From NCBI GenBank assembly GCA_029262515.1, contig JAJCZH010000012.1:1-50999 (forward strand): a stretch of 50,999 nt of DNA, read 5' to 3'. The position numbers were made by a program, and so were the translations under genes. Source of the DNA: Deltaproteobacteria bacterium (GTDB lineage Bacteria > Desulfobacterota > GWC2-55-46 > JADFVP01). Every line of letters starts with the position of its first letter. Within the stretch, counting starts at the first letter, position 1. The notes beneath the pieces were generated by a model. The model ran no database searches. It saw only the letters and a program-made list of their open reading frames with translations, and was not told the origin of the DNA. Below, piece by piece: positions 1-50,999 of this stretch.

Positions 1-1
1 G

Positions 2-391
2 GTCCGATTTTTGGGAGTTCATGGCCAGTACGATCCAATGGTAATAAAGAGGTGCCTCGAGAGGTTTGAGTTCGATACGGTGATGATTCCGGTAAATCCG
101 GCTGACCCTGCAGAAGACTCTTTCGTAGAGGTTGTGGTGCCTGTAGCGAGTGCCAAGGATATGGGCATTATAGGCATGGATATCATGCTCGACGGCATGT
201 TGAATGCTCCTGCGAGACTTCTGGTCAGTTATGCTCTTACCCAGCCGGTATCCATTGTTGTCATAGGGTGCGACGACCTCAAGCAGCTCAACGAGAATGT
301 GGAGGCCGCCGGTACCATGCAGGTTTTAACGCATAAAGAGGTGGTGCGTTTGCGGGACTTCGTCTCCAAGTTTGCCGGAGACCTTATATAG
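2..391 (+). CDS. Aldo/keto reductase, C-terminal part (5' end outside window)
   Basis: The reading frame is already open at base 2 and ends at TAG 389-391, so only about the last 129 residues are here. The stretch resembles the C-terminal half of the ferredoxin-like aldo/keto reductases: a G-V-H-G-Q-Y-D-P turn, then F-D-T-V-M-I-P-V-N-P, a helix with A-K-D-M-G-I-I-G-M, and near the end I-V-V-I-G-C-D followed by Q-L-N-E-N-V. These match the last strands and helices of the TIM barrel, which close the NADPH pocket. Catalytic Tyr/Lys residues and any C-terminal Fe-S motif cannot be judged; no Cys cluster is seen in the visible part. The TTG at 11 is internal, not a start. Substrate unknown. Confidence 0.75.
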   Translation, partial: VRFLGVHGQYDPMVIKRCLERFEFDTVMIPVNPADPAEDSFVEVVVPVASAKDMGIIGMDIMLDGMLNAPARLLVSYALTQPVSIVVIGCDDLKQLNENVEAAGTMQVLTHKEVVRLRDFVSKFAGDLI

Positions 392-410
392 AACTCTTTC
401 TTACCGTTTG

Positions 411-447
411 CAAGACGAACAGGTGTATGAGCCTGTTCGTCTTGGTT
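411..447 (+). terminator. Stem-loop after the aldo/keto reductase
   Basis: A perfect 13-bp inverted repeat (411-423 with 432-444) with an 8-nt loop lies 20 nt after the stop codon. Only a few T residues follow, so it may end transcription weakly or protect the 3' end. Confidence 0.6.
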
Positions 448-520
448 GCTACTTATTGATACTTATCGGTTGGTACTTATTGAAAAACAACCGGGTATTT
501 ATAGCTTACTGTTTGAAATA

Positions 521-563
521 AAAAAGGTTCATGCCCCGAATTCTCAAAGGCATGAACCTTTTT
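521..563 (-). terminator. Rho-independent terminator of tpx
   Basis: A 15-bp perfect stem (521-535 with 549-563), flanked by A/T runs, lies just downstream of the tpx stop on the minus strand. It can act in both directions. Confidence 0.85.
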
Positions 564-589
564 TATGCTTCTCTGTTAACCTCTTCTTA

Positions 590-1111
590 TCAGGTGCCGG
601 ACATAAGTGCTGCTGCAGCGCTTAGGGCCGCAGCGAAATCCACTTCCGATGTCATCTCCGCCGGCACTTCAAGGTGCTTAATATTTCCGGTAGCATCGAT
701 TACTATGATTGCCCGCGTCAGTAACCGTAGCTCTTTGATGAGCAGTCCGTAGGCCGTGCCAAAGGATGCGTCTCTGTGGTCTGAGAGTGTTGTAAGGTTC
801 TCTATGCCAGCCGTAGAGCAGAACCTCGACGAGGCAAACGGCAGGTCCATGCTTACGTTAATAATCTTGATACCTTCACCCAGTTTTGAGGCCTCTTCGT
901 TGAAGCGGCGCGCTTGTGCGTCGCAGACTGGTGTGTCGAGAGACGGGGTAACGCTCAAGATTATGGTGCTGCCTGCAAGGTCTTTCAGACTCACTTCTCC
1001 AAGAGTATTGTTAATAAGCGTAAAGTCGGGTGCCGCCATACCTGCACTAAGCTCTTCACCTACCAGTGTTAGCGGACTTCCTTTAAAAGTTACTGCGCCT
1101 GATCTCTCCAT
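590..1111 (-). CDS. tpx: Thiol peroxidase (atypical 2-Cys peroxiredoxin)
   Basis: A 173-residue protein, the usual Tpx length. It reduces hydrogen and alkyl hydroperoxides with thioredoxin as electron donor, in the cytoplasm or periplasm. The peroxidatic Cys63 sits in the Tpx motif S-L-D-T-P-V-C, and the resolving Cys98 follows in R-F-C-S-T, the spacing typical of Tpx rather than AhpC or Bcp. The start ATG has a good ribosome site (GGAGGG, 8 nt upstream). It is monocistronic, with a near-consensus promoter upstream and a strong terminator downstream. No signal peptide is seen, so cytoplasmic action is likely. Confidence 0.95.
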   Translation of the reverse strand: MERSGAVTFKGSPLTLVGEELSAGMAAPDFTLINNTLGEVSLKDLAGSTIILSVTPSLDTPVCDAQARRFNEEASKLGEGIKIINVSMDLPFASSRFCSTAGIENLTTLSDHRDASFGTAYGLLIKELRLLTRAIIVIDATGNIKHLEVPAEMTSEVDFAAALSAAAALMSGT

Positions 1112-1186
1112 AATACTTTCCCTCCGGTTTAATTGTTTTTATACTTGGACGCATACTGCACGTCATATCTTCTATAGTGAATAATA

Positions 1187-1214
1187 ATGATAGCAGACAA
1201 AGGCGACTTGTCAA
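1187..1214 (-). promoter_or_regulatory. Sigma-70-type promoter for tpx
   Basis: On the minus strand TTGACA (1214-1209) and TATCAT (1192-1187) are separated by 16 nt. They lie about 75 nt upstream of the tpx start. No OxyR-type site was recognised. Confidence 0.65.
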
Positions 1215-1360
1215 CAGGCAAGGCCTGGATATATGCATGGTGCATTCTTTTTTCTGAAAGAATATCGCTAAAAAAATATGTGGATTTTTGCGGTGTGCTT
1301 GTTAAGGATATGTTCTTTTCTGGAAGTGGATGACGGTATGAAGTGAAAAACTCGATTCAG

Positions 1361-2596
1361 TTACCTGATCTGAGAGAGTTTTTTGTAAGAACGGATACTC
1401 TTGCGTCGCGATGCCGTTTTTAGCGCTCTGTTATTGCTGAGCATGGTTGAGACCTTTACGAAGCTGTAGCCGCGATCTATCAATCCGTCTAACATCTCGG
1501 AGAGTACTGAAGAGGCGCGGTCCTCTTCTCGTTGTGTGCCGAGGTGCATCAGGATTATGCCTCCTCCGGCCCCTCCTGACTTCTCTCCGAAACCGGTGAT
1601 ACGTTCGGTTATCTTCTCTTTTGTTAGGTAGAAGCGTGAAGAGGTGTCTGAGACCCAGTCGAGCGTATCGAGACTCTCTCTCGTACTCGGTTCATACGTC
1701 CAGCCTATGTGTAGATAGCCGAATTCAAAGGCCCATGCCCGAAGCTCTTTATTGACCTCGCCGTACGGGGCTCTCCAGAGCGGAGCCATCGTGCCGCCTG
1801 TAACGCTCGTAAAGAGCCTTTCAGCCTCGCGTAACTCTTCTTCAAGTCTCTTTTTATCGATGCTGTCGAGTGTTTTGTGTGTATATGATGAGGCGTAGTC
1901 GGTTAGGTGTGGGTGTGTTGCCGTGTGGTTGCCGACTTCGTGCCCTTCTTCGAAGATACGAACGGTTATTTCGGGGTGGCGTTGTATGAAGGTACCTGAG
2001 AGGAAGATCGTGGTTGTAAGGCCTCGTCTCTTCAGTTCGTCAAGTATTATGTTTGCCTCGCTTGCAGAGTAGCCGCCGTCAAAGGTTATCGAGACCATTG
2101 AACTCTCTGCCGCGCCCCTTGTTACGTCCTGTGGCGAGCTGAGCTGGACCTGTTGCCGGCTCCATGCCGAGTCTCCCGTCGGTTGCCTTGTTTCGGTATT
2201 TAACTCGTAGAGTGACGGACTGTTTTCAAAGTCTTGCGCGCGTACTGCGATATCGGCTTTAAAGAAGCCAGCTAAAGAGTCAGAAACTTCTTCTCTGTTT
2301 ATGTTTGCTTCAGTCGCCGCTGCCGTTTCTGTGGCTGCAACATAAAGTGTGGATGCGTGTGCCGAACCTTCACTGTACGGGTTGAAGTTTTCTACAAGCG
2401 TATCTGTGTCGGGGTGCGTGACCTCTGCGTTTAGAGGGCCGTGAATAAAGGGTATGTAAAGGAAGAAGAGCAGCAGCACGGAAGACGCGAGTAGAACGGA
2501 GAGGTTTTTCCTGAGCCTCGCTGCCGTTCTTTTTGTGGCTGTAACGGCCTCGTTTAAGATTTTTTTTAGGCCTGTGGGTCCATTATTGATCATCAT
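1361..2596 (-). CDS. Membrane-anchored polysaccharide deacetylase (NodB domain)
   Basis: A 411-residue protein with a positively charged N-terminus, one hydrophobic anchor (about residues 33-50), a low-complexity linker to about 160, and a NodB-type carbohydrate esterase 4 domain (about 165-395). The metal-binding H-T-A-T-H (His224, His228) is intact, as are R-A-P-Y-G and L-M-H-L-G. Motif 1 reads T-F-D-G-G rather than T-F-D-D-G: Asp173 is kept, and the usual metal-ligand Asp is Gly174. Such enzymes remove acetyl or related groups from peptidoglycan or surface polysaccharide. The anchor places the domain in the periplasm. Substrate cannot be told from sequence. It stands alone, divergent from the Usp gene. 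Confidence 0.85.
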   Translation of the reverse strand: MMINNGPTGLKKILNEAVTATKRTAARLRKNLSVLLASSVLLLFFLYIPFIHGPLNAEVTHPDTDTLVENFNPYSEGSAHASTLYVAATETAAATEANINREEVSDSLAGFFKADIAVRAQDFENSPSLYELNTETRQPTGDSAWSRQQVQLSSPQDVTRGAAESSMVSITFDGGYSASEANIILDELKRRGLTTTIFLSGTFIQRHPEITVRIFEEGHEVGNHTATHPHLTDYASSYTHKTLDSIDKKRLEEELREAERLFTSVTGGTMAPLWRAPYGEVNKELRAWAFEFGYLHIGWTYEPSTRESLDTLDWVSDTSSRFYLTKEKITERITGFGEKSGGAGGGIILMHLGTQREEDRASSVLSEMLDGLIDRGYSFVKVSTMLSNNRALKTASRRKSIRSYKKLSQIR

Positions 2597-2761
2597 CCCT
2601 GCCGATAATTACGATTGTGCTGTATTTTTTGAGTACTTTATCATTAAAGCTTTCTCAGGTCAATACGGATACTGTTGCCGTCGGGGAGAAAACTGTTGAA
2701 ATCGGGTGCTGCCTGTAATAGTATGTTTTTATACGATTTTAAACGAATTTTGGAGGAAAAG

Positions 2762-3226
2762 ATGGCAGCCAAAACCAAACCGAGCGCTTTTAAGAGAATT
2801 CTTTTACCGATTGATTTTAGCCAGTCGAGTGAAGACGCGGCTGCTTATGCCGTTATGATGGCCAAAACGCATAAAGCAACACTCCATATACTGCATGTGG
2901 TGGACGTAAGCGAGGACGCCACCGGTTTCTACGTTCCGCACCTTGCGTATGAGAAATACGACGATGAGATGGTTACGGGAGCCGAGAAGATGTTAACGAA
3001 GTTCTGTTCCAAGGTATGTAAAGGTTTTAAAAATTTTGAGACCGAAACCGTTACCGGTAACCCATACAAGGTGATACTCAAGGTCGCGAAGAGCAGTGAC
3101 GCCGACCTCTTGGTCATGGGCGCATTCGGCAGGGGACGCCTCGATAAACTCTTCTTCGGCTCTACAACAGAGCGGATTATGAGGAAGTCGATGTGCCCTG
3201 TCCTTATAGTCCATCCTTCCTCTTGA
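2762..3226 (+). CDS. Universal stress protein (single Usp domain)
   Basis: A 154-residue Usp-fold protein. The start is set at the ATG at 2762 because GGAGG lies 7 nt upstream and the Usp core (K-R-I-L-L-P-I-D-F-S) follows at once; an upstream in-frame start would add 29 residues unlike the family. The ATP-binding motif G-x2-G-x9-G-S is intact near the C-terminus (M-G-A-F-G-R-G then F-G-S-T-T). Such proteins bind ATP and help survival under stress; the exact role is not predictable. A second, tandem-domain Usp lies at 32717-33550. Confidence 0.92.
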   Translation: MAAKTKPSAFKRILLPIDFSQSSEDAAAYAVMMAKTHKATLHILHVVDVSEDATGFYVPHLAYEKYDDEMVTGAEKMLTKFCSKVCKGFKNFETETVTGNPYKVILKVAKSSDADLLVMGAFGRGRLDKLFFGSTTERIMRKSMCPVLIVHPSS

Positions 3227-3255
3227 TCTCTTATCCTTTATACAGGTATTGAGCT

Positions 3256-3987
3256 ATGTTTGGAATCGGCATAGGCGAGTTTATGCTTATAATGGTCGTG
3301 GCCCTTCTGGTGGTCGGCCCGGATAAGCTGCCTGGAATCGCGCGTACTCTGGCCAAGACGTACAATGAGTTTAGAAGAGCCGGTAACGATATTAAGAAGA
3401 GCGTTAGGGAGATAAACGTAGACAGTGCCGAGGAGCTTATTATGGGCACTGTGAACCGCATTGTGCCTGGTAAGGCAGATAAAAACGGGCCCGGAAGGGC
3501 GGATAAGGAGGCCCCAAAAAAAAGGGCGGACTGGGATACTCCAGGCAAGGGAAGCGGCGCGCATGGAGCGCAAGGGAGCAGAGAGAAGAGTACGGCAGAG
3601 ACCGCGCAGGAGGAGCTTTTAGAGAGAGCTGCCGAGCCGGATAAAGAGACCTCAACAGAGGTGACGGGGGGGGCAGAAGAGTCGAATCCGGCTCCGAACC
3701 CGGTAGACTTTGAAGAGCCACGCAAGGCGGCTTCATCCAAGAACGCAGCTTTGAAGAACGCAACAGTGAAGGGGACAACAGTTACCCCGGAGGCACCTGA
3801 ACCGATTGAGTCTGACGTGCCGAAGAAGGATTCCGTAAAGAAGAGTCGCACCCAATCGGCTACCAGCCAAAAAACTATCGAAGCAGCCAAGGGCACCAGG
3901 AAGAAGAGCGTTTCCAAACGACCATCAAAGGCCGGTTCAGCTTCCAGCGGGACTAAAGGCGGCGGCAAAGGGAAGGCGGCTACCTGA
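3256..3987 (+). CDS. tatB: Twin-arginine translocase TatA/TatB-family subunit with long charged tail
   Basis: The first 50 residues are a Tat small subunit: a short N-terminal helix (about 5-21), the G-P hinge (V-G-P-D-K-L-P) and an amphipathic helix. Glu at position 8 is the TatB-like choice. The protein (243 aa) is longer than usual, because about 190 residues of Lys/Ala/Ser/Glu-rich low-complexity tail follow. With TatC it forms the receptor for folded Tat substrates in the inner membrane. It overlaps tatC by one base (TGATG), so the two are translationally coupled. Runs of eight A (3516-3523) and eight G (3666-3673) occur in the tail-coding part. TatA/TatB naming is uncertain because no second small subunit is in the window. 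Confidence 0.88.
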   Translation: MFGIGIGEFMLIMVVALLVVGPDKLPGIARTLAKTYNEFRRAGNDIKKSVREINVDSAEELIMGTVNRIVPGKADKNGPGRADKEAPKKRADWDTPGKGSGAHGAQGSREKSTAETAQEELLERAAEPDKETSTEVTGGAEESNPAPNPVDFEEPRKAASSKNAALKNATVKGTTVTPEAPEPIESDVPKKDSVKKSRTQSATSQKTIEAAKGTRKKSVSKRPSKAGSASSGTKGGGKGKAAT

Positions 3988-4793
3988 TGGCCGAGTCTCT
4001 AAAGAGCGAGGCTCTGACAGAGCACCTGAAGGAGCTTAGAAAGCGGCTGATCGTCTCGGTAGCTGCCGCAATAATCGGTTTTGTAATCTCCTACGCCCTC
4101 TCAGAACAGCTTTACGGCATACTTACCGCCCCGCTCTTGCCTCAGCTTCCCGAAGGCTCCGAGTTTCTGGCATTCACCAATATCGTAGAGCCGTTTTATA
4201 TCTACCTGAAGGTCGGTCTTCTCGGTGCTATTATTATTGCGAGCCCGGTTATACTCCATCAGATATGGGGTTTTGTCGCCCCGGGACTCGTTGAGAAAGA
4301 GAAACGCTGGTTTCTGATCCTGGTCGGCGCCTCTACCGTTCTCTTTCTCTCCGGCATCCTCTTTGCTTACTTCGTGGTATTCCCGTTCGGCTTCAAGTTT
4401 CTTATGGGGTATGCTACCGAAGACCTCAAGCCTTTCATTTCCATGCAGAAGTACTTTACGCTTGTTACGCGCCTGTTGCTCGCTTTTGGTATCGTTTATC
4501 AGTTACCGTTAGGCATGCTGGTGGTGGCTCGGTTAGGTTTGGTCAGCGCCGCGAGGATGATCTCATGGTGGAGGTACGCGATTGTCGCTATCTTCCTTGT
4601 CTCTGCTATCGTTACCCCTACGCCCGATATCTTCAACCAGCTCTTGATGGCCGGGCCGCTCATTATTCTCTATACGATAGGGGTGCTACTTGCGCGTATA
4701 TTCGGTAAAGAGAGATCCGTTACCAGCAAAGAGAGTGACGACACTAATGATGATGACGGTGACCATAGCGGAGAGGGTTACCCTGATGAGTAG
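3987..4793 (+). CDS. tatC: Sec-independent protein translocase TatC
   Basis: A 268-residue polytopic membrane protein, the usual TatC size, with about six transmembrane helices. The cytoplasmic N-terminus carries L-T-E-H-L-K-E-L-R-K-R, the conserved TatC start, and the first periplasmic loop is followed by P-F-Y-I-Y-L-K and then W-G-F-V-A-P-G-L. The late motif I-V-T-P-T-P-D is typical. TatC binds the twin-arginine signal peptide and with TatB forms the substrate receptor. The C-terminal 25 residues are acidic. A bidirectional terminator follows. Confidence 0.96.
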   Translation: MAESLKSEALTEHLKELRKRLIVSVAAAIIGFVISYALSEQLYGILTAPLLPQLPEGSEFLAFTNIVEPFYIYLKVGLLGAIIIASPVILHQIWGFVAPGLVEKEKRWFLILVGASTVLFLSGILFAYFVVFPFGFKFLMGYATEDLKPFISMQKYFTLVTRLLLAFGIVYQLPLGMLVVARLGLVSAARMISWWRYAIVAIFLVSAIVTPTPDIFNQLLMAGPLIILYTIGVLLARIFGKERSVTSKESDDTNDDDGDHSGEGYPDE

Positions 4794-4890
4794 AGAGCGC
4801 CTGTTCTGAACTGACCGGTGTTGAGCAGAGCAGTGTTGAGCTGATAAGATATCCAGCTTCTGTCATGTACCGCTGGCGGCAAAAAAATAG

Positions 4891-4924
4891 AAGAGGGTTC
4901 AGGCCTAATGGCCTGAACCCTCTT
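4891..4924. terminator. Bidirectional terminator between tatC and the NYN gene
   Basis: A 15-bp perfect stem (4891-4905 with 4910-4924) with a 4-nt loop lies between two convergent genes. It is flanked by A-rich sequence on one side and T-rich on the other. Confidence 0.9.
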
Positions 4925-4949
4925 TGTTGTTTGACAGAATGGCTTGGGC

Positions 4950-5819
4950 TCAGCTCGTGGCCGAAATGACAGCTGCGGCCTCTTTCTCCTTCTTTGACGG
5001 ATAGATCTGTATGATGTTGGAGGCCTGAACTCCCTTATCTCCCTGGGTCAGTTCGAACTCGAAGATCATATCCCTGCTCGGCAAATGGTTTATGTCGGTC
5101 GATTCGTGGAAGTTCGATTCATGGGCAAAGGCCGTGCCGTACGGCGAGTCGCTTCTGCGTGTATCGGTTACCCAGAGGCCGGGGCCGATTCTGGCGAGAT
5201 ACCGCATGAAACCGAAGCTCTTCGACTGGTTGTAGGTGTAGCAGATTCCTCGTACCCTTGAGCCGATTTCTCCCCAGGTCTTTCTCTCATCGCTTCCGTC
5301 TATCGGCAGCAGGTTCGGTATCAGGTAACCAGACATAAAGAGATCCGCCTCGCGCTTCAGTAGTGAAGAGACGTTCTGGAAGGCGGCCACCTCGACACGG
5401 CAGCCTTTGTTCTGCAAAGCGCTGATTACCTGGGTAAAGTCTCCGTCTCCGGTGGCCATAACGACCTTTTCAAGCTTCTCCGATTGTAACAGCGCGTCTA
5501 CTGCCATATCGAGGTCCGAGTTGGCCTTGCCGAAACGGTTACCCGCCTCGTCGACGTACCAGGCCACGGTCTTTTCTATGACCTTGTAACCGTAGTCCCG
5601 CAGTGTTGAGTGGAAGTTGAATGTTCTGAGGCGGTAGTCGTGGTCGAGCTTGGCCCTGTCTTCATCGTAGACTACGTAGGCGTTGAGCCTTACCGGCTCC
5701 CCGGACTCGCGACAGGCAAAGTCCCGAAGCACATCGAAGCGCATTCCGTAACCGCCGTTGCGCGTAATGTTGGCCACGTCTACATATAGTCCGACTCTCT
5801 GTGATTTCTGTTTCGGCAT
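4950..5819 (-). CDS. NYN (LabA/DUF88) nuclease-like protein with C-terminal cold-shock-like domain
   Basis: A 289-residue protein. Residues about 8-150 form an NYN/PIN-like domain: Asp14 in Y-V-D-V-A-N, Asp102/Asp104 in S-D-L-D-M, and A-T-G-D-G-D-F (124-128 region), the acidic set that holds metal ions in this nuclease superfamily. Residues about 190-275 resemble a cold-shock/S1-type OB fold: S-F-G-F-M-R-Y, later F-A-H-E-S, F-E-F and K-G-V-Q-A-S-N-I. The arrangement suggests an RNA-binding OB domain feeding an RNase-like domain. NYN and CSD domains are known separately; activity here is inferred. Monocistronic, between tatC and gyrB. Confidence 0.82.
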   Translation of the reverse strand: MPKQKSQRVGLYVDVANITRNGGYGMRFDVLRDFACRESGEPVRLNAYVVYDEDRAKLDHDYRLRTFNFHSTLRDYGYKVIEKTVAWYVDEAGNRFGKANSDLDMAVDALLQSEKLEKVVMATGDGDFTQVISALQNKGCRVEVAAFQNVSSLLKREADLFMSGYLIPNLLPIDGSDERKTWGEIGSRVRGICYTYNQSKSFGFMRYLARIGPGLWVTDTRRSDSPYGTAFAHESNFHESTDINHLPSRDMIFEFELTQGDKGVQASNIIQIYPSKKEKEAAAVISATS

Positions 5820-6045
5820 TGTTTAATAATAAGCGGTCGCTCTGTTGACCGCAACCGCATACCCTCTCTACAGGTTTATGTAACATTTCAAATAGTAAAA
5901 AATCGGGTTGTTTCAAACACTCTTCTACTGCACTTTTGATTATCCGTTTATCAATTATCCGTTTGTCAACGGCACAGGCATAAAGTCACAATTATAAAGC
6001 AAGTGTGCTCTGTTGACCTGTTAATAAAAGGTTATCCTAAAAAGT

Positions 6046-8490
<2,445 letters not shown>

Positions 8491-8954
8491 CTATTATCTT
8501 AACCTCAGTATAATCTGTTAACACAGAAACAAGGTTTGCGGAATGGCGGAACTTCTCTCGGTGATCTTGTCCATTCCTTCGATTTTTAATGGTATTTAGA
8601 ACCAGGAGCAGTGCCCGAATACGTATATCCGGTACCTGAAAAATATTAACATACGGGATGCTCTTTTACTACAAAAAAAACCGTTTGAAGGCGGCGTGAA
8701 TTCGATTTTGTTATATGCTGTAACTGGTTGTAATGTAATGACTTATTTGCTTGCGGTCTCCGGTGTGGTTCGGCTTCTGATTACATGCTTCGGCTTACAC
8801 GCAGGCATGTAAATAATAGCCCTCGATCTGGCGCAGAATAATTAACAAAAGAAGGCTCTCGCCTTGCTGGCAAAGAGCCTTCTTTTGAGTTTGTGTTGTG
8901 GAGTCGGTCGTGTCGATATCGATCTCTGTGCGGTATTACTGCTTATGTGCTGGA
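8491..8954. other. Gene-free stretch upstream of gyrB
   Basis: 464 bp with no convincing gene. It holds the likely gyrB promoter region (TATACT at 8512-8507 on the minus strand), a small 8-bp inverted repeat (8781-8788 with 8805-8812), and the terminator of the next minus-strand gene. Confidence 0.5.
8847..8886 (-). terminator. Terminator of the small membrane protein gene
   Basis: A 13-bp perfect stem (8847-8859 with 8874-8886), GC-rich inside and ending in A/T runs, lies downstream of the 67-residue minus-strand gene. Confidence 0.85.
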
Positions 8955-9158
8955 TCAGTCATCGACCTCTTTATCGAGGGCCTTTGAGATCAGGTTTATC
9001 CCTAAAGGCAGTACGAGTATGAAGATAGCGAGCAGGTATATTTTTACCTTGCCGGAGCCGCTGTACCCCCATTTTTCAGCCGAAAGTATAACGTAGAAGA
9101 AGAATCCCATGGCCGGCATTGCTGAAATAAACGCAATTATTCTGAATAACTTAGACAA
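8955..9158 (-). CDS. Small hypothetical membrane protein (two helices)
   Basis: A 67-residue protein of unknown family. It has two hydrophobic segments (about residues 5-26 and 39-57), a short charged hairpin between them, and an acidic C-terminus (K-E-V-D-D). The start is a TTG with AGGAG 6 nt upstream. A strong terminator follows its stop codon. Both signals support a real gene of its own. No function can be assigned; it lies between two minus-strand genes, gyrB and the GGDEF-EAL gene, with over 300 bp on each side. Confidence 0.65.
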   Translation of the reverse strand: MSKLFRIIAFISAMPAMGFFFYVILSAEKWGYSGSGKVKIYLLAIFILVLPLGINLISKALDKEVDD

Positions 9159-9497
9159 GTCTACTCCTCTTGGTGGAATCGGTTACCTCTTTTGTGCCGG
9201 AGTTATCTCCCTGATACTCTTACCTGTATGGATAATGGTAAAGTATACCACGGCTTTTCGACTGTCAAGAGCTTCTTTTTTTACAGAGGGTGCTATAAGT
9301 TAAGTAAGGTTCTGGAAATGTAGTAATCGCATAACAGGAAATTTTACGGATGTTTTGCTTATTATATTTTGAGTGAGCCAAATAAGGCTTGAATTAGCTA
9401 CGTCGCAATTTTAAGTGGTGTCAAGATGCAAAGAACGCCTATGTTGTTGTTTACTGGTAAATAGCCAGATTAAAAATTATTAAGGCAGGTCGAAAGT
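9159..9497. other. Gene-free stretch
   Basis: 339 bp, AT-rich, between the small membrane protein and the end of the GGDEF-EAL gene. I see no gene, RNA or strong terminator in it. Confidence 0.4.
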
Positions 9498-11531
9498 TCA
9501 GGTTTTATTATGTGCTGTTTTAGACTCACCCAGGCGCCATGACTTATCAAGAAATTTCTCAACCTCAACCGGTGGGCCGGGTTTTGATATCAGGTAACCC
9601 TGTATATTACCGCAGTGGTGGTGTTGGAGAAGTTTCAGCTGAGCCTCTGTTTCAACTCCCTCAGCTATGATCTCAAGGTTGAGGCTCTGTCCCATACTTA
9701 TGATAGCCGTAACTATTGCCTCGTCATTTGCATCTATCGTTATGTCTCTCACGAAGCCTTGATCGATCTTAAGTACATCTATGGGCATTAACTTCAGGTA
9801 GGTAAGAGATGAGTATCCCGTTCCGAAGTCGTCAATGGAAAGCCTTACACCTAAATCCTTGAGCACCGAGAGTCTCTCTATGGTTTCCGTTGCATTTTCC
9901 ATTAAGAGGCTTTCTGTGAGTTCAAGCTCCAGGTTTGCGGGATCAATTCCGGTTTCACCTATAACATCGGCTACGAAATTAATAAAGTTTTTCTGCCTGA
10001 ACTGCTGCATAGAGATGTTGACACTCATCCTGATATTTTTAAGCCCCTGATCCTGCCAGGCCTTTGCCTGGATGCATGCTGTGCGCAGTACCCATTCCCC
10101 TATCGGAATTATAAGTCCGGTCTCCTCGGCTATGGGGATAAACTCCCCGGGGCTTATAAGCCCGGTTTCCGGTTCCTGCCAGCGTATGAGCGCCTCCATT
10201 CCGACTATCTCTCCGGTTGTGATCTTCACTTGCGGCTGGTAATAGAGCACGAACTCATTCTGCGCTACCGCTTTGTGAAGCTTATGCTCCAGTTTGACCC
10301 ATTCAGCCCCAATCACGCTCATTTCCGACTCATAGAACTTACAATTGTTTCTTCCGGCGCTCTTTGCATTATACATGGCGGTATCGGCATTCTTTAGAAG
10401 TGCCTCAGGTGTCTCTCCGCCATTAGGATACATGCTGACCCCGATGCTTGTGGTAACCTTCAGGTTATGGCCCTGAAGCGTTACCGTGGTATCGAAAACG
10501 GAGAACAACCTCTTAACCACCTTTAGAACATCGTCCTCTCCTTTAACACTAGTCAGGAGTATAACAAACTCGTCTCCACCGAGACGGGCAACGGTATCGC
10601 CGGGACGAACACAAGACTTGAGCCTGATAGCTATTTCTTTTAGAAACTCATCACCAAAATCGTGCCCGAGAGTGTCGTTAATAAATTTGAACCGATCCAA
10701 ATCTAGAAAGAGAATCGCCGTCATAACTTTCTGCCGATTCAAAGTCGCTATAGTCTGCTCCAGGCGATCCAGTAGAAGGCGCCTGTTGGGAAGCCCGGTG
10801 AGGATATCGTGGTGCGCCATAAAGAAAATCTCGTCTTCAGATTTCTTTTTATCGGTAATATCTGTAACAATAACGAGTGCACCTGTCTCTACCTTCTCAT
10901 CTTGCAGTATTCGTGTCACATTTACCTGAAGGTACATTATTTCGGTCCCGACCTTGTGCTGAAGGACTTTCTCCTCTATAAGTGAATCTTCGCCAAGAGC
11001 GGCCGAGATCATCTGCTCAACCTCGGGAAAAGGGAGAACTTCTGATACGGGCATGCCGGTCGGGTCTGCTTCCAGAGAAAAGATACTGATGAAGGCAGGG
11101 TTTGCAGACAAGATCGTAAGGTCGCTTGATATGGACAGCAGTCCGGAATGTACGCTCTGCACTATATTATCGGCATACGCCTTTAGTGCCATATTCTCTG
11201 CGTACGCCTCGGCCTTGAGTTCATTCTCCATGGCGACCTGAGCTTTTTCAGCCTCAACCTCAATGCGTCGCGTAACCACCTTTATTACCAGCAGGTACAG
11301 GAAGGGTGAGCTTATTACCGACAGCAGGACCGAATCAGCAAGGAACTCCAGTATCACAGTCTCAATGTCGAGCAGCCAGAGCAGACCCATCACAAAGAAC
11401 TCTGTGACAAAGATTATACCGAGGATCCTTATAAAGATAATGAAAGGTTTTCCTGCTGCGGACTCCAAGCTCTTGGAGTGCAGGAGTGGCGCATCAATAT
11501 TTTCTCTACTGTTTGTGCCTGCAAGCGGCAT
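9498..11531 (-). CDS. Membrane PAS-GGDEF-EAL protein (c-di-GMP synthesis/breakdown)
   Basis: 677 residues. Two N-terminal membrane helices (about 30-54 and 65-86), a short coiled coil, a PAS domain (about 118-228), GGDEF (about 235-400) and EAL (about 415-665). The diguanylate cyclase signature G-G-D-E-F (318-322) is intact, and R309-x2-D312 five residues before it is a product-inhibition I-site. The EAL side keeps E446 in M-E-A-L-I-R, E-L-T-E, D-D-F-G-T-G, L-K-I-D and A-E-G-V-E. Both activities are therefore possible; which dominates cannot be told. The membrane part resembles that of the hybrid kinase at 39618-42680. The nearest gene upstream on the same strand encodes a PilZ protein, a possible c-di-GMP receptor. 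Confidence 0.93.
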
Positions 11532-11826
11532 GAGTAATGACCTTTCGTTATAAAATAATCCAAAAGAAATGGCTGTTGATCTTATAATTACATTATCGGT
11601 TATTTGTTGTTGAAACTGTAACTGAAAAATATCACCATGAGGTGCGGTTCTCTTTAGCTTACTCCGAATAGAAATGTTGTATGTGTTGTATCTATTTGGT
11701 ATGGCTGAAAAGTTGGGAGTACACCAAGTACTGTTGAATCTGTAGTAAGTTCAGCGCAAGAATGGTGCGTGGATCGTGAAAAATGGCAGTGCCGCGGAGG
11801 ATGTATTTAGATTTTCAGGTATTCGC

Positions 11827-12177
11827 TTAACCGTTTTCGAGATGCCTGTACTGAGTTATAAGGTAGCGTTGCTCATTTACGATAATCTTTAAAGGTATGC
11901 CTATTGAGAAGAAGAGTATGAAGCCGTCGCCTAGCGCTCTCAGCACCCTGCCGTCGATAAAGGTGGTTTCACCATTATGAAAGGTTATATCGCCGTATAT
12001 TGTCTCGTCGGGTACGACCATTGTCTCGTCTTCAATTATAAAGTGACCGCTCCTTTCGCTGAGGCTTTTTATCAGGAACGTACCCTTTTCGGTCCTCAAT
12101 CTGGGGCGAATAAGATCAGGGTACTGTACCCTGTAGTACCGTCTTGTGTTTTCACCTGTAAACCCGTTTCTATTCAT
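11827..12177 (-). CDS. PilZ-like domain protein
   Basis: A 116-residue protein. The start is put at 12177 because GAAGGGG lies 8 nt upstream and the PilZ core begins soon after; starting at 12240 would add 21 residues. R12-R-Y-Y-R16 gives the R-x3-R of PilZ c-di-GMP binding. The second motif, normally D-x-S-x2-G, reads S-L-S-E-R-S-G (38-44), so it is degenerate. PilZ proteins bind c-di-GMP and act on motility, exopolysaccharide or other targets. It lies upstream of the GGDEF-EAL gene on the same strand, 295 bp apart, so probably a separate transcript. Assignment is by motif only. Confidence 0.65.
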   Translation of the reverse strand: MNRNGFTGENTRRYYRVQYPDLIRPRLRTEKGTFLIKSLSERSGHFIIEDETMVVPDETIYGDITFHNGETTFIDGRVLRALGDGFILFFSIGIPLKIIVNEQRYLITQYRHLENG

Positions 12178-12637
12178 TAAAATATCCCCTTCTAGATATA
12201 TCTGCATTTTCTCGGAATACTTTAAATATTTTTTTGCCAAATCTTAATTCTTTGCGCACAAATAGCAATATCTTGTGGTCGGCACCGTTTAAGATACAAT
12301 ATCTGTATTTAGGACCTTAAAACCCTGTATGGCAGGTGAGATAGTAATACTGCTACTGATATGTCTATCTAGTTGGTGATGTTGTTGAAGTCAGGAGTCG
12401 GTCTTGGTGGCTGAAAAAGAAAAAAAATAACCCAATGCCTTGCGCAGAACAGGGCCGGGTTGCAGATGGAGTGCTCTAACTTTCTGGTACCGGGTTAGAT
12501 TACGGTAATGAGTACCTTGTGATTAGAAACCGGTAATTCAGGCAGACACTTTATTGAAAGGGCTAATGGTTGAGTCTGGTCATATTGTAACGGTAGAAGT
12601 TTTGTTGCCGGCACAGAGTATTGAGCTGTCTGAAAAG
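12178..12637. other. Gene-free stretch
   Basis: 460 bp between the PilZ gene and the end of the cytochrome gene. Open frames here (such as 12554-12739) look spurious. No clear RNA or terminator was recognised. Confidence 0.4.
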
Positions 12638-13258
12638 TCACCTTTTTTGAGGTTTTCTCCCGGTAATCATTCCCTTGATCAGGTGCTCTCTGTGCATGAA
12701 TGTGGTGGCGAGCACTCCGAGGATATGAACTACTATTAGAAATAGGGTGAGACCTGCGAAGACCTCGTGAATCTCTTCATACAGTTCGTCTTTATGCTCT
12801 CCTTTTTTGTCTTTGCTTCCGCCGTCTGCGTGAGCCGTGGCCGTTAAAGAGAGCCCGGTATCGGCGCTCAGCGGGCCGTGTCCTTCTGCGCCCCATGTTT
12901 TGAGCCCTGTCCAGCAGGTTATTAATAGACAAGAGATAAGCAGAAGCACCATTAGGCCGCCAGCCGGGTTGTGGCCGAGGTAGTGCTTTGAGCGGCCGCT
13001 GAGAAAGCCTTTTAAATAGGCTGAAATCGCGGAGGGGCCGTAGATGAAGTCTGTAAAACGGGCGTGCCGCGTACCGATAAAACCCCAGACAATGCGAAAC
13101 AGCAGCAGCGCAATTATGATATAACCGGCAAAGGCGTGAACAGACTCACTCTCTTCGGCGCTTATATACGCCGTTATGCAAAAGAGCACAAGCGACCAGT
13201 GGAAGATACGGATTGCCGGGTCCCATACTTTTGTAAAGTTTTTACCGTAATCGCTCAA
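12638..13258 (-). CDS. Cytochrome b561-family protein (NiFe-hydrogenase cyt-b-like)
   Basis: A 206-residue integral membrane b-type cytochrome of the four-helix cytochrome b561/COG3658 type. Haem-ligand candidates lie at the expected places: R-I-F-H-W in helix 1, V-H-A-F-A-G-Y at helix 2, and E-I-H-E-V-F-A-G and V-V-H-I-L-G-V in the later helices. H-Y-L-G-H-N-P-A-G-G is the conserved loop motif. A hydrophilic Lys/Gly/His loop (about 140-165) lies between helices 3 and 4. Such proteins pass electrons between quinone and a partner such as a c-type cytochrome or hydrogenase. No partner gene is adjacent, so the redox partner is unknown. Confidence 0.85.
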   Translation of the reverse strand: MSDYGKNFTKVWDPAIRIFHWSLVLFCITAYISAEESESVHAFAGYIIIALLLFRIVWGFIGTRHARFTDFIYGPSAISAYLKGFLSGRSKHYLGHNPAGGLMVLLLISCLLITCWTGLKTWGAEGHGPLSADTGLSLTATAHADGGSKDKKGEHKDELYEEIHEVFAGLTLFLIVVHILGVLATTFMHREHLIKGMITGRKPQKR

Positions 13259-13504
13259 AGCCAGCTCCTCAGTTATTACTATATCCTAAAAAGAGTATCA
13301 GGTTACTCTAGCACACTTCGATCTTTTCGTTACATTGAAAAATAGAGCAGATTACTGATTTCAATTCCGTTCTATATAAGAATCGTTTGTGAGAGGCACT
13401 GCAGGGACCGTTGGCAGTGATTAAATGGCTGTGACCCAGGCTACTTCCTTATATGCCGTGCTGTTATATAGTGGGTAGATAAAATAAAGAAGGAGGTAGT
13501 AGAT

Positions 13505-13591
13505 ATGAAAAAGATCAACACGTTCAAGTCAGACCTAATAGCTTTTGTCGTTCTTGTTATTGGTATTGTCAGCACTATCGCAATAGCGTAA
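13505..13591 (+). CDS. 28-residue single-helix membrane peptide
   Basis: A short ORF that begins M-K-K-I-N-T-F-K-S-D and then has one hydrophobic helix (about 11-28) running to the stop. The ribosome site AGGAGG lies 7 nt upstream of the ATG and is among the strongest in the window. A strong intrinsic terminator starts 26 nt after the stop. The signals bracket a single small gene with its own transcript. The layout (basic N-terminus, one helix) resembles small membrane subunits such as CydX or CcoQ, but I recognise no family. The nearest protein gene is the divergent cytochrome b561 gene; a link with it is speculation. Confidence 0.7.
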   Translation: MKKINTFKSDLIAFVVLVIGIVSTIAIA

Positions 13592-13617
13592 GTAAGATAG
13601 AGGTAGAGATTAATCGT

Positions 13618-13650
13618 CCCCGGGGCCTAGAAGGTTCCGGGGGCTTTTTT
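13618..13650 (+). terminator. Intrinsic terminator of the 28-residue peptide gene
   Basis: A GC-rich stem (13618-13627 with 13633-13643, including two G-T pairs and a bulge) is followed by six T (13645-13650). Confidence 0.9.
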
Positions 13651-13808
13651 GTCTTGGCTTTGCAAGGGTGGCAAACTGAGCTATATCCAAGTTAGTAAGC
13701 AAGAGGTGGCTTAACAGGGTGAGGCTGAATTGGTAGTGCAAAAATCCTATATGAAGTACCTAATTGATAATTGCACTAATAATTTCTGTATTTCCATCGA
13801 TAGTTAAT

Positions 13809-13833
13809 GTGGTGGGTGGGCTGCACCCACCAC
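13809..13833. repeat. Perfect 10-bp hairpin
   Basis: GTGGTGGGTG and CACCCACCAC enclose a 5-nt loop. There is no T-run after it in either direction, so it is not a simple terminator. Confidence 0.6.
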
Positions 13834-13939
13834 AAAGCTGTTCCTTACGGCAGGATAAAAACGTTGGGTAACGCCTTACGGTTCGCTCATTACCAATATT
13901 ATACTACTCAAAAGAAAGTTGGGGACGGTCCGGGGACGC

Positions 13940-13975
13940 AAAAAAGGGGCTACCTGAAGAGGTAACCCCTTTTTT
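13940..13975 (-). terminator. Bidirectional terminator after tRNA-His
   Basis: A 16-bp stem (13940-13955 with 13960-13975) with one mismatch and a 4-nt loop, flanked by six A and six T. It lies 15 nt past the tRNA 3' end on the minus strand. Confidence 0.9.
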
Positions 13976-13989
13976 GTATTTAAAAAAAC

Positions 13990-14067
13990 TGGGGTGGACG
14001 AGGGGATTCGAACCCCCGGCCCCCGGAGTCACAGTCCGGTGCTCTAACCAACTGAGCTACGCCCACC
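13990..14067 (-). tRNA. tRNA-His (GTG anticodon)
   Basis: The minus strand folds into a full cloverleaf: acceptor GTGGGCG/CGTCCAC with the extra 5' G of tRNA-His facing C73, D arm GCTC/GAGC, anticodon arm CCGGA/TCCGG around loop CTGTGAC (anticodon GTG), and T arm GGGGG/CCCCT with TTCGAAT. The CCA end appears to be encoded (13992-13990). A terminator follows. No integrase is next to it. Confidence 0.97.
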
Positions 14068-14284
14068 ATAAGTATTTTTCTATCTGAAAACAGTTCAGCA
14101 AGGGTAGCATACCGCCCTGCTCGAAGTCAATCTCAATGGCCTGTCATGAAGCCTGTATGGGCATTTTATTTATGCAGTTTCGTAGTAACAGCCGGGGCCT
14201 GTAATATCATCGGTCTTCGACTCGTAAACTTTATACTCTTTTTTACTCTCTGCTTCTCTGGAATTCGTTGGAATTCTCTACCAT

Positions 14285-15937
14285 TCACATTTTTTCGGGT
14301 GTGGAGACCCCTAGCAGCCTTAGGCCGTTCGAGGCCACCGTGCCGACGGCTTTTAATAGCAACAGCCGCGCTGCCGTTGTGCCGGTATCGTCCGTAACAA
14401 CACGGTTGCGGTTGTAGTACGGGTGGAACAGGCCTGCAAGTTCCATGAGATAGAAGGTCACACGGTGCGGCTCCATCTCGCGGGCGCTTCTCTCAATGAC
14501 CTCTTCAAAGCGGCCGAGGTGGCGTATCAGCCTGATCTCTTCCGGGCCGAACTTGTCTGCCAATCCAGCCAGCTCCGAGTCATCGGGCATTGCGATTCCT
14601 TTTTCGACCGCGTGGCTGAAGATGGAGTTGACCCGCGCGTTGCAGTACTGGACGTAGTAGACCGGGTTCTCCGAGGCCTGGCTCTTGGCGAGTTTGAGAT
14701 CGAAGTCGAGCTGCGCGTCAGACTTTCTCATCAGGAAGAAGAAGCGGCAGGCGTCAGCGCCGACTTCGTCCATCACCTGCTTGAGTGTTACGAACTCTCC
14801 CGAGCGTTTGCCCATGGCGACCGGCTCGCCGCCCCTCAAGAGGGCGACAAGTTGTATAAAGATTACCTTAAGCGCAGAGTCGTCGAGCCCTAGAGCGCGA
14901 AATAGCGCCCGAACCCGCGCCTCGTAACCGTGGTGGTCTGCGCCCCATATGTTTACGAGCGTGTCGAAACCGCGCCGCATCTTATCTCTGTGGTACGCAA
15001 TGTCAGAGGCGAAGTAGGTTCTCTCTCCGTCGGCCTTTATGAGAACGCGGTCTTTATCGTCGCCGTACTCTTCGGTCTTGAACCATGTCGCGCCCTCTTT
15101 TTCGTAGATAAGCCCCTTCTTCTTAAGTTCTTCTATCGTGTCTACTACCAGCCCATCATCGTCGAGACTCTTCTCCGAGAACCAGTTGTCGAACTCTATG
15201 CCGAACTCTTTCAGGTCCTCTTCTATCCACTTTTTCATGGCAGATATGCCGAACTCTACGGCAGTCGGTACCGAACCGCCGCCTTTTTTCAGGGCTTCGC
15301 AGTACTCTTTCGCTATATCTGTTATGTAGTCGCCCCTGTAGTGGTTCTCTGAGAACTCGACCTCTTTGCCCTCAAGCTCATCTACTCTCATCTTTATAGA
15401 TTCGCCGAGGTTGTAGACCTGGCGGCCCGCATCGTTTATATAGAACTCTTTGGTTACGTCGTAACCCGCGGCCTTTAGCACCCTTGAGAGCGCGTCACCT
15501 ACGGCGGCGCCCCTGCCGTGGCCTATGTGCAGCGGGCCGGTGGGGTTTGCGCTGACGAATTCTACCTGAACCTTTTTGCCTTTACCTATAGAACTGGTAC
15601 CGTACAACTCTTTACACGAGAGTATCCGTTCGAGCAGGTCTACCCAGAAGCTACGGTCGAGAAAAATATTTATAAAACCGGGCCCGGCCACCTCTGCTTT
15701 TGTAACGGATTCGCTGCTCGCTATACGCTCGGCGAGTTTTTCGGCTATATCGCGCGGAGGCCTGCGCTCGCTTTTAGTAAGGAGCATCGCTATGTTGGTC
15801 GAGAAGTCGCCGAATTCCTCCTTCTTAGACTGCTCAACCACGATGCCCGGTAGAGACGACTCATCCGTTGTCAGCTCTCCGGCTTCACGCGCTTCGTAAA
15901 CCGCGGTTTCTATTATCTCTTTTACGCCTTGTTTCAT
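14285..15937 (-). CDS. argS: Arginyl-tRNA synthetase
   Basis: A 550-residue class I synthetase that charges tRNA-Arg. The N-terminal Add-1 domain precedes the Rossmann fold with H-I-G-H (137-140) in N-P-T-G-P-L-H-I-G-H-G-R-G. The second class I signature is the ArgS variant around V-A-M-G-K-R-S-G-E. The C-terminal anticodon-binding DALR domain ends with L-G-V. Size and motifs are normal. The start ATG lies 2 nt after the stop of the carbon-nitrogen hydrolase, so the two are co-transcribed, with tRNA-His further downstream. Confidence 0.98.
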   Translation of the reverse strand: MKQGVKEIIETAVYEAREAGELTTDESSLPGIVVEQSKKEEFGDFSTNIAMLLTKSERRPPRDIAEKLAERIASSESVTKAEVAGPGFINIFLDRSFWVDLLERILSCKELYGTSSIGKGKKVQVEFVSANPTGPLHIGHGRGAAVGDALSRVLKAAGYDVTKEFYINDAGRQVYNLGESIKMRVDELEGKEVEFSENHYRGDYITDIAKEYCEALKKGGGSVPTAVEFGISAMKKWIEEDLKEFGIEFDNWFSEKSLDDDGLVVDTIEELKKKGLIYEKEGATWFKTEEYGDDKDRVLIKADGERTYFASDIAYHRDKMRRGFDTLVNIWGADHHGYEARVRALFRALGLDDSALKVIFIQLVALLRGGEPVAMGKRSGEFVTLKQVMDEVGADACRFFFLMRKSDAQLDFDLKLAKSQASENPVYYVQYCNARVNSIFSHAVEKGIAMPDDSELAGLADKFGPEEIRLIRHLGRFEEVIERSAREMEPHRVTFYLMELAGLFHPYYNRNRVVTDDTGTTAARLLLLKAVGTVASNGLRLLGVSTPEKM

Positions 15938-15939
15938 AC

Positions 15940-16767
15940 TCAGCTCTCTGAAATCTCTTTATAGAGTTCGGGCCTGCGTCCTTTTAAAAAGACCCATTCG
16001 TTCCGTGTGGTCGCTATCTCACTGAGGTCCATTGTGGCTATTACTATGCCTTCACCCTGGCCTCCGGGTTCTACTAACATCTCTCCGTCGGGGCGGACCG
16101 CAAAACTTCTTCCGTAGAACTCCTGTTGCTCTTCGCCGCCGACCCTGTTCACCCTGAAGATGAAGAGACCGTTTGCATGGGCCGAAGCAGCGATCATCCT
16201 CTCCCATTTTTTGTGGGAGTGCAGGAAGGCCGAGGCCGTTGGGGCGAAGACGATCTCCGCGCCTTTTAGAGCTAGTGTGCGGAAGCCTTCAGGAAAGAAG
16301 ATGTCCCAGCAGAGCTGTACGCCTATAGTGGCGTTCGGGGTCTCGAAGACCGGAAAACCGAGGTCACCCGGGGTGAAGTAGCTACCCTCTTCCCACAGAG
16401 GTATTTGTGGAATATGGAGTTTTCTGTACCGGCCGATTATCTCCCCGTCAGGGCCTATTACAAAGGCTGTGTTGAAGTACTTCTCTTCGTAGAGTTCAAA
16501 GATAGGGGCTATGACGAGGCTCTTGCTCTTTTGCGCCGCCTCTTGCATGGCCATAATGCTCGGCCCGTCCGCCCTCTCGCTTATAGAGAAGTTGGCTTCG
16601 TTTATTTCAGACGGGAACCACCTGGAGTTGAAAAGCTGGGGCAGGGCGATTATCTCGGCGCCTTCGGCGCCGGCTAGTTCGATCAGCTCGGTGGCCTTGC
16701 GCAGATTTTTTCCTGTATCGGCACCCGGCGCCATCTGCACGGCTGCGGTCTTGACAGTTCTGTTCAC
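15940..16767 (-). CDS. Carbon-nitrogen hydrolase family protein with Gln at the catalytic Glu position
   Basis: A 275-residue nitrilase-superfamily protein, nearest in layout to N-carbamoylputrescine amidase and related amidases. The catalytic Lys116 (Y-R-K-L-H-I-P) and Cys153 (Q-L-C-W-D-I-F-F-P-E) are present, as is the second Glu (W-E-E-G-S-Y-F-T-P-G-D). The first catalytic Glu, normally in L-P-E-L, is Gln44 (A-L-P-Q-L-F; codon CAG). The family uses a Glu-Lys-Cys triad, so this change would weaken or alter hydrolysis. It precedes argS in one operon. Whether it is a subfamily trait or inactivation needs homologues. Confidence 0.85.
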   Translation of the reverse strand: MNRTVKTAAVQMAPGADTGKNLRKATELIELAGAEGAEIIALPQLFNSRWFPSEINEANFSISERADGPSIMAMQEAAQKSKSLVIAPIFELYEEKYFNTAFVIGPDGEIIGRYRKLHIPQIPLWEEGSYFTPGDLGFPVFETPNATIGVQLCWDIFFPEGFRTLALKGAEIVFAPTASAFLHSHKKWERMIAASAHANGLFIFRVNRVGGEEQQEFYGRSFAVRPDGEMLVEPGGQGEGIVIATMDLSEIATTRNEWVFLKGRRPELYKEISES

Positions 16768-16972
16768 GCCGTCTCTCTCTTTTTTTCTATTATAATCAAT
16801 ATAGAATGGCCCCCTAAGCGCATAGAAGCATTCACCGGTAGTAAATTTAAGTTACGTGGCAAAAATTCCGATATGGAAGTTAAGCATATAGGCATGTAAG
16901 GGGTGTATGTGCTTTTGGCTATGCGGAGCTGTTACTGGATAGGTATACCGCCTCAGTGCTCTGTTATTACGC

Positions 16973-17305
16973 TTATTCGGCAATCCTGTACAGAACCTCA
17001 TCCCTACCGATCATGCCGAGCTCTTTTTTGGCGATAAACTCTATAAATCGCTTGTCAGTTTTGAGGAGTTCGATTCTTTTTTCAAGACCTCTGTTCTCCT
17101 CACTAGTAGAGTGGTTGAATGCTACAATACCATCGCGCTCCGCATCGAGCCTGTAGGCGTCAACAAAGCCTTTATCGCCAAAGATTGCAAAGAGTGCTAC
17201 TGCGGCAACGCAGGTAGTAAAGACATGCCACTTCTTAATGCTGCTTCTGTTTTTTGTCTTTTTTTTCACTAAGTTATCTTTAGCAGAGCGTGCATAAAAT
17301 GTCAA
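16973..17305 (-). CDS. ftsB: FtsB/DivIC-like cell division protein
   Basis: A 110-residue bitopic protein: a basic cytoplasmic N-terminus, one membrane helix (about 28-45), a coiled-coil-like stretch (about 65-85), and the C-terminal L-G-M-I-G-R-D-E-V-L-Y typical of septum formation initiator (DivIC/FtsB) proteins. FtsB works with FtsL and FtsQ in the divisome at the inner membrane. The start could be a few residues further in, as no strong ribosome site marks the first ATG. It lies upstream of the hydrolase gene with a 205-bp gap. No eno or ispD neighbour is seen. Family assignment rests on layout and the C-terminal motif. Confidence 0.8.
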   Translation of the reverse strand: MTFYARSAKDNLVKKKTKNRSSIKKWHVFTTCVAAVALFAIFGDKGFVDAYRLDAERDGIVAFNHSTSEENRGLEKRIELLKTDKRFIEFIAKKELGMIGRDEVLYRIAE

Positions 17306-17384
17306 GGAGTTATAGCTTGTTTACAGTAGGGGGGAAAAGCTTGTTGTAGATTAATAACAATGTTCACTATTGATTAGATTTAAG

Positions 17385-17412
17385 TTGACAATGTAAAGCC
17401 GGCTGATATTAT
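17385..17412 (+). promoter_or_regulatory. Sigma-70-type promoter for the zinc-ribbon PilZ gene
   Basis: TTGACA (17385-17390) and TATTAT (17407-17412) are 16 nt apart, about 65 nt upstream of the start at 17478. Confidence 0.7.
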
Positions 17413-17477
17413 AGAGTCACTCGATTCTACAGCTTGTAAGGTACAGTAATAATTTGCCGGTCAACTGGTGAGGAACA

Positions 17478-17837
17478 ATGAACAAGCTGAGCTGTCCGAG
17501 ATGTTCAAATCCATTTTTTACGGCTGCGCGGGAGATAAAGATGCCTTGCCCGTATTGCGGTTACGAGGTTAAGGTAGAAGACTCGGAGAGAAGAGATCTC
17601 GGAAGAGAGACTGTTCAAAAGGGTTGTGATATTCTAAAAGGTGAAGTCAGCGTTCCGGTTCGCACCGTAGATTTGTCTACCACAGGTGTCGGTATCAAGA
17701 TGAAGGGCTACCTTCCGTTCGATACCAATGATACGGTAGACGTGCAGTGTGCAGGGCTTGATATTGCAAAAAAGGCACGCGTAGTCTGGACAAAGAAGTT
17801 TTACGGATTGTCGAGGGCAGGCTTAATGTTCTGCTGA
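17478..17837 (+). CDS. PilZ-domain protein with N-terminal zinc ribbon
   Basis: A 119-residue protein. The N-terminus is a zinc ribbon: C6-P-R-C9 and C24-P-Y-C27. A PilZ-type domain follows, with R39-x3-R43 and D65-L-S-T-T-G70, the c-di-GMP-binding pair, then a beta-barrel-like remainder that ends at F-C. A near-consensus promoter lies upstream and a strong terminator downstream, so it is a single-gene transcript. Zinc ribbons often mediate nucleic acid or protein contact; here they may couple c-di-GMP to a partner, which is inference. The start ATG follows GAGGAAC closely. Confidence 0.82.
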   Translation: MNKLSCPRCSNPFFTAAREIKMPCPYCGYEVKVEDSERRDLGRETVQKGCDILKGEVSVPVRTVDLSTTGVGIKMKGYLPFDTNDTVDVQCAGLDIAKKARVVWTKKFYGLSRAGLMFC

Positions 17838-17967
17838 CAGTAAAGAGTCTGTGGCTGAGGTGACCTATCTTGTCCCTTTCTTCTTCTGTGCTTTTATTGT
17901 GATTATCTGTTTTTGTTTGACTATCAAACTACTCGTCTCTTTATTTTACAAGGCAATATGATATATT

Positions 17968-17992
17968 AAAGACCGCCTCTAAGGCGGTCTTT
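17968..17992 (+). terminator. Intrinsic terminator
   Basis: A 10-bp stem (GACCGCC core, 17968-17977 with 17983-17992) and a run of T lie about 130 nt downstream of the zinc-ribbon PilZ gene. Confidence 0.9.
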
Positions 17993-18238
17993 TTTTTTGT
18001 CTCTGCACCCGTATTGCAAAACTTCTATTATAGCCGTGTAGCGGGGAACAAATAGGCTTGACCTGTAGGCGTGTGTAATATAACATCTTATGGATTGATC
18101 GGTTCCAGTTATATAGTATGTACTTTATATGAGTATTTTGAGGTACGGCTTCGGTCTCTGATATATGGTGTGCTGCATTGGTATTGCTACGGAAGCGTTA
18201 AGACCGAATTTTTATCTAATTGCAAAAAGAGCTTTTTA

Positions 18239-19372
18239 ATGACTAGCGGTGTCTACAGTTTTCAGCAGATAAAGGATGCGATCGACAGGGGCTTTGTCAG
18301 GGCCAATGGCGAAGCTATAGCCGATGGGCAGATTCAGCCCGCTTCCGTCGATTTGAGGCTCGGTCCCAAGGCCTACAGGCTGATTTCGAGCTTCCTGCCC
18401 GAAGGGCATACCGTAATGGATAAGCTTAGGGCCGAAGACCAGTACGGAAGCGATCTCGTTATGTACGAGACCGATATATCGGAAGGGGGCATTCTCGAAA
18501 AGGGACATGTCTATCTTATACCTCTTCTGGAGGAGCTTGCATTACCCGAAGGGGTCTCAGGTCGCGCGAATCCGAAGTCCACTACCGGCAGGTTAGATGT
18601 ATTTGCACGCGTGCTTACCGATTACAGCCAACGGTTCGATGATATTGCAATCGGGTACAGGGGCGGGCTCTATCTTGAGGTAATGCCGCGTTCTTATACC
18701 ATCAAAGTGCATGAAGGGCTCTCTTTAGTGCAGCTTCGCCTTATGAAGGGCGACTGCCTTCTTAGCGACGCACAGCTCAAAACCCTTAATAACGATTGTA
18801 ACCTCCTCTTTGACGGAGACGATCATATAGAAACAAGGGATATGAATATCTCTAACGGACTATTCATGAGCGTTGACCTCGAAGGAGACGACGCAACCGG
18901 TATTATCGGCTACAAGAGCCGGAAGAACTCTCATGTGGTAGATCTCTCCAAGAAGGGGTACTACGATATAGAAGACTTCTGGGAGCCGTTAACGAGAACG
19001 GAGAAGGGCACTATTATACTCGAACCCGAAGAGTTTTATATACTCTCATCCAAAGAGAGGGTGCGGGTACCTCCGTCCTATGCCGCCGAAATGGCCGCTT
19101 ACGAGGCCGGTTCGGGCGAGCTGCGAACGCATTACGCCGGTTTCTTCGACCCCGGTTTCGGTTACGGCCCTAAAGGCGAGGTTTTGGGTACAAAAGCGGT
19201 ACTGGAGGTCAGAGCCCATGATGTGCCATTTATGATCGCCGATGGGCAGACCTTCTGCAAGTTGACCTTTGAGAAGATGCTTGAGGTGCCGGAGCAGGTC
19301 TACGGGCCGAAGATCGGCTCGTCGTATCAGTTCCAGACCATAACCCTGAGCAAGCAGTTCAAGAAGCGCTAG
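18239..19372 (+). CDS. dcd: 2'-deoxycytidine 5'-triphosphate deaminase (long form)
   Basis: 377 residues from the ATG at 18239. The upstream in-frame extension to 18071 is AT-rich and unlike the family. The protein is the long DCD type with two tandem dUTPase-like jelly rolls: in the first half Q-P-A-S-V-D-L-R-L-G and R-A-N-P-K-S-T-T-G-R-L-D-V-F-A-R-V-L, the dCTP deaminase active-site region; in the second half F-F-D-P-G-F-G and A-V-L-E-V-R. It makes dUTP from dCTP as a route to dTTP. It lies upstream of ftsK, with 60 bp between. Confidence 0.92.
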   Translation: MTSGVYSFQQIKDAIDRGFVRANGEAIADGQIQPASVDLRLGPKAYRLISSFLPEGHTVMDKLRAEDQYGSDLVMYETDISEGGILEKGHVYLIPLLEELALPEGVSGRANPKSTTGRLDVFARVLTDYSQRFDDIAIGYRGGLYLEVMPRSYTIKVHEGLSLVQLRLMKGDCLLSDAQLKTLNNDCNLLFDGDDHIETRDMNISNGLFMSVDLEGDDATGIIGYKSRKNSHVVDLSKKGYYDIEDFWEPLTRTEKGTIILEPEEFYILSSKERVRVPPSYAAEMAAYEAGSGELRTHYAGFFDPGFGYGPKGEVLGTKAVLEVRAHDVPFMIADGQTFCKLTFEKMLEVPEQVYGPKIGSSYQFQTITLSKQFKKR

Positions 19373-19432
19373 CTCTCTTTTTTTAATCAGGCATGGTGAA
19401 CTCATCCTACTTATTGAGACGTCTGAGTAATA

Positions 19433-21826
19433 ATGGCAAAGTCCGCCAAATCATCCGGTTCAGCTGGTAGATCCGAGGTTAATGCTTCCAGGAATGGTCG
19501 CAAGAGTCCGGGGCTCGCTCAGGAGGTTGTCGGCATACTGCTCATGGCAGTGGCGCTCTATGCCGGGGTCAGTCTCTTTTCAGTGGAGGGCGCGCTGAAC
19601 TCGGGCGGCAGGCTCGGGGCTTTTACCTCAAGCCTTCTCTTCGACTTTATCGGTTATACCTCTTACGTCTTCCCTTTTCTCTTGGGCGTAATCGCATTAA
19701 AACTTCTCTTGAGGCGCGTCGTGATTATTCGTTTAAGCGTGCCTGCGGCGTTCTTGCTCTTCATACCCGTAACCTCGTCTATACTGGCTGTTCTTCTCAC
19801 GACCGTCGAAGGCGCGGGCGGAGTCATCGGGCTTCTCGTCAGTAAGACTCTTGGCGCCTATCTCGGCAGTACCGGGTCCCTTATACTTCTCATTGCTCTC
19901 GATCTTGCAGCGCTGCTCGTTGCCACCGGTACTTCCGTTGCGCACGGCAGCGTAAAGTTCTTTTCCCTTATTACATTGACCGCTAATACGGTATCGGACT
20001 CTATAAAGAGCCAGAAGGCACGCCACGAAGAGACCGCACGTCTTGCGGCCGTTGAGGCTAAAAAGGCAGCGGTTGAAAGAGCGAGGGTAGCGGCCGAAGA
20101 GGAGAAGAGTGTAGCTGAGGAGCGGGCAGAGCGGATGGCAAGGGAGGATGCCCTCTTCCGCCAGACAAGCGTGCCGACCATAATACCTCCAGCGCTGCCG
20201 CGCAACAGCCTGGAGGAGACGGCAACCAAGGAAGCGAAGAAAACAGGTACGACTGGCAGCGCGGACGATGGGGGTGAACCGCTGGAGTTCACCGTGCCGG
20301 AAGGATTCTACTCGTTACCGCCAACAACGCTTCTCGACCCGATACCGCTGACAGGGGCTGAGGTCGATAATGAGGCCCTGTTGGAGAACTCGAAGATCCT
20401 GGAAAAGAAGCTTCTCGACTTCGGCGTTGAGGGGCGCGTACTCGAGGTGCGCCCCGGTCCAGTGGTTACGATGTACGAGTTTGAACCTGCCCCTGGTATA
20501 AAGGTCGGCAGGATTACAAATCTTTCAGACGACCTGGCCCTTGCGATGAAGGCGATTTCCATAAGGATTATCGCGCCCATACCGGGCAAATCGGTGGTCG
20601 GCATAGAGATACCGAACAAGAAGAAACAGGTGATCTTCCTTCGCGAACTGCTGGAATGCCATGAGTTCGATGAGAGTGTTTTACGTATAGGGCTCGCGCT
20701 CGGCAGAGACATCGCGGGCCTTGCGTACGTTGCCGACCTGACCCGCATGCCGCACCTCCTGGTTGCCGGCGCCACCGGTTCGGGAAAGAGCGTCTCGGTT
20801 AATGCCATGGTACTCAGTATCCTCTTTAAGGCTACCCCTGAAGAGGTCCGCTTTCTTATGATAGACCCTAAGATGCTCGAACTCTCGGCTTACGAGGGCA
20901 TACCGCACCTGATAACACCTGTGATCACGAACCCTAAGCGCGCTGCCGTGGCGCTCAAGTCGATAGTCGTTGAGATGACCAAGCGGTACCGGCTTATGTC
21001 GGAAAAGGGAGCGCGCAATATAGAGACCTACAACGCCAAGGTAGCGGAGGAGGAGGCGCAGAAGCTTGCAGCGAAGCATGCGGAGGCCGAGGCCGCTACA
21101 GAAGATACCGTCGTAATCGATACCGAGGAGCCGGGTGGCGAGTGCGCAGCTGTTGAAGAAGAGAACGAGCATCGCCGGCTGCCCTTCATAGTGGTAATCA
21201 TAGATGAGCTTGCGGACCTGATGATGACTTCCGGCAAAGAGGTCGAAGAGTGCCTCGTCAGGCTCTCGCAGATGGCGCGCGCCTCAGGCATTCATATCAT
21301 AATCGCCACCCAGAGGCCTAGTGTGGACGTTGTTACCGGATTAATCAAGACCAACTTTCCGGCGCGCATAGCCTTTAAGCTGCCGACCCGTATAGACTCG
21401 CGCACCATACTCGATACCTCCGGGGCCGAGACTCTGCTCGGAGAAGGTGATATGCTTTTTATCCCGCCGGGCACCTCTACTTTGCAGAGGGTTCACGGTG
21501 TTTACGTGTCGGAGAAAGAGATAATGAAGGTCGCGGAGTTCTGGAAAGAGCAGGGAGCGCCTTCGTACGATGCCGAGATTATGAATGCCCCGGAAGAGAG
21601 TGTAAACGAAGAGGACGAGCAGCTTGACGAAAGTTTTCTCAGGCGGTACGACGAGGCCGTTGCGCTCGCCTCTCAGCTGGAGATGATCTCTACTTCGTAC
21701 CTCCAGCGCCGTTTCCGTATCGGTTACAATACCGCAGCCCGTCTTATCGACCATATGGAAAAAGAGGGCGTTATTGGCCCGTCGCAGGGTTCGCGCCCGC
21801 GAGAGGTGCTTATTCGAAAGTTGTAG
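19433..21826 (+). CDS. ftsK: DNA translocase FtsK/SpoIIIE
   Basis: 797 residues. The N-terminal membrane domain has four to five helices (to about 165). An alanine/glutamate-rich coiled stretch (about 195-240) follows, then the RecA-like motor with Walker A G-A-T-G-S-G-K-S and Walker B V-V-I-I-D-E-L-A-D-L. The C-terminal winged-helix gamma domain contains Y-L-Q-R-R-F-R-I-G-Y-N-T-A-A-R and reads chromosome polarity sequences. FtsK pumps DNA through the septum and activates XerCD at dif. An extra acidic/alanine-rich insertion of about 35 residues lies before Walker B (about 546-580), longer than in common homologues. Confidence 0.97.
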   Translation: MAKSAKSSGSAGRSEVNASRNGRKSPGLAQEVVGILLMAVALYAGVSLFSVEGALNSGGRLGAFTSSLLFDFIGYTSYVFPFLLGVIALKLLLRRVVIIRLSVPAAFLLFIPVTSSILAVLLTTVEGAGGVIGLLVSKTLGAYLGSTGSLILLIALDLAALLVATGTSVAHGSVKFFSLITLTANTVSDSIKSQKARHEETARLAAVEAKKAAVERARVAAEEEKSVAEERAERMAREDALFRQTSVPTIIPPALPRNSLEETATKEAKKTGTTGSADDGGEPLEFTVPEGFYSLPPTTLLDPIPLTGAEVDNEALLENSKILEKKLLDFGVEGRVLEVRPGPVVTMYEFEPAPGIKVGRITNLSDDLALAMKAISIRIIAPIPGKSVVGIEIPNKKKQVIFLRELLECHEFDESVLRIGLALGRDIAGLAYVADLTRMPHLLVAGATGSGKSVSVNAMVLSILFKATPEEVRFLMIDPKMLELSAYEGIPHLITPVITNPKRAAVALKSIVVEMTKRYRLMSEKGARNIETYNAKVAEEEAQKLAAKHAEAEAATEDTVVIDTEEPGGECAAVEEENEHRRLPFIVVIIDELADLMMTSGKEVEECLVRLSQMARASGIHIIIATQRPSVDVVTGLIKTNFPARIAFKLPTRIDSRTILDTSGAETLLGEGDMLFIPPGTSTLQRVHGVYVSEKEIMKVAEFWKEQGAPSYDAEIMNAPEESVNEEDEQLDESFLRRYDEAVALASQLEMISTSYLQRRFRIGYNTAARLIDHMEKEGVIGPSQGSRPREVLIRKL

Positions 21827-21876
21827 TTCTGAACTTCTCTGTCGGTATGGTCTGCTTTACTTAAGGAGGATGGAAG

Positions 21877-22557
21877 ATGAAGGTTTCGCACAGTATAAAG
21901 AGAGCCTCTTCGGCTCTGCTTACAGTACTCATTCTGCTGCTCATTTTTATCAGTCCGTTATCAGCGAAGAGTGAGAAGAAGAGGAGCGTGGATCTTGATG
22001 AAATAGTCGAACAGGTTGAAGAGCGCTACGATAAATTGAAGAGCGTGAGCGCCGGTTTTACTCAAGAGGTCGTCTCTCTCGGAATGGCTACGCCAATGGT
22101 TACCGGCGGACGGGTCTGGTTCAAGAAACCGGGCATGATGCGCTGGAAGTACTCAACCGGCTCTACCGATGAATTGATAGGTAACAGAGAGAAGGTCTGG
22201 TTACTGCAGCCCGACCTCAATCAGGCGATAGAGAGCGATACGTCTAGCGTTTCTCCGATTGTCACGGACTTTCTTTCGGGTGTCGGGCGGCTGCGTGACG
22301 ACTTCACCATTCACCTCGCCTCAAAGGGCAAGAGCTCCTACCGTCTTTCGCTTGTACCGAAGAACGAAATGGCCGGAGTGGAACGGTTAACGCTGGAGGT
22401 CGGTACCAAGGATTCTCTGGTCTACCGCACTACGATCGAAGACGCCTTCGGCACTACGACCACGGTAACTTTTGTAAATGTGGAGCTCAATGTGCCCAAG
22501 GATGACTCTTTTTTTAACTTTGTTCCGCCCGAAGGACTCAACGTCATTAAACAGTAG
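21877..22557 (+). CDS. lolA: Outer-membrane lipoprotein carrier LolA
   Basis: 226 residues with a signal peptide (basic start, hydrophobic core about 12-27, cleavage near S-A-K-S). The mature protein has the LolA layout: L-K-S-V-S-A-G-F-T-Q-E, G-R-V-W-F-K-K-P-G-M-M-R-W-K-Y and D-F-L-S-G-V-G-R-L. LolA carries lipoproteins across the periplasm from LolCDE to the outer membrane, which is direct evidence of an outer membrane. AAGGAGG lies 7 nt upstream. It follows ftsK by 50 bp, the common ftsK-lolA order. Confidence 0.95.
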   Translation: MKVSHSIKRASSALLTVLILLLIFISPLSAKSEKKRSVDLDEIVEQVEERYDKLKSVSAGFTQEVVSLGMATPMVTGGRVWFKKPGMMRWKYSTGSTDELIGNREKVWLLQPDLNQAIESDTSSVSPIVTDFLSGVGRLRDDFTIHLASKGKSSYRLSLVPKNEMAGVERLTLEVGTKDSLVYRTTIEDAFGTTTTVTFVNVELNVPKDDSFFNFVPPEGLNVIKQ

Positions 22558-22599
22558 TACGGTCATCTTATAATTACAATCAACGGAGGTATATAGATT

Positions 22600-23088
22600 A
22601 TGGCATCATTCGATATCGTCTCGCAGGTAGATATGCAGGAGGTCGATAATGCGGTAAATCAGGCCAAAAAGGAGTTGGAGCAACGGTACGACTTCAGGGG
22701 CTCCAAGTGCGAGATCGGCTGGGAGAAGACAGAAGAGATAACCATTACGGCGGATGACGACTATAAGCTCAAGAGTGTAATAGATATTCTTCAGACCCGT
22801 TTCGTAAAGCGTGACATTGCTCTGAAATCCCTTGAGTACGGCACTGTCGAGGACGCATCAGGCGGGCTTTTACGACAGGTTATAAAGATACGTCAGGGCA
22901 TTGAGACCGCCAAGGCCAAAGAGATATGTAAGGTTATAAAGGGGTTGAAGCTCAAAGTTCAAGCGCAGGTACAAGATGACCAGGTGCGGGTAACCGGTAA
23001 AAAACTGGACGATCTTCAGCTTGTTATTCAGGAAATGAAGTCGCGTGATCTAGATCTTCCTCTTCAGTTTATAAACATGAGGTCATAG
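22600..23088 (+). CDS. yajQ: YajQ family nucleotide-binding protein
   Basis: 162 residues, the standard YajQ (DUF520) length. The N-terminal M-A-S-F-D-I-V-S-Q and [11 protein letters not shown] are diagnostic. The C-terminal [15 protein letters not shown]-x-D-D-L-Q also matches. YajQ binds nucleotides; in Xanthomonas it binds c-di-GMP and interacts with a transcription factor, so a c-di-GMP role here is possible. GGAGG lies 10 nt upstream. Confidence 0.96.
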
Positions 23089-23115
23089 AGTCTGTATTGA
23101 AGGAGTGGCAGGGTT

Positions 23116-24087
23116 TTGAAAGAATGGATTGAAATTCGCGCACGCGGAAGCGCTCTACGCTCCGATGAAGCCGCATATCTGCTGATTACAGCCGGTAGTC
23201 CCGGTGTGGAAGAGCAGACAGAGGGTATCGACGCTGTGGTAGGGCGCCTGCTCTCTATAAGCCCTGACTCTGAGCAGCCTGACTCTGATCAGCATGATTA
23301 CGGAGTTTTGCTGAACGAACCGGACAAAGAGGTTCGGCTCACAGGCCACCTCGATCCTGCTGAGAAGGGAGCCGGTGAAATTAGTACACGTTTACAGAAG
23401 CTGGAAGAGGACTTAAAGCGGCTCGGCTGGTCGTTTGACTCCGCTCTGTATAAAGACCTGGACTGGTCGAAGACCTGGCGTCATGCTTTAAAACCCGTAA
23501 AAGTCTCAAGCGGAGGCAGGTCGGTTATAATCAGGTCAAAGTGGAGCAAGCGTAAGTCAAGACCTGGCGAGATAGAACTTTTGATAGACCCCTCCATGGC
23601 CTTCGGTACGGGCCATCATGCAACCACCAAACTCTGCTTGAAGGCCCTTTTAGCCCTGTTTGGGCGTTTCAGCCCAAAAGAGCACTCCCTTCTTGACGTC
23701 GGCACCGGTACAGGGGTGCTCGCCATAGCTGCTGTAAAATTTGGCGTTAAGAGCGCGCTCGGAGTAGAGATAGACCCTGTTTCGCTCAAGGTGGCTCGAA
23801 AAACCGTAAGGGCCAATGGAGTTAAGGTGGCTCTGTCCGGGCGGCCGGTAGAGGCGCACCGTGGCAGGTACTCTATTATTGTGGCCAATATACTTTCCGG
23901 AGAGCTCACGCGCCTTTCTCCTGTACTCGCAAAAATGCTCGCCTCCGACGGGGTGCTGCTCTTGTCCGGTATCCTTGCTACAGAGGCCGACATGGTGGTA
24001 GAGACCTACAGGGAACTCGGATTGAAGTTCTTAAAGAGGTACAGGTCGGGCGAGTGGGTGGCTCTTGAGTTTATAAAAGAGGCCTGA
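23116..24087 (+). CDS. prmA: Ribosomal protein L11 methyltransferase
   Basis: 323 residues from a TTG start. The N-terminal domain recognises L11; the methyltransferase domain has the SAM motif L-D-V-G-T-G-T-G-V-L-A-I-A-A and the PrmA signature D-P-S-M-A-F-G-T-G-H-H-A-T-T, then V-A-N-I-L. It trimethylates L11. A short duplicated stretch (P-D-S-E-Q / P-D-S-D-Q) lies in the N-terminal domain near residues 54-63. It sits between yajQ and rsmE, and rsmE may be co-transcribed. Confidence 0.95.
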   Translation: MKEWIEIRARGSALRSDEAAYLLITAGSPGVEEQTEGIDAVVGRLLSISPDSEQPDSDQHDYGVLLNEPDKEVRLTGHLDPAEKGAGEISTRLQKLEEDLKRLGWSFDSALYKDLDWSKTWRHALKPVKVSSGGRSVIIRSKWSKRKSRPGEIELLIDPSMAFGTGHHATTKLCLKALLALFGRFSPKEHSLLDVGTGTGVLAIAAVKFGVKSALGVEIDPVSLKVARKTVRANGVKVALSGRPVEAHRGRYSIIVANILSGELTRLSPVLAKMLASDGVLLLSGILATEADMVVETYRELGLKFLKRYRSGEWVALEFIKEA

Positions 24088-24174
24088 AAGTGCTGTCGTC
24101 AGGTGAAGAAAAGTGTGTAAAAAAGGTGAAAGAAGAGGATAAATCAGGATGAATTTCGAAGAAAAGAGTGCAAA

Positions 24175-24963
24175 ATGAGACGTTTTTACTCCCCGAAACT
24201 TACTCCCGAATTTATTCAAAAATCTGCTTCCATTGAGTTGGCAGGCGCTGAGTTCAGGCATCTTAATAGCGCACTGAGGTTAAAGGCCGGTACCGAGGTT
24301 GAGCTCTTTAATGGTCGCGGTACGGTCTGCAGGGGCACGATAGCTTTTGTTGAAAAGGAGTTTGCGGTTATAGAGATTACCGGCTCTATTGAGCCTGCTC
24401 CCGGAACCGTTGGAGTGAACGAAAGCCCTGTCGAAATACTTTTGGTGCAGGGGCTGGCTAAGGGCACGAAACCCGAGTTCATTATCCAGAAGGCTACCGA
24501 ACTCGGCGTTAAAGAAGTTCGTCTCTATATTGCCGGGCGTAGTGTTCCCGACCTCTCAGGCACGAAGGCCGGTAAAAGGGCGGAGGCGAAACTTGTACGG
24601 TGGTCTCGCGTGGCTATGGAGGCCGCTAAGCAGTGCGGCAGGAGTGTGGTTCCGAAGGTCCTCCTGTTTGATTCTCTTAGTGATGCGATAGGCACTGTCG
24701 GCACCGGTTTTTTTTTTACTCTCGAACAAAAACCGGGCGCTCTCTCCGGCAGCAGTACCAGAGAGGTTCTGTGCGGGGTTACCGAGCGCAATACGGTGCT
24801 TGCCGTAATAGGCCCGGAAGGCGGCATGGACGGACGCGAGCAGGAGGTAGCCCTGGAGTCAGGACTGATCCCTCTGTCTCTTGGCCCGCGTATTCTTCGT
24901 ACGGAGACTGCGGCAGTAACCGCGCTCTCAATTCTGCAGTATGAACTCGGAGACCTCTCTTAG
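24175..24963 (+). CDS. rsmE: 16S rRNA (uracil-1498-N3)-methyltransferase
   Basis: 262 residues of the SPOUT-class RsmE family. The PUA-like N-terminus has L-N-S-A-L-R-L-K-A-G-T; the SPOUT knot has L-V-Q-G-L-A-K-G-T-K-P-E-F-I-I-Q-K-A-T-E-L-G-V, then V-I-G-P-E-G-G-M-D, G-P-R-I-L-R-T-E-T-A-A and a C-terminal leucine-rich helix. It methylates U1498 of 16S rRNA. An 87-bp purine-rich gap separates it from prmA. Confidence 0.95.
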   Translation: MRRFYSPKLTPEFIQKSASIELAGAEFRHLNSALRLKAGTEVELFNGRGTVCRGTIAFVEKEFAVIEITGSIEPAPGTVGVNESPVEILLVQGLAKGTKPEFIIQKATELGVKEVRLYIAGRSVPDLSGTKAGKRAEAKLVRWSRVAMEAAKQCGRSVVPKVLLFDSLSDAIGTVGTGFFFTLEQKPGALSGSSTREVLCGVTERNTVLAVIGPEGGMDGREQEVALESGLIPLSLGPRILRTETAAVTALSILQYELGDLS

Positions 24964-25205
24964 TTCGGCCGGAGTTACGTTGATCTACTCCTCTGAACGT
25001 GTTTACTCTTATGTCTTTTACGCCATTTGAGTTAAGGAGTACTTCCTGTACTAAACACCGTTACGACCAATTGCAGGGTGCAACATTTGAACCTGTAATT
25101 GGTAACGTTAAGGGATTGACGGAACTATAGTGTCAGGAGTACAGTCTTGCCTGACAGACTGCTTAAAGATTTAACAACCTTACTCATCCATAGAAGAGAA
25201 TAGAT

Positions 25206-26375
25206 ATGATAGAAACCAAAATACAATTGAAAGACTTGGTAGCAGCACTAAAAAATAGCGAGTTTGTATACTATTACCAACCAAAAGTTTCTATGGTTAC
25301 AGGTGAATTAAGCGGTGCAGAAGCTTTGATCCGTTGGAAAAAACCTGATGGCACAATTATACCGCCATGCGAATTCATTCCACTAGCAGAGTCTTCCGGG
25401 TTCATTAATGAGATAACACTTTCGATGTTCCAACAGCTCATTGTAGACATGAGTATTATTCATGACCTAAATGATTCACTTGTCATATCGTTCAACGCCT
25501 CCGCAAAAGACTTTGTCAATAATAAATTAACGGAGGTGATTCGCAACAGCATCACTAATAAATTAATTGTTCCAGATAGGCTGGAAGTGGAGCTTACGGA
25601 GACCGCAATCCTTAAAACAAAAGGTGTTGAGGTCTATTTGCGTCAGCTTGAAAATATAGGTGTCCACATCGCAATGGATGACTTCGGCACAGGGTTTTCA
25701 AGTATTGACATGCTGTCACAGTTACCATTTTCTTGTGTCAAAATAGACCAAGGTGTTGTCAGTAGAATGGAAGATTCAGATAAGGACTTTTCTATAGTTG
25801 AGTCGAGTATTAGAATGGTGCATGATCTGGATCTCACAGTAGTCGCAGAGGGTATAGAGACAGAAAGAACTTACAAGATTCTCGTTGATATGGGTTGTTC
25901 TGTTGGTCAAGGGTATTGGATGAGTCGCCCTTTACCATTACATGAATTTATTAATCTCGTTGTGTTGAAGAGACAATGGCCAACATCAACGAGGGGGTTG
26001 TTGTGCATGGCGCAACTTGATCATATGAAGTGGCGGAAGGCAATCATAGACGGCGCTTCTTTTTTGATCTCCAGGAAAGGTAAGAATACAGCCCTTAGGG
26101 GGGCGCCGGAGCTAGACTCAAGTGCATGTCGTTTAGGAAAATGGTATTATGGACAAGGGAGAAAGTTCTCTGGAACTAAGCATTACGATGCACTCGAAGA
26201 ACCTCATAGGTGTCTGTATCAAGCAGGTATGGAACTCCTAGAATATGCAAAGAGTGGGGCTTCGAAAAAGGAACTAATATTATATATGCGTAAAGTCAGC
26301 GAGCAATCTATCATTGTAATTAATCTTTTGCACGAGTTAGAAAAAGAGCTATTCCTAATTGATGACTTCGATTAA
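25206..26375 (+). CDS. EAL c-di-GMP phosphodiesterase fused to a CZB (zinc-binding) domain
   Basis: 389 residues. An EAL domain starts at once (about 8-250), with no GGDEF: E39 in A-E-A-L-I-R, N97, E129, D158-D159 in D-D-F-G-T-G, K179 in V-K-I-D, E215 in A-E-G-I-E and Q235. All catalytic and metal residues are present, so it should break c-di-GMP. Residues about 260-385 match the chemoreceptor zinc-binding domain: H273 in L-D-H-M-K-W, C308 in C-R-L-G-K-W-Y-Y and H334 in P-H-R-C-L-Y. The usual fourth ligand His is Tyr338. CZB domains sense zinc or oxidants through Zn-Cys chemistry (DgcZ is the GGDEF example). Base use is clearly more AT-rich than the neighbours. A DUF302 gene follows 29 nt later. 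Confidence 0.9.
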   Translation: MIETKIQLKDLVAALKNSEFVYYYQPKVSMVTGELSGAEALIRWKKPDGTIIPPCEFIPLAESSGFINEITLSMFQQLIVDMSIIHDLNDSLVISFNASAKDFVNNKLTEVIRNSITNKLIVPDRLEVELTETAILKTKGVEVYLRQLENIGVHIAMDDFGTGFSSIDMLSQLPFSCVKIDQGVVSRMEDSDKDFSIVESSIRMVHDLDLTVVAEGIETERTYKILVDMGCSVGQGYWMSRPLPLHEFINLVVLKRQWPTSTRGLLCMAQLDHMKWRKAIIDGASFLISRKGKNTALRGAPELDSSACRLGKWYYGQGRKFSGTKHYDALEEPHRCLYQAGMELLEYAKSGASKKELILYMRKVSEQSIIVINLLHELEKELFLIDDFD

Positions 26376-26404
26376 CCGTGAAAACGTTTTTAGTGGAGGT
26401 ACGT

Positions 26405-26791
26405 ATGAAGTATTATTTCAGCAAGTCTTTTGAAGGGTCGTTTGATGAGGCTATTGCCAAGGTTACGGAGTGCCTCAAAGAGGAAGGCTTTGGTATTCTT
26501 ACCGAGATAGACGTGAAGGAGACTTTGAAGAAGAAACTGGATGCGGACTTCCGTAAATATAGAATTCTTGGAGCGTGTAACCCAGCCTTTGCCTATAAGG
26601 CATTACAGGCTGAAGCTCACATAGGTCTTATGTTGCCATGTAATGTTATTGTTCAGGAAATGGATAATGGTACCGTAGAGGTAGCGGCTATTGATCCGGC
26701 AGCATCTATGCAGGCCATTGAGAACCCTGCACTTGCTGACATAGCCACTACAGTTAGAGAGAAGATGAAGGCTGTAGTTGACAACCTGTAA
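26405..26791 (+). CDS. DUF302 family protein
   Basis: 128 residues; the start is set at the ATG at 26405 because GGAGGT lies 4 nt upstream and the DUF302 core begins with Y-Y-F-S-K-S-F-x-G-S-F-D-E-A. Later motifs are G-A-C-N-P-A-F-A-Y-K-A-L and L-P-C-N-V-I-V-Q-E, each with a Cys (Cys58, Cys79), and V-A-A-I-D-P at about 96. The fold is known, the function is not. Base use is closer to the host than that of the EAL-CZB gene. The 29-bp spacing and shared direction make an operon with the EAL-CZB gene likely. Confidence 0.88.
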   Translation: MKYYFSKSFEGSFDEAIAKVTECLKEEGFGILTEIDVKETLKKKLDADFRKYRILGACNPAFAYKALQAEAHIGLMLPCNVIVQEMDNGTVEVAAIDPAASMQAIENPALADIATTVREKMKAVVDNL

Positions 26792-27108
26792 GAGCTGCTT
26801 CTTTTATAACTGATCAGGCAGACTTAATGACTTATTCTGCTAGTAATCGTGAGTTTTAGAAACTTTATAAAAGTATAGACTTGTAGCTGTACTTAACACA
26901 CGTCTCTGCCCGTCCCTCCGGTAAGCCGACCAATGTAAAAAAGTCCAGTAAAATTACGCCCCTTCCCTTGACAGACCACCAGTACGACCCTACATTATAT
27001 TTAAGTAGTAGGCAGTAGGCTGTGTATGGCTGTTTTCAGGGCCGCTCTTTGTCGGCTAAGTTCATGTTTTTATTGAAAAATTGATATAATATCAGGAGGT
27101 AGTGAAAG
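26792..27108. other. Intergenic stretch upstream of dnaK
   Basis: 317 bp without a gene. It holds a good promoter for dnaK (see separate entry). No CIRCE-type inverted repeat was recognised. Confidence 0.5.
26968..26996 (+). promoter_or_regulatory. Promoter for dnaK
   Basis: TTGACA (26968-26973) and TACATT (26991-26996) are 17 nt apart. The same stretch can be read as a loose sigma-32 site (CTTGAC, then ACCCTACAT), which would fit a heat-shock gene; sequence alone does not decide. Confidence 0.5.
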
Positions 27109-29070
27109 ATGGGAAAGATTATAGGAATAGACCTCGGTACAACCAACTCTGTTGTTTCCGTAATGGAGGGTGGGGAGCCTAAGGTTATAGTCAATGAAGA
27201 GGGCAGCCGTATAACTCCCTCGGTGGTCGCATTCACCAAGGAGAAAGAGACCCTAGTCGGGCAGGTTGCAAAGCGGCAGGCGGTGACCAACCCCGAGAAT
27301 ACCATCTTCAGCATAAAGCGCTTTATGGGAAGGAACATGGACGAAGTCTCCGAGGAGATGGCCATGGTGCCTTATCAGGTTATAAAAGATTCTAGCGGCA
27401 GGGCGGCTGTAAAGTCGAGCAATATGGGTAAAGAGTACCTTCCGCCAGAGATTTCTGCGATAATACTCCAGAAGCTGAAGCGCTCGGCCGAGGCGTACCT
27501 CGGTGAAGAGGTGACCGAAGCCGTTATTACGGTTCCGGCCTACTTTAACGATGCACAGCGTCAGGCCACCAAGGATGCCGGCAAGATCGCCGGGCTCGAC
27601 GTAAAGAGAATAATAAACGAGCCAACCGCCTCTTCGCTTGCCTACGGTCTTGAGAAGAAGAGCGATCAGGTAATAGTCGTATACGACTTTGGCGGCGGCA
27701 CCTTCGATGTATCGATTCTCGAAGTAGGTGACGGAGTATTCGAGGTAAAGAGTACCAACGGTGATACCCATCTCGGTGGAGATAATATCGACCATAAGAT
27801 CATCGACTGGCTCGTAACCGAGTTCAAGAAGGATCAGGGCGTCGATCTCTCGAAGGACAGGATGGCGCTCCAGAGGCTCCGTGAGTCTGCCGAAAAGGCG
27901 AAGATAGAGCTTTCGAGCGCAATGGAGACTGAGATCAATCTGCCGTTTATCACCGCAGACTCTTCGGGTCCGAAGCACCTTGTTATGAGGCTCTCTCGCG
28001 CCAAGCTTGAACAGCTTGTAAGCGACTTGATCGACCGGAGTGTAGAACCGTGCCGCAAGGCGCTGGCTGACGCCAACCTTAGCGCTTCGGATATTAACGA
28101 GGTGGTTCTTGTGGGCGGTATGACCCGTATGCCGCTTGTCCAGAAGGTGGTTACCGATTTTTTTGGCCGCGAGCCGCATAAAGGCGTAAACCCCGATGAG
28201 GTAGTTGCTATTGGTGCGGCCATACAGGGCGGAGTGCTTGCCGGAGACGTGAAGGACGTGGTGCTGCTCGATGTAACCCCGCTTTCACTCGGAGTAGAAA
28301 CGCTCGGAGGGGTTATGACTACCCTTATCTCGCGCAATACTACGATTCCTGCCAAGAAGAAGGAGATCTTCACCACCGCTGCTGACAACCAGACGCAGGT
28401 AGAGATCAACGTTTTGCAGGGCGAGCGCCAGATGGCTACCGACAACAGGGTTTTAGGCAAGTTCAATCTTGTCGGTATCCCGTCCGCACCTAGAGGCGTG
28501 CCTCAGGTAGAGGTCGCCTTCGATATAGATGCCAACGGAATACTCAATGTCAGTGCGCGTGATACCGCCACCGGCAAGGAGCAGAAGATAACCATTACGG
28601 CTTCTAGCGGCCTCTCTTCGGACGAGGTAGACAACATGGTTAAGGACGCCGAGGGACATGAGGAAGAGGACAAGTTGAAGAAGGAGCTTATAGAGCTTCG
28701 CAACCAGCTAGACTCAGTTGTCTATTCTACCGACAAGCTTCTTGGTGAGAATAAAGAGAAGCTCGGTGAGGAAGATGTAAAGGCGACCGAAGAGGCCATT
28801 GCCGAGGGCAGGAAGATACTCTCTGAGCAGGGTGATGATCTCGAGGCCTTGAAGGCTTGTCTTGAGAAGGTCAACGCCGCTTCCCATAAGCTCGCGGAGC
28901 AGATGTACAAGACCGCTTCGGATGAAGGCGCAACGCCGGGTGAACCGGGAGCGGGTCCTGAATCAGGCGCCTCGGAAGGCGGTGACGATGGTACGGTTGT
29001 AGATGCCGAGGTAGTGGATGAAGAGAAGTCGGACTCGACCGATTCGGAAGAAGAGAAGGTCAATCAGTAA
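27109..29070 (+). CDS. dnaK: Chaperone DnaK (Hsp70)
   Basis: 653 residues, close to the usual length. The ATPase domain starts [13 protein letters not shown] and has [12 protein letters not shown] and [10 protein letters not shown]. The linker [13 protein letters not shown] and the substrate domain follow; the tail is acidic and ends E-E-E-K-V-N-Q, not the usual E-E-V-D. AGGAGG lies 9 nt upstream of the ATG. It heads a chaperone run (dnaJ, clp, usp), each with its own gap. No grpE is adjacent. Confidence 0.98.
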
Positions 29071-29110
29071 GGGGCTTTTTTTGAAGTCCTTGTATAGTTA
29101 GTAAAGAGTA

Positions 29111-29152
29111 AAGCGGCCTTCTCGGGACTTCCCGGAGAGGCCGCTTTTTTTT
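29111..29152 (+). terminator. Terminator of dnaK
   Basis: A GC-rich stem (AAGCGGCCT at 29111 pairing to the CCGCTT at 29141) with a small internal mismatch, then eight T. Confidence 0.85.
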
Positions 29153-29240
29153 GCTGCTGTTTTTTCTACTATTGTTGGTAGAATTTGATTAATATATAAC
29201 CCTTACTGACAGATAATGGGCATTAAAGGATTGGTGGCAA

Positions 29241-30179
29241 ATGGCAAATGATTATTACGAACGGCTCGGGGTATCCAAGGGGGCCTCGGACGATGAGATC
29301 AAGAAGGCGTTCAGGAAGCTGACCAAGAAGTACCATCCGGATCTTCATCCCGGTGACAAGGCGGCTGAGGCGAAGTTTAAGGAGATAAACGAGGCCTACA
29401 CTGTACTCTCCGACCCCAAGAAGCGCTCTGATTACGATCTTATGGGGCAGTCCCCTTTTGGTAGAGGCAGTGGGCCGCAAGGAGGGCAAGGTTATCCAGG
29501 CGGGTACGGTCCCGGCGGGGGCGCCGGTAACTTCAATTTTGAAGACTTCGGTTTTGACGGAGCCGGAGGTTTTGAAGACGTCTTTAGAGATGTCTTTAAT
29601 ATGGGCGGCAGGCAGCGCCAGAGGCCTCCGCAGCGTGGCGGAGATATCGAGTACTCGCTGACAATCAATTTTCTCCATGCTGTAAAGGGTACCGAGGTCA
29701 AGCTTAAGGTTGCAAGAAGCGCAGGCGCGCAGGAGACCATTACCACCAATATCCCGCCAGGCATACATGACGGGTCGAAGGTGAGGGTACCCGGTAAAGG
29801 GAATAAGGGCACGAACGGAGGGCCTGCAGGAGACCTCTATATAACCGCGCGTATCAAACCGCATGCGTATTTTAAAAGAACCGGCAATGATATCTATATA
29901 GATCTTCCGGTAACGATTGCCGAGGCCGTGAACGGCACCAAGGTAACCGTGCCTACCATAGACGGCAGTAGCACTATCAAGGTTCCACCCGGAACGCAGG
30001 GTGGGTCAAAGTTGCGGATAAAGTCGAAGGGTGTTTACGGCGCCAATAAGTCTGCAAGAGGCGACCAGTATGTTATAATAAAAATAGTGGTTCCCAAGTC
30101 GGTCTCTTTCGACTCGGTTCGCCTGATTGAGGAGTTCGATAAGTTGAACCCGTCCAGCCCCAGAGAGGGGTTGTGGTAA
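29241..30179 (+). CDS. DnaJ-type co-chaperone lacking the zinc finger (CbpA-like)
   Basis: 312 residues. The J domain has the H-P-D motif (32-34), a Gly/Phe-rich linker (about 78-125) follows, and then the two beta-barrel C-terminal substrate domains (G-T-E-V-x-L, G-G-P-A-G-D-L-Y). There is no C-x2-C-x-G-x-G repeat, so it is the type II (CbpA) form, not DnaJ proper. It stimulates DnaK ATPase. Its position directly after dnaK suggests it is the DnaK partner here, with the dnaK terminator between. Start supported by GGTGGC 9 nt upstream. Confidence 0.93.
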
Positions 30180-30397
30180 CTTTACCGGTATTTACGGCAC
30201 AGGAACCGCCTGTGTCAAATAGAGGCATTTAAGGTTTTTCCAACTTGACCGTTATAATAGGTAAGGGTTACATCATTAAGGGTGAAGGGTCTGCAAGGGC
30301 GGGCTTGGGGGATGGAACGGACTCTCGGTTATAACCGGATATACGGCTGACAAGGCATTGTATTGAACTCCGGTGCAAGGAGAAAAGAGGTCCAGAA

Positions 30398-32680
30398 ATG
30401 ACTGAAGAGCTTGAAGAGATAAAAGAGAAGCTTGCACCCGGCGCTTTAAAGGTGGTGGAAGCCGCAATCGAAGAGAGCCAGACCGCGCAGCACTTTTACT
30501 TAGGCGTGGAGCACCTGTTTTTAGCCTTCTCAAAGGTAGAGGAGACCTTCTTCAGGGAGGTAATGGAAGACCTCAACCTAGATGTCCACCATGTCATAAA
30601 CTTCCTAAATGAGCATCTCAGTATCTCTCGCCAGTATATAGGTTACGGACTTAAAATTCCTCCGGCCACGCAGAACGTCTTTCGCCTTGCGAGTGAAGAG
30701 GCTCAGAGGTGGGGCAGGGAGAAGTTCGAATCTACCGATCTTTTCATAGCGATTTTCCAGGAGAACCATTCGTTGCCTGCCAAGGTTTTCAGGAGTTTCG
30801 GACTCGACCCGGATTATGTTATGCGCAGGATTACGGTAAAGGTCAGGAGCAAGGAAGAGATGGAAGAAGAGCTCAAAAAGAAGTATGAACTCCCGCCTAA
30901 CATGAAGCACTTTGCCGTTAATCTTAACAAACTGGCGCGTTTTGACAAGTTGCCGATGGTCGTCGGCAGGGAGAAGGAGATAGATCAGGTAATGGAGGTG
31001 CTCTGCCATGTGGAGAGGTCTAACTCCGTTATGATAGTAGGCGAGCCGGGTGTTGGCAAGACCGCCCTTGCCGAAGGGCTTGCGCGTCGAATAGAGCTTG
31101 AGCCGGAACGCGTACCAAAGAGGCTGCGCGATAAGATGATAGTCAATATCCAGATGAATTCAATCGTCGCCGGAACCATCTTTCGGGGTATGTTCGAAGA
31201 CAGGATTGAGAAGATACTCAAAGAGGTGCGCGAGCAGAAGAATATAATCTTCTTTATCGACGAGGCCCACACCCTTATAGGCGCCGGCAGTGCCATGGGC
31301 GTGCCGTCCGATGCGGCAAATATTTTCAAGAGCGCTCTTGCGAGGGGCGAGGTGCAGATAATAGGCGCCACGACTCTGTCGGAGTACAAGGAGTTTATTG
31401 CAGAGGATGAGGCCCTGGCGCGCAGGTTCCGTCTCGTAACCGTGCTTGAGCCAACGGTGGAAGAGACCCGCGAGATACTCTACGGCATCAGGCCGCGTTT
31501 TGAGCAGAACTACTCTGTCCAACTTACGGATGAGGCGGTAGATACCGCAATCGATATGAGTCAGAGGTATATGCGTAGCCTCAAGATGCCGGATAAGGTT
31601 ATCGGCTGGCTCGATACCGCTTGCGTAAAGGTCGAGATCAATCGGCCGGACGAGATGGTAAAGGCTTCTGACGTGATTGAGGTCATCTCACAGGAGACCA
31701 GGATACCGAAGGACATGATCTGTCGTGATACGAATATTCGCTTCAAGGACATGGAGTCGGAACTGGCTAGCAGGCTTGTAGGGCAGCAAGAGGCCATAGA
31801 GGCGCTCAGCAAACGGCTCAGATTAAATAAAGGCCCTCTGAAGGAGAACTTTTCCAAACCTGACGGCGTGCTGCTCTTCCTGGGTCCCACCGGGGTCGGA
31901 AAGACCGAGCTTGCAAAGAGTCTTGCCGAGTTCCTCTTCGGGGATGAGAAGAAGATAATACGGCTCGATATGAGCGAGTACAAAGACTCCGGCGTTGCGG
32001 TCGATAAACTTATCGGTATGCCTCGCGGTATAGTCGGTTCCGAGCGCGGCGGGCTTCTTTCGAACCCGGTGCGCGAAAAACCGTACTCTGTAATCTTGCT
32101 CGATGAGATAGAGAAGGCGCATCCGTATGTGCTCAATCTCTTCTTGCAGGTCTTTGACGAGGGCTGGTTGACCGACGGCCGCGGCAAGAGGGTTTACTTT
32201 AGCGATGCGGTAATCATTATGACCAGTAATATCGGTTCCGATGTCTTCAAGAAGTATGTTAAGCCGCTCGGTTTTATGCCGGAAGGGCAGCAGACAGAAG
32301 GGCTCAAGGCCGGTATCATGAAGGACCTGGAGGAGACCCTGTCACCCGAGTTCCTTAACCGTATCGATGATATAATAGTCTTTACTCCTCTCACTGAGGA
32401 TGAGGTCAGGCAGCTTGCCGGCAGGTACCTCGATAAGATCAAGGCGCATATCGAGGGGTATGGAAAGAAGATGGAGATTACCGACGATGCGCTCGACTTG
32501 CTTGTCGAAGCGGGTTATAATCAAAAGTACGGCGCAAGGTTCTTAAAAAGATATGTGGACGAGCAGGTAAAGGTGCCGATTACGCTCAAGTGGAAAGATG
32601 GCGATCTCTTCAAGGTGGTCGCGACAGATAATAAGGTGACTGTAGAGGCCGTACCGGCCCCGGAGCCGGCATTGGCATAA
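30398..32680 (+). CDS. Clp-type AAA+ unfoldase (two AAA domains, no middle domain)
   Basis: 760 residues. A Clp N-domain (about 10-145) is followed by two AAA+ motors: first Walker A G-E-P-G-V-G-K-T (215-222) and Walker B F-I-D-E-A-H; second G-P-T-G-V-G-K-T (496-503) and L-L-D-E-I-E-K-A. The coiled-coil middle domain of ClpB/ClpC is absent, as in ClpA. The second domain has L-G-F (624-626), the loop that docks onto ClpP in ClpC, so it probably feeds a ClpP peptidase. No clpS or clpP is adjacent. It is between dnaJ and a Usp gene. Naming as clpA or clpC is left open. Confidence 0.9.
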   Translation: MTEELEEIKEKLAPGALKVVEAAIEESQTAQHFYLGVEHLFLAFSKVEETFFREVMEDLNLDVHHVINFLNEHLSISRQYIGYGLKIPPATQNVFRLASEEAQRWGREKFESTDLFIAIFQENHSLPAKVFRSFGLDPDYVMRRITVKVRSKEEMEEELKKKYELPPNMKHFAVNLNKLARFDKLPMVVGREKEIDQVMEVLCHVERSNSVMIVGEPGVGKTALAEGLARRIELEPERVPKRLRDKMIVNIQMNSIVAGTIFRGMFEDRIEKILKEVREQKNIIFFIDEAHTLIGAGSAMGVPSDAANIFKSALARGEVQIIGATTLSEYKEFIAEDEALARRFRLVTVLEPTVEETREILYGIRPRFEQNYSVQLTDEAVDTAIDMSQRYMRSLKMPDKVIGWLDTACVKVEINRPDEMVKASDVIEVISQETRIPKDMICRDTNIRFKDMESELASRLVGQQEAIEALSKRLRLNKGPLKENFSKPDGVLLFLGPTGVGKTELAKSLAEFLFGDEKKIIRLDMSEYKDSGVAVDKLIGMPRGIVGSERGGLLSNPVREKPYSVILLDEIEKAHPYVLNLFLQVFDEGWLTDGRGKRVYFSDAVIIMTSNIGSDVFKKYVKPLGFMPEGQQTEGLKAGIMKDLEETLSPEFLNRIDDIIVFTPLTEDEVRQLAGRYLDKIKAHIEGYGKKMEITDDALDLLVEAGYNQKYGARFLKRYVDEQVKVPITLKWKDGDLFKVVATDNKVTVEAVPAPEPALA

Positions 32681-32716
32681 TCCTGCGCTGCATAATATAG
32701 AAAGAAGATTCCTTAT

Positions 32717-33550
32717 ATGATTAAGCAAATACTTGTGCCGACAGACGGCTCGAAACATTCATCTGCGGCGCTCGATTGTGCAATATGGCTTGCCGGCAAA
32801 TTCGGAGCCGCAATCGTTGGGCTGCATGTCGTAGATATCGTTGCCCTCGAAGGCCCGTTTCTTCATGACCTGTCGGCCTCTATCGGTTTCGAGCCTTCGA
32901 TGAACTTCTTTTCCAAGGTAAGGCAGGCGCTTGAAGAGAAGGGAAACGGCCTGCTTGCAGAAGTTAGCGAGCGTTGCGCCAAGGCCGGAGTGGAGTGCGA
33001 GACTGTAATGGCATCGGGCATTATCACCAAAGAGATATGCGACAAGGCCAAGAACGCCGATATAGTAATTATAGGGCGGTACGGCGTAAATGAGGACTTC
33101 GATACCGTTATGCTCGGTTCAACAACAGAGGCGGTGGTCAGGAAGTCGAGCAAGCATGTTCTTGTTGTGGCAAAAGAGTTCTCTCCGCCGACCTCTATTC
33201 TTATTTCATACGACGGCTCCACAAATTCATCCAAGGCACTGCATGCCGCCGCAGAATGCGCCTCAACGTTACCGTTGCCACTTACGGTAATTTCGGTATC
33301 AGGCGACCCTGATACCGATTCCCGTCTTTCGGATGCTGAAGATTATCTGAAACCGTATAAGGTTGATGCCAGCTTTGTTCAAAAGACCGGGCAACCGCAT
33401 GTTGAGGTAGAGCAGTATTATGAAGAGAGCGGTTCGGACTTTCTCTTTATAGGCAGTACCCACCATACTCGTATTGTGGAGATGGTATTGGGTTCTACCA
33501 CTGAGCACCTGTTGCGCTCGACCTACGGGCTTGTTTATATAGCCCGCTAG
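32717..33550 (+). CDS. Tandem universal stress protein (two Usp domains)
   Basis: 277 residues made of two Usp repeats. Domain 1 (about 1-150) has L-V-P-T-D-G-S-K and an intact nucleotide motif G-R-Y-G-x9-G-S-T. Domain 2 (about 155-277) has L-I-S-Y-D-G-S and G-S-T-H-x9-G-S-T, where the second Gly of G-x2-G is His, so ATP binding there is doubtful. A 36-bp gap follows the Clp gene, suggesting co-transcription with this stress locus. Exact role unknown. Confidence 0.9.
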   Translation: MIKQILVPTDGSKHSSAALDCAIWLAGKFGAAIVGLHVVDIVALEGPFLHDLSASIGFEPSMNFFSKVRQALEEKGNGLLAEVSERCAKAGVECETVMASGIITKEICDKAKNADIVIIGRYGVNEDFDTVMLGSTTEAVVRKSSKHVLVVAKEFSPPTSILISYDGSTNSSKALHAAAECASTLPLPLTVISVSGDPDTDSRLSDAEDYLKPYKVDASFVQKTGQPHVEVEQYYEESGSDFLFIGSTHHTRIVEMVLGSTTEHLLRSTYGLVYIAR

Positions 33551-33624
33551 ATCGCCGTGTCGCTCTTTTTGGGCGGCCATACCTCGTTTTTTCCACTCAG
33601 ACAACCAATATTAATGGACGGCCA

Positions 33625-33650
33625 AAGGAGAATATAGATTGATTCTCCTT
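33625..33650 (+). terminator. Possible terminator after the tandem Usp gene
   Basis: A 9-bp perfect stem (AAGGAGAAT with ATTCTCCTT), 8-nt loop, 75 nt after the stop. There is no immediate T-run (T5-6 occurs 14 nt later), so it is weak. Confidence 0.4.
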
Positions 33651-33811
33651 ATTCAGTATGGTATTTTTTGCCTGAAGACCTGTTTTTATAGCTAAAATTA
33701 AGGGGTTAGGCAATATGACCTGTTGTAGGCGGGGTGCTCTGTATTGCATGGGGAAACTCCGTTCAAGCATAGTCTTGGTATCTGCTTCAGGCCGTTTAAA
33801 GGGCTGTTATC

Positions 33812-35173
33812 ATGGAAGAATTTAAAGACGACAACCTTATAGATGAGTTAAACGGAAGTCTTGCGCGTGGGGACAATAGTGCCTCGGCAAAGGTTCTTTC
33901 GGGTTTGCATGCCTTTGAGGTAGCCCGTATCCTCACCGGTTTTGATGATGAAGGTCAGGTGCTCGAGATCTTTCGTTACTTCGAGAGTGAGTTCGCCTCT
34001 GATGTTCTGCTTGAACTCGATGACCGTATAAGAGAGGCTATTGTCTCGGCACTCCACTCAGAAGAGTTGATCGATGTCGTAGAGGAGATGGAGACGGATG
34101 ACGCGGCAGACTTTATCAGCGATCTCCATCCTGAAGATGCCCGTCAGGTTTTAGATGGTATTGAGGCTGAAGATGCCGCCGAGGTGCAGAAACTTCTCGC
34201 CTACCCGGAAGATACGGCCGGCGGCAAGATGCAGGCCGAACTTGTGTCGGTTCGCGAGGTCGTTACTGCGGCAGAAGCGATAGATGAACTCCGGCGCAAG
34301 GGCAAGGAGATAGATTCAATATCAAATGTCTTTGTTGTCGATGCAAACAATAAATTTGTCGGGGTTGTGCCGCTCGACAGGTTAATACTCGCCGAGCCCT
34401 CTTCGCGTATCGGAGAGATAGCCGAGAGTAATCCGGTCTACGTACAGACCAGCCTCGATCAGGAGGAGGTCGCCAAAATTTTCAGAGCTCACGACCTGCT
34501 CTCAATACCGGTAGTAGATTCAGAAGGTCGGCTTGTCGGGCGTATTACTATCGATGATGTTGTAGACGTTATAGAAGAGGAGATCTTCGAGGACTTTTAC
34601 AAGATGGCCGGTGTTAACAAGGAAGAGCGCGTACATGATCCGGCCCGCCGTTCTTTATGGATGCGGGTACCCTGGCTCTTCGTAAATCTTATTACCGCCT
34701 TTATGGCCGCAAGCGTCATAAAGTTTTTTGAAGACTCGATAGAGCAGTTGGTGCTTCTTGCCGTCTTAATGCCTATAGTCGCCGGTCTCGGAGGCAATGC
34801 CGGCACGCAGACTATTACGGTTATGGTTAGAGGGCTTGCGCTCGGGGAGCTGAAGTACGTAAGTACCAAAAAGGTGCTCTTTAAAGAGGCTTCCGTGGGG
34901 CTCTTTAACGGACTGCTGCTCGGGGCCGGGGCAACGGTAATCGCTTTCTTGCTCGGTGCGCCTCCGATGGTAGGCGTGCTGCTCTTTATAGCCATGATCC
35001 TCACCCTTATGATTGCAGGGCTCTCGGGAGCTTTGATCCCGCTTGTTCTCAGGTGGTTAAAGATAGATCCCGCTATCTCATCGAGTATCTTTGTTACTGC
35101 CTGTACCGATATCGGAGGGTTCATTAGTTTTCTGGGCATAGCGACCGTCTTTATCAAAGTGGGGCTTATATGA
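33812..35173 (+). CDS. mgtE: Magnesium transporter MgtE
   Basis: 453 residues. The N-terminal helical domain has the acidic D-D-A-A-D-F-I-S-D-L-H-P-E-D-A and A-E-D-A-A-E motifs, followed by E-D-T-A-G-G-K-M. Two CBS motifs (about 140-260) include V-V-P-L-D-R-L and T-I-D-D-V-V-D-V-I. The membrane part has five helices with G-L-G-G-N-A-G-T-Q-T, the MgtE signature, and T-D-I-G-G-F at the end. It takes up Mg2+ and is gated by cytosolic Mg2+ at the N and CBS domains. The 260-bp leader was checked for an M-box riboswitch and none was recognised. It overlaps recO by 4 bp. Confidence 0.96.
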   Translation: MEEFKDDNLIDELNGSLARGDNSASAKVLSGLHAFEVARILTGFDDEGQVLEIFRYFESEFASDVLLELDDRIREAIVSALHSEELIDVVEEMETDDAADFISDLHPEDARQVLDGIEAEDAAEVQKLLAYPEDTAGGKMQAELVSVREVVTAAEAIDELRRKGKEIDSISNVFVVDANNKFVGVVPLDRLILAEPSSRIGEIAESNPVYVQTSLDQEEVAKIFRAHDLLSIPVVDSEGRLVGRITIDDVVDVIEEEIFEDFYKMAGVNKEERVHDPARRSLWMRVPWLFVNLITAFMAASVIKFFEDSIEQLVLLAVLMPIVAGLGGNAGTQTITVMVRGLALGELKYVSTKKVLFKEASVGLFNGLLLGAGATVIAFLLGAPPMVGVLLFIAMILTLMIAGLSGALIPLVLRWLKIDPAISSSIFVTACTDIGGFISFLGIATVFIKVGLI

Positions 35174-36075
35174 AGAGAGGGGCATACAAGGCAAGAGCGA
35201 TTATTCTCAACTCTGTCGATTATTCCGAGAGCGACTGTATACTGACCTTTTATACCAAAGAGTACGGCAAGATGAGCGGTATCGCAAAGGGTGCGCGCCG
35301 TTCCCGGCGCAGGTTTGTGGCGAATATCGACCCGCTCTGCAACTCTACCCTCCTCTTTTTTCATAACGGCAAGAGTGAACTTGTGCGCGTTGACGATGCC
35401 ACTCTGATCGACGGTTTTGTGATGTTAAAGACCGATATCGAGAGGTATTCGATAGGTTGCTATATGCTAGAACTCGCTAGCGAGATGACACGCGAGGGGC
35501 ATGTTTTGCCGGACGTCTATGATCTGCTTAGGGATTTCCTCGGCCTGCTCGACACGTCGGACGTTATGGATAGCGAGGCGGATGATGCGCTGCTCCGCTC
35601 TTTTGAGATTAAGCTGCTCTCGTATCTCGGTTACTTGCCGCACCTGAACGGTTGCGTCGAATGCTCTGAGCCGATAGTAGGAACAGTGGGTGAGGTTTCT
35701 GATACCGTAGGCACGGCGACTCTCTTTTTCAGCTCCGAGCGAGGAGGGGCGGTCTGTGCTCCATGCGGTAATGCCATAGGTGGGTTGGGCGTCGGCGGAG
35801 GCGCCGGGTGGAATTCCGGGCAGCCTTTCGACCTCTTTTCTACGGCCGACGGACGAGGCAGCGGAGGGCTGCAACCCGTCTCGACCGGTACTGTCAAGTG
35901 GTTATCTACTGCGGCCCGTTTCGACTCTATGAAGATCAAGAGGCTCAAGACGTCATCCGTTTTCTTGAAAGAGGGCGAGAGGCTGCTTGGCGATTTTATT
36001 CGCCACCAGATAGGTCGGGAGCTTAAGACAAAGAGGTTTATGTATAAATTGAGAGGCACGGCCACTTCAACCTGA
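35170..36075 (+). CDS. recO: DNA repair protein RecO
   Basis: 301 residues, longer than the usual 240. The N-terminal OB fold starts [16 protein letters not shown], with the RecO pattern [12 protein letters not shown]. Two C-x2-C pairs (C-V-E-C, C-A-P-C) form the zinc knuckle. Between them and the C-terminal helices lies a Gly/Ser-rich insertion (about 200-235) that makes up most of the extra length. RecO loads RecA with RecR. The ATG overlaps the mgtE stop (ATGA), giving translational coupling. Confidence 0.92.
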
Positions 36076-36143
36076 AATCCGGTCTACGCCGTTATCTGAA
36101 CCTGTATAGTGACAACAAAATAAAATTGGGAGGTAGTGTCAGA

Positions 36144-37124
36144 ATGTTTTTTCAGGATGTATTGCTGAAGCTCCAGGGTTTCTGGGCAGACCACGGTTGC
36201 CTTATACAGCAACCGTACGATATAGAAAAGGGAGCAGGCACCTTCAACCCGGCTACCTTTCTCAGGGTGCTCGGCCCGGAGCCGTGGAAGGTTGCCTACG
36301 TTGAACCTTCGAGGCGTCCGACGGACGGCAGGTACGGAGAGAATCCCAACAGGCTTCAGCATTACTACCAATTTCAGGTTATCTTGAAACCTTCTCCGGA
36401 CAACATACAGGAACTCTATCTCGATAGTCTCAGGTTCTTAGGCATAGATCCGTTAGAACACGACATCCGTTTTGTCGAAGATGACTGGGAGAGCCCGACG
36501 CTCGGAGCCTGGGGACTCGGTTGGGAGGTCTGGCTCGACGGTATGGAGATAACGCAGTTTACCTACTTTCAGCAGGCAGGGGGTATCGACTTGAAACCGG
36601 TCTCCGGGGAACTGACCTACGGGGCGGAACGGATCTGTATGTACCTTCAGGGCATAGACAACGTATTCGACCTGCAGTGGAACAAAGATATGAAGTACGG
36701 CGACATTCACCTTGTGACCGAGCAGGAGCATTCCCGTTACAACTTTGAATCCGCGGATGTCTCTATGTTCCAGAAGCTTTTCGATATGTACGAGGCCGAG
36801 TCTTTGAGGTTGGTGGAAGAGGGCCTTGTGCTTCCGGCTTACGATTACTGTCTTAAATGCTCCCATGCCTTTAATATGCTCGATGCGAGAGGCGCTATTT
36901 CGGTTGCCGAAAGAACCGGTTTTATAGGCCGTGTTCGTAACCTTGCGCGCAGGTGCGCCGAGGGGTATCTGCAAAGACGCGAAGAGCTCGGTTTTCCACT
37001 CCTCAAGGGCAAGGCAGTTGAGCAGGCAGGTGCGAACCTGAAGGATAAAAACAAGAAAGAACTTAGCATAGCTGAAAAGCGAAAAAAGAATCTTGAAGAT
37101 CCAAGAGGGGATAATCTACTCTAA
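36144..37124 (+). CDS. glyQ: Glycyl-tRNA synthetase alpha subunit
   Basis: 326 residues from the ATG at 36144, chosen because GGGAGG lies 10 nt upstream; an upstream TTG at 36126 overlaps that site. The sequence is diagnostic for Gly[52 protein letters not shown]. GlyQ is usually about 290-300 residues; this one has a Lys-rich tail after about residue 285. GlyQ needs the beta subunit GlyS, normally the next gene; here a TPR protein follows instead. Confidence 0.96.
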
Positions 37125-37212
37125 TGAGTGGTTGGATTTATACTCATCGAGCAACCTAACAATGATAAAAAATCGTAGCGTTGTAATTATTTAGAGTTAA
37201 AAGAAAGCTAAG

Positions 37213-38253
37213 ATGGCGGAGGTGGGTAAAATAGAAGAGGCGAACGCCTTATTTGAAAGAGCGGAGAAAAAGAGAGCGGCGTCGCGTTTTATAGAGGCGA
37301 TACCTCTTTATCTCGAGGCAAAGGCAAAGGCCCGGGCAGACGCGGAACTGAGGGCCGACTGCGCTTTTTCACTCGGTGATACCTACCGTATGGTAGGGGA
37401 GTTTACCCTTGCCGCCAGAAGCTACCGCGATGCGTATGCTATTGGGCTCAAGCTCGGCGAGGAGTCTATGGCAATAGACGCCACAGTGGGGCTCGGTCTC
37501 AGCCTCAGGGCTACTGGCGGTTATGCCGAGGCTGTGAAGCTATTCAATTCCGCTCTCAAGTATTACAGAAGCGGTAAGGATCGCGATGGTGAGGCCTTTG
37601 TGCTCTGGGCGCGTGCCGGGGTCTACAGGTTCAAGGGCGACGTCAAGAAGGCTGTGGAGGGATTCAGAACATCTAGAGACCTCTTCAAAAGACTCAATGA
37701 CGACTCTGGTATTGCCTACTCGCTTGCCGGACTAGGTGGAGCCTCGCGTGTGTTAGGCCGCCACAAAGACTCTTTTAAGTACTATACGGCAGCCAATCTC
37801 CTCTTTCGCGACCTAAGAGATACCTTCGGAACCGCTTATACATACTGCGGCATAGCCAACTCCATGCGGATGAGGGGCGACTTTGCCGGTTCTCTTGACT
37901 ACTTCAGGCGCGCGAAGAGGAGTTATAAGAGGATCGGTGACAGGGTCTCTTACGCCTATACGCTCTGGGGTGAGGGCACGGCGCTTGCCATGCTCGGTCG
38001 GGTTAAGGTGGCACAAAGAAGGTTTCTAGAGGCGGACGGGCTATTTAAAGAGACTAGGGACAAACGGGGCCGCATCTATTGCATGATTTCAGAGGCGCAG
38101 CTTGTGGCCATTGAAGATGAAAAGAAGGGCGTCCGCAAGCTCGACTCCGCATTGAAGAAGGCCCTCTCTTTAGGACTGAAAACAGAGGCCGGTTACGCAC
38201 AGGACTCTATTAAGGCCGCCGGGAAGCGGGCCCTACCGTTAAACCTTGCATAA
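37213..38253 (+). CDS. Tetratricopeptide-repeat protein
   Basis: 346 residues made almost wholly of about eight 38-41-residue TPR units of the G-x-Y/F-x-x-A form (for example A-L-G-D-T-Y, G-L-G-L-S-L-R-A-T-G, G-I-A-N-S-M-R-M-R-G, W-G-E-G-T-A-L-A-M-L-G). It has no signal peptide and no enzyme domain, so it is a cytoplasmic scaffold or adaptor. It lies where glyS would be expected, between glyQ and uppP, with an 88-bp gap. Partner unknown. Confidence 0.85.
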   Translation: MAEVGKIEEANALFERAEKKRAASRFIEAIPLYLEAKAKARADAELRADCAFSLGDTYRMVGEFTLAARSYRDAYAIGLKLGEESMAIDATVGLGLSLRATGGYAEAVKLFNSALKYYRSGKDRDGEAFVLWARAGVYRFKGDVKKAVEGFRTSRDLFKRLNDDSGIAYSLAGLGGASRVLGRHKDSFKYYTAANLLFRDLRDTFGTAYTYCGIANSMRMRGDFAGSLDYFRRAKRSYKRIGDRVSYAYTLWGEGTALAMLGRVKVAQRRFLEADGLFKETRDKRGRIYCMISEAQLVAIEDEKKGVRKLDSALKKALSLGLKTEAGYAQDSIKAAGKRALPLNLA

Positions 38254-38298
38254 CCGGTTTGTGACCGGACCTTCTATATATCTAACGGAGTTTTTTTG

Positions 38299-39096
38299 AT
38301 GGGAGTACTTCAGGTAGTAGTGCTCGCCCTTGTACAGGGTGTTACCGAATTTCTGCCGATCTCTTCATCCGCTCATCTTATTCTGGTACCCTTTATCGCC
38401 GATTGGCCGGACCAGGGCCTCGCTTTCGACGTTGCGCTCAATACCGCCACGTGGCTCGCCGTGCTTATCTACTTCCGCAGCGACATAAACTCGCTTGTAA
38501 AAGGTTTTTTCAGAAGCCTTGCTCGAAGGAGTTGTTCCGGAGATCCGGATGCCGCGCATGCGTGGATGTTGATAGTTGCGACTATTCCGGTGGCTGTAGC
38601 GGGTCTTATAGCGCATGACCTTATAGCCGGCAGCCTGAGGTCGCTTACGGTGATCGGCGTCTCATCTATACTTTGGGGTCTGCTCTTATATATATCAGAT
38701 AGAAAGCCGGGTACTAAAGAGTTCAAGGGCGTATCGTGGAGGACGGTGCTGGCAGTAGGGTGCGCTCAGGCCCTGGCCCTTATCCCCGGAACTTCCCGTT
38801 CCGGAATAACTATTACCGCAGGTCTCTTTATGGGGCTGAGCCGTACCGGGGCAGCGCGCCTCTCTTTTCTTCTTGCCGTCCTGGTCGGAGCTTTGGCAGG
38901 GGCCTCAGAGGGAGTCGGCCTTGTTGGTTCCGAGGTCGAGCCTCAGTGGGGCCTGTTGCTTCTCGGTTTCATTATTGCATTCTTCTCGGCTTACTTTTCA
39001 ATACACTTTTTTCTCCGCCTGATCTCTTCTTTTTCAATGACCCCGTTTGTCGTCTACAGGGTTCTGCTCGGTATTATTCTCCTTTCTATGGTATAA
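38299..39096 (+). CDS. uppP: Undecaprenyl-diphosphate phosphatase
   Basis: 265 residues from the ATG at 38299 (a TTG just upstream is less likely; CGGAG is nine to ten nt before the ATG). It has about eight membrane helices and the two UppP motifs: Q-G-V-T-E-F-L-P-I-S-S-S-A-H (about 13-26) and P-G-T-S-R-S-G-I-T (about 158-166). It recycles the C55 carrier lipid for peptidoglycan and O-antigen synthesis at the inner membrane. Also known as BacA, linked to bacitracin resistance. Confidence 0.96.
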   Translation: MGVLQVVVLALVQGVTEFLPISSSAHLILVPFIADWPDQGLAFDVALNTATWLAVLIYFRSDINSLVKGFFRSLARRSCSGDPDAAHAWMLIVATIPVAVAGLIAHDLIAGSLRSLTVIGVSSILWGLLLYISDRKPGTKEFKGVSWRTVLAVGCAQALALIPGTSRSGITITAGLFMGLSRTGAARLSFLLAVLVGALAGASEGVGLVGSEVEPQWGLLLLGFIIAFFSAYFSIHFFLRLISSFSMTPFVVYRVLLGIILLSMV

Positions 39097-39617
39097 CTTG
39101 TTGGTATAAAATCGCCCCGGTTTTCAAAAGAACCGCTAACCCCACAGAGTTATGTCAGTGCCCGGATCGCTTGTAACCAAGTTCCGCACAAAAGTTCACC
39201 TGATCTGTTAATACAAAGTAGTTCTTGAAATATCTTTGTTGTCCCTTGCTCTCTCTTAAATTTTCCTTTATTGTCTTAAGTTTACTTTAACCGTTTCCGA
39301 TATAATAGTAGTCTTCCAATATTTTAATTGTAACCGTATTTCACCCTTAGCTGTTCGGATCTGGTTTTAGGGCACAAATCCCGTGAGCTTAAGTCAGTTA
39401 ATGACCGTGCTGCTCATACTATTGGTACTGCTTCTGTTATTTGTTGGTATTCATTAGCCGGGAGAACCCTCCACCCCGGCAACAGCTCTATTGGTCGATA
39501 TTTTTTTTTAATGAGTTTGTACGCTGCAACCAGATTACTTATCTGTATTGATGGTGGACTCATATATTAGTTAGTATTGTAACTATTAATAGTCTCACGC
39601 GTCGAGGATCAATCATC
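39097..39617. other. Gene-free stretch with a possible tiny ORF
   Basis: 521 bp, AT-rich. It holds a TATAAT-like hexamer (about 39301) with no clear -35 box. It also holds a GTG-started hydrophobic ORF and, after it, a GCCGGG/CCCGGC hairpin (39456-39480 region). No known riboswitch was recognised. Confidence 0.45.
39383..39457 (+). CDS. Possible 24-residue hydrophobic peptide
   Basis: A GTG-started frame (inner ATG at 39401) coding M-S-L-S-Q-L-M then an almost pure Leu/Val/Ile helix ending in G-I-H. There is an AGGG about 10 nt upstream but no strong ribosome site. A 6-bp GC hairpin lies just after the stop. It looks like a single-pass membrane peptide but chance is not excluded; compare with the stronger case at 13505-13591. 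Confidence 0.3.
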   Translation: MSLSQLMTVLLILLVLLLLFVGIH

Positions 39618-42600
39618 ATGAATGAGAAAAACCGGTTAAATGATATCCAGCCAATAAGGATCTTTTATAGAACCATATGGCTCTTTGCAATAACCATGGT
39701 TTCGATCTTTGTGGCCGAAGCCGTGGTAATGATCTTCATGGAGACCGTTTTACAGCCGAAATCCGTCTATTCCGAGGCAACAGCCGATGCCTTAATGCTT
39801 TCTGGCCTTGTTTTTCTTCCCCTCTACTTTCTGCTGCTTCGCCCAATGATGCGTTATGTTGAGCGCAGTGCAAGGGCAGAGGCCGAAGTGCTCGATTCCA
39901 ATATGGCTCTTCGAGCAGAGATGAAAGAGAGGGCCAAGGTTGAGAGTGATCTCAGGCTCTTCAGGGATCTGCTCGACCATTCGCACGACTCTATACTTGT
40001 GATAGATCCGGATACGAGCCGTCTGCTCGATATCAATGATACGGCGTGCATAAACCTAGGTTATTCAAAGGACGAACTGCTCGATAAGCCTATAATCGAT
40101 GTGGATGGTGTTCTGACCGACAAGTATCTCTGGAAAGAGCATGTGGAGAGGGTAAGGCACAAAGGTTTCCTGATAGTTGAGGGTGAGCATATCAGGCATG
40201 ATGGCAAGGCTTTTCCTGTTGAAAAGAACGTAAAGTTAGTAACAGAAGGGGGCAAGGAGTATATTATCACGGTTGTCCGCGATATAACCGAGCGGAGAAA
40301 GTCAGAGTCCGCCCTGCGTGCCCTTGTGGAAAGTACGGTGGGCGGCGTGGGACGGGACTTCTTTGACAAGATCGTCAGTTCTCTTTGCGACTGGCTTGAT
40401 GTAGATGTTGTCATGATAGGGGAAGCGACCCAGGACGGTACCGTTAAGACTCTCTCAATGCAGCTAGACTCCGAGATAGTCAAGGAGTACTCATATGTGC
40501 TTTCAGGCACCCCGTGCGAGACCACCATGGCCGACGGTTACACTATCTTGATATCCGGCGTCTGTGAGCGGTTCCCTGATAATAAAGAGTTGGTCGATCT
40601 TGGTGCCGAGAGTTATATCGGCGTGCCTTTAATCGATAAATCGGGCAGGACTATAGGCGTGCTCAACGCCATTTCCAGAAAGAGGCTGCTTCCGCCACAG
40701 GGCGCGCAGGAGGTTTTAAGAATTATTGCCGGCAGGATCTCCCTTGAGATAGAGCGCATGAAGGCCGATGACGAATTGCAGAAGTTATCTCATGCTGTTG
40801 AGCAGAGCCCCGTTACCATCGTTATCACTAATGCTGATGGCAATATTGAGTATGTCAACCCAAAATTTACGGAGTTGACCGGATATACGCCGGAAGAGGT
40901 TATTGGCAAGAATCCGAGGATTCTCAAGTCGAGTGTCTACTCAACTGAGTTTTATGAACAGTTATGGGAAACGATTCAGAGCGGCAGCGACTGGAGGGGC
41001 GAGTTCCAGAATAGAAAGAAAGACGGCGGGCTCTACTGGGAGGATGCAACTATCTCGCCGGTCCTTAATTCCGACGGGGTTATAACTCACTACCTGGCCG
41101 TAAAGGAGGATATTACCGAGCGTAAAGAGGCTGAAAAGGCTATCAGGGCCTCAGAGGAGCGGTACCGTACTCTCTTTGAGGATTCACTCGATGCCGTCTT
41201 TATTGCTACTCCAGGTGGAAAATTGCTCGATATAAATGCCGCCGGTGTAGAGCTGTTCGGATACTCGAGCCTTGAAGATATGTTTGAACTCGATATAGCT
41301 GAAAATTTTTATCAGAACCCCGCAGACAGAGAGTTACTTGTAAAAGAGATTGAGTTGAAGGGTTTTGTCCGTGACTTTGAGGCCTTAATGAAGAAGAAGG
41401 ACGGCACTGAGATCATAGTCAGCATTACCTCAAATGCCGTTCGCGACAGCGAAGGAAGGTTCACTGCTTATCGTGGTATAATAAGGGACAATACATCGAA
41501 TAAAGGGCTCGAAGCCCAGCTGCTCCAGTCGCAGAAGATGGAAGCGATAGGGCAGCTCGCAGGCGGTGTGGCGCACGACTTCAATAACATACTGACCTCT
41601 ATAGTTCTCTTTGCACATCTTGCGATGGACAGGATTGGCGAAGAGCATACGGCGTACGCCGAACTGATGCAGATTTTTGCTTCAGCCGAGCGAGCCAAGG
41701 ATTTAACCCGTCAGCTCCTTATCTTCAGCCACAAGCAGCCGTTGAAGTGTATTCCGCTCTCTCTCAACGACTCGGTGAACGGTTTGAGCAAGATGTTAGA
41801 CCGCCTTCTCGGTGAGGACTATAAGATTTTACCAGATCTGGCCGGCAAGCTATTCAGTATCGAAGCCGATAAGGGCGGAGTAGACCAGTTGATAATGAAC
41901 CTTACGGTCAATGCGAGAGATTCAATGCCTGATGGCGGAAATATAATTATAAAAACGGATAATGTTGTTCTCGATTCCGATGACTGCTTTTCCATAGGCC
42001 CCGAAGCCAGACCCGGTAGTTTCGTGCACCTTTCGGTTAATGATAGTGGGCTAGGGATAAGTGAAAAGGTACTGCCTAGAATATTCGAACCTTTCTATAC
42101 TACAAAAGAGATGGGCAAGGGCACCGGGCTCGGCCTTTCCGTCGTACATGGAATTGTCAAAAAGCACGGGGGGTGGATTGATGTAGAGAGCAAGGTAGGT
42201 GAGGGTACAACCTTCAATGCATACTTTCCGGCATCAGAGAAGAGACCGGCGTGCGGCAGCGGTCTTATTGGCATGTCGAAAAAGATTGATGGTGGTGGTG
42301 CTCGCATACTATTGGTTGAGGATGATGATAATGTGAGAGGACCGCTGGTCTTGCTGCTAAAGTCAAGTGGTTATACGGTTTTTGAAGCGGCCAATACAAA
42401 GATTGCAAAAGATATTTTCGAGCAGGAGAATGGCGATTTTAGCGTGCTACTTAGCGACGTAGTTATGCCCGACGGTAACGGGCTTCAGCTTGTAACCGAG
42501 CTTAAGCAGAACAACCCGAACCTTAATGTATTGTTGATGAGCGGTCATATGGATGGTAAGTCGCAATGGAGCGTAATAAAAGAGCGTGGTTACGGGTTTC

Positions 42601-42680
42601 TTAGTAAGCCGTATACCGTGAATGAGCTGCTCGATGCCGTTCATAACGCAAGCCAGAATCAAGGTCAGGGTATGACATAA
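39618..42680 (+). CDS. Hybrid sensor histidine kinase (PAS-GAF-PAS-PAS-HK-REC)
   Basis: 1020 residues. Two membrane helices (about 18-40 and 58-76), PAS (about 110-228), GAF (about 235-385), PAS (about 390-505), PAS (about 510-625), a histidine kinase core with His653 in G-G-V-A-H-D-F-N-N-I-L, ATPase motifs N-A-R-D-S-M-P-D-G-G, G-L-G-I-S and G-T-G-L-G-L-S, and a receiver domain (895-1015) with phospho-acceptor Asp947 and Lys997. The layout is a sensor that phosphorylates its own receiver; the cognate output protein is not next door. Membrane N-terminus resembles that of the GGDEF-EAL protein at 9498-11531. Signal unknown. A strong terminator follows. Confidence 0.95.
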   Translation: MNEKNRLNDIQPIRIFYRTIWLFAITMVSIFVAEAVVMIFMETVLQPKSVYSEATADALMLSGLVFLPLYFLLLRPMMRYVERSARAEAEVLDSNMALRAEMKERAKVESDLRLFRDLLDHSHDSILVIDPDTSRLLDINDTACINLGYSKDELLDKPIIDVDGVLTDKYLWKEHVERVRHKGFLIVEGEHIRHDGKAFPVEKNVKLVTEGGKEYIITVVRDITERRKSESALRALVESTVGGVGRDFFDKIVSSLCDWLDVDVVMIGEATQDGTVKTLSMQLDSEIVKEYSYVLSGTPCETTMADGYTILISGVCERFPDNKELVDLGAESYIGVPLIDKSGRTIGVLNAISRKRLLPPQGAQEVLRIIAGRISLEIERMKADDELQKLSHAVEQSPVTIVITNADGNIEYVNPKFTELTGYTPEEVIGKNPRILKSSVYSTEFYEQLWETIQSGSDWRGEFQNRKKDGGLYWEDATISPVLNSDGVITHYLAVKEDITERKEAEKAIRASEERYRTLFEDSLDAVFIATPGGKLLDINAAGVELFGYSSLEDMFELDIAENFYQNPADRELLVKEIELKGFVRDFEALMKKKDGTEIIVSITSNAVRDSEGRFTAYRGIIRDNTSNKGLEAQLLQSQKMEAIGQLAGGVAHDFNNILTSIVLFAHLAMDRIGEEHTAYAELMQIFASAERAKDLTRQLLIFSHKQPLKCIPLSLNDSVNGLSKMLDRLLGEDYKILPDLAGKLFSIEADKGGVDQLIMNLTVNARDSMPDGGNIIIKTDNVVLDSDDCFSIGPEARPGSFVHLSVNDSGLGISEKVLPRIFEPFYTTKEMGKGTGLGLSVVHGIVKKHGGWIDVESKVGEGTTFNAYFPASEKRPACGSGLIGMSKKIDGGGARILLVEDDDNVRGPLVLLLKSSGYTVFEAANTKIAKDIFEQENGDFSVLLSDVVMPDGNGLQLVTELKQNNPNLNVLLMSGHMDGKSQWSVIKERGYGFLSKPYTVNELLDAVHNASQNQGQGMT

Positions 42681-42724
42681 ATTTCGTACATTACACTCTG
42701 TCTGCTATTTAATTTCCTGAAATA

Positions 42725-42764
42725 CAAGAGAGGCCGCATACCTGTTGGTATGCGGCCTCTCTTG
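42725..42764. terminator. Bidirectional terminator between hybrid kinase and hemL
   Basis: An 18-bp perfect stem (42725-42742 with 42747-42764) with a 4-nt loop between convergent genes. Confidence 0.92.
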
Positions 42765-42806
42765 CTTGGTTGCCGACTGGTTGCCGATCAATGAAGTACG
42801 GACACT

Positions 42807-44096
42807 CTAGAGTCGAGTAAAACTCTTGTCTATTGCTTCGAGCGTTTTTGTTATATCTTCATTGGTGTGGGCGAGACTCATGAATGAGGCCTCGAATGCC
42901 GATGGAGCAATGTATATACCGTGCGAGAGCATGCGGCGGAAGTACTTTGCGAATTTCTTAAGATCTCCTTTGCAGACCTCGTCGAAGTTTTGCGGGGGCT
43001 CTGGAGTGAAGAAGAGTGTAAACATAGAGCCGCGTACCACAACATGGCACTCCACCGAGCGCCTCTTTGCGATCTCTTCGATTCCGGAAGCCAGCTTGCC
43101 TGTTTTTTTGAAGAGTTTTTCGTACTGTCCTTTTTTACCGAGTATTTTAAGCGTCTCTATGCCTGCTGTCATGGCTATCGGGTTTCCGGAAAGAGTTCCG
43201 GCCTGATAGACGGGGCCGGTCGGGGATAGCTGCGACATAATCGCTCTGCTGCCTCCGAATGCGCCAACAGGCAGTCCGCCACCAATTACCTTTCCTAGAC
43301 AGATTAGATCGGGCTGTATGTCGTAGGTCTGGTGTGCCCCGCCGTAGCAGAGTCGAAAACCGCTCATAACTTCATCAACTACCAGTAAGGCGCCGTATTT
43401 TTTGCAGATACCCTTTAATCCCTTCATAAAACCCTTTGCAGGCGGCACAACGCCCATGTTGCCAGGAATGCCCTCTACTATAATGCAGCTTATACCTTTA
43501 GGGTCCTTTTTAAATATCTTCTCAACGGAGTTAAGATCGTTGTAGATTGCGTTATATGTCTCTTTTGCCAGGCTTTTGGGCACCCCGGGGCTGCTCGGCG
43601 TGCCGAGCGTAGCCGCTCCCGAGCCAGCCTTTACCAGCAGGCTGTCTGCATGACCGTGGTAGCAGCCCTCGAACTTGAGTATCCTGTCCCGGCCCGTATG
43701 CGCGCGCGCGAGCCTTATTGCGCTCATTGTTGCCTCGGTACCGGAGCTTACGAAGCGTACCATCTCCATAGAAGGTATGGCATCAACCACCATGCGCGCA
43801 AGCTCTATCTCGCTCTCGGTAGGAGCGCCGTAACTCGTGCCGCGGTCTATCGCCTTCTTGAGTGCGTTGGAGACCTTAGGGTTTGCGTGGCCCACGATCA
43901 TGGGCCCCCATGATCCTACATAATCGATGTATGAGTTGTCGTCGGCATCGATAATCTTTGAGCCGAGGGCCTTCTTAATAAAGATCGGGTTTGAGCCTAC
44001 TGCCTTGAAAGCCCTGACGGGTGAATTGACTCCGCCTGGAATAAGTTTAGAGGCCTGCCTCAGAAGAGCTCCCGATTTTTTTGTACCCATTCTCAT
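42807..44096 (-). CDS. hemL: Glutamate-1-semialdehyde 2,1-aminomutase
   Basis: 429 residues, a PLP enzyme that converts glutamate-1-semialdehyde to 5-aminolevulinate for haem synthesis by the C5 route. L-I-P-G-G-V-N-S-P-V-R-A-F at the N-terminus and the PLP lysine Lys269 (L-G-K-V-I-G-G-G-L-P-V-G-A-F-G-G) are diagnostic; V-D-E-V-M-S-G-F-R precedes it. Two ATGs are possible: 44096 (AGGAG only 2 nt away) or 44090 (8 nt, better). The difference is two residues. It has its own promoter. Confidence 0.97.
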   Translation of the reverse strand: MRMGTKKSGALLRQASKLIPGGVNSPVRAFKAVGSNPIFIKKALGSKIIDADDNSYIDYVGSWGPMIVGHANPKVSNALKKAIDRGTSYGAPTESEIELARMVVDAIPSMEMVRFVSSGTEATMSAIRLARAHTGRDRILKFEGCYHGHADSLLVKAGSGAATLGTPSSPGVPKSLAKETYNAIYNDLNSVEKIFKKDPKGISCIIVEGIPGNMGVVPPAKGFMKGLKGICKKYGALLVVDEVMSGFRLCYGGAHQTYDIQPDLICLGKVIGGGLPVGAFGGSRAIMSQLSPTGPVYQAGTLSGNPIAMTAGIETLKILGKKGQYEKLFKKTGKLASGIEEIAKRRSVECHVVVRGSMFTLFFTPEPPQNFDEVCKGDLKKFAKYFRRMLSHGIYIAPSAFEASFMSLAHTNEDITKTLEAIDKSFTRL

Positions 44097-44157
44097 GACT
44101 CCTTTTTATACTGTATTATGCCGGCATTCGGCTCATGTCGTATGATAATATTGTTAT

Positions 44158-44187
44158 ATCCTACCCGAACAGAACTTTGCGTGTCAA
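44158..44187 (-). promoter_or_regulatory. Promoter for hemL
   Basis: On the minus strand TTGACA (44187-44182) and TAGGAT (44163-44158) are 18 nt apart, about 60 nt upstream of the hemL start. Confidence 0.55.
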
Positions 44188-44233
44188 TCCTTTATCGGTT
44201 TTCATGCCTGTTGGCTTAAATACTTTAACAGTT

Positions 44234-44278
44234 CTGTCATAGAACTGTAATTATTCTGTAACAAACAGCTTGTACTAT
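44234..44278 (+). promoter_or_regulatory. Pho box (three half-sites) and -10 box before the porin leader
   Basis: CTGTCAT (44234), CTGTAAT (44245) and CTGTAAC (44256) repeat at exact 11-nt steps, the PhoB binding pattern. TACTAT (44273-44278) lies 10 nt after the last half-site, where the -10 box sits in PhoB-activated promoters. Confidence 0.85.
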
Positions 44279-44619
44279 TGAGGCATGAAAAAGTGCAGAA
44301 TAAAAAGAGTTGTATTGAGAAAAAACGTAGGTGTAAAATTGTAAGGAGAAGAAAGAATGTAATGTCCCTATCTTGAAAGAACGGTATTCGGTTTTTGTTG
44401 CTCTGCCAATGGAGGCGGTTTTACGATCTCTAGCGATAGGTTCAGGTCTCAGTGCCTGGTTACAGCGCTCCATCGGCGCACGCCGCTTACCGGGTGCAGG
44501 CTGTAGGGCAGTGGTAGTAGGGGGAAAACAGGGGACAGGTATTCAGGTAACAGAAGCAGATATAAGAGACTATGAGTACCGGTCCATAATTTATAGAGGA
44601 AGAAGATAGAGGAAGAAGA

Positions 44620-44721
44620 GTGAAACTTAAAAGAAGAAGAATGAAGCTTAAAAAAAGAATAAAAAAGGTTTCAATCTCATTGCTGGTATATGCTAAAAAG
44701 AGGCAGAGGGGTTGGTTGTAA
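44620..44721 (+). CDS. Possible 33-residue very basic peptide in the porin leader
   Basis: A GTG-started frame preceded by GAGGAAGAA. It codes M-K-L-K-R-R-R-M-K-L-K-K-R-I-K-K, then a short hydrophobic stretch (V-S-I-S-L-L-V), then K-K-R-Q-R-G-W-L. The first part is an imperfect repeat of itself (GTGAAACTTAAAAGAAGAAGA then ATGAAGCTTAAA). It may be a leader peptide or only purine-rich RNA. Confidence 0.3.
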   Translation: MKLKRRRMKLKKRIKKVSISLLVYAKKRQRGWL

Positions 44722-44795
44722 AAGATTTATCTAATTAGACGCAAACCGTAACAGGTATAGTCGATGCTGAAAATTTAACGGAGGAAGTACAAAGC

Positions 44796-45974
44796 ATGAA
44801 AATTACAAGAGGAGTAAAGAGGTTTTCCATAGGTCTGTTGTCGTTGGCGCTCTTTGGCGCACCTGTAATTGCAGGGGCATCCGGTATAACGGCCTACAAA
44901 GACGGAGACAAGTATGTAAAGTTCGGCGGACGCGTGCAGTTGCAGTACCACCTGGAGGATGTGGAGAACGGTACCGATACCGACAGGCTCTTCCTCAGGC
45001 GCCTGAGGTCGTACATAGAGGGAAGTCTCTATAAAGACTGGAAGGGTAAGATTCAGCTTGAGATCGGCAATGCCTCGGATGACAATGAAGTGGTCGTAAA
45101 AGAGGCCTTTGTGCGTTACACCGGTTACGGTGATACGGTTATTACGATCGGGCACCTCAATTTTCCGTTCTCCCGCGAGAACCTGACCTCTTCAAAGAAG
45201 CAGCATCTCGTTGAGCGTACCTTTACAGGTGACCACAACTACGGTTCGCTAGACAAGCAGCTAGGAGTTTTTGCCCACGGTTCAAATGGTGACAAGTCCC
45301 TTACATGGGGCGCAGGCCTTACTTCAACCTCTATAGATCCTGATTCCGCAAAGCTCGACTTCGATACGCCGGTAAACAAGAATACCGACTTTAATGAAGG
45401 TTGGACAGTCGGCGGGCGCCTCGATTACCATCTCTTCGGTTATCTGCCCTTTGTTCAGGGCGATACCGTTACCGATAGCCTGAAGGCCACCGTAGGTATA
45501 GCCGCTTTTGCCTGGAATAATGATTCGGATAATAATACCTATACTGCCGCAGGGTCGGATACCAGCTCAGGTGCTACGCCGGATGTCGATAGCGTGACGG
45601 GTGTTGAACTGAGTGCTGGCGCGCGCTTAAAGGGTGCTTCAATAGATGCTCAGTACAACCAGTTCAATGCCGAGACGGTAGACAAGAACGTAACCGCAGG
45701 TATCTACTTAAACGGCGAGACCAAACTGAAGAGCTTTAGCGTTGAGGGCGGTTATATGGTGGTACCCGACAGGTTCGAGGTGGTTGCAGGGTATCAGTCT
45801 CTGGATGCCGACAATTACGCTACCGAGTGGACCCGTACTTCCGTTGGGGCCAACTACTACATACACGGCCACGATCTTAAAGTTCAGTCTACCTACCGCA
45901 TGGGCAAGGACCTGAACGGGGTCAAGGGAAGTGACAAGAACGAGCTCTTTATACAGACACAGTATGTCTTTTAA
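44796..45974 (+). CDS. Phosphate-selective porin O/P-family protein
   Basis: 392 residues with a signal peptide (about 1-28, cleaved near A-G-A-S-G). The mature part starts like the OprO/OprP family: Y-V-K-F-G-G-R-V-Q-L-Q-Y-H, with R-L-F-L-R-R-L-R-S-Y-I-E-G, then alternating beta strands to a C-terminal aromatic (Q-Y-V-F), typical of an outer membrane barrel. The Pho box 560 bp upstream and the pst genes downstream support a role in phosphate or polyphosphate passage. GGAGG lies 11-12 nt upstream. Confidence 0.9.
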   Translation: MKITRGVKRFSIGLLSLALFGAPVIAGASGITAYKDGDKYVKFGGRVQLQYHLEDVENGTDTDRLFLRRLRSYIEGSLYKDWKGKIQLEIGNASDDNEVVVKEAFVRYTGYGDTVITIGHLNFPFSRENLTSSKKQHLVERTFTGDHNYGSLDKQLGVFAHGSNGDKSLTWGAGLTSTSIDPDSAKLDFDTPVNKNTDFNEGWTVGGRLDYHLFGYLPFVQGDTVTDSLKATVGIAAFAWNNDSDNNTYTAAGSDTSSGATPDVDSVTGVELSAGARLKGASIDAQYNQFNAETVDKNVTAGIYLNGETKLKSFSVEGGYMVVPDRFEVVAGYQSLDADNYATEWTRTSVGANYYIHGHDLKVQSTYRMGKDLNGVKGSDKNELFIQTQYVF

Positions 45975-45993
45975 GTCTTTTTTTGTCCCCATA

Positions 45994-46047
45994 CTGTGAC
46001 TCTGCTGTAACATGACTGTAACAGTAAGGTGTTACAAACGGTATAGA
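45994..46047 (+). promoter_or_regulatory. Pho box (three half-sites) and -10 box before pstS
   Basis: CTGTGAC (45994), CTGTAAC (46005) and CTGTAAC (46016) repeat at exact 11-nt steps; a degenerate fourth (AGGTGTT) starts at 46027. TATAGA (46042-46047) lies 8 nt after that fourth half-site, a fitting -10 position. Confidence 0.85.
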
Positions 46048-46105
46048 GAAAATTACTTTCAGGCCTGAGAGTTTTCAGGCACAATTTTTAGGAGAATTAG
46101 ATAAC

Positions 46106-47149
46106 ATGAAGAAGTTTTTACTCGGTACGGTACTCTTTTTTGCCGTACTCTTTGCGGTACAGCAGGCCTCGGCGGCCGCATTTATAAACGGCGCCGGAGC
46201 AACATTCCCGTACCCGATCTATTCAAAGTGGGCTTATAGCTACAATAAGGCTACCGGAGTTAAGATAAATTACCAGTCGATCGGCTCCGGTGGCGGCGTG
46301 AGACAGGCTGTAGAGGGCACGGTAGACTTCGGTGCCTCCGATGCCCCTATGGCGCCTGAAGAGCTCGAAAAGGCCGGTCTGCTCCAGTTTCCGATGGTAA
46401 TGGGGGGCGTTGTCCCGGTGGTAAATATACGGGGGATAAAACCTGGTGAGCTGAAGTTAACCCCTGAGCTTTTGGCCGATATCTACCTCGGTAAGATAAA
46501 GAGATGGAGTGATGAGAGGATAACGGCGCTAAACCCGGACCTGGCACTGCCAGACAAGAAAATCACAATCGTTCGCCGCTCTGACGGCAGCGGCACTACC
46601 TGGATCTTCACTAATTATCTCGATAAGGTGAGTAAAGAGTGGACAGAGTCGGTCGGGTTCGGTAAGGCCGTAAGCTGGCCGACCGGAGTCGGCGGCAAAG
46701 GGAACGAGGGTGTTGCCACGTATGTTAAAAGAATCAGGAATTCAATAGGTTACGTGGAGTATGCCTATGCGCTTCAGAATAAGCTCGTACATGCAAAGCT
46801 CAAGAACAGGGCAGGGCAGTTTGTTGAGCCGACCATGGAGAGTTTCCGCTCTGCCGCTTCCGGCGTAAACTGGGAAGGCACACCGGGTTTCGCTGTCGTA
46901 TTGACGGATACTGCCGGTAAGGGCGCATGGCCGATAGCCGGTGCGACCTTTATACTGGTGCATAAGGAGGCTAAGGATTGCGGCAATATCGACGCCGTGT
47001 TAAAGTTCTTCGACTGGGCGTACAAGAACGGGGCCGAGATGGCTCAATCTCTCGATTACGTGCCGATGCCTAAGCAGGTCTATACCCTTATGGAGAAGAC
47101 CTGGGCAGAAACTATTACTTGTGACGGAAAACCGGTCTGGGCTAAATAG
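46106..47149 (+). CDS. pstS: Phosphate ABC transporter substrate-binding protein PstS
   Basis: 347 residues. A signal peptide (hydrophobic core about 4-19, cleavage after A-S-A) targets it to the periplasm. The mature protein begins with I-N-G-A-G-A-T-F-P-Y-P-I-Y-S-K-W, the PstS start, and has G-S-G-G-G-V-R-Q-A, D-F-G-A-S-D-A-P-M and R-R-S-D-G-S-G-T-T-W, which bind phosphate. It delivers phosphate to PstCA. It lies right after a Pho box and before a terminator-like attenuator. Confidence 0.97.
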   Translation: MKKFLLGTVLFFAVLFAVQQASAAAFINGAGATFPYPIYSKWAYSYNKATGVKINYQSIGSGGGVRQAVEGTVDFGASDAPMAPEELEKAGLLQFPMVMGGVVPVVNIRGIKPGELKLTPELLADIYLGKIKRWSDERITALNPDLALPDKKITIVRRSDGSGTTWIFTNYLDKVSKEWTESVGFGKAVSWPTGVGGKGNEGVATYVKRIRNSIGYVEYAYALQNKLVHAKLKNRAGQFVEPTMESFRSAASGVNWEGTPGFAVVLTDTAGKGAWPIAGATFILVHKEAKDCGNIDAVLKFFDWAYKNGAEMAQSLDYVPMPKQVYTLMEKTWAETITCDGKPVWAK

Positions 47150-47194
47150 GCTCAACAGCACCCAGTACCGCAATAGATAGGGTCTTGCCTTTAG

Positions 47195-47231
47195 TACAGG
47201 TTCGTTGTATAAATACGAACCTGTATTTTTT
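47195..47231 (+). terminator. Intrinsic terminator/attenuator between pstS and pstC
   Basis: An 11-bp perfect stem (47195-47205 with 47215-47225) with a 9-nt loop and six T after it. Partial read-through would make PstS in excess over the membrane parts. Confidence 0.85.
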
Positions 47232-47269
47232 GCATTTATTCTACCTGGTATATTAAAAAGAAGAACCGA

Positions 47270-48196
47270 ATGAACACAGAGAGTAGAGAGGCCGCGACCA
47301 GCTCCGGCGACAGAATCTTTAAGGGCGTAAGTTACTTCTTCGCCATCTCTGTCATGTGCCTGATGGGCCTCGTCGTGCTCGTGCTCTTTAAAGAGTCGTT
47401 GCCATCTATTCAAAAGTTCGGCCTCGGTTTTATCACTAGTACCTCCTGGGACCCTGTGGCCCTTGAGTTCGGCGCACTGCCTGCGATTTACGGCACCGTA
47501 GTCACCTCTATCATAGCAATTGTTATTGCGCTGCCGATAAGCATCGGCATAGCGATCTTTCTGACGGAGATGGCCCCGACTAGCCTCAAAGGGCCTATCG
47601 GCGTTGCCATAGAGCTTCTCGCTTCGATACCCTCTATTATCTACGGCATGTGGGGGCTCTTCATACTCTCTCCGCTTTTAGGCGATTATGTAGAACCCTT
47701 CATTATCGATCACTTCGGTTTTATACCGCTCTTCGACGGTGCGCCGCTCGGCATCGGTATGCTGCCTGCCGGTTTTATTCTCGCTATAATGATTATTCCC
47801 TTTATCTCTTCGGTCTCCCGCGACGTCTTTCTGATGGTGCCTTCCATACTCAAAGAGTCCGGTTACGGCGTAGGGGCTACGAAGTGGGAGGTTATTCGGA
47901 GAGTTGTGCTGCCTTTTGCGAGAAGCGGTATAGTCGGGGCGGTAATTCTCGGGCTCGGGCGCGCACTCGGAGAGACAATGGCCGTGACCTTTATGATAGG
48001 AAACTCGCCAGATATAAGCCTCTCGCTGCTCGACCCGGCGACCTCTATTTCGGCGACTCTGGCCAACGAGTTTACGGAGGCCGATCACCCTCTGTACCTA
48101 TCGAGTATCGTGGAACTCGGCCTCATGCTCTTTATTATTACTTTTGTGGTGCTTGCGATTGCGAAACTGATGACCAGGAGGTATGAGAAGAGATGA
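47270..48196 (+). CDS. pstC: Phosphate ABC transporter permease PstC
   Basis: 308 residues with six membrane helices. The PstC signature includes F-I-T-S-T-S-W-D-P near the first loop, A-T-K-W-E-V-I-R-R-V-V-L-P and G-R-A-L-G-E-T-M-A-V in the permease EAA-type loop. With PstA it forms the inner-membrane channel. It follows pstS, which has an intervening terminator, and is 58 bp upstream of pstA. Confidence 0.96.
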   Translation: MNTESREAATSSGDRIFKGVSYFFAISVMCLMGLVVLVLFKESLPSIQKFGLGFITSTSWDPVALEFGALPAIYGTVVTSIIAIVIALPISIGIAIFLTEMAPTSLKGPIGVAIELLASIPSIIYGMWGLFILSPLLGDYVEPFIIDHFGFIPLFDGAPLGIGMLPAGFILAIMIIPFISSVSRDVFLMVPSILKESGYGVGATKWEVIRRVVLPFARSGIVGAVILGLGRALGETMAVTFMIGNSPDISLSLLDPATSISATLANEFTEADHPLYLSSIVELGLMLFIITFVVLAIAKLMTRRYEKR

Positions 48197-48254
48197 CCTG
48201 CCCGGTGACCTTTAAGGCAATTGAAAGAGCTTCAGGTAACGGAGGAACTATCTA

Positions 48255-49100
48255 ATGAACCTCCACTACTTAAGGCGCAAGCTTGTCAATTACGTCGCTC
48301 TTGGCATCTCTCTTCTGTCTGCTGTCTTCGGAATCGTCTTTCTCTGCTGGATCTTGAAAGACGTACTTGTGCTCGGCCTTCCGGCGCTCAACACTTCCTT
48401 CTTTACCGAGCTTCCGGCTCCTCCCGGCATGGAGGGAGGTGGGGTGGCCAATGCGATTGTAGGCACGATTATGATAACCGTAATCGCCACAGTGGTCGGC
48501 GTACCGGCAGGAATCCTGGCCGGCACCTACCTCTCGGAGTTCGGTAGAAAGAGCCGCGTGGCATCGGCAGTCCGTTTCCTGTCCGATATTCTGGTCAGCG
48601 CGCCTTCGATAGTCGTCGGTATCTTCGTCTACGCGTTACTCGTTGGCCCAATGGGAGGTTTTTCGCTTCTTGCGGGCTCTTTGGCGCTTGCGATAATAAT
48701 GCTGCCGGTCGTAATACGAACCTCTGAAGAGATGCTAAAGCTGGTACCCGACTCTACGCGCGAGGCCGCGCTCGCTCTCGGGGCCCCTCAATGGAGAGTA
48801 ACGGTTCAGGTCGTTTACAGGGGGGCGCTCAGGGGAATGGTAACAGGTGTAATGCTCGCCGTGGCGAGGGTCTCCGGAGAGACCGCTCCGCTGTTATTCA
48901 CCTCTTTTAACAATACTTTCTGGAATTTCAGCTTGACTGAGCCGACGGCTTCGCTTACGGTAACAATATTCAACTATGCAATGGCTCCGTATGAAGAGTG
49001 GCACTCTATTGCATGGGGGGCGGCGCTTTTAATAACCGCCATGCTTTTGGTGGTAACGCTTCTGGCACGGTTTTTTGCAAGAGGAAGGTCTACGGGATGA
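48255..49100 (+). CDS. pstA: Phosphate ABC transporter permease PstA
   Basis: 281 residues with six membrane helices. [11 protein letters not shown] at the N-terminus and the loop [13 protein letters not shown], followed by [15 protein letters not shown], are PstA-specific. Its TGA overlaps the pstB ATG (ATGA). GGAGG lies 11 nt upstream. Confidence 0.96.
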
Positions 49101-49864
49101 GCGATAAGATGACTGAGAAGATGGAAGTTAAGGGCCTGAACTTTTACTACGGTACGAAGCAGGCACTGAAAGATATAAACCTTGCGGTTCAAGAAGGGGA
49201 GATAACAGCGCTCATCGGTCCTTCGGGCTGCGGCAAGACCACTTTCCTGCGCTGCTTAAACCGCATGCACGACCTCTACCCTGGAAACCGTTACGAGGGC
49301 GAGATACTGCTTGAGGGAAAGAATATACTTCGCAAGGGCATAGACCTTATAAAGCTTCGCTCAAGAATCGGTATGGTTTTTCAGAAGCCGACTCCGTTTC
49401 CGATGTCAATCTCGGATAATATCGCTTTCGGCCTTAAGTTAAAAGGGATAAGGAATAGGGGGGAGATAGAGGGCAGGGTTGAGACCGCGTTGAAGGACTC
49501 GGCTCTTTTCGATGAGGTGAAGGACCGGTTGAACACCCCGGCCCTTTCGCTCTCCGGCGGGCAGCAGCAGCGTCTCTGCATCGCGCGTGCCGTGGCCGTA
49601 GAGCCGGACGTGATCTTGATGGATGAGCCGTGCTCGGCTCTCGACCCTGTAGCCACTGTCAAGATTGAGGACCTTATGTCGGAATTGAAGTCGAATTATA
49701 CGGTCGTGATAGTAACGCACAACATGCAGCAGGCCGCGCGTGTATCCGAGTATACAGGGTTTTTTATGCTCGGCGAGGTTATGGAGTTCGACCGCACCAA
49801 GCGGATATTTACGAATCCTAAAAACAAGATGACTGAAGATTATATAACGGGAAGGTTCGGCTGA
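49097..49864 (+). CDS. pstB: Phosphate ABC transporter ATP-binding protein PstB
   Basis: 255 residues from the ATG at 49097, which overlaps the pstA stop by 4 bp; a longer frame upstream is the pstA shadow. Walker A is G-P-S-G-C-G-K-T-T, the ABC signature L-S-G-G-Q-Q-Q-R, Walker B V-I-L-M-D-E-P. It ends with [10 protein letters not shown], the classic PstB tail. It powers phosphate uptake with PstCA. The partial gene at the right edge resembles this C-terminus but lacks the last seven residues. Confidence 0.98.
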
Positions 49865-49988
49865 TACCTTGGCATAGAGCCTTCGTTGATTACTAGAATC
49901 TAAAAACCAAAAAGTTTTGGGGAGCCGAAGCCTCCTTATGCAGTATAAGAGGTGCGCGGCAGACCGCAAGAAAAGAGAGGAAGAGTTT

Positions 49989-50654
49989 ATGGCCCGCAAG
50001 GCGTACCACAAGTCTTTAAAAGAGGTACAAGACGACGTTCTGGAGATGTCGCAAATGGTCGGTAGAGCAATAACCGGCGCATTGGAGGCACTGAAGAGTA
50101 GAGATATAAAGGCTTCCAAGCGGATTGTGCGCGAAGACGCGGCCATAAACAAGAAGAGGTTCAAGATAGAGAAAAAGTGCATGCTTCTTCTCGCCACGCA
50201 GCAGCCGATGGCTGTCGATCTTCGCATTCTCGCCTCTGTAATAAATATCATTACCGATCTTGAGCGTATTGGCGACCATGCGGAGGGCATAGCCAAAATC
50301 AGTGTCACGATTGGAGAGAAGGAACTCGTAAAACCGTTAATCGACATGCCGAGGATGGTGGAGCAGACCGTTTCCATGTTAACGCGCTGCATGGAAGCAT
50401 TCATGCAGCGTGATATAGAGACCGCAAAGGTTATCTGCGATGAAGACGACATAGTGGACGATCTCTATGACCATATCTATAATGAACTTGTGCTGCTGAT
50501 GATAAGTAACCCTCAGATCATTAAAGAGGCTACTTACCTTATCTGGGCGGCTCATAATATAGAGCGTATGGCGGACCGGGTAACCAATATAGCCGAGCGT
50601 ATTGTCTACATGGTAACCGGCAGCATGCAGGAGATGAATGCCAGCAAGTACTAG
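49989..50654 (+). CDS. phoU: Phosphate-signalling protein PhoU
   Basis: 221 residues from the ATG at 49989, chosen because GAGAGGAAG lies just upstream and the length then matches PhoU; the frame opens further back at 49917. It is two three-helix bundles with the metal-cluster motifs D-L-E-R-I-G-D-H-A-E-G-I and N-I-E-R-M-A-D-R-V-T-N-I-A-E. PhoU links Pst activity to PhoR and represses the Pho response when phosphate is plentiful. It ends the pst operon. PhoB and PhoR are outside the window. Confidence 0.95.
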   Translation: MARKAYHKSLKEVQDDVLEMSQMVGRAITGALEALKSRDIKASKRIVREDAAINKKRFKIEKKCMLLLATQQPMAVDLRILASVINIITDLERIGDHAEGIAKISVTIGEKELVKPLIDMPRMVEQTVSMLTRCMEAFMQRDIETAKVICDEDDIVDDLYDHIYNELVLLMISNPQIIKEATYLIWAAHNIERMADRVTNIAERIVYMVTGSMQEMNASKY

Positions 50655-50860
50655 TCGATCTTTAACTGTTGTACGGGCCTGAGTGGTTTGCTCTACCCGG
50701 TTATTTGCTGGCTGGATTGAGCATTGACCAAGTAACCTTTGGGGAGTAGACCGCTTTTAGTTATAACATTGGACAATTTCTCTATAAAGATAAGGCTGTT
50801 ATAAAGCTTGATCTCTTCGGTCTGTAAAACCATGCCTACTTTTGTTCCGACCGGTTTTCT

Positions 50861-50999
50861 CTAATCTTCCGTTAATTTTTCTGTTGGGTTTGTAAATATT
50901 TTTTTTGTTTCACCAGTTTCAACAAGCTCACCCAACATCATAAAGGCAGTATAATCTGAGATACGCGCTGCTTGTTGCATATTATGTGTAACAATAACA
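50861..50999 (-). CDS. Second PstB-like ATP-binding protein, 3' end only, lacking the usual C-terminus
   Basis: The minus strand from the right edge reads [16 protein letters not shown], then [12 protein letters not shown], then [12 protein letters not shown] and stop (TAG, 50863-50861). This is the PstB C-terminal region. The expected Y-I-T-G-R-F-G is missing; after the stop the bases read through T-G-R in another frame, as if decayed. Codons are far more AT-rich than those of pstB in this window. It is tail-to-tail with phoU. It may be a second pst operon or a decaying gene; the rest is outside the window. Confidence 0.8.

Follow-up and report, generated by a model that had tools for sequence, protein, structure and literature searches.

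The stretch of DNA that we analyzed (the window; 50,999 nucleotides of contig JAJCZH010000012.1, assembly GCA_029262515.1, Deltaproteobacteria bacterium) contains a gene that joins an EAL domain to a CZB domain, followed by a gene for a DUF302 protein (Table 1); do these genes specify a zinc- or redox-gated c-di-GMP module, as an earlier sequence-only reading had proposed? Both genes are real, that is, Pfam matches over the cut-off confirm the EAL-CZB gene and its DUF302 neighbor. They share the + strand with the genes on either side, which we take from their translations to be ftsK-lolA-yajQ-prmA-rsmE (upstream) and dnaK-dnaJ-clpA-like genes (downstream). The explanation that we favor, and consider probable as a whole, is that the locus encodes an acquired c-di-GMP phosphodiesterase, that the metal site of its CZB domain is weakened or altered, and that the DUF302 gene is an unrelated neighbor.

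Table 1. Features of the EAL-CZB locus (window coordinates).
Feature	Position	Strand	Description	Basis
Inverted repeat upstream of EAL-CZB	25131..25156	+	TGTCAGG-N12-CCTGACA	Sequence; kept in the truncated second copy
EAL-CZB gene	25206..26375	+	389 aa; EAL residues 10-242, CZB about residues 264-384	Pfam PF00563 and PF13682, full-length homolog alignment, predicted fold
Catalytic EAL residue span	25320..25913	+	E39 to Q235	Nine identical in window protein and 16 homologs
CZB ligand 1 codon	26022..26024	+	H273 (DgcZ H22)	Profile alignment to 3t9o; invariant
CZB ligand 2 codon	26127..26129	+	C308 (DgcZ C52)	Profile alignment to 3t9o; invariant
CZB ligand 3 codon	26205..26207	+	H334 (DgcZ H79)	Profile alignment to 3t9o; invariant
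Codon at the place of ligand 4	26217..26219	+	TAT, Y338 (DgcZ H83)	His in 16/16 homologs
DUF302 gene	26405..26791	+	128 aa, ATG start, GTGGAGG upstream; probably not a functional part	PF03625

The EAL domain is matched over residues 10–242 (PF00563; E=9.8e-61, 205.6 bits against a cut-off of 31.3; Pfam search). All nine of the EAL residues that were checked are present (E39, N97, E129, D158, D159, K179, E215, E218, and Q235), and these positions are identical across 17 sequences, that is, the window protein and its 16 homologs; their catalytic and metal-binding roles are those generally known for EAL enzymes. The domains present and the intact catalytic residues thus support the proposed joining of a complete catalytic EAL domain to a CZB domain, and with it the assignment of the protein as a putative phosphodiesterase fused to CZB. 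The genome also encodes 22 GGDEF and 15 PilZ domains, so the organism uses c-di-GMP and has both substrate and effectors. Two members of this large c-di-GMP set lie elsewhere in the window: a GGDEF-EAL gene (9498–11531, − strand) and a PilZ domain (17592–17831, + strand).

Ten full-length EAL-CZB homologs, 40–49% identical to the window protein, were collected from a scan of genome contigs; the closest are from Sulfuricella, Methylomonas, a Chromatiaceae MAG, and similar Beta/Gammaproteobacteria. Six further homologs were obtained from 151 and 150 genomes representing the orders of two of these ten, in which the occurrence of EAL-CZB is patchy (6/151 and 4/150 genomes, including ones already known). 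One homolog, L025 of the Chromatiaceae MAG, has the architecture PAS-GGDEF-EAL-CZB. The neighboring genes vary: a NIT-HAMP-MCP chemoreceptor gene precedes EAL-CZB in the Sulfuricella-type locus L017 (2950–4947; domains read from L017), and a gene 89% identical to it does so in L018 (2945–4969); a PAS-GGDEF-EAL gene is the neighbor in L019 and L020; and the neighbors in Methylomonas are unrelated. Across the homolog loci read, no conserved partner other than DUF302, which is considered below, was found. The architecture itself is already catalogued and not new: EAL-CZB is among the seven architecture groups published for CZB proteins and accounts for 3.4% of 10,140 CZB proteins (Perkins et al., 2021; PMC8262984), that is, for hundreds of proteins in the 2021 census, and GGDEF-EAL-CZB proteins have been reported in Acidithiobacillus (PMC6416229). 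The literature searched held no biochemical study or activity data for any EAL-CZB protein. The contrast that had been drawn with DgcZ, a synthase where this protein would be a phosphodiesterase, is correct as far as characterized proteins go.

The match to the CZB family (PF13682; E=3.1e-8, 34.3 bits against a curated cut-off of 29.4; residues 299–342; Pfam search) is partial: it covers profile positions 27–61 of 64, whereas the homologs match positions 1–63 or 1–64. The AlphaFold2 model consists of an EAL fold and a helical bundle (mean pLDDT: 81 overall, 85 in the CZB part). In Foldseek, the single domain closest to the bundle is the MID of DosC (4zvc; best E 8.9e-3), and superposition on the CZB domain of DgcZ (3t9o_B) gives a Z of 10.1 and an rmsd of 2.9 over 112 residues; the scores of other helical bundles are as high or higher, and fold matches of helical bundles are weakly specific. 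The model therefore speaks for a CZB-like bundle but is no proof of one.

The metal ligands were located by aligning a profile built from the CZB parts of the proteins to the DgcZ CZB domain (3t9o; E=0.0043), a weak alignment that nevertheless places all four. The 3His/1Cys motif has been called ubiquitous in CZB domains (PMC8262984); the CZB domain in the window departs from this set, keeping H273, C308, and H334 and having Y338 as the fourth residue. In the 17 aligned sequences, the fourth position is His in all 16 homologs and Tyr only in the window protein. In a small sample of intact CZB stretches from the same phylum, no Tyr occurs at this place and the latter His of the HxxxH pair is also retained. 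Because a defining ligand is changed, which the earlier reading had not noted, we class the protein as a variant within EAL-CZB and not with the standard zinc-binding CZB proteins. Residue 267 (window 26004–26006), six residues before the ligand H273, is Cys in the window protein and His in 15 of the 16 homologs (Ser in the remaining one), and another cysteine, Cys336, is close in sequence to Y338. The change from His to Tyr at 338 amounts to a single C-to-T transition in one assembly, the sole sequence for this lineage, and could be an assembly error. Tyr is able to ligate zinc in some proteins.

What do these substitutions mean for the proposed zinc or redox gate? Three of the four ligands are retained; because the fourth is Tyr here and His in 16/16 homologs, the case for the gate is weakened for the window copy. 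The sequence gives no warrant for assuming canonical 3His/1Cys zinc/HOCl gating in this copy, and its metal binding may be weaker, altered, or absent. We consider it unlikely that the canonical gate operates nonetheless, that is, that zinc is held by H273, C308, H334, and either Tyr338 or water, and that zinc or Cys oxidation switches the phosphodiesterase as in DgcZ. The three kept ligands and the conserved Trp276, which the window protein also retains, are consistent with such a gate, as are the different activities of zinc-free and zinc-bound DgcZ (PMC8262984) and the direct inhibition by zinc of a Vibrio cholerae phosphodiesterase, ZpdA, for which no CZB domain is claimed (PMC12607878); however, the window protein is the only one of 17 in which ligand 4 is replaced, and it has also exchanged the nearby, near-invariant His267 for Cys. 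Alternatively, Tyr338, with Cys267 and Cys336 nearby in sequence, might mark a CZB domain whose specificity has shifted to a different metal or to redox sensing directly by thiols, such that a non-zinc signal gates the phosphodiesterase; we regard this as very unlikely.

The second gene is a clear member of the DUF302 family (PF03625; E=1.3e-27, 95.9 bits against a cut-off of 23; Pfam search). As had been read from the sequence, it likely starts 29 nt after the EAL-CZB stop codon, at the ATG at 26405, behind a strong ribosome site (GTGGAGG), and encodes 128 aa; a longer ORF from the GTG at 26378 is the less likely candidate, since the DNA resembles the homolog in a genome of the same genus (G002) only from 26394 onward. 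The protein contains three cysteines (23, 58, and 79), not the two (58 and 79) that had been counted. Cys58 and Cys79 lie in motifs common to the solved DUF302 proteins 1j3m and 1q9u, so these residues are not special to the present locus and argue against a dedicated partnership.

Genome context also bears on whether DUF302 could be a redox or metal partner of the phosphodiesterase in a functional module. The 29-nt spacing, the common strand, and the good ribosome site would suit such a module, as would the composition of the two genes, both of which are AT-rich relative to their neighbors, so that a joint arrival is possible. The proposed test of co-occurrence across genomes gives a different picture: none of the 16 EAL-CZB loci had DUF302 in the flanks read (5–7 kb on each side, less at contig ends), that is, there is no conserved neighborhood. 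DUF302 genes are present in the genomes of seven of the first ten homologs, and a family search located none of them at the EAL-CZB loci. In the converse direction, the surroundings (about 1.5 kb on each side) of 19 DUF302 genes in relatives contained no EAL-CZB-like gene. In the nearest relatives the two genes are apart or absent. G002 carries an 89% identical DUF302 at another locus, where it adjoins the gene for an AI-2E family transporter, and the EAL-CZB search found no full-length EAL-CZB in that genome; in a genome of the same family (G003), rsmE and dnaK are about 400 bp apart with neither EAL-CZB nor DUF302 between them; and in a second genome of the same genus (G001), the approximately 520 bp between rsmE and the contig end contain no EAL-CZB match. 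(In Sedimenticola, a relative with an EAL domain and no CZB domain, L085, has a DUF302 gene about 3.5 kb away; we take this as chance.) DUF302 is therefore rejected as a conserved partner, and a functional module of the two genes is highly improbable. The DUF302 gene would instead be an independent gene that most likely lies downstream of EAL-CZB by chance; co-transcription of the two in this one organism is possible, and on present evidence the pairing is of no importance.

The EAL-CZB gene looks foreign and horizontally gained. Its third-position GC (GC3) of 0.393 is the lowest of the 34 genes in the window (the others range from 0.526 to 0.699). Of 297 genomes sampled in the phylum, 95 contain the CZB family, which was not found in the sampled members of the gene's own order or class; the CZB domain in the window is the only one in its genome. 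The same genome contains a 200-bp stretch (G000:C15:3723-3921; L135) that is 85.6% identical to window 25128–25324, that is, to the upstream region and first codons of the gene; this second copy is truncated and frameshifted and then gives way to unrelated sequence, and the gene that adjoins it is presumably a Crp/Fnr-like regulator. Together, the GC3, the absence of CZB from the sampled class relatives, the closest homologs in Beta/Gammaproteobacteria, and the truncated second copy point to a horizontal gain with loss of the second copy; we infer the direction and the donor of the transfer. Carriage by a plasmid or phage was considered and rejected, as the matches were of low identity or confined to the EAL part.

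A foreign gene may also be a decaying one, in which selection has lapsed and the CZB ligand was lost as a result. The foreign composition, the reduction of the second copy to a frameshifted fragment, and 14 positions at which the first ten homologs agree and the window protein differs would fit decay, but the reading frame is open at full length, every catalytic residue checked is kept, and the CZB part is still 32–47% identical to those of the homologs; we therefore find decay distinctly unlikely.

The region in front of the gene has features of its own. The leader (25040–25205) has a predicted folding energy of −44 kcal/mol (z −3.2; 0/200 shuffles fold as well) and contains two inverted repeats, including TGTCAGG-N12-CCTGACA. 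The latter was considered as a genome-wide operator or the end of a mobile element and discarded, because it occurs at only two places in its own genome, both of them EAL-CZB copies. No match to Rfam or a known RNA family was found near the EAL-CZB and DUF302 genes, and promoter and terminator scans at the locus did not rise above shuffles.

In the mechanism that we prefer, a gene for a soluble EAL-CZB c-di-GMP phosphodiesterase would have been acquired horizontally and inserted between rsmE and dnaK. Its EAL domain, judging from the intact catalytic residues, would hydrolyze c-di-GMP; by analogy with DgcZ and with the biology of EAL proteins, the C-terminal CZB four-helix bundle would serve as a dimerization and regulatory domain on the EAL dimer. 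With Tyr as the fourth ligand, metal binding is probably weaker or altered, and the response to zinc or oxidant may be reduced or changed; for the same reason, it is doubtful that this copy shows canonical inhibition by femtomolar zinc or HOCl switching through Cys-Zn. The window protein is thus a natural metal-site variant, for which the 16 His-bearing homologs are the right controls. If CZB also lets zinc or oxidant inhibit phosphodiesterases, c-di-GMP would respond in the opposite direction to that found for DgcZ.

Among known systems, the published EAL-CZB class (PMC8262984), found mainly in Proteobacteria, shares the order of an EAL domain and a C-terminal CZB domain with no other domain; the window protein differs in having Tyr at one of the four ligands and in coming from a genome whose relatives sampled in the same class lack CZB. 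The Protoglobin/PAS-GGDEF-EAL-CZB proteins of Acidithiobacillus (PMC6416229) and L025 also place CZB directly after EAL at the C-terminus, whereas the window protein has neither a GGDEF domain nor an N-terminal sensor domain. In ZpdA of V. cholerae, the activity of a c-di-GMP phosphodiesterase is lowered by zinc; however, what has been described there is transcriptional control by Zur and regulation of the purified protein (PMC12607878). The middle domain of Escherichia coli DosC (PDB 4zvc) is also a helical bundle in a c-di-GMP enzyme, but in the profile alignment it is without the CZB Cys, whereas the window protein keeps three of the four ligands. Finally, E. coli DgcZ (CZB-GGDEF; PDB 3t9o/4h54) likewise carries its CZB domain on a c-di-GMP enzyme, with H22, C52, and H79 corresponding to H273, C308, and H334; in contrast, DgcZ makes c-di-GMP, its CZB domain is N-terminal, and it keeps H83 where the window protein has Tyr.
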